This document shows positions 1 to 36,559 of a stretch of 36,559 nucleotides of DNA, piece after piece. This stretch comes from Phycisphaerae bacterium. Its GTDB lineage: Bacteria > Planctomycetota > Phycisphaerae > Sedimentisphaerales > SM23-30. The stretch is taken from the NCBI GenBank assembly GCA_016342495.1, contig JAEIOG010000047.1, positions 1 to 36,559 on the forward strand. Reading direction: 5' to 3'. The stretch's first letter is position 1. Each line of letters begins with the position of its first letter. The position numbers were made by a program, and so were the translations under genes. The notes under the pieces were generated by a model. It had not been told where the DNA came from. It did no database searches and saw only the letters and a program-made list of their open reading frames with translations.

Positions 1-57
1 TCCATTGCCCAGATTATAAACGAAAAGCTGGAATTATTCACTTGTAAAAAGAACTAA
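1..57 (+). CDS. possible C-terminal end of a truncated upstream gene
   Basis: The first frame is open from the window edge to a TAA at 55-57 and encodes 18 residues ending in LELFTCKKN. It could be the tail of a gene that starts outside the window. Nothing identifies its family and a run this short can occur by chance. The rest of 58-203 is AT-rich and shows no gene. Confidence 0.2.
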   Translation, partial: SIAQIINEKLELFTCKKN

Positions 58-183
58 TTATTTATGCAACAGGCTCTGAACTAATATCTCATTTTAAAAG
101 ACCGAGAATTAGGAGTCAATAGATAAAAGGTCCTCGCACAAATTTGTGCATAAAAAAACTACATAGCATACGCTAAATTATGG

Positions 184-189
184 TATAAT
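184..189 (+). promoter_or_regulatory. possible -10 box before the chimeric ORF
   Basis: A perfect TATAAT lies 15 bases before the ATG at 204. The -35 position (about 160-166) is a poor match to TTGACA, so this is a weak candidate. Confidence 0.25.
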
Positions 190-203
190 AAGCACTTACG
201 ACA

Positions 204-578
204 ATGTCACCCATAGAGAAATATATGCTAATAAAGAGAATACTAAAAAGAACGTTAAAAGTCAACAATCATAAAATCTTAAAAGTTGTTGAAAAAGGCA
301 ATAAAATCGAGGTCCATATTGATGTTTGCAAACGTCGCAGACTGCCATGCGGCACTTGCGGGACGCTGTCAGTCCAGCGAGATCGCCCTAAAGAACGCCG
401 TTTCAAACATGTGCCATTATGGGATATTGCCGCAGTTCAGCATAGAAGAACAAAAACAGTTAAGATGCTGCTGCCATTTGTGAAAAATCCATGCCACAAG
501 GATCATCTTGGGAGAGATGCGATGCAGATAGCGCGAGAAAATAATTATACTAAAATAATTAAATTACTTGTGTGTTGA
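204..578 (+). pseudogene. ISL3-type transposase N-terminus joined to an ankyrin-repeat tail (remnant)
   Basis: The 124-residue ORF has two unrelated halves. Residues about 24-80 resemble the N-terminal zinc-binding region of ISL3-family transposases: a short basic beta segment, CKRRRLPCGTCG (two cysteine clusters), then RDRPKERRFKHVPLW, which matches the usual RxRxxRHLPLW-like stretch. The DDE catalytic domain, several hundred residues in intact ISL3 transposases, is absent. From about residue 84 the sequence switches to an ankyrin-like repeat: TVKMLL, then KDHLGRDAMQIARENN and IIKLL. It looks like a decayed transposase fused by deletion or insertion to the end of an ankyrin-repeat gene. No clear ribosome-binding site is seen. 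It is probably not functional, although the frame is intact to a TGA. Confidence 0.5.
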
Positions 579-616
579 GCAAAAATACATCACAGATAAA
601 AGCCTGTTAGTTTAAG

Positions 617-677
617 TTAAGGGAACCTCTAAAAATTAAATTTCTGCTGCGAAAGTAATTATTAGAGATACCCTTAA
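617..677. repeat. 61-bp inverted-repeat element (MITE-like or hairpin terminator)
   Basis: The arms 617-632 (TTAAGGGAACCTCTAA) and 662-677 are inverted repeats that match at 13 of 16 positions and enclose about 29 AT-rich bases. The short size, TTAA-flanked ends and position beside a transposase remnant suggest a non-autonomous mobile element or an IS end. It also lies 10 bases past the stop of the minus-strand gene at 688, so it could act as that gene's terminator hairpin. Confidence 0.4.
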
Positions 678-687
678 TTAAATTTGA

Positions 688-3600
688 TTATTCGGATTCC
701 ATAATCAGTCTTATTCCTACATTATAAACTTTCTGGACTCTTTGATAAGGTATGCTTTTATCGACGGTTATCCAGCGGGGCAGGTCTCGCCATGAGCCAC
801 CTTTGGCTATCGCGTTGACCTGGTTAGGGCCATCGGCTTTGGTCCATTCGGCGACATTGCCAATCATATCGTAAAGGCCAAAAGCATTTGGCTGATATTT
901 TCCGCCAACGATTTGCACCTGGGCATTGTCATTAACGGAATCTTCCCGCAACATATAATTGAATGTCTGGCGGGCATTGAATTTTTTCATGGTCTGGTCA
1001 GCTAAATTGGCGTATTTGCCGAAATCAGCAGTTACATCACCCCAATAGAAATCAGTGGTTGTGCCAGCCCGGGCGGCAAATTCCCATTGCGACTCGTTTG
1101 GCAGGGAAAACTTTTTACCGGTTTGCTTTGACAGCCATTTGGCGTATTGCTTGGCCTGGTCAAAAGAAACCCTGATTACTGGCAGGTCATCGCCCCTGAC
1201 ATCAATGCCGGGAATGGAGTGATCCTTACCCAGTGTGTCAATATAAGCACTGCTATGATCTGGGTCAAACTGTTTGAATTGAGCATTGGTAATTTCCAAT
1301 GTCGCCATATAAAATCGTCGGTCGATTTTCTTAACTATACGGCCCTGGTCAGAATTAACGATAAACATACCAGTTGGAATCTGAACAAATTCAAGGGGGC
1401 CACCAGGGATATCAACTTTAATTGTCTGAGTTTCAGTTTTAACTTTAGTGGCAAACTTAACGGTTTTTTCAACCATTTCAGTTTCCTTGGGCATAATCGG
1501 CTCGATTTTGGCTAGTTCAATTTTGGCATCATCCAGTGAATAAACATCCGCTTCGTAGTCGCACTGGACATTGGCATAAGAATTCTGCAATTCCAGACGC
1601 AGCTTGCGATATTTCTGGATATTGGCTAACTGATCTTCTCTGGTTTTTCCCGAGCCACTCCAGTTTCTATGCAGATTGTTGGCCCAGTCGCGATGGACAT
1701 CGGTCCAGCTGCCCCAAAACGGTGCATTCATATCTATCCAGGCATATAATTTCTCGGTTTCATCTTTGCTTAACTTGACACCATGATGGCCACGATCAAG
1801 AATATGGATTAAAGGTGAAGTATTAACATAATATTCCATAGGCTGGAGCAAATGATAATCACTTTCGGGGCCCGGGCGGCGAACATAAGGATTTAAGGCA
1901 TTATAACTATGGGTAAACGGGCCACCGGGGGCATCTTTTAAGCCATCATTATAAATTAGAGGCTCCATGGTCAAATCCGCGAAATCGGGTAATGCCTTGC
2001 CATCTGCCAGTTTTTTATCCGTCTGGCTATTATGACAGGCAATGCAATTTTTCTGTAATATCGGTTGAATTTCACGTAAGAAGCTGAAATTCCTTTCCGG
2101 GCCTTGCCAATCTTCGATCTGCGAAGGCCCTTTTTTGTTGGCCATCGGGGTCATACGCGAAGGGACGACCTGGCTGCGGTCTTCATGGCAACCGATACAG
2201 GAAAGCATCTCGCCTGGCATAGCAGTAAACCAGCTTCGCATCAACTGCAAAGAAGCTCCAGTGTGATCCAAAGGCTGAATCGCAATAGGGGTATTGGCCG
2301 GAACCTTGAACATTACCGAGCCATCAGGCTGAACGGGAACAGTACCTAATATTCGCTTGACATCCCAACTGCTTTCACAGCCAACAGCTTCATGGGAACC
2401 GGATTTATAAAATGAATAATGATAAGTAAAAACTCTTAGTTTTTTGACGGTACCTTTGGGGATATTTTTCAGGCCAGGACCGGTATAAATATCAGCTATA
2501 TAAATTGTCGCGTCCTTCTTAGTTAAATCAACCCGGTCAGGCATGATCGGAGGCTTTTCAGTTTTGGTAAAGGGAACAGGCTCATTTAAGGCATAGCCTT
2601 CCTGTTCAGCGATTTTGACAATATTATCATAAATATCGACAAGGTAAATTCCCCAGAGTGAATTCTTGCTTGGCTTGCATGAAACCAGGAAATATTTGCC
2701 CGCCCCATCAGCTTCATTTGTTCCCAATGGAATTGGATTTTGAAACTTAGGATAAAAATTCTGATACAAACGGTCGGCTATTTCAGGGACAACTTCCTTT
2801 TTCCATCCGGGTATCAACTGCAAGGCACCTTTAGCTTCAAAACGCCCTTTACTGACATCAAAAATGCATAAAGGGCCGGGTCTGGAAACATGATGGCCTG
2901 AAACCACACCAATAAACTGGGAGACATTACCCGGTATCGGTTTAGGTGTGCTGATGGTATTGGGCCAATATGAATTACTCCCATAGAAATGATCCTGATT
3001 GGTGCCATCAGGGTTCATTTTCATTACTACACGGGTAAAGAAATGGGGGGTGTCGCTGTATTCCCAGCGAATAAACATAATGCGACCATCAGAAGTAACA
3101 GTTGGTCCCCAATTGGCATCCTGATCAAATGTCAAGCGACGAATTCCACCATTGGTGTCCATCAAATAAGTATTACTCATCTGGACCCGCCCTGCCTCAC
3201 AAGGCAAGCCCTGGATTGGCGCGGTAGAAGTGAATATAATTCTGCCATCAGGTAGATAACAGGAATCAAAACTATTATAAGGTGCACCTTCGGGGGTTAA
3301 TTGTTTGACATATTTACCATTATCATCTATTTCATGTAAATGCCAGTGATCTTCGCTACCGAGACCGGAATACATGATTTTATTGGCATCGAAATCCAGA
3401 TCAATCTCGGCGATATGGCCGCCCATGTCAGGCTTATATAAAGTGCTAAGCACCGGCTGGTCAAAATCAGTCAAAGTTATGATTTCATCATTACCACTTT
3501 TAGGGTTTATTACCTCCAGCGAATAAGCATTCAGGCTTGGCACACAGGTATTAATCACAGTTCGGGCATTATTGCCATAACTACGCTTTACAACTAATAT

Positions 3601-4302
3601 ACTATCAAACTTTTTCAATAGCGGATTAGCTAGCAATGCCGTATGCTGTAGTTCAACTAAGGCATTAACTTTATCATCACTGTCAGGCATCGATTCAATC
3701 TGAATTAACTGGTCAAGATATTTCTGGCCATCAGGGTATTGCTCGCCAAAACGAATAATAAGATCATCAATCGCCCTTTTGATTGCGGCAGGTTCAGGAA
3801 TAATATCAGGTCCTGAAACTGGTGGCTGGTCGGCTATGATGAATTTAACCGTACCGCTATTTCCTTTTTGAACAGCGACAAATGTTTCTAATTTTTTATA
3901 TTTCCCTCTGATGGCATATTCCAGCATAGCCGGGCCATGGGTCCAGAGCCCCTGGTCAAATGTCATATTACCAGACTGCAAAGTATTACCTTGATAATCT
4001 TCATTAATATGTAAAGTATCCCAGCCAACTTTGAGAGATTTAGGCTTTAATGTGGTAAGAGAAACTGTGTTGCCATCCTTGTCGGTTAAAACCGGATGGC
4101 CCCAGAAGCCATGATCCTGGCTATTGCCATCATCAGCGTCGGTTACAATCAGGTAGAGGTTTTTGACCCCGGTGAGGTCGGCAGTAAGTTTTTTCGGGCC
4201 ATCGCTACTGCGGACTACAGGTGAAACAGCTAATTGTTTAGCCAAAAGTCCCTGAGAACTCGCAAAAACCACTAAAATTAAAACCAGCAATCTATACTTC
4301 AA
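688..4302 (-). CDS. exported HzsA-related protein: NPCBM + beta-propeller + two CXXCH + SUMF1-like domain
   Basis: The protein has 1204 residues. Residues 1-21 form a signal peptide. About 22-160 look like an NPCBM carbohydrate-binding domain, with the typical GLWTHGPAMLEYAI-like signature. About 225-700 contain TolB/PD40-type propeller repeats (DGRIIFTS, DGRIMFIRWEY) and the stretch VQPDGSVMFKVPANTPI characteristic of proteins related to the hydrazine synthase alpha subunit. Two haem c sites follow: C702-IG-C705-H706 and C753-IA-C756-H757. Residues about 965-1204 form a SUMF1/formylglycine-generating-enzyme-like domain (LPNESQWEFAARAG, GLYDMIGNVAEW, GGSWRD). This domain has no cysteines, so sulfatase-activating chemistry is unlikely. 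The start is a TTG at 4302, supported by AAGGA seven bases upstream; no ATG fits. Periplasmic redox or polymer-binding work is plausible, but the substrate is unknown. Hydrazine synthesis is not implied: no other anammox gene is in the window. Confidence 0.8.
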   Translation of the reverse strand: MKYRLLVLILVVFASSQGLLAKQLAVSPVVRSSDGPKKLTADLTGVKNLYLIVTDADDGNSQDHGFWGHPVLTDKDGNTVSLTTLKPKSLKVGWDTLHINEDYQGNTLQSGNMTFDQGLWTHGPAMLEYAIRGKYKKLETFVAVQKGNSGTVKFIIADQPPVSGPDIIPEPAAIKRAIDDLIIRFGEQYPDGQKYLDQLIQIESMPDSDDKVNALVELQHTALLANPLLKKFDSILVVKRSYGNNARTVINTCVPSLNAYSLEVINPKSGNDEIITLTDFDQPVLSTLYKPDMGGHIAEIDLDFDANKIMYSGLGSEDHWHLHEIDDNGKYVKQLTPEGAPYNSFDSCYLPDGRIIFTSTAPIQGLPCEAGRVQMSNTYLMDTNGGIRRLTFDQDANWGPTVTSDGRIMFIRWEYSDTPHFFTRVVMKMNPDGTNQDHFYGSNSYWPNTISTPKPIPGNVSQFIGVVSGHHVSRPGPLCIFDVSKGRFEAKGALQLIPGWKKEVVPEIADRLYQNFYPKFQNPIPLGTNEADGAGKYFLVSCKPSKNSLWGIYLVDIYDNIVKIAEQEGYALNEPVPFTKTEKPPIMPDRVDLTKKDATIYIADIYTGPGLKNIPKGTVKKLRVFTYHYSFYKSGSHEAVGCESSWDVKRILGTVPVQPDGSVMFKVPANTPIAIQPLDHTGASLQLMRSWFTAMPGEMLSCIGCHEDRSQVVPSRMTPMANKKGPSQIEDWQGPERNFSFLREIQPILQKNCIACHNSQTDKKLADGKALPDFADLTMEPLIYNDGLKDAPGGPFTHSYNALNPYVRRPGPESDYHLLQPMEYYVNTSPLIHILDRGHHGVKLSKDETEKLYAWIDMNAPFWGSWTDVHRDWANNLHRNWSGSGKTREDQLANIQKYRKLRLELQNSYANVQCDYEADVYSLDDAKIELAKIEPIMPKETEMVEKTVKFATKVKTETQTIKVDIPGGPLEFVQIPTGMFIVNSDQGRIVKKIDRRFYMATLEITNAQFKQFDPDHSSAYIDTLGKDHSIPGIDVRGDDLPVIRVSFDQAKQYAKWLSKQTGKKFSLPNESQWEFAARAGTTTDFYWGDVTADFGKYANLADQTMKKFNARQTFNYMLREDSVNDNAQVQIVGGKYQPNAFGLYDMIGNVAEWTKADGPNQVNAIAKGGSWRDLPRWITVDKSIPYQRVQKVYNVGIRLIMESE

Positions 4303-4454
4303 AATAAGTTCCTTTACATATCGTGCAAAATTTACTATTATTTTCTTATCAGATTTATTATAAACGCAAATATAGTTTTGTAAACAATTCGATAACCATA
4401 TTTATATAAAATATCGCTATCATCTATTAACAATAATGTCCTAATAATAAAAAT
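4303..4454. promoter_or_regulatory. shared divergent promoter region of the two HzsA-related genes
   Basis: This 152-bp AT-rich gap lies between two head-to-head genes and must hold the promoters of both. No convincing -35/-10 pair or operator could be picked out by eye. Confidence 0.45.
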
Positions 4455-7400
4455 ATGGAAACAAAAATGATGATTAAGCCCAAATTCTTAGCTATATTAT
4501 TAGTTTTAATTGTTTTATCCACCGCTGGGGCCCAAACCATTCGCCACCGTTTTTTAGCTAAAGATGAATCTCGCAGTCAACTGCACTATGTCAACCAGCT
4601 GGATCCATCGCAGGACTGGACAATCAAGCTGGAAAAAGGCTGTCGAGATATTCGGCTGCTTGGTAAAGACCGCGTTCTGGTATCTTTTGCCGATGGCTAT
4701 GGCGAATACGACCTGAATAATCAACAACAACTCATCAGAATCAAAAACGAAGAATACCGCAATACTGAAACAGCAACTCGACTAGACAATGGTAATACCA
4801 TTTTGGGAGCCAACCGGGATGGCATTACATTTTTCGAGCTGGACCCTGCAGGGGAATTTATCAGAAAAGTAAATTTCCCAAATCTCAACACCATACGTCT
4901 TATGCGACTTTCCCCTGAAGGCAATTTCATGTTCGGGGCTAATACCGACCATGTCATCGAAGCTAACTGGCAAGGGGAAATTTTAGTTGACTTTACCGTC
5001 GAAGGTGCCAAACATATTTACTGGGTCAAAAAATTGGAGCAGGATCGCTATCGAATTTCTACCGGCTATGGAGCAACAATCGAAGATATCACTACCAAAG
5101 ATAAAAAACTGAAAAGAAAAGGGAATCCAAAAAAATATAACTTTTTCTCACGCCCCTTTGAGCTGGATAATGACAATATCGTCGTTTCACACTGGACCGG
5201 ACATGGCTATGATGACAGCGTTAAAGGCCCGCAAATTCTGGAATTTGATTCTAAAGGAAAAGTCGTTTGGCAATGGCATGACCCAAAACGGGCCGGGACA
5301 ATTCATGGGGTGATTGTCCTTGACCAATATGATAGCAACGCCGACCGCATCCTGCGGGCACAGCTCAGGGATTTCGATACTATTAAAACCCATATAGAAA
5401 AATATCATCCATCCCATTGGGCTGAATACGAAAAAGTTGCGAGTGAAGCTCTGCGTAAGGACGCGATTATCTTAGAATCCGATACAAACCCGGTCGATGT
5501 TATTTTGCGGCGCACCGAAGCTTTAAAAAACTACCTTAAACTTACAAAATATGATAATGACCTTCAAGCCCTTAAAGAGCTTAATACCGCAGAGTTAAAC
5601 GAAACCGAGCAGCAAAGCCTGTTTGTCAAAATTTCAAATCTGCGTCGTAAAATTGCTTTTTCCAACCCTTTGCTGGACTTTGATTCACTGCTATTTATCA
5701 AACGTAACCAGATGGCACGCGGTGAATCGCATATGGTCGACCAGTATATGGGCATGAACCAAAGCCGGGGTGGCGGGGTATATCGTCTGGATAATATTTT
5801 TTCCGGTGATCCAGGGGTAACTGACCTGCTGGCAAACAATCCGGTTCAGCAAGGCCGACTAAAAGGTAAAAATCTGGACTTTAATTCAGGGGCTTTTATT
5901 TCTCTTGATCTGGACTATGATGCCAACAAAATACTCTTTGCCTTCACAGAAAACAACTGGGAACTGGCCAATGACCCGGCAAACTGGATAAATCAGCCCT
6001 GGACAATGCAGCAGGCGGCCCGGTATAACAAACATTATTGCTGGGATGAACAATCTTCTTTCCATATTTTCAGTGCCGATGCCGATGGCAAAAATCTCAA
6101 ACAGCTAACTGATGGGCAATGGGACGATTTTGACCCATTCTTTTTGCCAAATGAGAGGATTGGGTTTATATCTTCCAGAGCTGGTGGCAATCAGCGTTGC
6201 GGCGGGCGATTCCTACCTACCTACACCCTACATGCCATGCAAAACAATGGCGATGACATAATTCAACTTAGCTGGCATGATACCAATGAATGGCATCCCA
6301 GCATCGATAACAATGGAATGATTATCTACTCAAGATGGGACTATGTCGACCGGGATTCTGACATTGCTCATCATTTGTGGTATTGCTACCCTGATGGGCG
6401 GGACCCACGAAGCATGCATGGCAACTATCCAGATAATCGATCAATCCGCCCATGGATGGAATTACACAATCGTGCTATTCCAGAATCGCATAAATGTATC
6501 GGTGTAGCTACCCCTCATCATGGTGAATCCTATGGTTCTTTAGTTTTGATTGACCAGAGTATCCCTGATGACAGGGCTATGAGCCAACTTAAAAGAATTA
6601 CACCGATGTCACCTTTTCCTGAATCGGAAATTTCTCCCGGTAAATCGTGGCGCACTAATGAATGGAAATCATTGGGCAATGCCCAAACCAATTGGCCCTA
6701 TAGCACTCCATGGCCACTGAGTGAAGATTTTTATCTCTGCGTTTACGCACCGGGCGCGAAAAAACACGGTAGCCAAAATGAGCAAAAACAAAATGATAAC
6801 TATGGCATCTATCTGGTTGATAGTTTCGGCAATCGTGAACTAATTTATGAAGACCCAAAAATATCATGTTTGGATCCGATACCATTTAAACCTAGAAAAC
6901 GCCCGCCGGTTATTCCCACAATGACTATTCAAGCCAAAGCGGATCAATTGGGCGGAGAAGATCTTTCTACCGGCACTATCACAGTCATGAATGTCTACGA
7001 AGCGGAAATCCCGATTCCCAAAGATATAAAAATTAAGGAAATGCGAATTATCAATGTTTTTCCGAAACCTACTCATGAAATTAATAATCCTCGAATAGGA
7101 CATGCCGACCAGTCTCTGGCTCGTGGGGTTTTTGGCACCGTTCCAGTCGAAGCTGATGGCAGCGTTTATTTCAAATGCCCAACCGGCGCAGGAATATATT
7201 TCCAGTTGCTCGATGAAAATGGATTAATGGTTCAGAATATGCGATCTGATACGTATTTGCATCCGGGAGAAAACCTTACGTGTATTGGCTGTCATGAAAA
7301 TAAAGGCAATGCCCCTAAATCAAAATCACTACCAGTGGCGATGAAACGCCAGCCTTCTATTATTAAACCTGAGGCGAGCGGTTCATATCCGCTGACTTTT

Positions 7401-7823
7401 CCAAGGCTTGTTCAGCCGGTTCTGGATAAACATTGCATGTCATGCCATGAACAAAATAATCCAAAAAAATCCTTGCGTGGCGACAAATTCGGCAAGAATG
7501 GCTGGTCTGAAGCTATGCTGACACTTTCGCCATACGCCTGGGGCAAACATGGCGGCAATGGGGCCATCCGCAAAAATAATGGGAGCTATTCTATACCCAT
7601 GCAGGAAGGTGCAAGAGTCTCAAAACTCTACAAACACCTTAGCAATGGGCACAAAAATGTCAAACTTTCAGCCGAAGAAATGCGCCGTATAACCCTGTGG
7701 CTAGACGCCAACAGCAACTTCTATGGCGCATACAAACAAATCGAACTCCAGGCCCAGGGCCAAATTGCCAAACCTCTGGAAGGCCTGCCCGAATGGACTG
7801 ATTTTGACACCCTCAAAAAATAA
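4455..7823 (+). CDS. exported HzsA-related protein with an extra N-terminal beta-propeller-like region and two CXXCH motifs
   Basis: The protein has 1122 residues and begins with a signal peptide (hydrophobic run about residues 9-24, ending AGA-Q). Residues about 30-290 look like a PQQ/arylsulfotransferase-like propeller (repeated phrases such as LDNGNTILGAN and LSPEGNFMFGAN). About 395-900 resemble the middle of HzsA-related proteins, with PD40-like blades and GTVPVEADGSVYFKCP. Haem c sites are C943-IG-C946-H947 and C994-MS-C997-H998. It shares the core order with the divergent neighbour (residues 388-400 here, NPLLDFDSLLFIKR, correspond to NPLLKKFDSILVVKR there) but has no NPCBM and no SUMF1-like end. 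The second Met (4467) is an alternative start; neither has an obvious ribosome-binding site. The electron donor, acceptor and substrate are unknown. Confidence 0.78.
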   Translation: METKMMIKPKFLAILLVLIVLSTAGAQTIRHRFLAKDESRSQLHYVNQLDPSQDWTIKLEKGCRDIRLLGKDRVLVSFADGYGEYDLNNQQQLIRIKNEEYRNTETATRLDNGNTILGANRDGITFFELDPAGEFIRKVNFPNLNTIRLMRLSPEGNFMFGANTDHVIEANWQGEILVDFTVEGAKHIYWVKKLEQDRYRISTGYGATIEDITTKDKKLKRKGNPKKYNFFSRPFELDNDNIVVSHWTGHGYDDSVKGPQILEFDSKGKVVWQWHDPKRAGTIHGVIVLDQYDSNADRILRAQLRDFDTIKTHIEKYHPSHWAEYEKVASEALRKDAIILESDTNPVDVILRRTEALKNYLKLTKYDNDLQALKELNTAELNETEQQSLFVKISNLRRKIAFSNPLLDFDSLLFIKRNQMARGESHMVDQYMGMNQSRGGGVYRLDNIFSGDPGVTDLLANNPVQQGRLKGKNLDFNSGAFISLDLDYDANKILFAFTENNWELANDPANWINQPWTMQQAARYNKHYCWDEQSSFHIFSADADGKNLKQLTDGQWDDFDPFFLPNERIGFISSRAGGNQRCGGRFLPTYTLHAMQNNGDDIIQLSWHDTNEWHPSIDNNGMIIYSRWDYVDRDSDIAHHLWYCYPDGRDPRSMHGNYPDNRSIRPWMELHNRAIPESHKCIGVATPHHGESYGSLVLIDQSIPDDRAMSQLKRITPMSPFPESEISPGKSWRTNEWKSLGNAQTNWPYSTPWPLSEDFYLCVYAPGAKKHGSQNEQKQNDNYGIYLVDSFGNRELIYEDPKISCLDPIPFKPRKRPPVIPTMTIQAKADQLGGEDLSTGTITVMNVYEAEIPIPKDIKIKEMRIINVFPKPTHEINNPRIGHADQSLARGVFGTVPVEADGSVYFKCPTGAGIYFQLLDENGLMVQNMRSDTYLHPGENLTCIGCHENKGNAPKSKSLPVAMKRQPSIIKPEASGSYPLTFPRLVQPVLDKHCMSCHEQNNPKKSLRGDKFGKNGWSEAMLTLSPYAWGKHGGNGAIRKNNGSYSIPMQEGARVSKLYKHLSNGHKNVKLSAEEMRRITLWLDANSNFYGAYKQIELQAQGQIAKPLEGLPEWTDFDTLKK

Positions 7824-8050
7824 TCTAAACAATGCTATTGCAAATATTTACATATATGCTATATTGAGGGACTTAATCAGGGGATTATTGCGCCTGTGGT
7901 GTGTCGTAAATCCCTGTGAAACAATAACTTACAACCAAAATTGGTCCTTGGTGCTCCCAGAGTAATCCATTAGTGGCCAAATGATGTTAATATCTATGAA
8001 TTGACTATATAAGTCTATGCATAGCAGACATTTATAAAAACAGGAGTTTT

Positions 8051-8851
8051 ATGATGCGTAAGCTTTTTATTGCAGGTAACTGGAAAATGAATCTTGATGA
8101 CGTTGGCGCGGTCCAACTTTGCCAGGACCTGAAAACCCAACTGGCTGGCTGCGGAGCAGCTAAAGTCGATGTTGCAGTCTTTCCACCTTTCGTTTATTTG
8201 CCAATAGTAGCAGAAGCCTTGCGTGGTTCTACTATCGCTATGGGTGCCCAGGATGTCTGGACTGAAGGCAATGGCGCTTTTACTGGCGAAGTCAGCGTTG
8301 ATATGCTCAAAGATGTCGGCTGTACTTTTGTTCTGGTTGGTCATAGCGAAAGACGTCATGTCATTGGCGAAACCAATGAACTGCTTAACAAAAAAGCTAA
8401 AGTTGCCTTAGCTGGCGGCCTTAATGTCATTTTCTGTATCGGCGAACTCCTTGAAGAACGCCAAGGCAATAAAACTGAAGCTGTCGTCGAAGAGCAAATT
8501 CGCTTAGGCCTAGCTGGCATCACCGCCGAGCAGATGGCTAATGTCACTATTGCTTATGAACCAGTATGGGCAATCGGCACTGGTGTTACCGCCTCTAAAG
8601 AGCAGGCTCAGGAAGCTCACGCTTTCACTCGTAAAATATTGACTGACTTGTTTGGTGCTGAAGTTGCAGAAGCAACTCGTATCCAATATGGCGGCAGCGT
8701 CAAGGGTGCTAATGCCGCTGAACTTACCGCTGAGCCTGATGTTGATGGTGCTTTAGTTGGCGGTGCCAGCCTTAAAGCTGATGACTTCATGGCTATTATC
8801 AACAATGGTGCTTCCAATGTTGGTGGCTGTGGCGGTTGCTGCTGCGGATAA
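8051..8851 (+). CDS. tpiA: triosephosphate isomerase
   Basis: It interconverts dihydroxyacetone phosphate and glyceraldehyde 3-phosphate in glycolysis and gluconeogenesis. The 266-residue protein has the complete active site: K12 in GNWKMN, H98 in VGHSERR, E170 in AYEPVWAIGTG (loop 6), and the phosphate-binding YGGSVK and GGASL segments near the end. AGGAG at 8042-8046 sits four bases before the ATG. The family is usually about 250 residues. The extra C-terminal tail NVGGCGGCCCG, with four cysteines in the last eight residues, is unusual. secG follows after a hairpin at 8865-8893. The enzyme call is secure; the role of the tail is unknown. Confidence 0.97.
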   Translation: MMRKLFIAGNWKMNLDDVGAVQLCQDLKTQLAGCGAAKVDVAVFPPFVYLPIVAEALRGSTIAMGAQDVWTEGNGAFTGEVSVDMLKDVGCTFVLVGHSERRHVIGETNELLNKKAKVALAGGLNVIFCIGELLEERQGNKTEAVVEEQIRLGLAGITAEQMANVTIAYEPVWAIGTGVTASKEQAQEAHAFTRKILTDLFGAEVAEATRIQYGGSVKGANAAELTAEPDVDGALVGGASLKADDFMAIINNGASNVGGCGGCCCG

Positions 8852-8864
8852 TTGTAATTCACTT

Positions 8865-8893
8865 GCCAGCATTAAATCGTATTTAATGCTGGC
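8865..8893 (+). terminator. hairpin after tpiA
   Basis: The 13-base arms GCCAGCATTAAAT and ATTTAATGCTGGC pair perfectly around a CGT loop, 14 bases past the tpiA stop. The downstream bases (GATTATTATTAATAATA) are AT-rich rather than a pure T run, so termination may be partial, with read-through to secG. Confidence 0.6.
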
Positions 8894-8975
8894 GATTATT
8901 ATTAATAATAACCCCTTATGGGCTTGTACTAACTTGATTAACATTGGTCTGTGACCTGTTTTGAGGAGTATTGTA

Positions 8976-9419
8976 ATGTTCGGCAATTTATTGGCTATTG
9001 GTTCTGTTTCCGCTATGGTTTGGATGGCAGGCATTTTCTTTATTGTTTTATGCGTATTCCTGATCGCTATCGTTCTTTTACAAAAAGGCCGTGGCGATGG
9101 TCTTTCATCCGCTCTGGGCGGAGCTGGTGGTCAAAGTGCATTCGGCAGTAAAACCGGTGATAAACTTACCGTATTCACCATTATTGTAGTGGTGGTATTC
9201 TTCATATTTGCTATCGGGCTAAGCTTAGGCTTCAAACCCAAAGCCGACCCAAGCGAAGTTAAAGCCGATACGACTTTAAAACCTAACACAGATGCCGGCA
9301 GCGATACTACAGAACAACCAAAAGAAGAAGCAGAACCGGCAAAGCCTGCCGAAACCGAAAACCCTGCTCCTGTTGAAACCAAAACTGAAGATACTCCAGC
9401 GGAACCCAAAACTGAATAA
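8976..9419 (+). CDS. secG: preprotein translocase subunit SecG with a long acidic tail
   Basis: SecG is the small membrane subunit of the SecYEG channel. The 147-residue product has two transmembrane helices (about residues 10-33 and 66-86) joined by the family-typical cytoplasmic loop LLQKGRGDGLSSALGG...SAFGSKTGDKL. The ATG at 8976 is chosen because GAGGAG (8963-8968) lies seven bases before it; the upstream in-frame TTG at 8961 would overlap that site. Most SecG proteins end soon after the second helix (75-120 residues). Here about 60 residues rich in Glu, Pro, Thr and Lys follow (PAETENPAPVETKTEDTPAE), a low-complexity tail common in this phylum. Confidence 0.93.
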   Translation: MFGNLLAIGSVSAMVWMAGIFFIVLCVFLIAIVLLQKGRGDGLSSALGGAGGQSAFGSKTGDKLTVFTIIVVVVFFIFAIGLSLGFKPKADPSEVKADTTLKPNTDAGSDTTEQPKEEAEPAKPAETENPAPVETKTEDTPAEPKTE

Positions 9420-9462
9420 TTCATTTAGTTTTTCAAACTACTCCGCGTCAACAACAGTATAT

Positions 9463-9490
9463 TTAACCCGGTCTAAACTGCCGGGTTTTA
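9463..9490 (+). terminator. terminator after secG
   Basis: AACCCGG (9465-9471) pairs with CCGGGTT (9481-9487) around a nine-base loop and is followed by TTTAA. It separates secG from the yicC operon. Confidence 0.6.
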
Positions 9491-9546
9491 ATCGCTGAAT
9501 GTTGATATTTTGCTCTGATATAAATTAATCAAGTGATGAGGTGCTT

Positions 9547-10425
9547 ATGCTTCAAAGTATGACTGGCTTTGGTGACGCTCTATTCGAAACTGAAAATATG
9601 AGCTTCACTCTTGAAATCAAAACGGTAAATAATCGTTTCCTCAAGACTTCGGTACGGTTACCCGATACCCTGAATTTCGCTGAAGCAGAAATTGAACGTA
9701 TTATACGAAAACGTTTATCCAGAGGAACTGTCAACTTTACCTTGCATATGCGTAACACCTCTTCCGGTGGAGCATTGCAGGTAAATCAGGCAGCAGCTGA
9801 AACGTATCTTAATGCCATCGAATTACTAATTGGCGAAAAACAATACTCTATTAACGCTGCCAATATTTTGCAATTACCAGGTGTTTGCCAAAGCCCCGAA
9901 TACAGCGAAGATCAGCATAAAGAATTCCTGCACATCGTCAAAAAGATGACAAGTAAAGCCTTAGATAAGCTGATTGACATGCGTATTAAAGAAGGTCAGG
10001 AATTACTTAAAGACCTGCAAGATCAATGCAAAGCTATTGCCGAGAATCTGGAAGAAATCAAAAACAAAACAGTTGATGTTGTCCAGCGCTATCGTAATAA
10101 AATCCAGCAGCGGGTGAACGAGCTGCTTTCCGGTCAAAACATCAAACTTGACGAAGAAACTTTACATAAAGAAGTCGCTGTTTTTGCTGAGCGTAGTGAT
10201 ATCAATGAAGAAATCTCACGGCTTACCAGCCATCTGCAGCAGTTTAAAAATATCTGCCAAAAAGAAGACCAGGCTGGTCGTCGCCTTGATTTTATGACTC
10301 AGGAAATGCTCCGCGAAGCTAACACAATCGCCAGCAAAGCTAATGACGCTGAAATTTCTCAGCATGTTGTTGAAATAAAAGTTGCTATTGACCGCTTAAG
10401 AGAACAGGTACAAAATGCCGAATAG
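9547..10425 (+). CDS. yicC: YicC/YloC family endoribonuclease-like protein
   Basis: The 292-residue protein belongs to the YicC family, whose E. coli member has been reported to act as an endoribonuclease. The N-terminus MLQSMTGFG is the family signature, followed by LEIKTVNNRFL and RLP. The C-terminal half has the coiled, charged core (RSDINEEISRLTSHLQQF and RRLDFMTQEMLREANTIASKA) where the acidic residues of the proposed metal site lie. The start at 9547 gives the canonical N-terminus and has GAGGTG just upstream; the in-frame GTG at 9541 is less likely. Its end overlaps gmk by 11 bases. The yicC-gmk-rpoZ-coaBC order is conserved in many bacteria. Confidence 0.93.
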   Translation: MLQSMTGFGDALFETENMSFTLEIKTVNNRFLKTSVRLPDTLNFAEAEIERIIRKRLSRGTVNFTLHMRNTSSGGALQVNQAAAETYLNAIELLIGEKQYSINAANILQLPGVCQSPEYSEDQHKEFLHIVKKMTSKALDKLIDMRIKEGQELLKDLQDQCKAIAENLEEIKNKTVDVVQRYRNKIQQRVNELLSGQNIKLDEETLHKEVAVFAERSDINEEISRLTSHLQQFKNICQKEDQAGRRLDFMTQEMLREANTIASKANDAEISQHVVEIKVAIDRLREQVQNAE

Positions 10426-11002
10426 TATGGATAATAGCCCAGGAAAATTATTTGTAATTAGTGGCCCCAGCGGCTCTGGCAAAAGCACCTTGACTACCAT
10501 GGCGGTCAAGCAAACCGGCGCCTGTCTGAGTATTTCTGCGACCACCAGAGGCCAAAGCGATTCTGAAATTGATGGCAAAGATTATTTTTTTATTACCAGA
10601 GAACAATTTGAGTCAAAAATCAGTTCCACTGGATTTCTCGAATATGCTGAAGTTTTCGGCAATTATTATGGAACACCAGCGGCACCGGTAAAGAAGATGT
10701 TAGCTGAGGGGAAAACTGTTGTCCTTGAAATTGATGTTCAGGGCGCAATGCAGGTTTTTGAAAATTTCCCGCAAGCTCATGGCATACTTATCCTGCCTCC
10801 TGATGACCAGGAGCTAAGACGTCGCCTGGAAGCCCGAGGCCGTGATAAACAGGAAATAATCGAACAAAGGCTACAAAAAGCTAAATGGGAAATCGACAAA
10901 GCCCAACAAAGTAACCTTTATAAAAATATTATTGTTAATGACAAACTCGAAGATGCTCTTGCAGAAATTGTAAGTATCTTAAGCTATACTAACCAATGTT
11001 AA
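10415..11002 (+). CDS. gmk: guanylate kinase
   Basis: It phosphorylates GMP to GDP. The 195-residue length fits the family. Residues 17-25 form the P-loop GPSGSGKST. SATTRGQSDSEIDGKDYFF is the GMP-binding region, with family-typical FLEYAEVFGNYYGTP and LEIDVQGAMQV, and the lid RRRLEARGRDKQEIIEQR. The ATG at 10415 overlaps the end of yicC, pointing to translational coupling; the ATG at 10427 is an alternative that would remove four residues. rpoZ follows 28 bases on. Confidence 0.96.
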   Translation: MPNSMDNSPGKLFVISGPSGSGKSTLTTMAVKQTGACLSISATTRGQSDSEIDGKDYFFITREQFESKISSTGFLEYAEVFGNYYGTPAAPVKKMLAEGKTVVLEIDVQGAMQVFENFPQAHGILILPPDDQELRRRLEARGRDKQEIIEQRLQKAKWEIDKAQQSNLYKNIIVNDKLEDALAEIVSILSYTNQC

Positions 11003-11030
11003 ATCATTGATTAAATTGGAGAACAGATAA

Positions 11031-11261
11031 ATGATAGAAATGATTAAAGACGAAGATCTGATTATCAAAGTCGGTGGAAATTTCCGTTTGACAGCCCTTG
11101 TCCAGAGACGCTGCAAAGAAATCATTGAAGGTTCAAGACCACTGGTTGATACCACCGGGCTAAGCATTATCGAAATCGCGCTGAAAGAAATCCGCGATGA
11201 CAAAATCGAAATTGATTATGATAAGTCGATAGGTTTGGCACATTATATTCCAGAAAAGTAA
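11031..11261 (+). CDS. rpoZ: DNA-directed RNA polymerase omega subunit
   Basis: The 76-residue protein matches the omega family: NFRLTALVQRRCKEIIEGSRPLV is the conserved helix that binds the beta-prime C-terminus, and LSIIEIALKEI follows. Omega helps assemble the polymerase. GGAGAA at 11018-11023 lies seven bases before the ATG. Its position between gmk and coaC agrees with the common gmk-rpoZ-coaBC order. Confidence 0.92.
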   Translation: MIEMIKDEDLIIKVGGNFRLTALVQRRCKEIIEGSRPLVDTTGLSIIEIALKEIRDDKIEIDYDKSIGLAHYIPEK

Positions 11262-11275
11262 ACTGACTTAATGCT

Positions 11276-11827
11276 ATGAAATCATTGCAAGGCAAAGAAA
11301 TACTGTTAGGGATCACCGGGGGCATAGCGGCTTACAAATCTGCTATGCTCTGTTCGGACCTTATCAAGCTTAAAGCTTCGGTAACGGTTATGATGACCGA
11401 AAATGCCACGCACTTTGTCGGGCCCTTGACTTTCAGCACCCTTACTTCCCGGCCTGTCTACAGCAATATGTGGGCCGCCGAACAGGTTTACGATCCTCAG
11501 CATATCAGTTTAACCGATAAAGCCGATCTCATTGTTGTCGCCCCGGCAACTGCTAATATTATCGGCAAGATGACCAACGGTATCTGCGACGACCTGCTTA
11601 GCACTACGCTTTGCGGGGCCAATTGCGATATTCTACTTGCCCCGGCGATGAACACTCGCATGTGGCAATATCCTGCAACTCAGCGAAATCTCAAAACCCT
11701 CAACAGCGATGGCATCCATTTTGTTGGCCCTGGTACTGGCCGTCTGGCTTGCGGTACCGAAGGGGCTGGCCGCATGAGCGAACCAGCTGAAATCCTCGAA
11801 AAAATCATCGAACTAATCGGAAAATGA
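11276..11827 (+). CDS. coaC: phosphopantothenoylcysteine decarboxylase (CoaC flavoprotein)
   Basis: It decarboxylates 4'-phosphopantothenoylcysteine to 4'-phosphopantetheine with FMN, in coenzyme A synthesis. The 183-residue HFCD flavoprotein shows [13 protein letters not shown] at the FMN site, the catalytic H76 in HISL, the substrate-clamp PAMN at 123-126 followed by TRMW, and C159 in [13 protein letters not shown]. It is a stand-alone protein, whereas most bacteria have a fused CoaBC. A TGA stop at 11825-11827 is followed one base later by the coaB ATG, so the two halves are made from adjacent frames. An ATG at 11271 is out of frame. Confidence 0.93.
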
Positions 11828-11828
11828 A

Positions 11829-12440
11829 ATGCGTATCCTTATCACAGCTGGCCCAACCCGGGAATATATCGACGCTGTCCGGTTCATAACCAATGGCTCT
11901 ACCGGAAAAATGGGGTATGCCTTAGCTAACGCTGCTATTGAAGCCAATCACGATGTTACACTAATCTCCGGTCCGGTCAATCTCAGCCCGCCAACCAAGG
12001 TTAAATTCATTCCTGTTATCAGTTGTGATGATATGTATAAAACCACCCTGGCAGAATTTGAAAATTGCGATTGTGTTATAATGACCGCCGCAGTTGGTGA
12101 CTATCGCCCTGCTGTCAAATTTGATCACAAGATGGCCAAAACCGATGGGCCACTGAATTTAGAACTGGTTCGCACGCAAGATATACTTGCCGCATTGGGC
12201 GAAAACAAAACCCACCAAAAGCTCATAGGCTTCGCTGTCCAGGACAAAGATGCCCGACAAAAAGCCCAAAGCAAACTGGAACGTAAGAATCTGGATGTCA
12301 TCATCTTAAATTCACCGGCATCTTTTGGTGCCGATGCCACTGAATTCGCCATCTTTCATAATAACCAATGGCACACCCTCGGCACCATCAGCAAAACTGA
12401 ATTAGCAAAAAAAATCATCCAACTCGCCCAACAATTATAG
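11829..12440 (+). CDS. coaB: phosphopantothenate-cysteine ligase (CoaB)
   Basis: It joins phosphopantothenate and cysteine in coenzyme A synthesis. The 203-residue protein begins [28 protein letters not shown], the nucleotide-binding start of the CoaB domain. It then has [10 protein letters not shown] and the cytidylate/substrate-binding region [11 protein letters not shown] with [11 protein letters not shown]. It lies one base after coaC. The pair covers what one fused CoaBC protein does elsewhere. The gene ends just before the 3' end of the convergent rnpB. Confidence 0.93.
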
Positions 12441-12510
12441 ACATGTACAAGTTAAAAGTTATGCCCAGACCCAGCGATGACGCTTAGGGTTCTAACACCT
12501 GAATTGAAAA

Positions 12511-12886
12511 ATTGTGGGCCAGTAAGCCGGGTTCTGTTCATCTTTGCAGATGGGCGATCATTTATCTTGACTGCCTGTTACCAGGACAGCTCTCGTCGAA
12601 ACGAAGCGACCTACCCGAGCCCTTAGCATATCGGGCCGATACTGAAGCTCTGCTTGGTCTTGCAGGAGGTGGGGTTTACCCGGCCAACGCTGTTACCAGC
12701 GTCGCGGTGCGCTCTTACCGCACCATTTCAACCTTACCTGATCTTCCAAAGAAGCCATCGGCGGTGTGTTTTCTGTGGCACTTTCCTGGAGGTTACCCTC
12801 AGCGGCCATTAGCCGTCACCTTGCCCTAACCTGCCCGGACTTTCCTCTGTTAAATAAATTCCAACAGCGATCGCCTGGCCCACAAT
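12511..12886 (-). ncRNA. rnpB: RNase P RNA, bacterial type A
   Basis: It is the catalytic RNA that matures tRNA 5' ends. On the minus strand the 5' region carries GAGGAAAGTCCGGGC (plus 12833-12847), the universal CR-I block. It is followed by CACAGAAAACACACCGCC and the GGTAAGGTTGAAATGGTGCG segment. The 3' region carries AGAACCCGGCTTA (plus 12523-12535), the CR-V block. The two ends pair as a perfect 13-bp P1 helix (AATTGTGGGCCAG with CTGGCCCACAATT), which sets the limits to within a few bases. A run of five T follows the 3' end. A protein-like frame over 12512-12829 is a shadow. Confidence 0.96.
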
Positions 12887-12890
12887 TTCT

Positions 12891-12896
12891 ATTATA
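12891..12896 (-). promoter_or_regulatory. -10 box of the rnpB promoter
   Basis: On the minus strand a perfect TATAAT ends about five to six bases before the predicted 5' end of the RNA, the spacing expected of a sigma-70 type -10 box. The -35 region is only weakly matched. Confidence 0.6.
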
Positions 12897-13033
12897 GTTA
12901 AATTAGCAAATATTTAAATACCAAAATTGTATTTGAAGCAAATATCACTAATAATAAGATTTTACTGTTCGCAATGCAGAAATATGTTAATATTTAGCTA
13001 TCGATTTAAGTCTAATCACAATGGAGTTCAAAT

Positions 13034-15001
13034 ATGAAAATCAAGTTTACAATTGCTATTTTGTCGATTCTGTTCCTGATGCAGATACCGGTTATGGGCC
13101 AGAATTCCCGTATTATCTCGCCCGATGGCCAGTTGGCTATCAATATTGCCTATGAAAACAGCACCCTTTCCTATGGCCTGACGATTGACGGAAAGGAAAT
13201 AATCAAATGCACCCCCATCTCCATTACTATCGATGACAAAGAATACCCCGGCAAGACAACAATCAAGAATGTCACCTGCAAAAGCATCGACAATGAGATT
13301 ATCCCGACGATACCAACAATCACCTCTAAAATAGATGAATCCTGCAGTGAAGCCCTGGTGCAATTTGATGGCCCGGTGGCATTGCGAATCCGAGCCTATA
13401 ATGATGGCGTCGCTTTTCGCTGGGAAAGCAAAATCGATAAACCTCAGGTAATTATCAACAGCGAACAGTTATCTTTTAATTTCGCTCAGGATTATAATAT
13501 TTATTACCCGGTACCCAACGGCCAGGGTTTTTTCTCACATCAGGAAAATATGTTCGAGCACATCAAAATCTCTGAAACAGCCACATTAAAAGCTGGCTGT
13601 ACTCCGGCACTGGTCGACATCGGTAATGAACGCTATATTCTCATGACCGATGTGAACGTAGAAGAATATCCTGGGCTTTGGCTTAAAGGTTCCGGGACGG
13701 CAAGTATCAATGCGGTATTTCCCCATTATCCTGCGGAAACAAAACTTCAATCCGATAGAAATATGACGGTAAACAAATATAGCGACTTTCTAGCTAAAAC
13801 TAATGGCACCCGCACTTATCCATGGCGTACTTTTGTTATTACCGATGCGGCGGGACTCCTGGAATCTACCATGCTATATACGCTGGCAAACCCATGCCAA
13901 CTGAAAGATACTTCATGGATAAAACCTGGTAAAGTTTCCTGGGACTGGTGGAATGCCTGGAATATTACCGATGTGGATTTCAAAGCTGGTATTAATCAGA
14001 AAACCTATAAAAACTATATTGACTTTGCCGCTGCCAACAAACTTCAATATATCATTCTCGATGAAGGTTGGAGCGTTAGAGGGCCAGAGAATCTGCTTAA
14101 AGTCGCCAGCGATCTCGATATCTCCGGGCTGGTAGAATATGGTAAAGCCAAAAATATTGGCGTTATTCTGTGGATGACCTCGGCTGCTCTGGAATACAAC
14201 TTCGATAAAGCTTTCGAACAGTTTGCCAAATGGGGTATCAAGGGACTTAAGGTAGATTTCATGCAGCGTGATGACCAGTTAATGATGGACTTCTGTGCAA
14301 AAGTCGCTAAAGAAGCGGCCAAAGGCCATCTGCTTGTCGATTTCCATGGTGGTTCAAAACCTACCGGACTGCAGCGAACATGGCCTAACGTCATAGCCCA
14401 TGAATCAGTGCTAGGTCTGGAACAGAGCAAATGGAGTAGAAAAGCTTCACCAGACTATGCGGTCCTGCTACCATTTATCCGGATGGCCGTTGGCCCGATG
14501 GACTATACTCCCGGAGCAATGGATAACTACACCCAATCGAATTTTAAGATACAAGGACGCAATCCCGGCAGCCTTGGAACCCGATGTCATCAGTTGGCTA
14601 TGTATGTAACTTTCCTAAGCCCACTGCAAATGTTGGCCGACACCCCGACAAAATATCGCAAGAACCCTGAATGCATGCCATTCCTGCAGGAAGTACCCAC
14701 TACCTGGGATGAAACTGTGGTATTAAAAGCAGAAGTTGGCAAAGAGATAGCCATCGCCCGACGCAATGGAAATAGATGGTTTATTGGTGCAATGACTAAT
14801 TGGAGCCCGCGCGATTTATCTGTCAAGCTGGACTTCCTGACCCAAGGCAACTATACCTTGAGATACTGGGCCGATGGACCCAAGGCCGCCGAAGAGGCAA
14901 CCGATACCTCAATCGGAAAATCCAATGTTACTGCAGGTTCAGAACTAAAAATCAAACTGGCCCCCGGTGGCGGTTATGCTGCGATTATTGAACCGAAATA
15001 A
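13034..15001 (+). CDS. exported GH97 glycosidase, probably retaining type (alpha-galactosidase-like)
   Basis: The 655-residue protein has a signal peptide (residues 1-22, ending VMGQ). An N-terminal beta-sandwich follows (SPDGQLAINIAYENSTLSYGL, LRIRAYNDGVAFRW), then a TIM barrel with VSWDWWNAW and IILDEGWS. Residues about 560-655 are a C-terminal all-beta domain. The barrel motif GLKVDFMQRDDQ places D408 where retaining GH97 enzymes carry the nucleophile; inverting SusB-type enzymes lack Asp there. E457 in AHESVLG is the likely acid/base. By analogy with retaining GH97 members it would release alpha-linked galactose, but the substrate is not proven. TGGAG sits upstream of the ATG. It probably acts in the periplasm or on the cell surface. 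Confidence 0.9.
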   Translation: MKIKFTIAILSILFLMQIPVMGQNSRIISPDGQLAINIAYENSTLSYGLTIDGKEIIKCTPISITIDDKEYPGKTTIKNVTCKSIDNEIIPTIPTITSKIDESCSEALVQFDGPVALRIRAYNDGVAFRWESKIDKPQVIINSEQLSFNFAQDYNIYYPVPNGQGFFSHQENMFEHIKISETATLKAGCTPALVDIGNERYILMTDVNVEEYPGLWLKGSGTASINAVFPHYPAETKLQSDRNMTVNKYSDFLAKTNGTRTYPWRTFVITDAAGLLESTMLYTLANPCQLKDTSWIKPGKVSWDWWNAWNITDVDFKAGINQKTYKNYIDFAAANKLQYIILDEGWSVRGPENLLKVASDLDISGLVEYGKAKNIGVILWMTSAALEYNFDKAFEQFAKWGIKGLKVDFMQRDDQLMMDFCAKVAKEAAKGHLLVDFHGGSKPTGLQRTWPNVIAHESVLGLEQSKWSRKASPDYAVLLPFIRMAVGPMDYTPGAMDNYTQSNFKIQGRNPGSLGTRCHQLAMYVTFLSPLQMLADTPTKYRKNPECMPFLQEVPTTWDETVVLKAEVGKEIAIARRNGNRWFIGAMTNWSPRDLSVKLDFLTQGNYTLRYWADGPKAAEEATDTSIGKSNVTAGSELKIKLAPGGGYAAIIEPK

Positions 15002-15021
15002 TATACTCAATAGACTACCCC

Positions 15022-15049
15022 GTAGAGACAAGGCATGCCTTGTCTCTAC
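15022..15049. repeat. perfect 28-bp palindrome
   Basis: The arms GTAGAGACAAGGCA and TGCCTTGTCTCTAC pair over their full length with no loop. It lies in the short gap between two converging genes, where it could terminate both, although no strong T run follows. The GTAGAGAC outer arms resemble dispersed palindromic repeats seen in many bacterial genomes, so it may be a repeat-family copy rather than a dedicated terminator. Confidence 0.6.
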
Positions 15050-15099
15050 CATTTTCCAAGATTAACAAAGAATATTGCGCAATTTGCATTTTTCGTGTT

Positions 15100-16083
15100 C
15101 TATTGAACCTTCAAATACCCATCATCCTGCATCAAATAATTCTGCACATAATCTTTGACAGATTCTTCCAGCGTCCAGGGCATATCGGGATAAACCTTGC
15201 GCAGCTTTTCCATCTCGGCACAGGTATAATATTGATATTTCCCTTTGAATTTATCCGGCATATCGATATAGCTGATATTCGGTTCCAATCCCATCGCTTG
15301 AAAAGTAGCAACTGTCAAATCCTTAAAGCTGCGTGCGACGCCTGTCCCTAAATTAAATATCCCGTTGGCATCTTTGGCATTATAAACCGCCAGCGTAGCA
15401 TCAACGACATATTTAATATAAACAAAATCACGACTCTGGCCCCCATCGCCAAAATCAGGATGGTCGCTCTTAAACAATTTCATGCCACCGGTAGCTTTAA
15501 TTTCATCATAAGCTTTATTGACAACCGACCGCATCCCATCTTTGTGATATTCATTGGGGCCAAAGACATTGAAAAATTTCAAACCAGCCATCTTATTTAG
15601 CACACCTTTACGCTTGGCCCATAAATCAAACTGCCACTTCGAAAACGCATAGCCATTAATAGGTTTTAGGGTATCGAGACCATCGTGGCTATCAGAAAAA
15701 CCCTTTTCGCCATTGCCATAGGTAGCGGCACTGGAAGCATAAACAAATCGTTTACTGTTATCAATCGACCATTGGGCCAACCGTTTGGTATCACCAAAAT
15801 TATTATTCATCAAATAAGAAATGTCTCTTTCGTCGGTAGCGCTGCAGGCGCCCATGTGGATTATGCCATCAATCTGACCAGCGAAATCACCGGCTTGGAG
15901 CTTAGTCAGAAAATCATCTTTTTCAAAATAGTCAGCAAACCGCAAGTTGGCCAGATTTTTCCATTTTTCATCGGTGCCCAGAACATCGGTCACGATAATA
16001 TTATCAAAACCCCGCTGATTTAGACCCCAGATAAGCCCGCTGCCAATAAAACCGGCACCACCAGTAACCACTATATAAGACAT
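15100..16083 (-). CDS. hldD: ADP-L-glycero-D-manno-heptose-6-epimerase
   Basis: It converts ADP-D-glycero- to ADP-L-glycero-D-manno-heptose for the LPS inner core. The 327-residue short-chain dehydrogenase fold has GGAGFIGS (8-15) for NADP binding, the active-site Y145-x3-K149 in NGYAFSKWQ, and the family-specific FNVFGPNEYHKDGMRSVV and GGQSRDFVYIKYVVD segments. AAAGGTG lies upstream of the ATG. The gene implies LPS heptose and so an outer membrane. Its neighbours are not other LPS genes. Confidence 0.95.
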   Translation of the reverse strand: MSYIVVTGGAGFIGSGLIWGLNQRGFDNIIVTDVLGTDEKWKNLANLRFADYFEKDDFLTKLQAGDFAGQIDGIIHMGACSATDERDISYLMNNNFGDTKRLAQWSIDNSKRFVYASSAATYGNGEKGFSDSHDGLDTLKPINGYAFSKWQFDLWAKRKGVLNKMAGLKFFNVFGPNEYHKDGMRSVVNKAYDEIKATGGMKLFKSDHPDFGDGGQSRDFVYIKYVVDATLAVYNAKDANGIFNLGTGVARSFKDLTVATFQAMGLEPNISYIDMPDKFKGKYQYYTCAEMEKLRKVYPDMPWTLEESVKDYVQNYLMQDDGYLKVQ

Positions 16084-16386
16084 ATTTCACCTTTTTAAGC
16101 CAAAAAAATACAAATTCAATGAAAACATTATCGCTAAAATAGACTTTCATGCAACAAAAATTCCCTTCCTCCATAGTTTACCAATAGAACCCGTCCACAA
16201 ATCAACTCCTACCTAAAACACATAAAACTCTACAATATATAGACTTATAACTATTAACACAATAAAATGAAGTATTTTTCAGCAGTTTATACATTTTTCG
16301 AGTACAAAAATACCCTTTTTCTTGGATTTACCTGTAAGAAGTGTTAATTTCCCTGGCCACGATTAATCTGGGCATAAGAGGCATAC
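16084..16386. promoter_or_regulatory. 303-bp divergent intergenic region, hldD / first pseudopilin
   Basis: It is AT-rich with no ORF. It holds the ribosome-binding site of hldD at one end. At about 16299-16341 it holds a block shared with the upstream region of the next pseudopilin gene. It should contain promoters in both directions, but none stands out by consensus. Confidence 0.5.
16299..16341 (+). promoter_or_regulatory. upstream shared element, copy 1
   Basis: GAGTACAAAAATA, three unmatched bases, TTTTTCT, then after about 12 bases TAAGAAG, ending 45 bases before the first pseudopilin ATG. The same order and internal spacing recur at 17430-17471. It is a candidate operator or promoter for this paralogous family. 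Confidence 0.5.
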
Positions 16387-17313
16387 ATGACAAAACGAAG
16401 AGCTTTTACATTAATAGAATTGCTGGTGGTCATTTCCATCATTGCATTGCTGGTTTCGATCCTGATGCCAGCGTTGTCAAAGGCACGCCTGACGGCTAAG
16501 ATGACAGTCTGCAAATCCAATCAACGCCAACTTGTCATGGGCCTGAACCTCTATGCCAGCGAAAACAGTGATAGACTGCCAGAATCACCCAGCAGGCGTT
16601 TGGGAAGAATTGGTGACTATCATCGCCCTTATGAATTAGCCTGGTTTGAAAATACCATGGGCTTTATTTATGAAAATTTTAGTTCCGCCAACGCTCCCCA
16701 GCAGATTCCCAATGCTGCAGGGCTGACTCTGGGTAAATATCTGCCCGAAGTTGGAGTGTACAACTGCACCCTGGCCCCGATAGATAATAATGATCCCTGG
16801 CCGCCCAGAGGTTCAAAATATCCCCCGGCTACCAATCCCGATGGCTCCACCTTGCAATATGGTAAAGCATACCGGGACGCCAACTATTCATCTTTACATT
16901 CAACCTATACTTTGCTGTGGAACTATCAGGGTTACAATCAAAAAGTTTCGCGTAATATCCCACAGAATTGGAACTGGTTCGATTTTGAAGGGCCCAAGAA
17001 TACAGCCAGCAAAAACAAACTCGTTGTACAGGACTCATTTTTTTACCTTAACACACACCCAAATGTCGTTTGGCCCGAAACTTATAGCTGGTATTCAAGC
17101 CATCCATATGATAATAGCTCAAAAAATACACCTTATTTTACCAGCAAGGCCAATGAACCATCGCCTACCGAAGATGACATAGACCGCCCAGTAGTAAATC
17201 TGAATGCTGGTTATATCGATGGCAGCGTCAGACAATTTGACACCGATGGAAAAAATACGGTTAAATGCAGGAATTGGGGCGCTATCGGCTATTTAACAAG
17301 AGAATTTAAATAA
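16387..17313 (+). CDS. prepilin-type pseudopilin-like exported protein, paralogue 1
   Basis: The 308-residue protein starts MTKRRAFTLIELLVVISIIAL. This is a type IV prepilin signal: a basic leader, cleavage expected before F7 (after A6), the essential E at +5, and a hydrophobic helix ending LSKAR. The rest is a globular domain with few features: VCKSNQRQLVMGLNLYASE follows the helix, and AGYIDGSVRQFDTDG near the end corresponds to the H-x9-DG region of DUF1559-like proteins, with the histidine replaced by proline (RP-x9-DG). Paralogue 2 is similar over its whole length. Such proteins occur in very large numbers in Phycisphaerae and Lentisphaerae, and their role is not established. Export by a type II/IV pilus machinery is expected; no such machinery genes are in the window. 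Confidence 0.85.
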   Translation: MTKRRAFTLIELLVVISIIALLVSILMPALSKARLTAKMTVCKSNQRQLVMGLNLYASENSDRLPESPSRRLGRIGDYHRPYELAWFENTMGFIYENFSSANAPQQIPNAAGLTLGKYLPEVGVYNCTLAPIDNNDPWPPRGSKYPPATNPDGSTLQYGKAYRDANYSSLHSTYTLLWNYQGYNQKVSRNIPQNWNWFDFEGPKNTASKNKLVVQDSFFYLNTHPNVVWPETYSWYSSHPYDNSSKNTPYFTSKANEPSPTEDDIDRPVVNLNAGYIDGSVRQFDTDGKNTVKCRNWGAIGYLTREFK

Positions 17314-17429
17314 CGATTTGCTCAGTTTTTATGGTTTTCTTATTAAATAAACCTCAAAGTCGCAGAAAAACTATGAAACTTGTCCTATTGAGCATGCAAA
17401 CAAAAAAATATTAATTTTCACCACTTTTT

Positions 17430-17471
17430 GAGTACAAAAATAATCTTTTTCTGTGATTAATCAATAAGAAG
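17430..17471 (+). promoter_or_regulatory. upstream shared element, copy 2
   Basis: It repeats the block before paralogue 1: GAGTACAAAAATA, three bases, TTTTTCT, a variable part containing GATTA, then TAAGAAG. It ends 62 bases before the ATG of paralogue 2. Flanking sequence is not conserved, which suggests selection on the block or recent duplication. Confidence 0.5.
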
Positions 17472-17533
17472 CCTATAGTTTTGGGCAGGTTTTACACTAC
17501 AGCTTTAAAAAAGCTAATATTTTGGAGTCTATT

Positions 17534-18463
17534 ATGATGAAAAAAAGAGGTTTTACTTTAATTGAATTGCTGGTGGTTATTTCAATCATCGCTTTACTGG
17601 TATCAATCCTGATGCCCGCCCTTTCAAAAGCCCGCTATTCCGCAAAACTTACGGTTTGCAAATCTAATCAGCGTCAACTTCTAATGGGGCTGAATTTATT
17701 CGCCAGCGAACATGATGACAAACTGCCGGTATCTCCCAGTATGGTTTCTGATAGCGGCTATCATCGACCTTATGAATTATCATGGAACGGCAATAATTGG
17801 GGAGTTAGAACAACCCCAATAGCAACGGCAGCTGGTACGACTCTGGGGACATACCTTCCAGAAGTTGGGGTATTTAACTGCACGCTGGCACCTATTGATA
17901 AAAACAGCGAATGGCCTCCACAAGGCTCAAAATTTGCACCAGCAATTGACCCTGATACTGGCGCAACACTTAAATATGGCGAATCATACAAAAAAGCTAA
18001 TTATACCCTGTTGCATTCTTCATACACTCTCTTGTGGAACTACCAAGGTTATAACTTTGAAAAATCTGCAGCTGTAAACCAAAACCTCAAATTTACTAAT
18101 AAAAATAAGGGAGAAGATTTTGTCGCACCAACATCAACTGCTTCCAAAGACAAACTAGCCGTTCAGGACTCACTATTTTGGTTACCTGAGGGTTACAGCA
18201 ATTTCGTTTGGGATTATTATGGATATATCAGCTCTCATCCATTTAAGGGCGCCGCAAAGAAAGCTCCTTATTTTGTTAGAGATGGAGCCTTACCGAGTAA
18301 TTCAGCTCAAATTACTGACGTCGAAGTTGCCGAACGCCCCGATGCCCAGCTAAATGCCGGATATATCGATGGAAGTGTAAGACAATTCTCTTCCGATCCC
18401 GAGAACATGTATAAACACCAAAATTATGGCGCGTTTGGTTTCATTACCAGAGAACATAAATAA
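17534..18463 (+). CDS. prepilin-type pseudopilin-like exported protein, paralogue 2
   Basis: The 309-residue protein starts MMKKRGFTLIELLVVISIIAL, a classical prepilin signal with G/F cleavage. The body parallels paralogue 1: KSNQRQLLMGLNLFASEHDD, TLGTYLPEVGVFNCTLAPIDKN, LLWNYQGYN, and LNAGYIDGSVRQFSSDPE, again with Pro in place of the His of H-x9-DG. The start at 17534 is supported by GGAG at 17524-17527; a TTG at 17522 is in frame but would include that site. The ATG at 17537 is equally possible. A rho-independent terminator follows 20 bases after the stop. Confidence 0.85.
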   Translation: MMKKRGFTLIELLVVISIIALLVSILMPALSKARYSAKLTVCKSNQRQLLMGLNLFASEHDDKLPVSPSMVSDSGYHRPYELSWNGNNWGVRTTPIATAAGTTLGTYLPEVGVFNCTLAPIDKNSEWPPQGSKFAPAIDPDTGATLKYGESYKKANYTLLHSSYTLLWNYQGYNFEKSAAVNQNLKFTNKNKGEDFVAPTSTASKDKLAVQDSLFWLPEGYSNFVWDYYGYISSHPFKGAAKKAPYFVRDGALPSNSAQITDVEVAERPDAQLNAGYIDGSVRQFSSDPENMYKHQNYGAFGFITREHK

Positions 18464-18483
18464 TAATAAAACACTATAACCTT

Positions 18484-18513
18484 AAAGCCGGGGCATTTGC
18501 TTCGGCTTTTTTT
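18484..18513 (+). terminator. terminator after pseudopilin paralogue 2
   Basis: AAAGCCG pairs with CGGCTTT around a 12-base loop and is followed by a T run (TTTTTTT in total). It is a typical rho-independent terminator. Confidence 0.8.
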
Positions 18514-18571
18514 ATAAAAATATATTTTTCCGGTTCTTTTTTGACTCCTAAAATAATTACCTTATGAATAC

Positions 18572-18597
18572 TCAGGCTATTTTAAGCATCAGCCTGA
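18572..18597 (+). promoter_or_regulatory. inverted repeat before pseudopilin 3
   Basis: TCAGGCT (18572-18578) and AGCCTGA (18591-18597) are perfect inverted repeats with a 12-base spacer, 38 bases before the start of the third pseudopilin gene. It may be an operator or a hairpin in the 5' leader. Confidence 0.35.
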
Positions 18598-18634
18598 AAA
18601 ATATAGTGTATATCATAATTTTATGGAGATTTTT

Positions 18635-19414
18635 ATGCGTAAAAGAACTGCTTTCACCCTTATTGAGCTACTAGTGGTAATATCAATTATTGCTCTACTG
18701 GTGTCAATACTGATGCCTGCACTTTCCAAAGCCCGAAAAACCGCTCAAGGGGCGGCCTGTCTTTCAAATTTGCGGCAATGGGGTATTTTTTATCAGCAAT
18801 ATTGCAATGATTATAATGATAAATTTATCGATGCCTATGACTCTTTTAATAGTGCCGGCAATAGATGGTATTACACATTATCAAAATACTATGACAACCC
18901 TGAAATCAGGCTTTGCCCATCAGCAACTCAGCTGGGAAAACGTGATTGGGGGTCTGTAGGGAAATATGGTGAAAAAGACAAAGCCTGGGCTTTTACCGGT
19001 GACGGACAAACCAAAGACAATAATGGTAGCTATTCATTGAATCACTGGGTACAAAACCCCATTAAATTGCCTGGAAACTGGGGGAATTTCAAAAATCATT
19101 TCTGGCGAAGTAATACAGTCAAAAATGGCACTGAAATCCCAATTTTTACCGATGGTATATGGATGGGGCTAAGCCCCTTTGAAACGGACAATGCCCCTGC
19201 CACCGATACTGAACTTGCGCTGGCTGGTTGGGTTGATAGCTTAAAACGTGTCTGTCTGGACCGACATAGCATGAAAATCCAGGCTGTCTATATTGATGGC
19301 TCGGCCAACAAAGTCCCACTGAAAAAAATATGGGAATTGCGTTGGCATAAAGGATGGTCAAGACAAACCCAGCCACCAAATGCCTGGCCAGCCTGGCTCC
19401 AAAACGCCAATTAA
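18635..19414 (+). CDS. prepilin-type pseudopilin-like exported protein with H-x9-DG motif, paralogue 3
   Basis: The 259-residue protein starts MRKRTAFTLIELLVVISIIAL, with cleavage expected between A and F. After the conserved helix the sequence differs from its two neighbours: ACLSNLRQWGIFYQQYCNDYNDKFIDAYD, a short RLCPSAT segment, and DRHSMKIQAVYIDGS, an exact H-x9-DG motif near the end. The ATG at 18635 has GGAGAT at 18625-18630; the in-frame ATG at 18623 would contain the ribosome-binding site and would lengthen the leader. It belongs to the same broad family but is an older relative rather than a recent duplicate. A bidirectional terminator follows. Confidence 0.85.
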   Translation: MRKRTAFTLIELLVVISIIALLVSILMPALSKARKTAQGAACLSNLRQWGIFYQQYCNDYNDKFIDAYDSFNSAGNRWYYTLSKYYDNPEIRLCPSATQLGKRDWGSVGKYGEKDKAWAFTGDGQTKDNNGSYSLNHWVQNPIKLPGNWGNFKNHFWRSNTVKNGTEIPIFTDGIWMGLSPFETDNAPATDTELALAGWVDSLKRVCLDRHSMKIQAVYIDGSANKVPLKKIWELRWHKGWSRQTQPPNAWPAWLQNAN

Positions 19415-19432
19415 TTCCGGTTTAATCTCAAT

Positions 19433-19480
19433 AAAAAAAAAGATAGCCCTAAACTTTAAGTTGCGGGCTATCTTTTTTTT
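19433..19480. terminator. bidirectional terminator between pseudopilin 3 and the UGA-containing gene
   Basis: A long A run followed by GATAGCCC (19442-19449) pairs with GGGCTATC (19465-19472) followed by eight T, so it works in both directions. It begins 13 bases past the TAA that ends the extended minus-strand frame but 140 bases past the internal TGA, which supports the TAA as the true 3' end. Confidence 0.85.
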
Positions 19481-19493
19481 CAAAAGTCTTCTA

Positions 19494-20888
19494 TTACTCT
19501 ACAATTTCAATAACCTTTGTCACAATTGCTTTGCCAGCCAAAGGCCCCATATCCAGACTCATTTCAACGGTGTATTTGCCAACTTTATGTTCTCGCCACG
19601 AGAACCCACAAGTGCCCCCTCAGCCATACTCCAGAGTTTTATCTTCAACAATCTTGCCATCAGCATCTTTTATAATCAGCCTGGGCCTGGTATCTGTGCC
19701 GTCTTTACATGTGAAACGCGAATAGACTACACCATTTTTATCCTCAATTATAGGTGATAAATATATTTTCTGGTTCTTTGTAAAACTACCGCTTTCTTTT
19801 ACGTCGGAATAATAACGCCTTGCTTCATCGACCGAACTTACAGTCAAATTTGGCTTAAGCATTTCTAGCGTTGTGGAGCCTTTGGATTTAATAGTAAAAT
19901 CAGGTCCTTTAGAAAAACTAACGCTCCAGCTCATATCCTCACCTTTACCGAATGTAAATGAGCCACTGGTTAATTTATATTTACCTGGCGGAAGCGTTGC
20001 TTCGGAATTTATCCTCAGGTTAATATTATTATCTTTTTGACCGGTGATTGAACCATAGGTAAGTTTGCCGTTAATTTTCTCATCATTCCCAAATTTGACA
20101 TCAAGCTTACCAAGTGGTTCAGTAACTTTTGTCAGGCAAATCCGTGGTTTATCTTTCTTACCAAAATTACCTTCGATTTTTAATTTATAATACCTATCAT
20201 GATGGCTAACCAAAGAACTTAGATAACCCGATCCCAAATATTGATCGTTACTTCCATAAATCATATATCGCGAACGACCAATTTTGCCATAATCACCTGA
20301 GATACCAGACCCGATAAGCCTGAAAATAACCAATTCACCATCAATTTCACCTTTAGCTTCAAAATAACTACTGGACTGCCAGGTTACATTCATTTGCCCT
20401 TTTTCCAGGTTTCTTAAGTAAATCTTATAACGCATAGCAGATTTAGCACCATCAGAATTTGTAGTAACAAAATCTTTAGTATAAAAAGCTGTTTCCTTGC
20501 GTGAATTTTCCTCTTTCACTACAGGCTTCAGGATATCTTTGGCTACTACTTTACCATCGCCATTATGATCAAAATAAAATGCTTTGGCCTCTTCACCTTC
20601 ATACTCTAAAGCGGCAATCTTTCTCTCTCCAACCAGGTAATATGGTGCTAATAAAATCTCACCTTTGGCCTTAGCCTGAACGGCTTTGATAAATTCATCA
20701 GGCTCGCCAGAACTGCCAAATCCATAATTACCGCTCATAAGCGTTGGCTCACCGTCAGCTCCGCTTAAACCTTTGTACTCAAATTCAAGCCAAACCACAT
20801 CTTTGTCATCTGCTTGCTGGGCATAAACAGTTCTACCTCCTATGCCAAATAAGCTAAATGCCATTATCACAATTAATAATTTCTTCAT
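19494..20888 (-). CDS. exported protein of unknown function with in-frame UGA; candidate selenoprotein
   Basis: The protein has 464 codons if the TGA at 19620-19622 (codon 423) is read through. GAGGAA precedes the ATG and a signal peptide ends about residue 24 (VYAQQ). Residues about 105-120 include DHNGDGKVVAKDILK, a calcium-binding-like loop; most of the rest is predicted beta-rich, with no family recognised. The frame reaches ...EDKTLEYG, then UGA, then GGTCGFSWREHKVGKYT... for 41 more codons to TAA at 19494. These codons look coding and end beside the terminator. A 7-bp hairpin follows the UGA at SECIS-like distance. If Sec is inserted, it would sit four residues before C427 (U-x3-C). A TGG-to-TGA or TGC-to-TGA nonsense mutation, leaving a 422-residue product, is the main alternative. 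TGA as Trp is unlikely because coaC ends with TGA. Confidence 0.6.
19582..19613 (-). promoter_or_regulatory. SECIS-like hairpin downstream of the in-frame UGA
   Basis: In the RNA, GUUCUCG and CGAGAAC form a perfect 7-bp stem closed by a UGG loop (plus 19589-19605). It begins 14 bases after the UGA, with the loop 21 bases after it. A lower 4-bp stem (ACUU with AAGU) can add across an internal loop. Published bacterial SECIS rules ask for a loop 16-37 bases from the UGA with a G in the first two loop positions, and both hold here. No base-level alignment to a known SECIS was possible. Confidence 0.5.
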
Positions 20889-20916
20889 GTTTCCTCGCTT
20901 TCTGTAAATTGGTCGG

Positions 20917-20946
20917 TTACTCTAAAATTTCAATAACATAAACATC
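20917..20946 (-). repeat. relic copy of the 3' end of the neighbouring gene
   Basis: Just upstream of the start of the UGA-containing gene, the minus strand reads ...YDVYVIEILE then TAA. The last 21 bases match the true end of that gene (19494-19514, ending VIEIVE) at 20 of 21 positions. It suggests a tandem paralogue once stood upstream and was mostly deleted. Confidence 0.5.
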
Positions 20947-21055
20947 GTATCATCCTACTACATGCAACATAATTATTATCTCTGAACGGCCCAATTTTGT
21001 CAATAAATTAAAACTCTCCTTTCATACATAGCATAAAAACGTTAAAATACTAACA

Positions 21056-22210
21056 ATGACTACAAAACAAATAAAAAATATAACCGTCATAACCGGAACC
21101 CGTGCCGACTATGGCATCTTGCGTTCGGTTATCGCCGCAATTGATAAACATCCAAAACTTAACCTGCAAATCATCGCTACTGGCCAACATCTGCTTAAAA
21201 AGTTTGGCCATACCATCAATGAAATTAAAACCGATGGCTATAAAATCAACGCTGAAATCAAACTCCAGCCCAGCATAGATTGTATGACTTCACAGGCCAT
21301 AGCAATGGGCAAAGCTATCTCCCAGCTGGCCAAAGCCTACCGCGACCTGGAAACTGACATAGTTCTTGTTCTGGGTGACCGGCTCGAAGCTTTCGCCGCG
21401 GCTTCTGCTGCTGTTGCCTGTGGGAAATGCCTGGCTCACATTCACGGTGGAGATGCCGCCCAGGGAATTCAAGATGATTCCTATAGACATGCCATAACCA
21501 AATTAGCCCATATCCATTTCCCTGCCTGCGACAGTTCGGCAAAACGAATTATTAAGCTGGGCGAAGAAAAATCACGTATTTATCAGACCGGCTCACCTTC
21601 AATTGATAATTTATCAAAAAATATTTGCCGTTCAATTTCGACCTTAAATCAATATGCAGACTTTGATATTCGTGAAAAATTCCTCATAATCCTCCAGCAC
21701 CCTATCGGTCAAAAACCAGAAATTGAAGCCCAATATATGCTCGATACTTTAAAGGCCTGTCATGCTAAGTGCCGAAATAACATAGTCTTATATCCAAATT
21801 CCGATTCTGGTCATGCCGCAATTATCGATGCAGCAAAGCCATACTGTTTAAGTCATAACCTCAAGTTTATCAAGCACTTACCCCGTAATATTTTCCTGGG
21901 CCTTTTAAGCCGTTGCCAATGCCTTGTCGGAAACAGTTCTGCTGGAATAGTTGAGACCAGTGCCTTAAATGTCGATGTAATTAACATCGGACCTCGCCAA
22001 AAAGGCAGGCAACAGGGCAAATATGTAATTGATTGCGATTATGGGCAAAAAAATGTCGAAAAAGCACTCAATATTGCCCTTAAACGTAATAAAAATAACA
22101 GGAAACCATGCAAAATTTATGGAATTGGCCGCAGTGGCACAAAGATCGCCGCGGTGCTTGCCAAAACCAAAATCAGCAGGGAGCTATTCATTAAGAATAT
22201 CTGTTATTAG
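21056..22210 (+). CDS. UDP-N-acetylglucosamine 2-epimerase, hydrolysing (NeuC-type)
   Basis: The 384-residue protein belongs to the WecB/NeuC epimerase family and most resembles the hydrolysing type that releases UDP and yields ManNAc or a related sugar for sialic/nonulosonic acid synthesis. Signs are TGTRADYG (13-20), VLGDRLEAFAAA, HIHGGDAAQG, the substrate-region YRHAITKLAHIHFPAC, and the C-terminal GNSSAGIVETSAL with INIGPRQKGRQ. No nonulosonate synthase (NeuB) or CMP-transferase is in the window, so the product is not certain. The start ATG at 21056 has no strong ribosome-binding site. An HDOD gene begins 23 bases downstream and may be co-transcribed. Confidence 0.85.
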   Translation: MTTKQIKNITVITGTRADYGILRSVIAAIDKHPKLNLQIIATGQHLLKKFGHTINEIKTDGYKINAEIKLQPSIDCMTSQAIAMGKAISQLAKAYRDLETDIVLVLGDRLEAFAAASAAVACGKCLAHIHGGDAAQGIQDDSYRHAITKLAHIHFPACDSSAKRIIKLGEEKSRIYQTGSPSIDNLSKNICRSISTLNQYADFDIREKFLIILQHPIGQKPEIEAQYMLDTLKACHAKCRNNIVLYPNSDSGHAAIIDAAKPYCLSHNLKFIKHLPRNIFLGLLSRCQCLVGNSSAGIVETSALNVDVINIGPRQKGRQQGKYVIDCDYGQKNVEKALNIALKRNKNNRKPCKIYGIGRSGTKIAAVLAKTKISRELFIKNICY

Positions 22211-22233
22211 CTTACTAGATGAAAAGGGTTAAT

Positions 22234-23088
22234 ATGACCACTTCAACAGCACTTGACATTGCCAATGAAACGCTTGAAATCGCAACATTGCCCGAAGTAA
22301 CCATGCGTATTGTTCAGGTCGTTCAAGACCCCAAAAGTACCGCTCATGATCTTCATGTAATAGTCAAAAATGACCCTGCTCTGTCAGCTCGTGTTTTACG
22401 GGTAGTAAATTCAGCTTTTTATGGGCTGCCCGGACAGATCGGTTCCATTGACCGGGCGATTATGCTATTGGGTCTGAATGCAGTTAAAAACATTGCAATC
22501 GCAGCTTCCCTAAGTAAAATGTTCAAAACTAATACCGAATGCCCTGAATTTTCCGGCAAAGACCTCTGGACTCATAGCGTTGCTGTTGGTGCTACCAACA
22601 AACTTATCGCTTCGGCAATAGGACTTTCATTGCCAGATGAATCTTTTCTGGCTGGTTTGATGCACGATATTGGGCTGGTTTCCGTTATGCAATGCCGAGC
22701 CAGCGCAATACCTGAAATTATAGCGCAAGTCAACACCGGCAAAAATCTTCTTGAAGTCGAATCTGAAATTCTAGGAGCCACCCACACTGAAATTGGTGCT
22801 GCTCTTACTACCCGCTGGAAATTCCCCCGCTCTTTCCAGTATGTAACAGCTTTTCATCATAATCCCATGGAATTAGCACCCGAAAACCGCCTTTTAGCGA
22901 CAGTAACCTGCATTGCTGACTCGCTCTGCACCCAAATGGGATTGGGGCTATTCAATAGGGAAAAAATCGATGATATCGTTATCGATGATTATCTAATCAA
23001 AGAAATCAGCATATCCCCCAACCAGCTAAATGAAATAGCCAACAATATCGAAGAAGAGCTGGAAGTAGTCAAAGCTCTTATCGAATAA
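22234..23088 (+). CDS. HDOD domain protein
   Basis: The 284-residue protein is a single HDOD domain. Signs are LPEVTMRIVQVVQDP, the DPALSARVLRVVNSAFYGLPGQIGSIDRAI type segment, LLGLNAVKNIAIAASL, then LWTHSVAVGATNKLIA and FLAGLMHDIGLV. HDOD domains are HD-superfamily relatives, often without catalytic metal residues, that act in signalling and are found near chemotaxis, PilZ and c-di-GMP genes. The H-D pair in MHDIG is retained; no output domain is attached. The ATG at 22234 is preferred because AGGG lies five bases upstream; the ATG at 22219 would add five residues. It lies between the NeuC-type gene and the PilZ-like gene. Confidence 0.88.
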   Translation: MTTSTALDIANETLEIATLPEVTMRIVQVVQDPKSTAHDLHVIVKNDPALSARVLRVVNSAFYGLPGQIGSIDRAIMLLGLNAVKNIAIAASLSKMFKTNTECPEFSGKDLWTHSVAVGATNKLIASAIGLSLPDESFLAGLMHDIGLVSVMQCRASAIPEIIAQVNTGKNLLEVESEILGATHTEIGAALTTRWKFPRSFQYVTAFHHNPMELAPENRLLATVTCIADSLCTQMGLGLFNREKIDDIVIDDYLIKEISISPNQLNEIANNIEEELEVVKALIE

Positions 23089-23381
23089 ATTGACTGATTC
23101 AATCTGACAATATCGTCCTATAAGTATTTTCTGGCCCACAACGTTGGGCTGCCCTCTTGCATTATTATATATCAAATGCCCAACCATCTGTATTGTTTGG
23201 GATTAATAGCCTTATCTGCACATTAAACCGCTTTTTTTTTAATTTTCAACTTAATTGGCCTCCCTGAAATCCCGAAATATATAAGGCGATGCTTAAACGT
23301 TATTTATTCAACTTGGCATGCCCAAGATGAATAATGATAGAGCATTAATTATTAACCTTATAACCAAGGGAGGCTTCATAC
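23089..23381 (+). other. 293-bp leader region before the PilZ-like gene with competing inverted repeats
   Basis: No gene is seen. GTTGGGC (23143-23149) can pair with GCCCAAC (23178-23184). Its TGGGC part can instead pair with GCCCA at 23134-23138. A T9 run lies at about 23230 without a clear stem before it. It may be leader RNA or just spacer. Confidence 0.3.
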
Positions 23382-23759
23382 ATGAATGAACAAGCAGAAA
23401 GACGGCGTGAACCCAGAGTCAGATTTTCCTGGCCTATGTGGTATGGCTATGAAGACAATGGTCAACTTTTCAGAGGACAGGTACTCGATTTAAACAAACA
23501 CGCAATTGCTTTTACTGCTGACAAACAATGTTGCCCGCAAGTTGGGCATTGGTTGCTAATGCGTTTTAGCTACCCGATTCATTCAAGTGATGAATTCTCC
23601 ATGGGCACATATCTGGACTGGTCACAAGTTATCAGGGTCGATTATAATTTCCATGGACAAACAAAAATAGTTGTTAATCTTAATAGTGAATTAGAATTAA
23701 GCCACAATATGCAAGCAACCGCCCAGGCTGAGCAAACCGAACAGGTAATGAGTGCTTAA
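23382..23759 (+). CDS. PilZ-like domain protein with degenerate c-di-GMP motif
   Basis: The 125-residue protein opens ERRREPRVRFSWPMWYGY, which matches the PilZ arginine motif (RxxxR) and first strand. The second motif, normally D/N-x-S-x-x-G, reads DLNKHAI, so the serine and glycine are absent. Later strands (LLMRFSYPIH, WSQVIRVDYNFHGQTKIVVNLN) fit a PilZ barrel. Binding of c-di-GMP may therefore be weak or lost. GGGAGG precedes the ATG. The HDOD neighbour points to a signalling role. A strong hairpin follows the stop. Confidence 0.7.
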   Translation: MNEQAERRREPRVRFSWPMWYGYEDNGQLFRGQVLDLNKHAIAFTADKQCCPQVGHWLLMRFSYPIHSSDEFSMGTYLDWSQVIRVDYNFHGQTKIVVNLNSELELSHNMQATAQAEQTEQVMSA

Positions 23760-23787
23760 TTTTCTTAATAAAATATTTGTTCTCCCA

Positions 23788-23820
23788 CAAAACTGTCTCA
23801 TTTGAAATGAGACAGTTTTG
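23788..23820 (+). terminator. terminator after the PilZ-like gene
   Basis: A perfect inverted repeat with 16-base arms around a single central G (outer arm CAAAACTGTCTCATTT), followed by TTAATTTT. It is very stable; the T tract is imperfect. Confidence 0.7.
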
Positions 23821-23893
23821 TTAATTTTAAGGCCTTTTTCCCTTTTTTTTTGCTACAACTCTAAATATAACCAGACTTTAACCATTTCTTTGC

Positions 23894-23921
23894 TTGACAA
23901 TCCACCAATTTCCGATAGAAT
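23894..23921 (+). promoter_or_regulatory. sigma-70 type promoter
   Basis: TTGACA (23894-23899), a 16-base spacer and TAGAAT (23916-23921) make a near-consensus promoter, about 40 bases before the start of the exported-protein gene. Confidence 0.6.
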
Positions 23922-23960
23922 TCATTACCTGCAATTTACTAATTACAAACCTTAATATGG

Positions 23961-24614
23961 ATGGTAATGACAATGACCGCCCCGAAATTCCTAAAATTTG
24001 TATTGGTTACCTCTGTCGTTATAGGCTGTTTGGCTATTGGCTCATCATTTGCTGGTCCTAAACCACCTATGGTTCCATCACCTGGCGTATGGCAGGTTGA
24101 TATAGCTATCCATGGCAGCCCTGAACAGATCACTGTAACAATGCCAGGGGAGAAAAAAACCAGAACTTTCTGGTATTTACTGTATACAATCACCAATAAT
24201 TCCGGGCAGGATGTCGATTTCCACCCTTCTTTTGAGCTTATGACTAATACTTTCAGAATATACAAAGCCGACAGCAAAGTCGTCAAGCCGGTCTATGATA
24301 AAATCCAAAAGCTCTATGAAAACAAATTCCCTTTGCTGGAACCTATCAATATGGTTAGCGGGAAAATCCTGCAAGGCAAAGATAATGCCCGGGACTGCGT
24401 TGCAATTTTTGAAGATTTCGACCCTAATGCTAAAACCGCTAAGATTTTCATCACGGGTCTAAGCAATGAAAGTACCGAAACCAAACATCCAATAAATAAT
24501 AAAAAAGTCTTGCTTCTTAAGACTTTAATGATAGAATACCAAGTTCCCGGTGATGCAATCAACCCGGAAAAACGAGTTTTACTCAGCAGAGATCGCAGCT
24601 GGGTAATGCGTTAA
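23961..24614 (+). CDS. exported protein of unknown function
   Basis: The 217-residue protein has a signal sequence (hydrophobic run about 10-28, ending SSFAG) and a single mature domain of mixed strands. It is not recognised as a named family. Visible features are PSPGVWQVDIAIHGSPEQI, FWYLLYTITNNSGQDVDFHPSFELMTN (which resembles a beta-sandwich strand pair), and a closing SRDRSWVMR. Three ATGs (23961, 23967, 23973) are in frame and close together; the first is reported, but the choice is open. It stands directly upstream of rpmA, where rplU would be expected, and has its own promoter. Confidence 0.65.
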   Translation: MVMTMTAPKFLKFVLVTSVVIGCLAIGSSFAGPKPPMVPSPGVWQVDIAIHGSPEQITVTMPGEKKTRTFWYLLYTITNNSGQDVDFHPSFELMTNTFRIYKADSKVVKPVYDKIQKLYENKFPLLEPINMVSGKILQGKDNARDCVAIFEDFDPNAKTAKIFITGLSNESTETKHPINNKKVLLLKTLMIEYQVPGDAINPEKRVLLSRDRSWVMR

Positions 24615-24667
24615 GGTATTGTTATATAAGAAATTTAGTTATAATTAATCGCTATTAGAGGTTCACA

Positions 24668-24907
24668 ATGGCACATAAAAAAGGACAAGGTTCATCACGT
24701 AATGGTCGTGACAGCAACCCGCAGTATCGTGGTATCAAAGCTTATGGCGGCCAGGAAGTTAAAGCTGGTTCAATCATCGTTCGCCAGTGCGGTACAGTAT
24801 TTAAACCGGGCAAAAACGTCGGTTTAGGCAAAGATTACACGATCTTCGCTCTGACAACTGGCACAGTATTGTTCCAAGGCAGGAAAATCTCTGTTTTAGC
24901 ATCATAA
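24668..24907 (+). CDS. rpmA: 50S ribosomal protein L27
   Basis: The 79-residue basic protein is complete for L27: [22 protein letters not shown] at the start, then [14 protein letters not shown] and the [14 protein letters not shown] segment. Its N-terminus reaches the peptidyl-transferase centre. AGAGG lies six bases before the ATG. rplU (L21), its usual upstream partner, is absent from this position, while obg follows after a terminator. Confidence 0.96.
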
Positions 24908-24932
24908 TTGCTAAAAATCTCAATGATTATCC

Positions 24933-24962
24933 AGAGCGGCGTTTAACGCTGCTCTTTTTTTT
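24933..24962 (+). terminator. terminator after rpmA
   Basis: AGAGCGGCG pairs with CGCTGCTCT (one G-T wobble) around TTTAA, followed by an uninterrupted T run of eight. It is a classical rho-independent terminator between rpmA and obg. Confidence 0.85.
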
Positions 24963-25009
24963 GTATACTTTCCCCAGATATACCCTTACTCTTTTGAGAA
25001 TTCGATAAA

Positions 25010-26020
25010 ATGTTCATAGATCAAGCTGAAATTCATGTAAAAGCTGGTGATGGCGGCAATGGCTGTGTCAGTTTCCGCCGCGAAGCCCACGTGCCCCGGG
25101 GCGGACCTGATGGCGGCGATGGCGGAGATGGCGGCTCGATATATCTGCTTGCCGAAGAAGCAGTCGATACTCTGCTGGATTTCACCGGTCGTCCCCACTG
25201 GAAGGCTCAACGAGGCTTCGATGGCACCAGTCGCGACATGCATGGCAAAAATGGTGAAGACCTGATCATTGTCGTACCGGTGGGAACCATTGTCATAGAT
25301 ACCGACCATGATCTGATCATCAAAGATCTCAATGAACCGGGCATGAAAATCTGTGTTGCCAAAGGGGGCAAAGGCGGCAAAGGTAATCAGCACTTTTCCA
25401 CCCCGACTAATCAGGTCCCCAAGTCTTTTGAAGAAGGCAAAGAAGGACGCAGCCGCAATCTCAAGCTTGAACTTAAGCTCATCGCTGATATCGGGCTGGT
25501 CGGTTTGCCCAATGCCGGTAAAAGCACCCTGCTTTCCCGCATTTCAGCGGCCAAACCCAAAATAGCATCTTATCCTTTTACCACTTTAAAGCCCAGTTTA
25601 GGCATAGTTGAATTATCCGGCTATCGTCGGGTGGTAGTTGCCGATATTCCCGGCTTAATCGAAGGGGCCGCCGAGGGCCATGGCCTCGGACATGATTTCC
25701 TCCGCCATATCGAACGCACCCGCATCATCATTCATCTGGTGGATATTGCCAATCCTGATGGCTCCGATGCAGTAGAGAACTATCATTCCATCCGACGGGA
25801 GCTAAAACGTTATAGTCCTGACTTAGCTTCCAAGCCGGAAATCCTGATTGTCTCAAAAATGGATTTAGATCCGGATCAAGTCCTGCTGAAAGACTTCCAG
25901 CAAAGGCTCGGAAATAAAGTTTATCATATATCTTCGATAACCGGTCAGGGCATCGATGCGATAAAAGAGGTGCTTTGGCAAGAAGTCCAGCTGGCCAAAG
26001 CCGCCGATAATGAGATTTAA
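25010..26020 (+). CDS. obgE: Obg family GTPase
   Basis: Obg is a large-subunit ribosome-associated GTPase, essential in most bacteria. Residues 1-157 form the glycine-rich Obg fold (DQAEIHVKAGDGGNGCVSFRRE, GGPDGGDGGDGGS, KGGKGGKGNQHF). Residues 158-336 form the G domain: G1 GLPNAGKST (165-173), the SYPFTTL switch I, G3 DIPG (212-215), and SKMD as the G4 (N/T)KxD variant. The ATG at 25010 gives the typical N-terminus; only a weak GAGAA precedes it. The protein ends soon after the G domain, so the optional C-terminal OCT domain is missing. A 21-bp tandem repeat begins 20 bases after its stop. Confidence 0.95.
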   Translation: MFIDQAEIHVKAGDGGNGCVSFRREAHVPRGGPDGGDGGDGGSIYLLAEEAVDTLLDFTGRPHWKAQRGFDGTSRDMHGKNGEDLIIVVPVGTIVIDTDHDLIIKDLNEPGMKICVAKGGKGGKGNQHFSTPTNQVPKSFEEGKEGRSRNLKLELKLIADIGLVGLPNAGKSTLLSRISAAKPKIASYPFTTLKPSLGIVELSGYRRVVVADIPGLIEGAAEGHGLGHDFLRHIERTRIIIHLVDIANPDGSDAVENYHSIRRELKRYSPDLASKPEILIVSKMDLDPDQVLLKDFQQRLGNKVYHISSITGQGIDAIKEVLWQEVQLAKAADNEI

Positions 26021-26040
26021 CCCCGCCCAAAAAGCCTAAT

Positions 26041-26379
26041 GGGCGTTTTAAGCCTGAAATTGGCGATTTGAAAGCTGGTATTGACGATTTCAAGTTTAGT
26101 ATTGGCAATTTTAAGTCAGGTATTGGCGATTTGAAGCTTAGTATTGGTAATATCAAGTCAGGTATTGACGATTTCAAGCTTGGTATTGGCAATTTTAAGT
26201 CAGGTATTGGGCGTTTCAAGCTTGGTATTGGTAATTTCAAGCTTGATATTGGCAATTCCAAGTCAGGTATTGACGATTTGAAGCCTGATATTGACGATTT
26301 GAAGCCTGATATTGACGATTTCAAGTCTGATATTGGCGATTTGAAGGGTCATTTGCTGAATTTTCGGGGAGTTTTTTAG
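26041..26379 (+). repeat. 21-bp tandem repeat (minisatellite), about 15 units
   Basis: Fifteen 21-bp units run from 26041 to 26355, with consensus near GGCGATTTCAAGTCTGGTAT plus T, each divergent at a few positions. A short non-repeat tail leads to TAG at 26377-26379. Units ending in ATT stay in register, and the frame is open from 26014. If read it would give a heptapeptide repeat (for example GNFKSGI, DDLKPDI). There is no ATG and no ribosome-binding site; the only candidate start is a TTG at 26068. The minus strand is also open across it. It is most likely a non-coding minisatellite behind obg. The rest of 26380-26591 is AT-rich and without a gene. Confidence 0.85.
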
Positions 26380-26536
26380 CAAATTAAGCTGATTTTTCTC
26401 AATTATCACTGGAAATTTATGCGATATTCAGCTAGTATTCTTAATAGCTAATGTAAAAAACACTTCATGCAGCTTGTATTTGGGTTTTTATTATAAGTTA
26501 AGCATTAATTGAATATTGACAAGCAAATATAAGCCT

Positions 26537-26544
26537 GCCGATGA
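26537..26544 (+). promoter_or_regulatory. possible FliA (sigma-28)-like -10 element before cheD
   Basis: GCCGATGA matches the sigma-28 -10 consensus GCCGATAA at seven of eight positions and lies 47 bases before the cheD ATG. The upstream TAAA half is not convincing (GACA at that spacing). Confidence 0.3.
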
Positions 26545-26591
26545 GGAAATCCCAGTTTCTTTAACTATTATCAACAAAGGAGGTTGCAAAT

Positions 26592-27071
26592 ATGTGCCAA
26601 ACAATAGATGTCAATACCGGTGAAGTTGTCGCAGTCAAAGGTGATGCCCACTTAAGGTCACAGACTATCGGTTCCTGCATTGTCATTGCCGCCTTCGATA
26701 AAGAAAAAACCAACTCGGGGATGGCTCATATTATGCTGGCCGGGGCAGCACCGGCAAATTATAAACATAAAAACAAATATGCCTTAGATGCTATTGAACA
26801 GATGCTGGTACAAATGATTCAATTAGGATCTGCTGTCAAAGATATCACCGTTTCCCTGGTCGGAGCTGGTAATGTGCTCCGCAAAAGTGATGACAATATC
26901 TGCCAGAGTAATATCGATTCGGTCAGGGCAATCTTAAATGAAAAAAAAATAAAGATTAATGCTTCGGTGCTGGGCGGCTTCCTGCGCAAAAGTATCTTTC
27001 TGGATGCAAAAACCGGGACCATAAACTATACTCAAGGCGACAGTGAAAAAATCCAACTGTGGCCAGCCTAA
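26592..27071 (+). CDS. cheD: chemoreceptor glutamine deamidase CheD
   Basis: CheD deamidates glutamines of chemoreceptors and in some bacteria interacts with CheC or CheY. The 159-residue protein has the family core: QTIGSCIVIAAFD with catalytic C29, GMAHIMLAG with H46, and the later VSLVGAGNVL and VLGGFLRKSIFLDAKTGTI. In T. maritima CheD the third residue of the triad is Thr21, six before the cysteine; here that position is S23, a conservative change. An unusually strong ribosome-binding site, AAAGGAGG, precedes the ATG. No cheA, cheR, cheB or classical MCP lies in the window; a kinase with an MCP-like sensory region follows 72 bases on. Confidence 0.88.
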   Translation: MCQTIDVNTGEVVAVKGDAHLRSQTIGSCIVIAAFDKEKTNSGMAHIMLAGAAPANYKHKNKYALDAIEQMLVQMIQLGSAVKDITVSLVGAGNVLRKSDDNICQSNIDSVRAILNEKKIKINASVLGGFLRKSIFLDAKTGTINYTQGDSEKIQLWPA

Positions 27072-27143
27072 AACTTTGATAATTCCTAAGCTACATTGAT
27101 TTGCAGACTTAGACTATAACTAACCGGATAAGCAGTTCACATC

Positions 27144-29273
27144 ATGCATAACAAACATCATACCAAATTAAGAACAAAGTTATTAACCGGCTTTGGCATC
27201 ACTGCCCTGCTGGCAGCGATCCTGGGCGGCTTTGCCCTGATCCAAATGAATAAACTGGCCAGCTTAAACAAGGATATATATGATCATCCTTTAGCCGTTA
27301 GTAATGCGGTAAGGGATATCCAAATCAATATCGCAAATATGCACCGCTCGATGAAAGATGTGGTCTTAGCTGATGATAAACAACAGTTGCAAGCTGCCAT
27401 TGACAAAGTCAATGAACAAGAAAATAATGCCCTGGCCTCCTTCGAAATCATTGCAAAACAATTCCTGGGTGACAAAGAAGATATCCAAACCGCCCGCGTA
27501 GCTTTTTTGCAATGGAAGCCTATTCGCCAGCAAGTCATAGATTTAGTTAATGCCGGCAAGATTGATCAGGCAGAAAATATCACCAAAAACCAGGGAGCCA
27601 AACATATTGACACCCTCAATGAATCCATTGAGGTGCTGAGCAGCTTTGCTAATGCAAAAGCCAAAGAATTTCACCAATATACCCAGATTGCCCGGCAAAG
27701 AAATTTATTGTTTATGATAATATTCATAACAGTTATTGTCGCGATGTGCCTGGCCTGTGGCATTTATATAACCAAAAGCATAACTCAACCCATCTATCAT
27801 GTCATAGAACAGATTAATATTGTCGCCAAAGGCGACCTCAACCATAAAATCAATATGGATCCCTCTGATGAAATTGGACAACTCGCCTATTCATTTGACC
27901 AGATGACAAATGATTTGAAGCTGATCATCGCTAATCGGGATGAACTGGATGCAGCCAATCAACAACTGACAGCCAGCGAACAGCAACTCAAAGCTAACGA
28001 ACAACAACTCCGGGCCTTCAATCAACAACTTAGAGCCAGCGAACAACAACTCAAAGCATCCAATCAACAACTCATAGCCAGCGAACAGCAACTGCAAATC
28101 ACCAATGAGCTTTTACAAGCCAGCGAAAGAAAACACCGCGGATTATTAGATAATTTAAGCGTGGGCGTGGTAGCCCATGGCCCTGACACCTCGATAATAT
28201 TCAATAATCCCATGGCTTCAGAGATTCTGGGACTTTCCGAAAGTCAAATGGTTGGTAAAACCGCTATCGACCCGGCCTGGAAGTTCCTGAATGAAGATGG
28301 AACTGAAATGGCCGCTGAAAATTACCCGATTCAACTGGCATTAAATAAACAAGAAAACCTGCGGGACTACATTGCAGGCATTTCGCGACCCGATAAACAA
28401 CAGATCACCTGGGTAACCTGCAGCAGTTTTGCGGTATATTATGAAGATGGCAGTTTGGAATATATCCTTATTTCATTTGTTGACATAACCGCCAGAATAA
28501 CACTCCAAAAGCATAACCAACAACTGCTCCAGGATCTCCAAGGTAGAAATGAAGAACTCAAAAGCATAGCTTATATTTCCTCCCATGACCTTAAAACCCC
28601 TCTGATTAACATTAAAGGCTTTAGTGATTTATTAATTGAACATTGCACCGACATGCAAAACCTGATTAAAAATGAAAATGTACAAAATTCTGAAATTGAT
28701 ACCTTAATTACCAAAGATATACCCGAAGATCTCAATTATATCTGTTCCAGCACTGCCCGCATGGACAAGCTGATTTGCGGAATGCAAAAAGTTTCTCATA
28801 TTGGTGTCAGCGAAATTGATATTCAGCCAATAGAAATGAATCATGTTTTAGCTGGAATAATAAATATTATGAAATATCAGACTGATAGTAATAACACCGA
28901 AATCAAAATTGATACGCTGCCTGGGTGTATGGGGGATGAAAGTCAGATTACCCAGGTTTTCACCAATTTAATTGACAATGCCCTGAAATATAAACACCCC
29001 GACCGCAATGCTATTATTTCCATAACCGGAAAAATCGAAAACAAAAGAAGCTTATATTGCATCGAAGATAATGGTATAGGAATTCATCCGGATCATTACA
29101 GTAAAATCTTTGAGATTTATCATCGCCTGGACCCCAGACAAAATATATCTGGTCAGGGTTTAGGCTTAACCATAATCAAACGCATCCTGGATCGCAACAA
29201 TGGAAAAATCTGGCTCGAATCAGAGCCCAACCAAGGTTCTAAATTCTTTGTTTATTTACCTATGGAGTCGTAA
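27144..29273 (+). CDS. membrane sensor histidine kinase (4HB-type sensor, HAMP, heptad linker, PAS, HisKA, HATPase)
   Basis: The 709-residue protein has TM1 at about 13-33, an extracytoplasmic four-helix-bundle region of about 150 residues like that of chemoreceptors, and TM2 at about 188-208. Next come a HAMP domain (SITQPIYHVIEQINIVAKGDLNHKI), a heptad linker of eight 7-residue units (270-325, typified by ASEQQLK), and a PAS domain (about 332-450). The kinase core follows: H481 in SSHDLKTPL, the N box DNALKYKHPDRN, and the G boxes DNGIGI and GQGLGL. The core resembles phytochrome-type kinases. The partner response regulator begins two bases after the stop, so the pair is almost certainly cognate. 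The signal sensed is unknown. Confidence 0.93.
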   Translation: MHNKHHTKLRTKLLTGFGITALLAAILGGFALIQMNKLASLNKDIYDHPLAVSNAVRDIQINIANMHRSMKDVVLADDKQQLQAAIDKVNEQENNALASFEIIAKQFLGDKEDIQTARVAFLQWKPIRQQVIDLVNAGKIDQAENITKNQGAKHIDTLNESIEVLSSFANAKAKEFHQYTQIARQRNLLFMIIFITVIVAMCLACGIYITKSITQPIYHVIEQINIVAKGDLNHKINMDPSDEIGQLAYSFDQMTNDLKLIIANRDELDAANQQLTASEQQLKANEQQLRAFNQQLRASEQQLKASNQQLIASEQQLQITNELLQASERKHRGLLDNLSVGVVAHGPDTSIIFNNPMASEILGLSESQMVGKTAIDPAWKFLNEDGTEMAAENYPIQLALNKQENLRDYIAGISRPDKQQITWVTCSSFAVYYEDGSLEYILISFVDITARITLQKHNQQLLQDLQGRNEELKSIAYISSHDLKTPLINIKGFSDLLIEHCTDMQNLIKNENVQNSEIDTLITKDIPEDLNYICSSTARMDKLICGMQKVSHIGVSEIDIQPIEMNHVLAGIINIMKYQTDSNNTEIKIDTLPGCMGDESQITQVFTNLIDNALKYKHPDRNAIISITGKIENKRSLYCIEDNGIGIHPDHYSKIFEIYHRLDPRQNISGQGLGLTIIKRILDRNNGKIWLESEPNQGSKFFVYLPMES

Positions 29274-29274
29274 A

Positions 29275-29718
29275 ATGTTATTGCAAACTCAAGAACAATT
29301 TGATTCGAAACTAATACTCAGACCCGAATTTGTTTTTTTGATTGTTGAAGATGAAGCTGGCCATTATAAACTTATTGAGATTTTCTTAAGAAAAAAAGGG
29401 ATTAAAAACGAATTGCATTGGTTCGAAAATGGACAGTCTGTTCTTGATTTTATTGCTGATTTGAAATCTTCTTCGACAAACAAGAAAAAATATATTGTAT
29501 TACTCGATATTAGAATGCCCGGAATTGATGGCATTGAAGTGCTTAAAAAAATTAAAGAAAATAATGATTTTAAAGACAATCCGGTGATAATGCTGACAAC
29601 CAGCGCTGATCAGCAGCAGGCACAAACCTGCTATGATCTGGGTTGTCAGGCTCATATCATCAAACCGCCAGGACAAGCACTGTTAAAAGCAATAGCCAAT
29701 ATAGCCATGGGGCTATAG
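29275..29718 (+). CDS. single-domain response regulator (Rcp1-like)
   Basis: The 147-residue protein is a lone receiver domain. The acidic pair is in VEDE, D78 in LLDIRMPGIDG is the phosphoacceptor, and the switch Thr is in MLTTSAD and the Lys in IIKPP. It most resembles Rcp1-type regulators that pair with phytochrome-like kinases, and it has no output domain. The ATG at 29275 has GGAG at 29264-29267 inside the end of the kinase gene. An upstream in-frame start would overlap the kinase by 75 bases and is rejected. Confidence 0.92.
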   Translation: MLLQTQEQFDSKLILRPEFVFLIVEDEAGHYKLIEIFLRKKGIKNELHWFENGQSVLDFIADLKSSSTNKKKYIVLLDIRMPGIDGIEVLKKIKENNDFKDNPVIMLTTSADQQQAQTCYDLGCQAHIIKPPGQALLKAIANIAMGL

Positions 29719-29736
29719 GCTTCCAGGACAAAACAA

Positions 29737-30891
29737 TTATTTTATCAGAGTTGCTACCTGATCTCTTGCCCATTGGTCAGCTGCCAATAATTGCTCCAGA
29801 TCGGGCTTTTCAATCCAGGGATGGCTGTTTAATATCTGTTCAGCCAGCTCACTTATCTGCATAAAACCTATCGAGCCATTGACAAAAGCCCCAACTGCCG
29901 CTTCATTTGCCGCATTTAAGACCGCCCCGGCGGTACCGCCCTTTTGAGCAACTGCAAAACCCAGGGCAATAGCCGGAAATCGATCAAAATCCGGTGCCTC
30001 AAATGTAAGATTACTGATATCGGCAAGCGTCAGCCTCTTAGCCGGACATGGCCTTCTATCCGGAAAAGTCATGGCATACTGAATAGGCAAACGCATATCA
30101 GGAGGCGATAGTTGGGCGATAACTGAACCATCGCAAAATTCTACCATCGAATGCACAATAGATTCAGGATGCACCATAACTTCCATCTGGTCGGCAGGCA
30201 TATCAAAAAGCCAACGAGCTTCGATCAGCTCTAAAGCTTTGTTCATCATGGTCGCCGAATCAATAGATATTTTAGTACCCATTGACCAGGTCGGATGATT
30301 CAAAGCATCTTCTAAGGTAGCATTTTTTATAGTTTCAAGTGAAGCTTTGCGAAAAGGCCCGCCCGATGCTGTCACAATCAACTTCTCAACTTCACTGCGA
30401 TTACCGGAATGCATCGCCTGCAGGATCGCAGAATGCTCAGAATCGACAGGTAAAATCGTTGCGCCGTATTTCTTAGCCATCGGCATCAGCAAACAGCCGG
30501 CAACCACTAAAGACTCCTTATTAGCAATAGCGATAGTCTTGCCAGCTTCAGTGGCAGCTAACACCGCTGGCAACCCTGCGGCCCCGACAATAGATACAAT
30601 CAATATATCACAGCGATCATCGACCGCCAGCTCAGGTAAAAATTCTGCCCCTATCAAAACTTCCGTTTTGGTGCCTTTGAGTTCATCACGTAACTGTTTT
30701 CCACCTGAAACCGAGGTCAAAACCACCTTTTCCAGATTATATTTACGTGCTTGAAGTGCTAATTGCTGCCAATTGGAGTGAGCACTGGCAGCAATCAGCT
30801 CAAAATCGTCACTTAATGAGTCAATAACTGATAAACTACTGGTTCCAATCGAACCTGTAGAGCCTAATATCGTAATTTTCTTTTTAGCCAT
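29737..30891 (-). CDS. dxr: 1-deoxy-D-xylulose 5-phosphate reductoisomerase
   Basis: It makes 2-C-methyl-D-erythritol 4-phosphate, the second step of the MEP isoprenoid pathway, using NADPH and a divalent metal. The 384-residue protein has the N-terminal GSTGSIG nucleotide loop (10-16), ANKESLV (123-129), metal ligands D150 and E152 in VDSEHSAI, SGGPFR in the flexible loop, and the HPTWSMGTKISIDSATMMNKALE block. No clear ribosome-binding site precedes the ATG. The gene converges on the response regulator, 18 bases away, and diverges from rseP, whereas dxr and rseP are commonly co-oriented elsewhere. Confidence 0.97.
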   Translation of the reverse strand: MAKKKITILGSTGSIGTSSLSVIDSLSDDFELIAASAHSNWQQLALQARKYNLEKVVLTSVSGGKQLRDELKGTKTEVLIGAEFLPELAVDDRCDILIVSIVGAAGLPAVLAATEAGKTIAIANKESLVVAGCLLMPMAKKYGATILPVDSEHSAILQAMHSGNRSEVEKLIVTASGGPFRKASLETIKNATLEDALNHPTWSMGTKISIDSATMMNKALELIEARWLFDMPADQMEVMVHPESIVHSMVEFCDGSVIAQLSPPDMRLPIQYAMTFPDRRPCPAKRLTLADISNLTFEAPDFDRFPAIALGFAVAQKGGTAGAVLNAANEAAVGAFVNGSIGFMQISELAEQILNSHPWIEKPDLEQLLAADQWARDQVATLIK

Positions 30892-31181
30892 TGGAGAATT
30901 TTATGATAGTTTTATGATTTTGACAAAGGAAATTTAATTTAATCATTTATGGCCATGCCAAAATATGCTTAAAAACCGCTTTCGACTTCAATGCCAACTG
31001 GATCAGGATGTATTGACGCTGGCGTCACCATTGGAAGGCCCACGAAATCATTGCCCGAAAATGATTAGCAATAAAATATTTTATGTGTTATGATATATAG
31101 TTATGGTATTTTGGCCCGATATTATCATTGTGCCGATACATAAGTAAAACTAGAACTGATTAAATATAGGAATAAACTTAA
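30892..31181. other. 290-bp divergent gap, dxr / rseP
   Basis: No gene is seen. The only clear structure is the operator-like TGACGC-TG-GCGTCA at 31014-31027. Promoters in both directions are expected; a TTGACA occurs near 30918 but no matching -10 at good spacing was found. Confidence 0.35.
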
Positions 31182-33356
31182 ATGAGCGAAGAAAAAACAT
31201 CGCAAAATACTGAATCTACCGCTACTGACAACTCCAAACCCAAAAAGAATCCGATTTCTACCATAATAACTCTGGCTATCGTAGCTTATGCGATATTCTT
31301 TGTTTTTGCTGATTTCAGTCGCTTTGCCAAGATATTAGCGGTGCTGGCTGGCTTTGGCGCCGTTATTTTCATTCATGAATTGGGCCATTTCACTGCCGCT
31401 AAATCTGTTGGAATTATTGTTGAAGCATTTTCGATTGGTTTTGGCCCGGTAGTGCTCGGTTTCAAAAAATGTAAAGCTGGCATGCAAATCAAAATCTTGC
31501 CGACTATCATCCCCGGAAATGATGGTATGGGCAAGCTTGGCTTCCTTATCCCCCGGAAATCCGACAAAGATGGTGAAACCGACTATCGCATCAGTCTTAT
31601 CCCTCTGGGTGGCTATGTAGCGATGCTGGGCCAGGCCGACCTCGGTGCTGACCAGAAAATAGAGAACCCTCGTGCCTATTCAAACAAACCAGTATGGGCC
31701 CGGGCCTGGGCAATTTCCGCCGGGGTGTTATTTAATATGATCTCAGCTGGCATCGCTTTCATATTCATCTTTAATAGCGGCATAGATATGGAACCACCGG
31801 TCGCCGGTTATATCCCTACTAATACAGCCTATTATCAAGGCGGTGGACGCTCAGGTGACAAAATTCTGGAAATCAATGGCGAGAAAAAAGATCATTTAAT
31901 GTATATGGATCTTAAAATTGCCAGTGCTTTCTCAAATAATAAAGCCGTAAATCTTAAAGTACAGCGCGTTAATGGAACTATCGAAGATCTCTCGATCACG
32001 CCAATAATGAATGAAGAAATCGGTGCTAAATTAATGGGGTTAAATCCCGCATCAACCTTAAAAATTAACAAATTCACTGATGAAGAAAGTCTGGAAAAAT
32101 TACAGGCAATTGGTCTTGAACCCGGCGATGAAATTACCGCGGTCAATGGCACAGATATTAGCCATGGCTTTGAATTATTCGAAGTATTATACCCTGAATC
32201 AGGCAAGAAATCACCTGACAAGGTAATACTAACTATTAAACGCAATGATACCAAACATGAAATCACGCTGCCTATGAAGCTTACGGCCAATGGCATCACT
32301 GAGATGACTTATAAATCCATGATTCATACCGTTTTAGGCCTGAAACCAAAACTGGTGGCACTCAATGTCATGCCCAATACTCCTGCAGAAAAAGCGGGAA
32401 TTTTGAAAAACGATGTTATCGAACGCATTGGCAATCAGGCATACCCTTCTTTTGATGAAGCTACTGCTATCATTGAGGCTTCTGCTGATAAAGAATTAAC
32501 GATGATAGTCAGCAGAATTGAAAATGATGTTACAGTAGAAAAAGAAATTATAATAACACCCAAGGCGCCCGGTGTTTCATTAATTAAACGCTTATTTGGC
32601 GTAAAAAATACCGCTAAAATTGGCCTTGCCATGTCCTCTACCTGTACCGACAATACCATTGTCGCCAAATGCGAAGAATACGAACACGGCAAAGCTCTGG
32701 CCATACCGCGTGGTGCAGCAATTACAACTGTAGGCCAAACAGAAGTGACAAATTATGCTGAGATAATTGATGCCATGCTCGCTAATACTGGCAAAGAAAT
32801 TGCTATTGGCTACAAAACCGATATGCAGGAAGGCCAGGTAACGGCAACTGTACCAGAAAATAATAAATGGATTGGTTTGAAATATGAAGTAGATTCTGGC
32901 GACGTATTTTTACTTGCCGCTTTTGAACCATTAAAACATAACTACAAAGCCGAGGACATGGGTGAAGCGCTTTCGATGGGTTGGAACATGACCGAAAATT
33001 TCATCTCGCAAACATTTGCCACAATTCAGGGTATGGCTAACCGATCCGTTTCTCCTAAAGCAGCGTCCGGGCCCGTTGGCATCTTGAAAATGAGCTATCA
33101 AGTAGTCAGTGAAAAATCATTCGTTGATTATATATACTTTATGGCCATGATCAGCGTTTGTATCGCGGTGTTTAACTTTTTGCCATTGCCAATTCTCGAT
33201 GGCGGCTTGCTTGTTTTACTTATTATAGAAAAAATCAAAGGCTCTCCAGTATCAACTAAAATTCAGGAAGTCCTGGTTTGGGCCGGCTTACTGATGATTG
33301 GAACCCTGTTCCTGTATATTACTTTCAATGATATTAAACGATTATTTGAGCAGTAA
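31182..33356 (+). CDS. rseP: site-2 protease RseP-like with extra PDZ-like modules
   Basis: RseP is an intramembrane zinc metalloprotease that cleaves anti-sigma factors and signal-peptide remnants. Metal-binding H65-ELG-H69 sits in the helix FIHELGHF, and the second motif, FNFLPLPILDGG with D673, lies in the penultimate helix. Residues 1-25 are a hydrophilic extension. At 724 residues it is far longer than the usual 350-450. The extra length is between the two membrane halves, where four PDZ-like segments can be picked out (about 205-285, 290-370, 385-470, 485-570), including GLEPGDEITAVNG and GILKNDVIERIGN. A strong terminator follows the stop. The protease call is secure; the PDZ count is by eye. 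Confidence 0.93.
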   Translation: MSEEKTSQNTESTATDNSKPKKNPISTIITLAIVAYAIFFVFADFSRFAKILAVLAGFGAVIFIHELGHFTAAKSVGIIVEAFSIGFGPVVLGFKKCKAGMQIKILPTIIPGNDGMGKLGFLIPRKSDKDGETDYRISLIPLGGYVAMLGQADLGADQKIENPRAYSNKPVWARAWAISAGVLFNMISAGIAFIFIFNSGIDMEPPVAGYIPTNTAYYQGGGRSGDKILEINGEKKDHLMYMDLKIASAFSNNKAVNLKVQRVNGTIEDLSITPIMNEEIGAKLMGLNPASTLKINKFTDEESLEKLQAIGLEPGDEITAVNGTDISHGFELFEVLYPESGKKSPDKVILTIKRNDTKHEITLPMKLTANGITEMTYKSMIHTVLGLKPKLVALNVMPNTPAEKAGILKNDVIERIGNQAYPSFDEATAIIEASADKELTMIVSRIENDVTVEKEIIITPKAPGVSLIKRLFGVKNTAKIGLAMSSTCTDNTIVAKCEEYEHGKALAIPRGAAITTVGQTEVTNYAEIIDAMLANTGKEIAIGYKTDMQEGQVTATVPENNKWIGLKYEVDSGDVFLLAAFEPLKHNYKAEDMGEALSMGWNMTENFISQTFATIQGMANRSVSPKAASGPVGILKMSYQVVSEKSFVDYIYFMAMISVCIAVFNFLPLPILDGGLLVLLIIEKIKGSPVSTKIQEVLVWAGLLMIGTLFLYITFNDIKRLFEQ

Positions 33357-33378
33357 TTATAATCAAAAACAGCTAATG

Positions 33379-33420
33379 AACAAAGCCCCCTCGTGCTGAG
33401 CATGAGGGGGCTTTGTTTTT
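33379..33420 (+). terminator. strong terminator after rseP
   Basis: AACAAAGCCCCCTC pairs perfectly with GAGGGGGCTTTGTT around an 11-base loop and runs into TTTTT. Confidence 0.9.
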
Positions 33421-33928
33421 AACAGGATTCACAGAATAACAGCACGAATCGTCAGAGCCGGACTAAGCACGTCGGCCAACCTGAACTAATCAACTTTTCC
33501 AAATCTGTAATACAAACCATAAACTTTTTATTTTTTATGCACAATGCATAGAATTTAATTATGTCAAAAATCCTCAAACTTTGGGGCAGTTACAAAATAT
33601 CACTAAATTCCACACTTTTTATGAATTATTTTACATTATTTTGCATCTATATTTACATAATGATTTAGATATAATTTTCTATGGCGATAAATGAAGCAAA
33701 AAAAACAGTCCCCCTGTCTTGCTCGACATAAACTTAATATATAAAATAACTTATGTCGATAATAAATATATTGCAATTATTAGCAAAAACCATTTGCCAA
33801 TTTGTTCGTATCAGGAAATTAATATAATAAGACTTTTAATTTTCATAAACAACATACTGGTAATACCTGAAACTACCTTTATCTTGCATAAAAATAATTA
33901 ATTTTGACTATATAATCGAGGAAATACA
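33421..33928. other. 508-bp AT-rich intergenic region
   Basis: No supported gene is seen; a 60-codon TTG-initiated frame at 33719-33901 has no ribosome-binding site and a composition expected of AT-rich DNA. The one visible structure is an inverted repeat TCGACATAA (33723-33731) / TTATGTCGA (33751-33759), 19 bases apart. The promoter of the peptidase gene should lie in the last part. Confidence 0.5.
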
Positions 33929-36517
33929 ATGCCAAAACGCATCATTTTAACAATAATTTTTGCCTTTTTTATCACAAATTCGGTCATTTTTGCCCAGGAA
34001 AAAGTAAAAAAACAAGACACCAAAGTTGAAAAGTCTTCCCACAAAGTAACACTAAAAGAAATGTTTCCTGACAAATACGGCTTTGGACCGTCCGCCAAAG
34101 ACATGACCTTTTCCCATGATGGCAAATATGCCGCCTGGCTTTATCGACCTGCCGATGAAGTCCGCCATGGCAATGATATCTACCTCATGTCCACAGAAAC
34201 GGGCAAGATCACCAGAATTACCTATCCTTCAGTATTAGCTAAATTCCAAAGTTCATCTAGAAAAGTAGTGGAAGATCGGAAAAATAAGGCCAAAAAGGTA
34301 AAAACCGAAGAAATCAAAGATTCCGATACACCTGAACAAAAAAAAGCTATCAAAGAAATTAAAGCACTAAAAGAACGTGGAGACTGGGTTTCCAGCAAAG
34401 ATCCTGATGACAGTCGGGCCCCCAGATACAGTGGCATCTCCAGTTATTACTGGGCACCAAATACCCAGGAAATGCTATTTAGCTCTGAAGGAGACATTTA
34501 TCGTTTTGATTTTGAAAAAGAAAAAATCACCCGCCTGACCCAGACCCAACAACGCGAATCTTCAATACAATGGCTACCCGATGGCGATGGCTATATCTGC
34601 TCCAGAGACAAAAGCTATTTCATCACCAAATTCAACTCTTCTTATGTACGCCAACTGGACCCGAAATTTCCTTCGGGTCAGGAACTTGGCTCGCTTAACC
34701 TTAGCCCAGATGGCAAATGGATTGCTTTTGCTACTTATAGACAAACCAAAGAAGGTCAATACAGCAAAGTTGACATCGCTCAATATCGTTCCCGCCTTAT
34801 GCAGTCAAGAGAAGTAACTCGTCAGGTTTCTGACGATGCTCCGGCCCATTATGAACAACAAATTTATCTATACAAAATCAGCGAAAACTTTGATGAAAAG
34901 GATGATCTGAAAAAAGTATTCTCTATTAATACCACCGCAATTGGTGATATTATAACCGACCCGGTATGGGCACCTGATTCCACCAAAATAGCTTTTCTAA
35001 CCTTTATGCATGCAACCAGCCTGGTTCAGATTCATCAGGCCCAAATAACCGATAACAAACCCGAACAAGCCAAACAGCTGGTTAAATTCTTTCATAATGG
35101 CGGCCCCAATACCCCACGCATGATGGAGCTGTTCTATCTGGCTGATAATAAGCGTATACTTTACAACAGCGAACAATCGGGTTTCCGACATCTACATATT
35201 CTTGACCCGCTCTACGAAAACATGAAACCTTTGACTTCCGGGCCATTTGAAGTTTATCCATTGGGCTTGTCAAAGAACCGTAAGTGGGTTTATGTCCAGA
35301 CGACAAAAGTACATCCTTCCCAAAAAGATGTCTATAAAGTTTCAGTCCAGAATGGCAAAATGGTCCGTATGACTTTCGAGAAAGGAACTTATGCATCACC
35401 TGCGATTGCCCCTGATGGAACAATGGTTCTATCCCGCCGTTCAGCTTTTAATTTCCCCGGCGAACTGGTTAAATCAGACCTGATTACCAAAAAAGAAACA
35501 ACTCTGACAGATTCACACACAGATGAGGCTAAAAAATGGGCACAATACAGTCCTGAATTTTTCGATTTCATAAATCGACATGGTCACAAGCTTTATGGAT
35601 CAATGTTCAAGCCGGAAGATTGTAAAAAAACGGACAAAAGACCATTATTAATCTACTTCTATGGCGGCCCGCTGGGCACAACCAAACAGGCCTCTCAGCC
35701 TAACTTTGGCGGCGAAGCCTATGGCTTCCCACTTTACATGACCCAGAACCATGGCTATATCACATGTACAATTGATACCCGCGGTAATAGTGGTTATGCT
35801 GGAATTTTCGAAAAAGCCAACTATAACCAGGTCGGTAAACCGCAAGTAGAAGACATCGTTGACTGTGTGAATTATTTCGTTAAAAATCATGGCGCAGACC
35901 CCAAACGTGTGGGAATTCATGGCTGGAGCTTTGGCGGGTTCCAGACCCAGATGTGCATGTATACCGAACCCGAGGTTTTTGCCGCCGGCATAGCCGGAGC
36001 AGGCCCGACTGAATGGGAAAACTATAATTCCTGGTATACTACCCACACCATTGGAAAAAGTGAACCCGGCCAGGCTACTCTGAAAAAATTCTCCCTGGTG
36101 CCACTAGCTAAGAACCTCAAAGGCAATCTCCTTCTGGTTCATGGTATGGAAGATTCAAATGTTTTATATCAGGACACCATGCAGGTATATCGCGAACTGC
36201 TAAAAAATGGCAAAGAAACCCTGGTTGAACTATTTCTGGACCCAACCGGAGGCCATGGCTTAGGTGGCGATGTAAATAGCCGCAGTCGCTTCAAAAAATA
36301 TGAACAATTCCTATTGAGAACATTAGGGACTTATCAACCCGAAACACCCGCGGCCAAACAAAAGACTGATAAAAAACCTAAGTCCAAAGCGAATAATAAA
36401 AATAAAGAGAAAAACATTAAAGAAGATTTGAAAAAAATAATTGCTGATGAACAACAAAAAGTAATCGAAGCATTTATCAAAAAAGAATCACAGCCATCCC
36501 ATATGAGGTGGGGCTAA
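33929..36517 (+). CDS. exported S9-family (prolyl oligopeptidase-like) peptidase
   Basis: The 862-residue protein has a signal peptide (1-22, ending VIFAQ), then a beta-propeller region (about 45-530) with TolB/PD40-type repeats such as FSHDGKYAAWLY and LSPDGKWIAFAT. An alpha/beta-hydrolase domain follows (about 555-805). The catalytic triad is S667 in HGWSFGGFQTQ, D742 in HGMEDSNV and H776 in TGGHGL. The oxyanion region has YFYGGPLGTT, and TRGNSGYAG is a DPP/AAP-like signature. Residues 810-862 are a Lys/Glu-rich tail. It probably trims peptides in the periplasm; specificity (dipeptidyl- or acylaminoacyl-peptidase) cannot be set from sequence alone. GAGG lies just upstream of the ATG. Confidence 0.93.
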   Translation: MPKRIILTIIFAFFITNSVIFAQEKVKKQDTKVEKSSHKVTLKEMFPDKYGFGPSAKDMTFSHDGKYAAWLYRPADEVRHGNDIYLMSTETGKITRITYPSVLAKFQSSSRKVVEDRKNKAKKVKTEEIKDSDTPEQKKAIKEIKALKERGDWVSSKDPDDSRAPRYSGISSYYWAPNTQEMLFSSEGDIYRFDFEKEKITRLTQTQQRESSIQWLPDGDGYICSRDKSYFITKFNSSYVRQLDPKFPSGQELGSLNLSPDGKWIAFATYRQTKEGQYSKVDIAQYRSRLMQSREVTRQVSDDAPAHYEQQIYLYKISENFDEKDDLKKVFSINTTAIGDIITDPVWAPDSTKIAFLTFMHATSLVQIHQAQITDNKPEQAKQLVKFFHNGGPNTPRMMELFYLADNKRILYNSEQSGFRHLHILDPLYENMKPLTSGPFEVYPLGLSKNRKWVYVQTTKVHPSQKDVYKVSVQNGKMVRMTFEKGTYASPAIAPDGTMVLSRRSAFNFPGELVKSDLITKKETTLTDSHTDEAKKWAQYSPEFFDFINRHGHKLYGSMFKPEDCKKTDKRPLLIYFYGGPLGTTKQASQPNFGGEAYGFPLYMTQNHGYITCTIDTRGNSGYAGIFEKANYNQVGKPQVEDIVDCVNYFVKNHGADPKRVGIHGWSFGGFQTQMCMYTEPEVFAAGIAGAGPTEWENYNSWYTTHTIGKSEPGQATLKKFSLVPLAKNLKGNLLLVHGMEDSNVLYQDTMQVYRELLKNGKETLVELFLDPTGGHGLGGDVNSRSRFKKYEQFLLRTLGTYQPETPAAKQKTDKKPKSKANNKNKEKNIKEDLKKIIADEQQKVIEAFIKKESQPSHMRWG

Positions 36518-36559
36518 AACTAAATATTTCAAAATAGCGGGATATGAGTTACACTGTAG

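Follow-up and report, generated by a model that had tools for sequence, protein, structure and literature searches.

Introduction

No other known enzyme, to our knowledge, resembles hydrazine synthase, and the wider family of its alpha subunit, HzsA, bears on the question of how it arose. That this HZS_alpha family extends outside anammox bacteria is already in print. In the main-text parts compared here, Hagglund et al. (2025; PMC12758564) describe homologues of HzsA and HzsBC outside anammox in clades I–IV, note two clusters in Anaerohalosphaera lusitana, and report that Cys303 of the HzsA zinc site is not universal in anammox; hzs-like genes outside anammox are also found in PMC10732223. 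This article describes a divergent pair of family members from a Phycisphaerae bacterium, which are probably sugar-linked redox enzymes and not part of anammox.

A Divergent Pair of Large Exported Proteins

The window, meaning the whole 36,559-nucleotide stretch of DNA analysed (contig JAEIOG010000047.1), carries two genes transcribed divergently. P0001 occupies 688–4302 on the minus strand (1204 aa, TTG start, preceded in the sequence by an AAGGA-like ribosome site), and P0002 occupies 4455–7823 on the plus strand (1122 aa, ATG start, with M5 or M6 as a possible alternative). Coordinates and strands are exact on recomputation. Domain and structure matches identify both products as HzsA-like dihaem proteins, and each N-terminus shows, by eye, a Sec-type signal peptide for export. 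The 152-bp gap at 4303–4454 contains promoter-like matches facing both ways (11/12 positions on the minus strand and 10/12 on the plus strand), a weak signal because four matches compare with 1.9 ± 1.4 in shuffled sequence. The first-pass annotation had described two large exported, HzsA-related proteins with a propeller core and two CXXCH sites each, divergently encoded from this one gap and including an NPCBM module; all of this is confirmed, the module being on P0001 only.

Reading P0001 from its N-terminus (all features on the minus strand), the NPCBM/NEW2 module spans aa 79–157 (3832–4068; 86.8 bits against a cut-off of 23.9, the best stretch matching profile positions 2–82 of 137). It is followed by the HZS_alpha middle domain (PF18582) at aa 617–707 (2182–2454; 110.5 bits, cut-off 26.6), haem I site CIGCH at aa 702–706 (2185–2199), haem II site CIACH at aa 753–757 (2032–2046), and H839-H840, the predicted distal ligand of haem II (1783–1788). 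The protein ends in an FGE-sulfatase/PvdO-like domain at aa 963–1200 (703–1416; 100.5 bits, cut-off 23.3), which is free of cysteine, the last Cys of P0001 lying at or before residue 914. Structurally this tail matches PvdO (5hha, Z 23.3), and also PorK and TvpA. Formylglycine-generating enzymes bind copper through a pair of cysteines; since the domain has no Cys at all, P0001 can be ruled out as one of them.

P0002 (all features on the plus strand) begins with an extra propeller at aa 45–285 (4587–5309), which resembles 3no2 with an E-value of 3.1e-9. It is assigned from this sequence match, its fold being left unsettled by a model in which pLDDT falls below 50 for residues 99–292. The HZS_alpha middle domain follows at aa 860–948 (7032–7298; 74 bits against the same cut-off of 26.6), with haem I site CIGCH at aa 943–947 (7281–7295), haem II site CMSCH at aa 994–998 (7434–7448), and H1066 (7650–7652) as the predicted distal ligand of haem II. 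This second propeller and the FGE-like domain of P0001 are additions to what the first pass had recorded.

Relation to Hydrazine Synthase

The relation to HzsA proposed at first pass holds on two grounds. Both proteins pass the PF18582 family threshold, and the top structural match of both AlphaFold models, among the matches listed, is Kuenenia HzsA (PDB 5c2v), with Z 30.7 and rmsd 2.9 over 559 aa for P0001, and Z 29.1 and rmsd 3.0 over 568 aa for P0002. Like HzsA, each has two CXXCH haem-c sites. The HzsA equivalog profile NF052339 gives a different picture: P0001 scores 47.3 bits and P0002 40.9, below its cut-off of 800, full-length true HzsA proteins score at least 1518, and among the matches listed no genome other than the 17 with anammox exceeds 60.

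Several positions that matter in HzsA are also changed. The position of Tyr591, which lies four residues beyond the CXXCH histidine and in HzsA supplies the proximal ligand of haem alphaI, is Ser710 in P0001 and Gly951 in P0002; tyrosine is present there in 10/10 HzsA but in just one of 163 relatives, a copy from this very genome (L010). The position of Cys303, in the HzsA zinc site, is Asn443 in P0001 and Tyr658 in P0002. In the column of His772, the distal ligand of haem alphaII, P0001 has His840 and P0002 has Lys1067 with His1066 just before it, the preceding column being His in 150 of 163 relatives. Finally, the two haem motifs are separated by 51 residues, versus 102 in HzsA, the HzsA insert being missing.

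Could the pair nevertheless act on nitrogen compounds such as NO, hydroxylamine or hydrazine, in the manner of hydrazine synthase? The fold, the two haems and the presence of betagamma-like genes elsewhere in the genome speak for it. Set against these are the loss of Tyr591 and Cys303, as in the homologues covered by the compared parts of PMC12758564, the shortened spacing between the haems, and equivalog scores far from those of true HzsA, so that we consider such chemistry very improbable. Anammox itself is rejected on the same low scores and on the genome search, in which no HzsA was found among the best 3 of 43 candidates scored; in the phylum, 17 of 294 genomes have an HzsA above the cut-off (best 3 candidates scored per genome). 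The earlier remark that nothing here suggests anammox is thus borne out, and no HzsBC/betagamma-like gene lies beside the pair among the ORFs of the window.

Haem Sites and a Conserved Propeller Pocket

The haem sites are conserved among relatives. An alignment of 202 rows was reduced to 173 by dropping those under 600 aa and near-copies; ten of these are HzsA, leaving 163 relatives. The haem I CXXCH is present in 163/163 and that of haem II in 161/163, while 157 combine an intact haem II with His at either of the two adjacent distal positions. Loss of the ligands in most homologues, which the first-pass annotation had named as a refuting result, did not occur. One exception is the closest relative of P0002, a protein of Pontiella sulfatireligans, which lacks haem II as well as the distal His but retains haem I and the pocket described below.

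A second set of residues, C...RWxYxD...HH, lies in three consecutive hairpin loops on one face of the propeller, as judged from sequence and model. In P0001 it comprises Cys368 (3199–3201, minus strand), RWxYxD at aa 412–417 (3052–3069, minus) and H470-H471 (2890–2895, minus); in P0002, Cys582 (6198–6200, plus), RWDYVD at aa 627–632 (6333–6350, plus) and H688-H689 (6516–6521, plus). The exact combination CRWYDHH is found in 128 of 163 relatives, a count biased because one of the two patterns used to find loci contains RWDY. In an unbiased alignment of 62 family rows, left from 65 after removal of three fragments, the 51 rows found without the motif have C in 50, R in 51, W in 48, Y in 50 and D in 49. 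The ten HzsA read FSVAGYM at the same columns, or differ from this by one or two residues. By sequence, therefore, this is a family-wide motif, near-invariant in the relatives and absent from true HzsA. Within this genome, none of the 13 copies has lost either haem site, the distal His, the motif's C, R, W, Y and D or its second H.

Is the Divergent Pair Conserved?

The first-pass annotation went on to take a conserved arrangement of P0001 and P0002 as a hint of one periplasmic redox system; on this reading the two proteins would work together and be regulated jointly from the gap between them. Conservation was assessed in the 80 top-ranking loci out of at least 583, found with two patterns. 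In a six-frame recount a P0002-type gene is present in all 80, with a P0001-type gene flanking it in 4/80. Just one of these (L162) is divergent like the window pair, the longest ORFs being 476 bases apart; in the three others (L119, L122 and L159) the two types lie close together on one strand, the P0001-type gene of L159 being counted by best match, as its FGE tail is lost at the end of the locus. The divergent layout, the promoter-like matches in both directions and these four neighbouring loci, which exceed random placement (0.9 expected, P 0.012), favour co-regulation.

The family, however, clusters generally: further members occur in 18/80 loci, and of these 23 members 4 are P0001-type, 5 P0002-type and 14 other, so that the P0001-type share (4/23) may be compared with 5/13 among this genome's own copies. 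In four one-contig genomes, where the best 4 or 5 candidates per genome were scored, the best-scored matches of the two types are 42 kb to 1.2 Mb apart. A tree including true HzsA, of the kind called for at first pass, places P0001 and P0002 in different deep clades; by sequence they are deep paralogues, and a recent tandem duplication as the origin of the pair is rejected. The P0001-type copies that neighbour P0002-type genes in L048, L119 and L162 do not group with P0001 as its sisters. The tree was built rapidly from 102 rows, with HzsA chosen as the root, and has long branches flagged at L059_9000, L150_2743 and L011_1889. With divergence in 1/80 loci and wide separation in four genomes, the pair is therefore not conserved, which is the second result that the first pass had named as refuting; the claim of a conserved divergent two-gene system is rejected, and a dedicated two-protein machine seems decidedly unlikely.

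Copies in the Genome and Betagamma-Like Genes

This genome has 13 HzsA-like copies, P0001 and P0002 included, and five of the 13 are P0001-type. High numbers are also found elsewhere, with 14 copies in Pontiella sulfatireligans, 11 in Persicirhabdus sediminis, 9 in Verrucomicrobiaceae bacterium E54 and 6 in Planctomycetales bacterium ZRK34. Betagamma-like genes, which combine a MauG/CCP part with a 7-bladed propeller, number five in this genome, all on contigs other than that of the window, and four of the five adjoin an alpha gene. Across genomes, betagamma occurs in 24/39 with alpha versus 9/238 without (Fisher p 2e-17), in a test that ignores kinship and genome size and for which the best 4 or 16 candidates per genome were scored. 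At E 1e-70, no betagamma match is found in 15 of 39 non-anammox genomes with an HZS_alpha domain.

Carbohydrate Modules and Neighbouring Genes

Modules linked to carbohydrates are fused to 6 of the 13 copies: besides the NPCBM of P0001, the paralogues carry F5/8C, PA14 and FGE-like modules. In other genomes, F5/8C is present on 10/53 P0002-type proteins and NPCBM on 3/53 (53 of 84 proteins were counted; L125, which looked the same as L124, was left out). Since exported proteins of planctomycetes commonly bear carbohydrate-binding modules, the fusions are weak evidence of function.

Neighbouring genes were compared between near and far flanks, with ORFs called mechanically from the longest start. 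The longest overlapping ORF was picked both here and for the 163-row set, and the neighbour counts may miss genes, chiefly in GC-rich loci. Sulfatases are not enriched near family genes (10/298 near versus 8/348 far, p 0.48), nor in a smaller sample (3/105 versus 3/105) drawn from 138 near and 131 far proteins, whose tables name families rather than members. A sulfatase or polysaccharide-lyase operon around the genes, suggested by an early count of 4/77 near, is rejected, since near and far flanks do not differ; the scans of that first round covered 154 of 159 near proteins (all but three from the window and two from L100) and 85 of 102 far ones (all but 16 from the window and a single other), and their tables likewise give families only. 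PQQ/BamB-like propellers (7 versus 0, p 0.004) and GFO/IDH/MocA oxidoreductases (4 versus 0, p 0.045) are enriched nearby, with p-values uncorrected for multiple testing. The clusters were named from one member each: L166 for the BamB/PQQ type, L018 for the GFO/IDH-type dehydrogenase and L009 for the sulfatase. No fixed pathway is seen in this flank comparison. The link to polysaccharide raised at first pass has weak support, from the fused modules.

The same modules are consistent with a different, non-catalytic role, in which these proteins would be glycan-binding, haem-bearing scaffolds or conduits for electrons on the cell surface, with the propeller as an interaction platform and haems that do no more than carry electrons. 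After HzsA, both models match TolB-like propellers best (Z 22–26), and the tail of P0001 matches PorK and TvpA, neither of which is known to be an enzyme. Moreover, P. sulfatireligans, with its 14 copies, is described as growing by fermentation yet encodes multiple c-type cytochromes (PMC7356697, in the part compared). HzsA, on the other hand, is an enzyme, and near-invariant C, R, W, Y, D and H on one propeller face, across deep paralogues, are more than a scaffold would need. This role is a serious alternative, though we judge it rather unlikely.

Regulatory genes, too, accompany some family members. Four loci (L009, L011, L014 and L016) have an IclR, DeoR or IclR/AraC-type gene directly alongside, and in L013 one of LacI type is some 5 kb away, which makes 5/12 of this genome's loci. 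Haem-based sensing, with the proteins reporting a ligand to such regulators, could be imagined from this. Against it, Pfam matched no signalling domain on any of the 13 copies, and neither the window ORF list nor Pfam revealed a regulator beside the window genes; the regulators are cytoplasmic and more simply seen as controllers of catabolic operons. Sensing is accordingly the least credible of the roles considered.

A Proposed Role for the Family

Our preferred reading, to which we give a probability of about 0.4, places P0001 and P0002 within a set of 13 exported dihaem c-type oxidoreductases belonging to the non-anammox HzsA/HZS_alpha family, directed at carbohydrates and acting as independent members. 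An HzsA fold, two haem-c sites, a conserved His at the distal position of haem II and the family motif are shown at the level of alignments and predicted models. Haem I, whose ordinary ligand is the His of its own CXXCH, would face the C...RWxYxD...HH pocket and form the catalytic site; from bis-histidine haem II, electrons would flow to cytochromes of the periplasm or into one of the few betagamma-like partners that the copies have in common. Fused modules, which vary from copy to copy, may guide these proteins to different carbohydrate-linked targets, in which case the multiplication of genes would reflect substrate variety. P0001 and P0002 would then work separately, not as one two-protein machine.

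A bolder and improbable extension is that this modular, two-part redox system is ancestral to hydrazine synthase: many substrate-specific CRWYDHH alphas would share a few betagamma engines within one periplasm to oxidise glycans or sugar derivatives, and HzsA would be the member with a pocket remodelled for nitrogen chemistry. A multi-copy family with a pocket that hydrazine synthase lacks offers both residues and organisms for tracing the ancestral activity. A gene annotated "HZS_alpha" is not in itself evidence of anammox.

Comparison with Known Systems

With Kuenenia HzsA (PDB 5c2v) the pair has in common the propeller, the middle domain, the C-terminal cytochrome domain and the two CXXCH sites, at 20–22% identity over about 560 residues and an rmsd of about 3 Å. 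It differs in having no Tyr591, no Cys303, no inter-haem insert and no HzsBC alongside, and in carrying extra terminal modules and the C/RWxYxD/HH motif, which HzsA is without. The betagamma-like proteins, absent from the window, are separate proteins that co-occur with the alpha family. The P0001 tail (963–1200) resembles the FGE-like domains of PvdO, PorK and TvpA in fold and in its FGE-sulfatase score, and differs from formylglycine-generating enzymes in missing the copper-binding Cys pair.

The homologues in the compared parts of PMC12758564 are the nearest described, sharing with the pair the HZS_alpha family, a canonical haem I and the missing Tyr591 and Cys303. In their clades I–IV alpha stands beside betagamma; the window pair has no such neighbour, whereas four other copies of this genome do. 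His772 is absent in clade I, and the pair has a His within one residue of it, at the position in P0001 and just before it in P0002. Neither the fused modules nor the motif lacking in HzsA was found in those main-text parts, and the literature listings, which covered papers without their supplements, showed no publication dealing with high copy numbers of HzsA-like genes or with the pocket motif. The 13 copies of this genome exceed the two clusters noted there for A. lusitana.

Architecture and fold of the two exported proteins

The exported dihaem proteins P0001 (688-4302, minus strand, 1204 aa) and P0002 (4455-7823, plus strand, 1122 aa) are encoded by divergently transcribed genes separated by 152 bases. 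From its N- to its C-terminus, P0001 includes a signal peptide, an NPCBM module, an HzsA-like propeller, an HZS_alpha domain, a cytochrome domain with two CXXCH motifs, and an FGE-sulfatase/PvdO-like domain whose structural match to PvdO reaches a Z-score of 23.3. In P0002, an extra propeller resembling PDB 3no2 stands between the signal peptide and an HzsA-like core that is the same as in P0001 and likewise has two CXXCH motifs. By these domain matches, the first-pass annotation of the pair was correct as far as it went, but incomplete.

The relationship to HzsA that it proposed is confirmed, as both proteins score above the cut-off of PF18582 (HZS_alpha) and HzsA is the best structural match of both. 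AlphaFold models of P0001 and P0002, built on alignments of 26 and 31 sequences, have mean pLDDT values of 80.6 and 70.1, respectively, the latter with a good core and a poor N-terminal propeller. The top solved structure is Kuenenia HzsA (5c2v_D) for P0001 (Z 30.7, 559 aa, rmsd 2.9, 20% identity) as well as for P0002 (Z 29.1, 568 aa, rmsd 3.0, 22% identity), followed by TolB propellers (Z 22-26).

Elsewhere in the window, three tandem proteins (16387-19414, plus strand) share a pseudopilin-like start, FTLIELLVVISIIALL...ILMPALSKAR, and a short ORF (26068-26379, plus strand) beginning with degenerate repeats (DDFKFSIGNFKSGIGDLKLSIGN...) is perhaps no gene. A glycoside hydrolase family 97 gene (13034-14998, plus strand) lies 5 kb past P0002, and a gene resembling it stands next to a P0002-type gene (one of the clade of P0002) at another locus, L052.

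Haem sites and a conserved pocket

The haem ligands are kept in most homologues, a point that the first-pass annotation had singled out for checking. Haem I is complete in 51/51 and haem II in 50/51 aligned non-HzsA relatives, and in a larger set the counts are 163/163 and 161/163. An intact haem II is accompanied by a histidine at either of two adjacent positions, one being that of HzsA His772, in 157 of these 163. Both rows without haem II also lack the distal histidine: one has a gap at both places, while the other, a Pontiella sulfatireligans protein (L119:7872-10451) that is P0002's nearest relative, retains haem I and the pocket described below. In four further rows haem II is present and the distal histidine is missing from the alignment. 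On the whole, this joint loss and broad co-retention support the assignment of the distal histidine as a ligand, and suggest that haem I is the indispensable site. A very divergent alpha-like protein (L059:9000-12569, genome G044), in which the pocket motif is broken and only a single CXXCH is present, branches near HzsA, probably through long-branch attraction.

Besides the haem sites, the strongly conserved positions include a cysteine, an RWxYxD run and an HH pair (C368, 412-417 and 470-471 in P0001; C582, 627-632 and 688-689 in P0002). The exact combination CRWYDHH occurs in 128/163 relatives, but since part of that set was collected with an RWDY-containing pattern, the fair count comes from the 51-row set: C 50, R 51, W 48, Y 50, D 49, H 40 and H 45. 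All 13 HZS_alpha genes of the window's genome retain both haem sites, the distal histidine, C, R, W, Y, D and the second H. In the P0002 model, the cysteine lies between strands 569-573 and 591-595, RWxYxD between strands 623-627 (which its R ends) and 640-644, and HH between strands 681-686 and 694-699. The three elements thus occupy the equivalent hairpin loop of three successive blades, placing them on one propeller face, which we infer meets haem I.

Copy number and betagamma-like partners

Across the phylum, 56/294 genomes carry the HZS_alpha domain. Of these, 17 are anammox genomes, in which it occurs once or twice, and among the 39 others 10 have at least five copies (maximum at least 16, the best 16 candidates per genome being scored). 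Betagamma-like proteins, which combine a 7-bladed propeller with a MauG/CCP domain, number five in the window's genome, four of them encoded next to an alpha gene. The ORFs identified in the window include none, P0001 and P0002 being among the 9/13 copies that have no such neighbor. At E 1e-70, a betagamma-like gene is present in 24/39 non-anammox alpha genomes vs. 9/238 without alpha (Fisher p 2e-17, kinship ignored), and in 10/10 genomes with at least five alpha genes; the 15/39 without a match are mostly single-copy. Alpha and betagamma therefore go together at the genome level. This agrees with the association that PMC12758564 proposes on the basis of gene adjacency, yet alpha genes outnumber betagamma genes. 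In the betagamma-like proteins (alignment A9, L010:11816-13693), an extra cysteine, C424, seven residues before the first CXXCH, is invariant (13/13).

The divergent arrangement

Is the pair itself a conserved system, as first proposed? In a 102-row family tree, of the kind then recommended, HzsA is set apart by a branch with SH-aLRT 100. P0001 falls among alpha proteins with an FGE-like tail (19 rows, SH-aLRT 100). P0002 belongs to another large clade (48 rows, SH-aLRT 99), as sister to the P. sulfatireligans gene from another phylum (SH-aLRT 100). In that organism, three alpha genes found together (L119:7872-18431) represent different subclades. Each is closest to one of three copies that are scattered in the window's genome (P0002, L010 and L019), a pattern suggestive of exchange between phyla.

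A six-frame count over the best 80 of at least 583 loci with P0002-type genes found further alpha genes in 18. These genes total 23, of which 14 are of other types, five P0002-type and four P0001-type. The last are on the same strand in L119, L122 and L159 and divergent in L162 alone, where 476 bases separate the longest ORFs. Four such neighbors exceed the 0.9 expected for five genes placed randomly in a 5.4-Mb genome (P 0.012), but the family's general tendency to cluster accounts for that number. In four one-contig genomes, the shortest distances between a scored hit of one type and one of the other are ~281 (G385), ~42 (G393), ~171 (G413) and ~1159 kb (G423); such hits lie closer together in G044 and G407 (4.5 to 8.4 kb) and G412 (9 kb). 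With deep separate clades, few neighbor loci and distant copies, the divergent arrangement is not a conserved system.

Possible carbohydrate-linked targets

Carbohydrate-linked modules are fused to 6/13 alpha copies of the window's genome: NPCBM (P0001, L009, L016), F5/8C (L018), PA14 (L019) and an RpiB-like isomerase (L011). In the last (L011:1889-5257, contig C43), alpha is fused in frame to a C-terminal ribose/galactose isomerase (LacAB_rpiB, 117 bits), a fusion with no second example among the proteins compared. Of 53 P0002-type proteins from other genomes, 10 match F5/8C and three NPCBM. Two further copies (L013, L014) belong to cassettes that also encode a LacI or DeoR regulator, a DeoC/LacD-type aldolase, an FGGY kinase and an alcohol dehydrogenase; the L013 cassette genes recur in genome G014 (L062), where a different alpha type and a betagamma gene stand next to them. 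Neighbors are generally mixed: with clusters named from one member each, sulfatases are equally frequent near (10/298) and far (8/348), and only PQQ/BamB-like propellers (7 near, 0 far) and GFO/IDH/MocA oxidoreductases (4, 0) are commoner near alpha genes. The fusions and cassettes, set against the mixed neighbors, lead us, with moderate confidence, to view the alpha proteins as exported haem oxidoreductases with carbohydrate-linked targets.

Comparison with hydrazine synthase

P0001 and P0002 are not hydrazine synthase. Against the 800-bit cut-off of NF052339, the equivalog model for its alpha subunit, they score 47 and 41 bits, and no protein above it is listed for their genome (3/43 candidates scored), in keeping with the original remark that nothing pointed to anammox. 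Such proteins occur in 17/294 genomes of the phylum, full-length copies scoring at least 1518; the top score among listed matches outside those 17 is 60.

HzsA-like proteins outside anammox, without hydrazine-synthase residues and often adjoining a betagamma gene, are already described in two papers (PMC12758564, 2025; PMC10732223, 2023); in the portions of this literature consulted and among the papers that searches listed, no account was found of large copy numbers, modular fusions or a conserved pocket absent from HzsA. Tyr591, a haem ligand in HzsA according to PMC12607021 and PMC12758564, is replaced by Ser710 in P0001 and Gly951 in P0002, and Cys303 by Asn443 and Tyr658. Tyrosine occupies the former position in 10/10 HzsA and 1/163 relatives. 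That one is a betagamma-adjacent copy in the window's genome (L010:9313-11940, contig C108), which reads CYGCHEPKY, its tyrosine four residues past the haem I histidine, and retains the CRWYDHH pocket. P0001 and P0002 have 51 residues between their haem motifs, vs. 102 in HzsA. Finally, the alpha relatives carry a C...RWxYxD...HH pocket that HzsA lacks: its seven positions read FSVAGYM in six of 10 HzsA and differ from this by one or two residues in the other four.

Follow-up and report, generated by a model that had tools for sequence, protein, structure and literature searches.

A probable family of exported selenoproteins with a U-x3-C motif, concentrated in Planctomycetota

The locus and its paralogues

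The window, i.e. the whole analysed stretch of 36,559 nucleotides from a Phycisphaerae bacterium (assembly GCA_016342495.1, contig JAEIOG010000047.1), carries on its minus strand a frame of 422 codons (20888 to 19620) that runs into a TGA and continues in the same frame for another 41 codons (residues 424-464) up to a TAA. A terminator-like inverted repeat begins 13 bases 3' of this TAA, and no further gene lies on the same strand before it (Table 1). An initial annotation had proposed the gene as a candidate selenoprotein, and its description of the TGA, the extension, the TAA and the terminator was correct to the base. The convergent neighbour that has the terminator in common is the last of three consecutive genes (16387-19414) with near-identical prepilin-type N termini (FTLIELLVVISIIALLVSILMPALSKAR). 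Elsewhere in the window, repetitive frames (FKSGIGDLKLSIGN... and, on the other strand, LKLPIPSLKSSI...) cover positions 25728-26379, which are probably a short tandem DNA repeat.

Table 1. Coordinates of the features of the putative selenoprotein gene and of related loci.
Feature	Position	Strand	Remarks
Putative Sec-protein gene	19494..20888	-	464 aa, Sec at 423, stop TAA 19496-19494
Signal-peptide-like N terminus MKKLLIVIMAFSLFGIGGRTVYAQ	20817..20888	-	read from sequence
C-terminal, predicted Ig-like domain with Sec motif	19497..19856	-	residues 345-464; AlphaFold models, fold comparison
Putative Sec codon UGA (U423)	19620..19622	-	aligned UGA in 6 paralogues and >130 homologues
Partner Cys427 codon (U-G-G-T-C)	19608..19610	-	Cys nearly invariant in 94 aligned members
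SECIS stem-loop	19589..19605	-	perfect 7 bp, loop UGG, 14 nt past UGA
Terminator-like inverted repeat, A-run and T-run	19431..19480		common to convergent gene 18623-19414
Short UGA-SECIS frame	L255:1460-1672		G000:C10, SECIS match 8628-8672; covariance model
Conserved exported protein of ~290 aa between UGA frame and transporter	L090:390-1253	-	
Same	L091:870-1733	-	
Same	L159:3047-3916	+	
Same	L136:1-786	-	

By itself the extension is unremarkable. The sole TGA-ending gene of the window (11276-11827) likewise remains open for 33 codons past its TGA, so that 41 open codons are weak evidence and the case must rest on comparison. The read-through protein was used to search the entire genome (5.42 Mb, 221 contigs) and proved to be one of seven family copies. 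Three paralogues stand in tandem on contig 26, and the other three are single copies on contigs 140, 194 and 216. In all seven there is exactly one in-frame TGA, always at the same place in the motif [YF]-G-U-G-G-x-C-[GR]-[FY]-x-W-R, with a TAA or TAG shortly after; in one copy an additional residue precedes the Cys. Identity to the window protein over the full length is only 20-26%, which indicates old duplicates and not copies of one error. Directly 3' of the three tandem copies (L099:6151-7208), a glutathione-peroxidase-like gene (Cys form) and a DsrE-like gene were noted by eye.

Absence of sel genes from the genome would have refuted the initial annotation. The genome contains selA (541 bits), selB (336 bits), selC, the tRNA-Sec with anticodon UCA (74 bits), and two selD genes, one of which bears a UGA at its usual place (APCAGUVGK). 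The selA gene of this genome stands apart from the family copies.

Conservation of the UGA codon, the hairpin and the link to sel genes

Profile searches, in which the Sec position was written as Cys, covered 161 genomes from the order and a phylum-wide sample of 392. Most genomes surveyed are metagenome assemblies. Family matches were found in 58 and 29 genomes, respectively, and a single genome can have as many as eleven of them. The defining motif is G-U-G-G-x-C-x-[FY]-x-W-R in the C-terminal domain, and the window protein is homologous along its length to family members (E as low as 3.6e-80). No relatives were returned when the genome-contig collection was searched with the single window protein as query.

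In a set of 139 members that were not selected for TGA, the residue at the Sec position was U in 134; a Cys-coded profile would favour Cys forms over UGA forms. The other five comprise one locus in which the TGA is changed to GGA (L057), a degenerated second copy (L058), two weak distant matches (L122, L123) and a ‘Cys’ homologue (L129) that we judged to be a short spurious frame. Further degenerate copies (the second copy of G210, and G039:C238) were viewed apart from this tally. The clearest Cys form is a divergent homologue (QCCGNYRLSW) in G097, a genome without a selA match. Cys homologues are the usual support for a selenoprotein; in this family they are almost absent, the cases noted being the divergent one in G097 and the doubtful L129. 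Neither this near absence nor the seven copies in one genome had been part of the initial annotation, which had listed as possible refutations homologues with Trp or nothing at position 423, or a TGG misread as TGA. The alignment contradicts the former, and sequencing error is ruled out because the seven paralogous copies and more than 130 independently assembled homologues carry the UGA.

A TGA-containing DNA pattern led to over 113 loci in Planctomycetota (Phycisphaerae, Sedimentisphaerales, Pirellulales, Brocadiia), Verrucomicrobiota, Lentisphaerota and Sumerlaeota, with a few unchecked ones in other groups. Since the pattern selects for UGA, these loci were used for taxonomic spread and context only and were kept out of the U tally and the tested SECIS statistics. 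The family occurs chiefly in Planctomycetota and also in the other three phyla.

The sequence past the UGA behaves as translated sequence: in 41 related member pairs the share of differences that falls on third codon positions is 0.56-0.57 downstream of the UGA and 0.51 upstream, where 0.33 would be expected without constraint, and the bias in the extension thus matches that of the preceding codons. The case is raised above chance by the recurrence of TGA, motif and hairpin alike in the six paralogues and in over 130 homologues.

The hairpin of the window gene (5' arm 19605-19599, loop 19598-19596, 3' arm 19595-19589, minus strand) lies within published limits for bacterial SECIS elements, which require a loop of 3-9 nt with a G in the first two positions, a stem of 4-16 bp, 16-37 nt from UGA to loop and a minimum free energy (MFE) of at most -7.5. 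Its loop is UGG, its stem has 7 bp, the distance from UGA to loop is 21 nt and the MFE of the 48-nt element is -12.6 kcal/mol. Stems of at least 7 bp occur in 85% of family genes compared to ~21% of synonymous recodings. In 108 distinct members, again not selected for TGA, the seven stem pairs are formed in 92% of cells, in controls slid along the sequence in 22-58%. In 76 sequences without this genome, the corresponding values were 92.5% and 24-58%, and stem covariation was 0.307 against 0.131 after shuffling; two-sided changes were counted in 38 stem cells of 76 sequences against 8.5 in shuffles, none of 500 of which scored as high. The shuffles ignore relatedness, the slid controls do not. 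A covariance model built from 76 sequences, this genome excluded, recovered the window element (19584-19628, minus strand; 51.3 bits, E 2.6e-13; next match 8.9 bits) and picked up all seven family copies of the genome. The Rfam model SECIS_1 (RF00031) had no match in the genome, but the control search was silent as well and the result is uninformative; an Rfam scan of the region gave only chance matches below threshold. The stem, loop and spacing of the initial annotation are confirmed, and the U-x3-C spacing of U423 and C427 is present in the sequence as described.

The family follows selA. It was found in 44 of the 45 selA genomes of the order, compared to 14 of 116 without a selA match (odds ratio 320, Fisher p = 6e-26, in a test that ignores relatedness). 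In 27 of these 45 genomes selA has a family match no more than 3 kb away; with the limit set at 15 kb the number rises to 32. Adjacency (0.15-1.9 kb) recurs elsewhere in the phylum (G172, G465, G438, G191, G179, G348), and in G031 an array of family genes encloses selB and selA. A strong selA was present in 23 of the 25 genomes of the phylum sample with a TGA-bearing match, against a background of 239/392. No selA match was obtained in four genomes with clear UGA-bearing members, G030 (L284), G047 (L286), G074 (L285) and G443 (L287), and only a weak one in G210, which has UGA-bearing copies. Incomplete assemblies may be the cause, and selB was not searched there; the assembly of G030 is a single contig of ~90% completeness.

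Decoding of the UGA, short frames and possible function

Conservation of the UGA, coding sequence past it, a covarying SECIS and co-occurrence and linkage with sel genes were all observed by computation. From these observations we infer that the window gene very probably encodes a real selenocysteine-containing protein; selenocysteine insertion itself is an inference, and there are no selenium or protein data. In the model that we hold with high confidence, the gene is one of seven paralogues of a large family, SelB and tRNA-Sec(UCA) would decode the UGA at codon 423 as selenocysteine, directed by the hairpin 14 nt downstream, translation would go on for 41 codons to the TAA, and the product would leave the cytoplasm as an exported selenoprotein. 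The candidate status given in the initial annotation is thus strongly supported by homologues, sel genes and the hairpin.

Different readings of the UGA have to be weighed against this model. If it were a true stop, the downstream frame would be what is left of a longer gene, or an extension of one that is open by chance, and the hairpin would be incidental. The openness of a comparable stretch past the other TGA of the window, the appearance of a 7-bp stem in about a fifth of synonymous recodings and the degenerated copies (second copies of L058 and G210, G039:C238) are compatible with it; that UGA, motif and post-UGA domain are alike in seven paralogous copies and more than 130 homologues is not, nor are the third-position bias, the covariation and the sel linkage, and we consider the chance of a true stop negligible. 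Readthrough by other means, i.e. by a suppressor tRNA, by insertion of Trp or Cys or by reassignment of UGA, draws on the lack of direct proof for Sec as the inserted residue and on the few UGA-bearing genomes without a selA match. It retains no more than a slim chance, since TGA ends an ordinary gene of the window and many family genes, the hairpin is of the conserved SelB type, the distribution follows selA and, in a genome lacking selA, the closest substitute for Sec is Cys. The UGA-SECIS unit could also be mainly regulatory, with UGA translation reporting selenium supply and the protein end mattering less. Short degenerate UGA-SECIS frames do head a transporter operon, mostly followed by terminator-like repeats (see below). 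This explanation can apply to the short frames, however, and not to the window copy, which is long, constrained as a protein and not followed by a same-strand gene before its terminator; for this gene we regard it as very unlikely.

The covariance model also matched the short frame MYCFAITMNLTTNTYG-U-GGIRRCSCRV... on contig 10. Little of the protein motif survives in its peptide (...TYG-U-GGIRRCSCRV...), but the UGA and a perfect 7-bp SECIS are kept. It is followed 3' by a terminator-like repeat and then by genes for an NMT1-like binding protein, a permease, an ATPase and selD. The order contains 16 relatives of the binding protein, 15 of which reach at least 50% identity. In the window genome and 15 others (L267-L282) it is found mostly in selA genomes, often beside selA or family genes. 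All 14 loci with enough upstream sequence have a UGA-SECIS frame on that side of it, be it a regular family gene or a degenerate short frame, and in 12 of the 14 a terminator-like repeat follows within 160 bases, although the scan was loose with a background of ~7% for stems of at least 8 bp. In this genome the frame is directly 5' of the binding protein gene; elsewhere a gene of ~290 codons stands between them, and one of the encoded proteins matches Phenol_MetA_deg, an outer-membrane-barrel type. These arrangements suggest, as a hypothesis, that the transporter-selD genes are a probable selenium-uptake operon with the binding protein as a candidate part of the importer. We tentatively consider it possible that the UGA-SECIS unit additionally acts as a selenium sensor ahead of this operon, with an intrinsic terminator behind the short frame. 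Passage of ribosomes over the UGA, with Sec-tRNA available, would then set expression of the outer-membrane barrel, binding protein, permease and ATPase, and of selD in this genome. As a separate observation, a methyltransferase gene (L092:13807-14610, minus strand) lies right 3' of a short UGA-SECIS frame and beside selA in G159, and a start sequence similar to that of this methyltransferase follows family copies at L168 and L214.

The last 120 residues of the window protein are predicted by AlphaFold to form an all-beta Ig-like sandwich (pLDDT 86 for the whole protein, 90 for the domain alone). The fold matches listed include alpha-2-macroglobulin, filamin and CopC (Z 8.5), with Z ~8-9 overall; judged from the model, they reveal a common arrangement and no function, Z values in this range being unspecific. 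No thioredoxin-like match was among those listed, which does not exclude unlisted families, and a search against sequences of solved structures gave one marginal match. All that the fold searches returned were generic Ig-like matches; an assignment to Trx-like, SoxYZ- or DsbD-type proteins was considered and dropped. A catalytic domain was not found. We propose an exported U-x3-C redox domain because the N terminus resembles a signal peptide and several relatives have, by eye, a lipoprotein-like or membrane-spanning region. The chances are about evenly balanced that U423 and C427 form a selenenylsulfide/selenol-thiol couple for extracytoplasmic redox chemistry on thiols or peroxides; the motif alone points to it and the activity is inferred. 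With Sec inserted all the same, U-x3-C might instead bind a metal or a selenium or sulfur ligand in an exported binding or sensor protein. CopC-type copper proteins bind their ligands by Ig-like domains, and the CopC match, the adjoining transporter-selD operon and the missing catalytic domain speak for this possibility, the main alternative to a redox role, which we nevertheless consider less likely than not: the Z values are unspecific, and strict retention of Sec over Cys suits redox chemistry better.

Relation to known families and operons

The family is apparently uncatalogued, as far as the open literature goes, and the statement of the initial annotation that no known selenoprotein family is recognisable holds in the libraries and papers within reach. 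Pfam, NCBIfam 20.0 and Rfam have no model that describes it: no NCBIfam model matched in 27 members, and the window protein reached no curated Pfam cut-off (FlgD_ig 16.6 bits, cut-off 27). None of the 119 prokaryotic families in a 2026 catalogue (PMC13188914, Table 1) fits by name, domain or motif. If our reading is true, the family escaped notice for two reasons: gene callers stop at UGA, with standard annotation truncating every member before its conserved end, and discovery methods depend on Cys homologues. Selenocysteine chemistry would then reach into an Ig-like exported domain. The family would also be one of the main users of Sec machinery here, given its presence in nearly every selA genome of the order, would point to a candidate selenium transporter and would offer a direct case for why Sec stays where Cys is not tolerated.

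Most characterised selenoproteins are Trx-like (PMC13188914), and almost all have numerous Cys homologues (deep-Sep; PMC12013277). The present family resembles the catalogued ones (PMC13188914) in its in-frame UGA, a rule-conforming downstream SECIS, a Sec near a Cys and the presence of sel genes; in contrast to typical selenoproteins it is predicted to be Ig-like and has almost no Cys homologues, and no catalogued family has U-x3-C in an Ig-like exported protein. Hypothetical protein DG (NF049953) has the similar motif GUxG, yet its NCBIfam model, like all others, matched none of the 27 members. FlgD_ig (PF13860) and MG2 (PF01835) are Ig-like beta-sandwiches too (best matches 7e-4 and 1.7e-5 among 27 members), but neither of these curated families has a Sec motif as its defining feature.

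A SECIS-like element is present in the 5' region of the E. coli selAB mRNA. The short leader frames described here likewise place SECIS-type RNA ahead of selenium-pathway genes, whereas their element lies inside a UGA-containing frame and is followed by a terminator-like repeat; the window gene is not concerned by this likeness. Clustering of selenoprotein genes is also known from the SAO and Tso operons, in SAO together with ABC transporter genes (PMC13188914, section 9), while here many paralogues of one family stand beside selA and selB and beside an NMT1-like transporter-selD operon.
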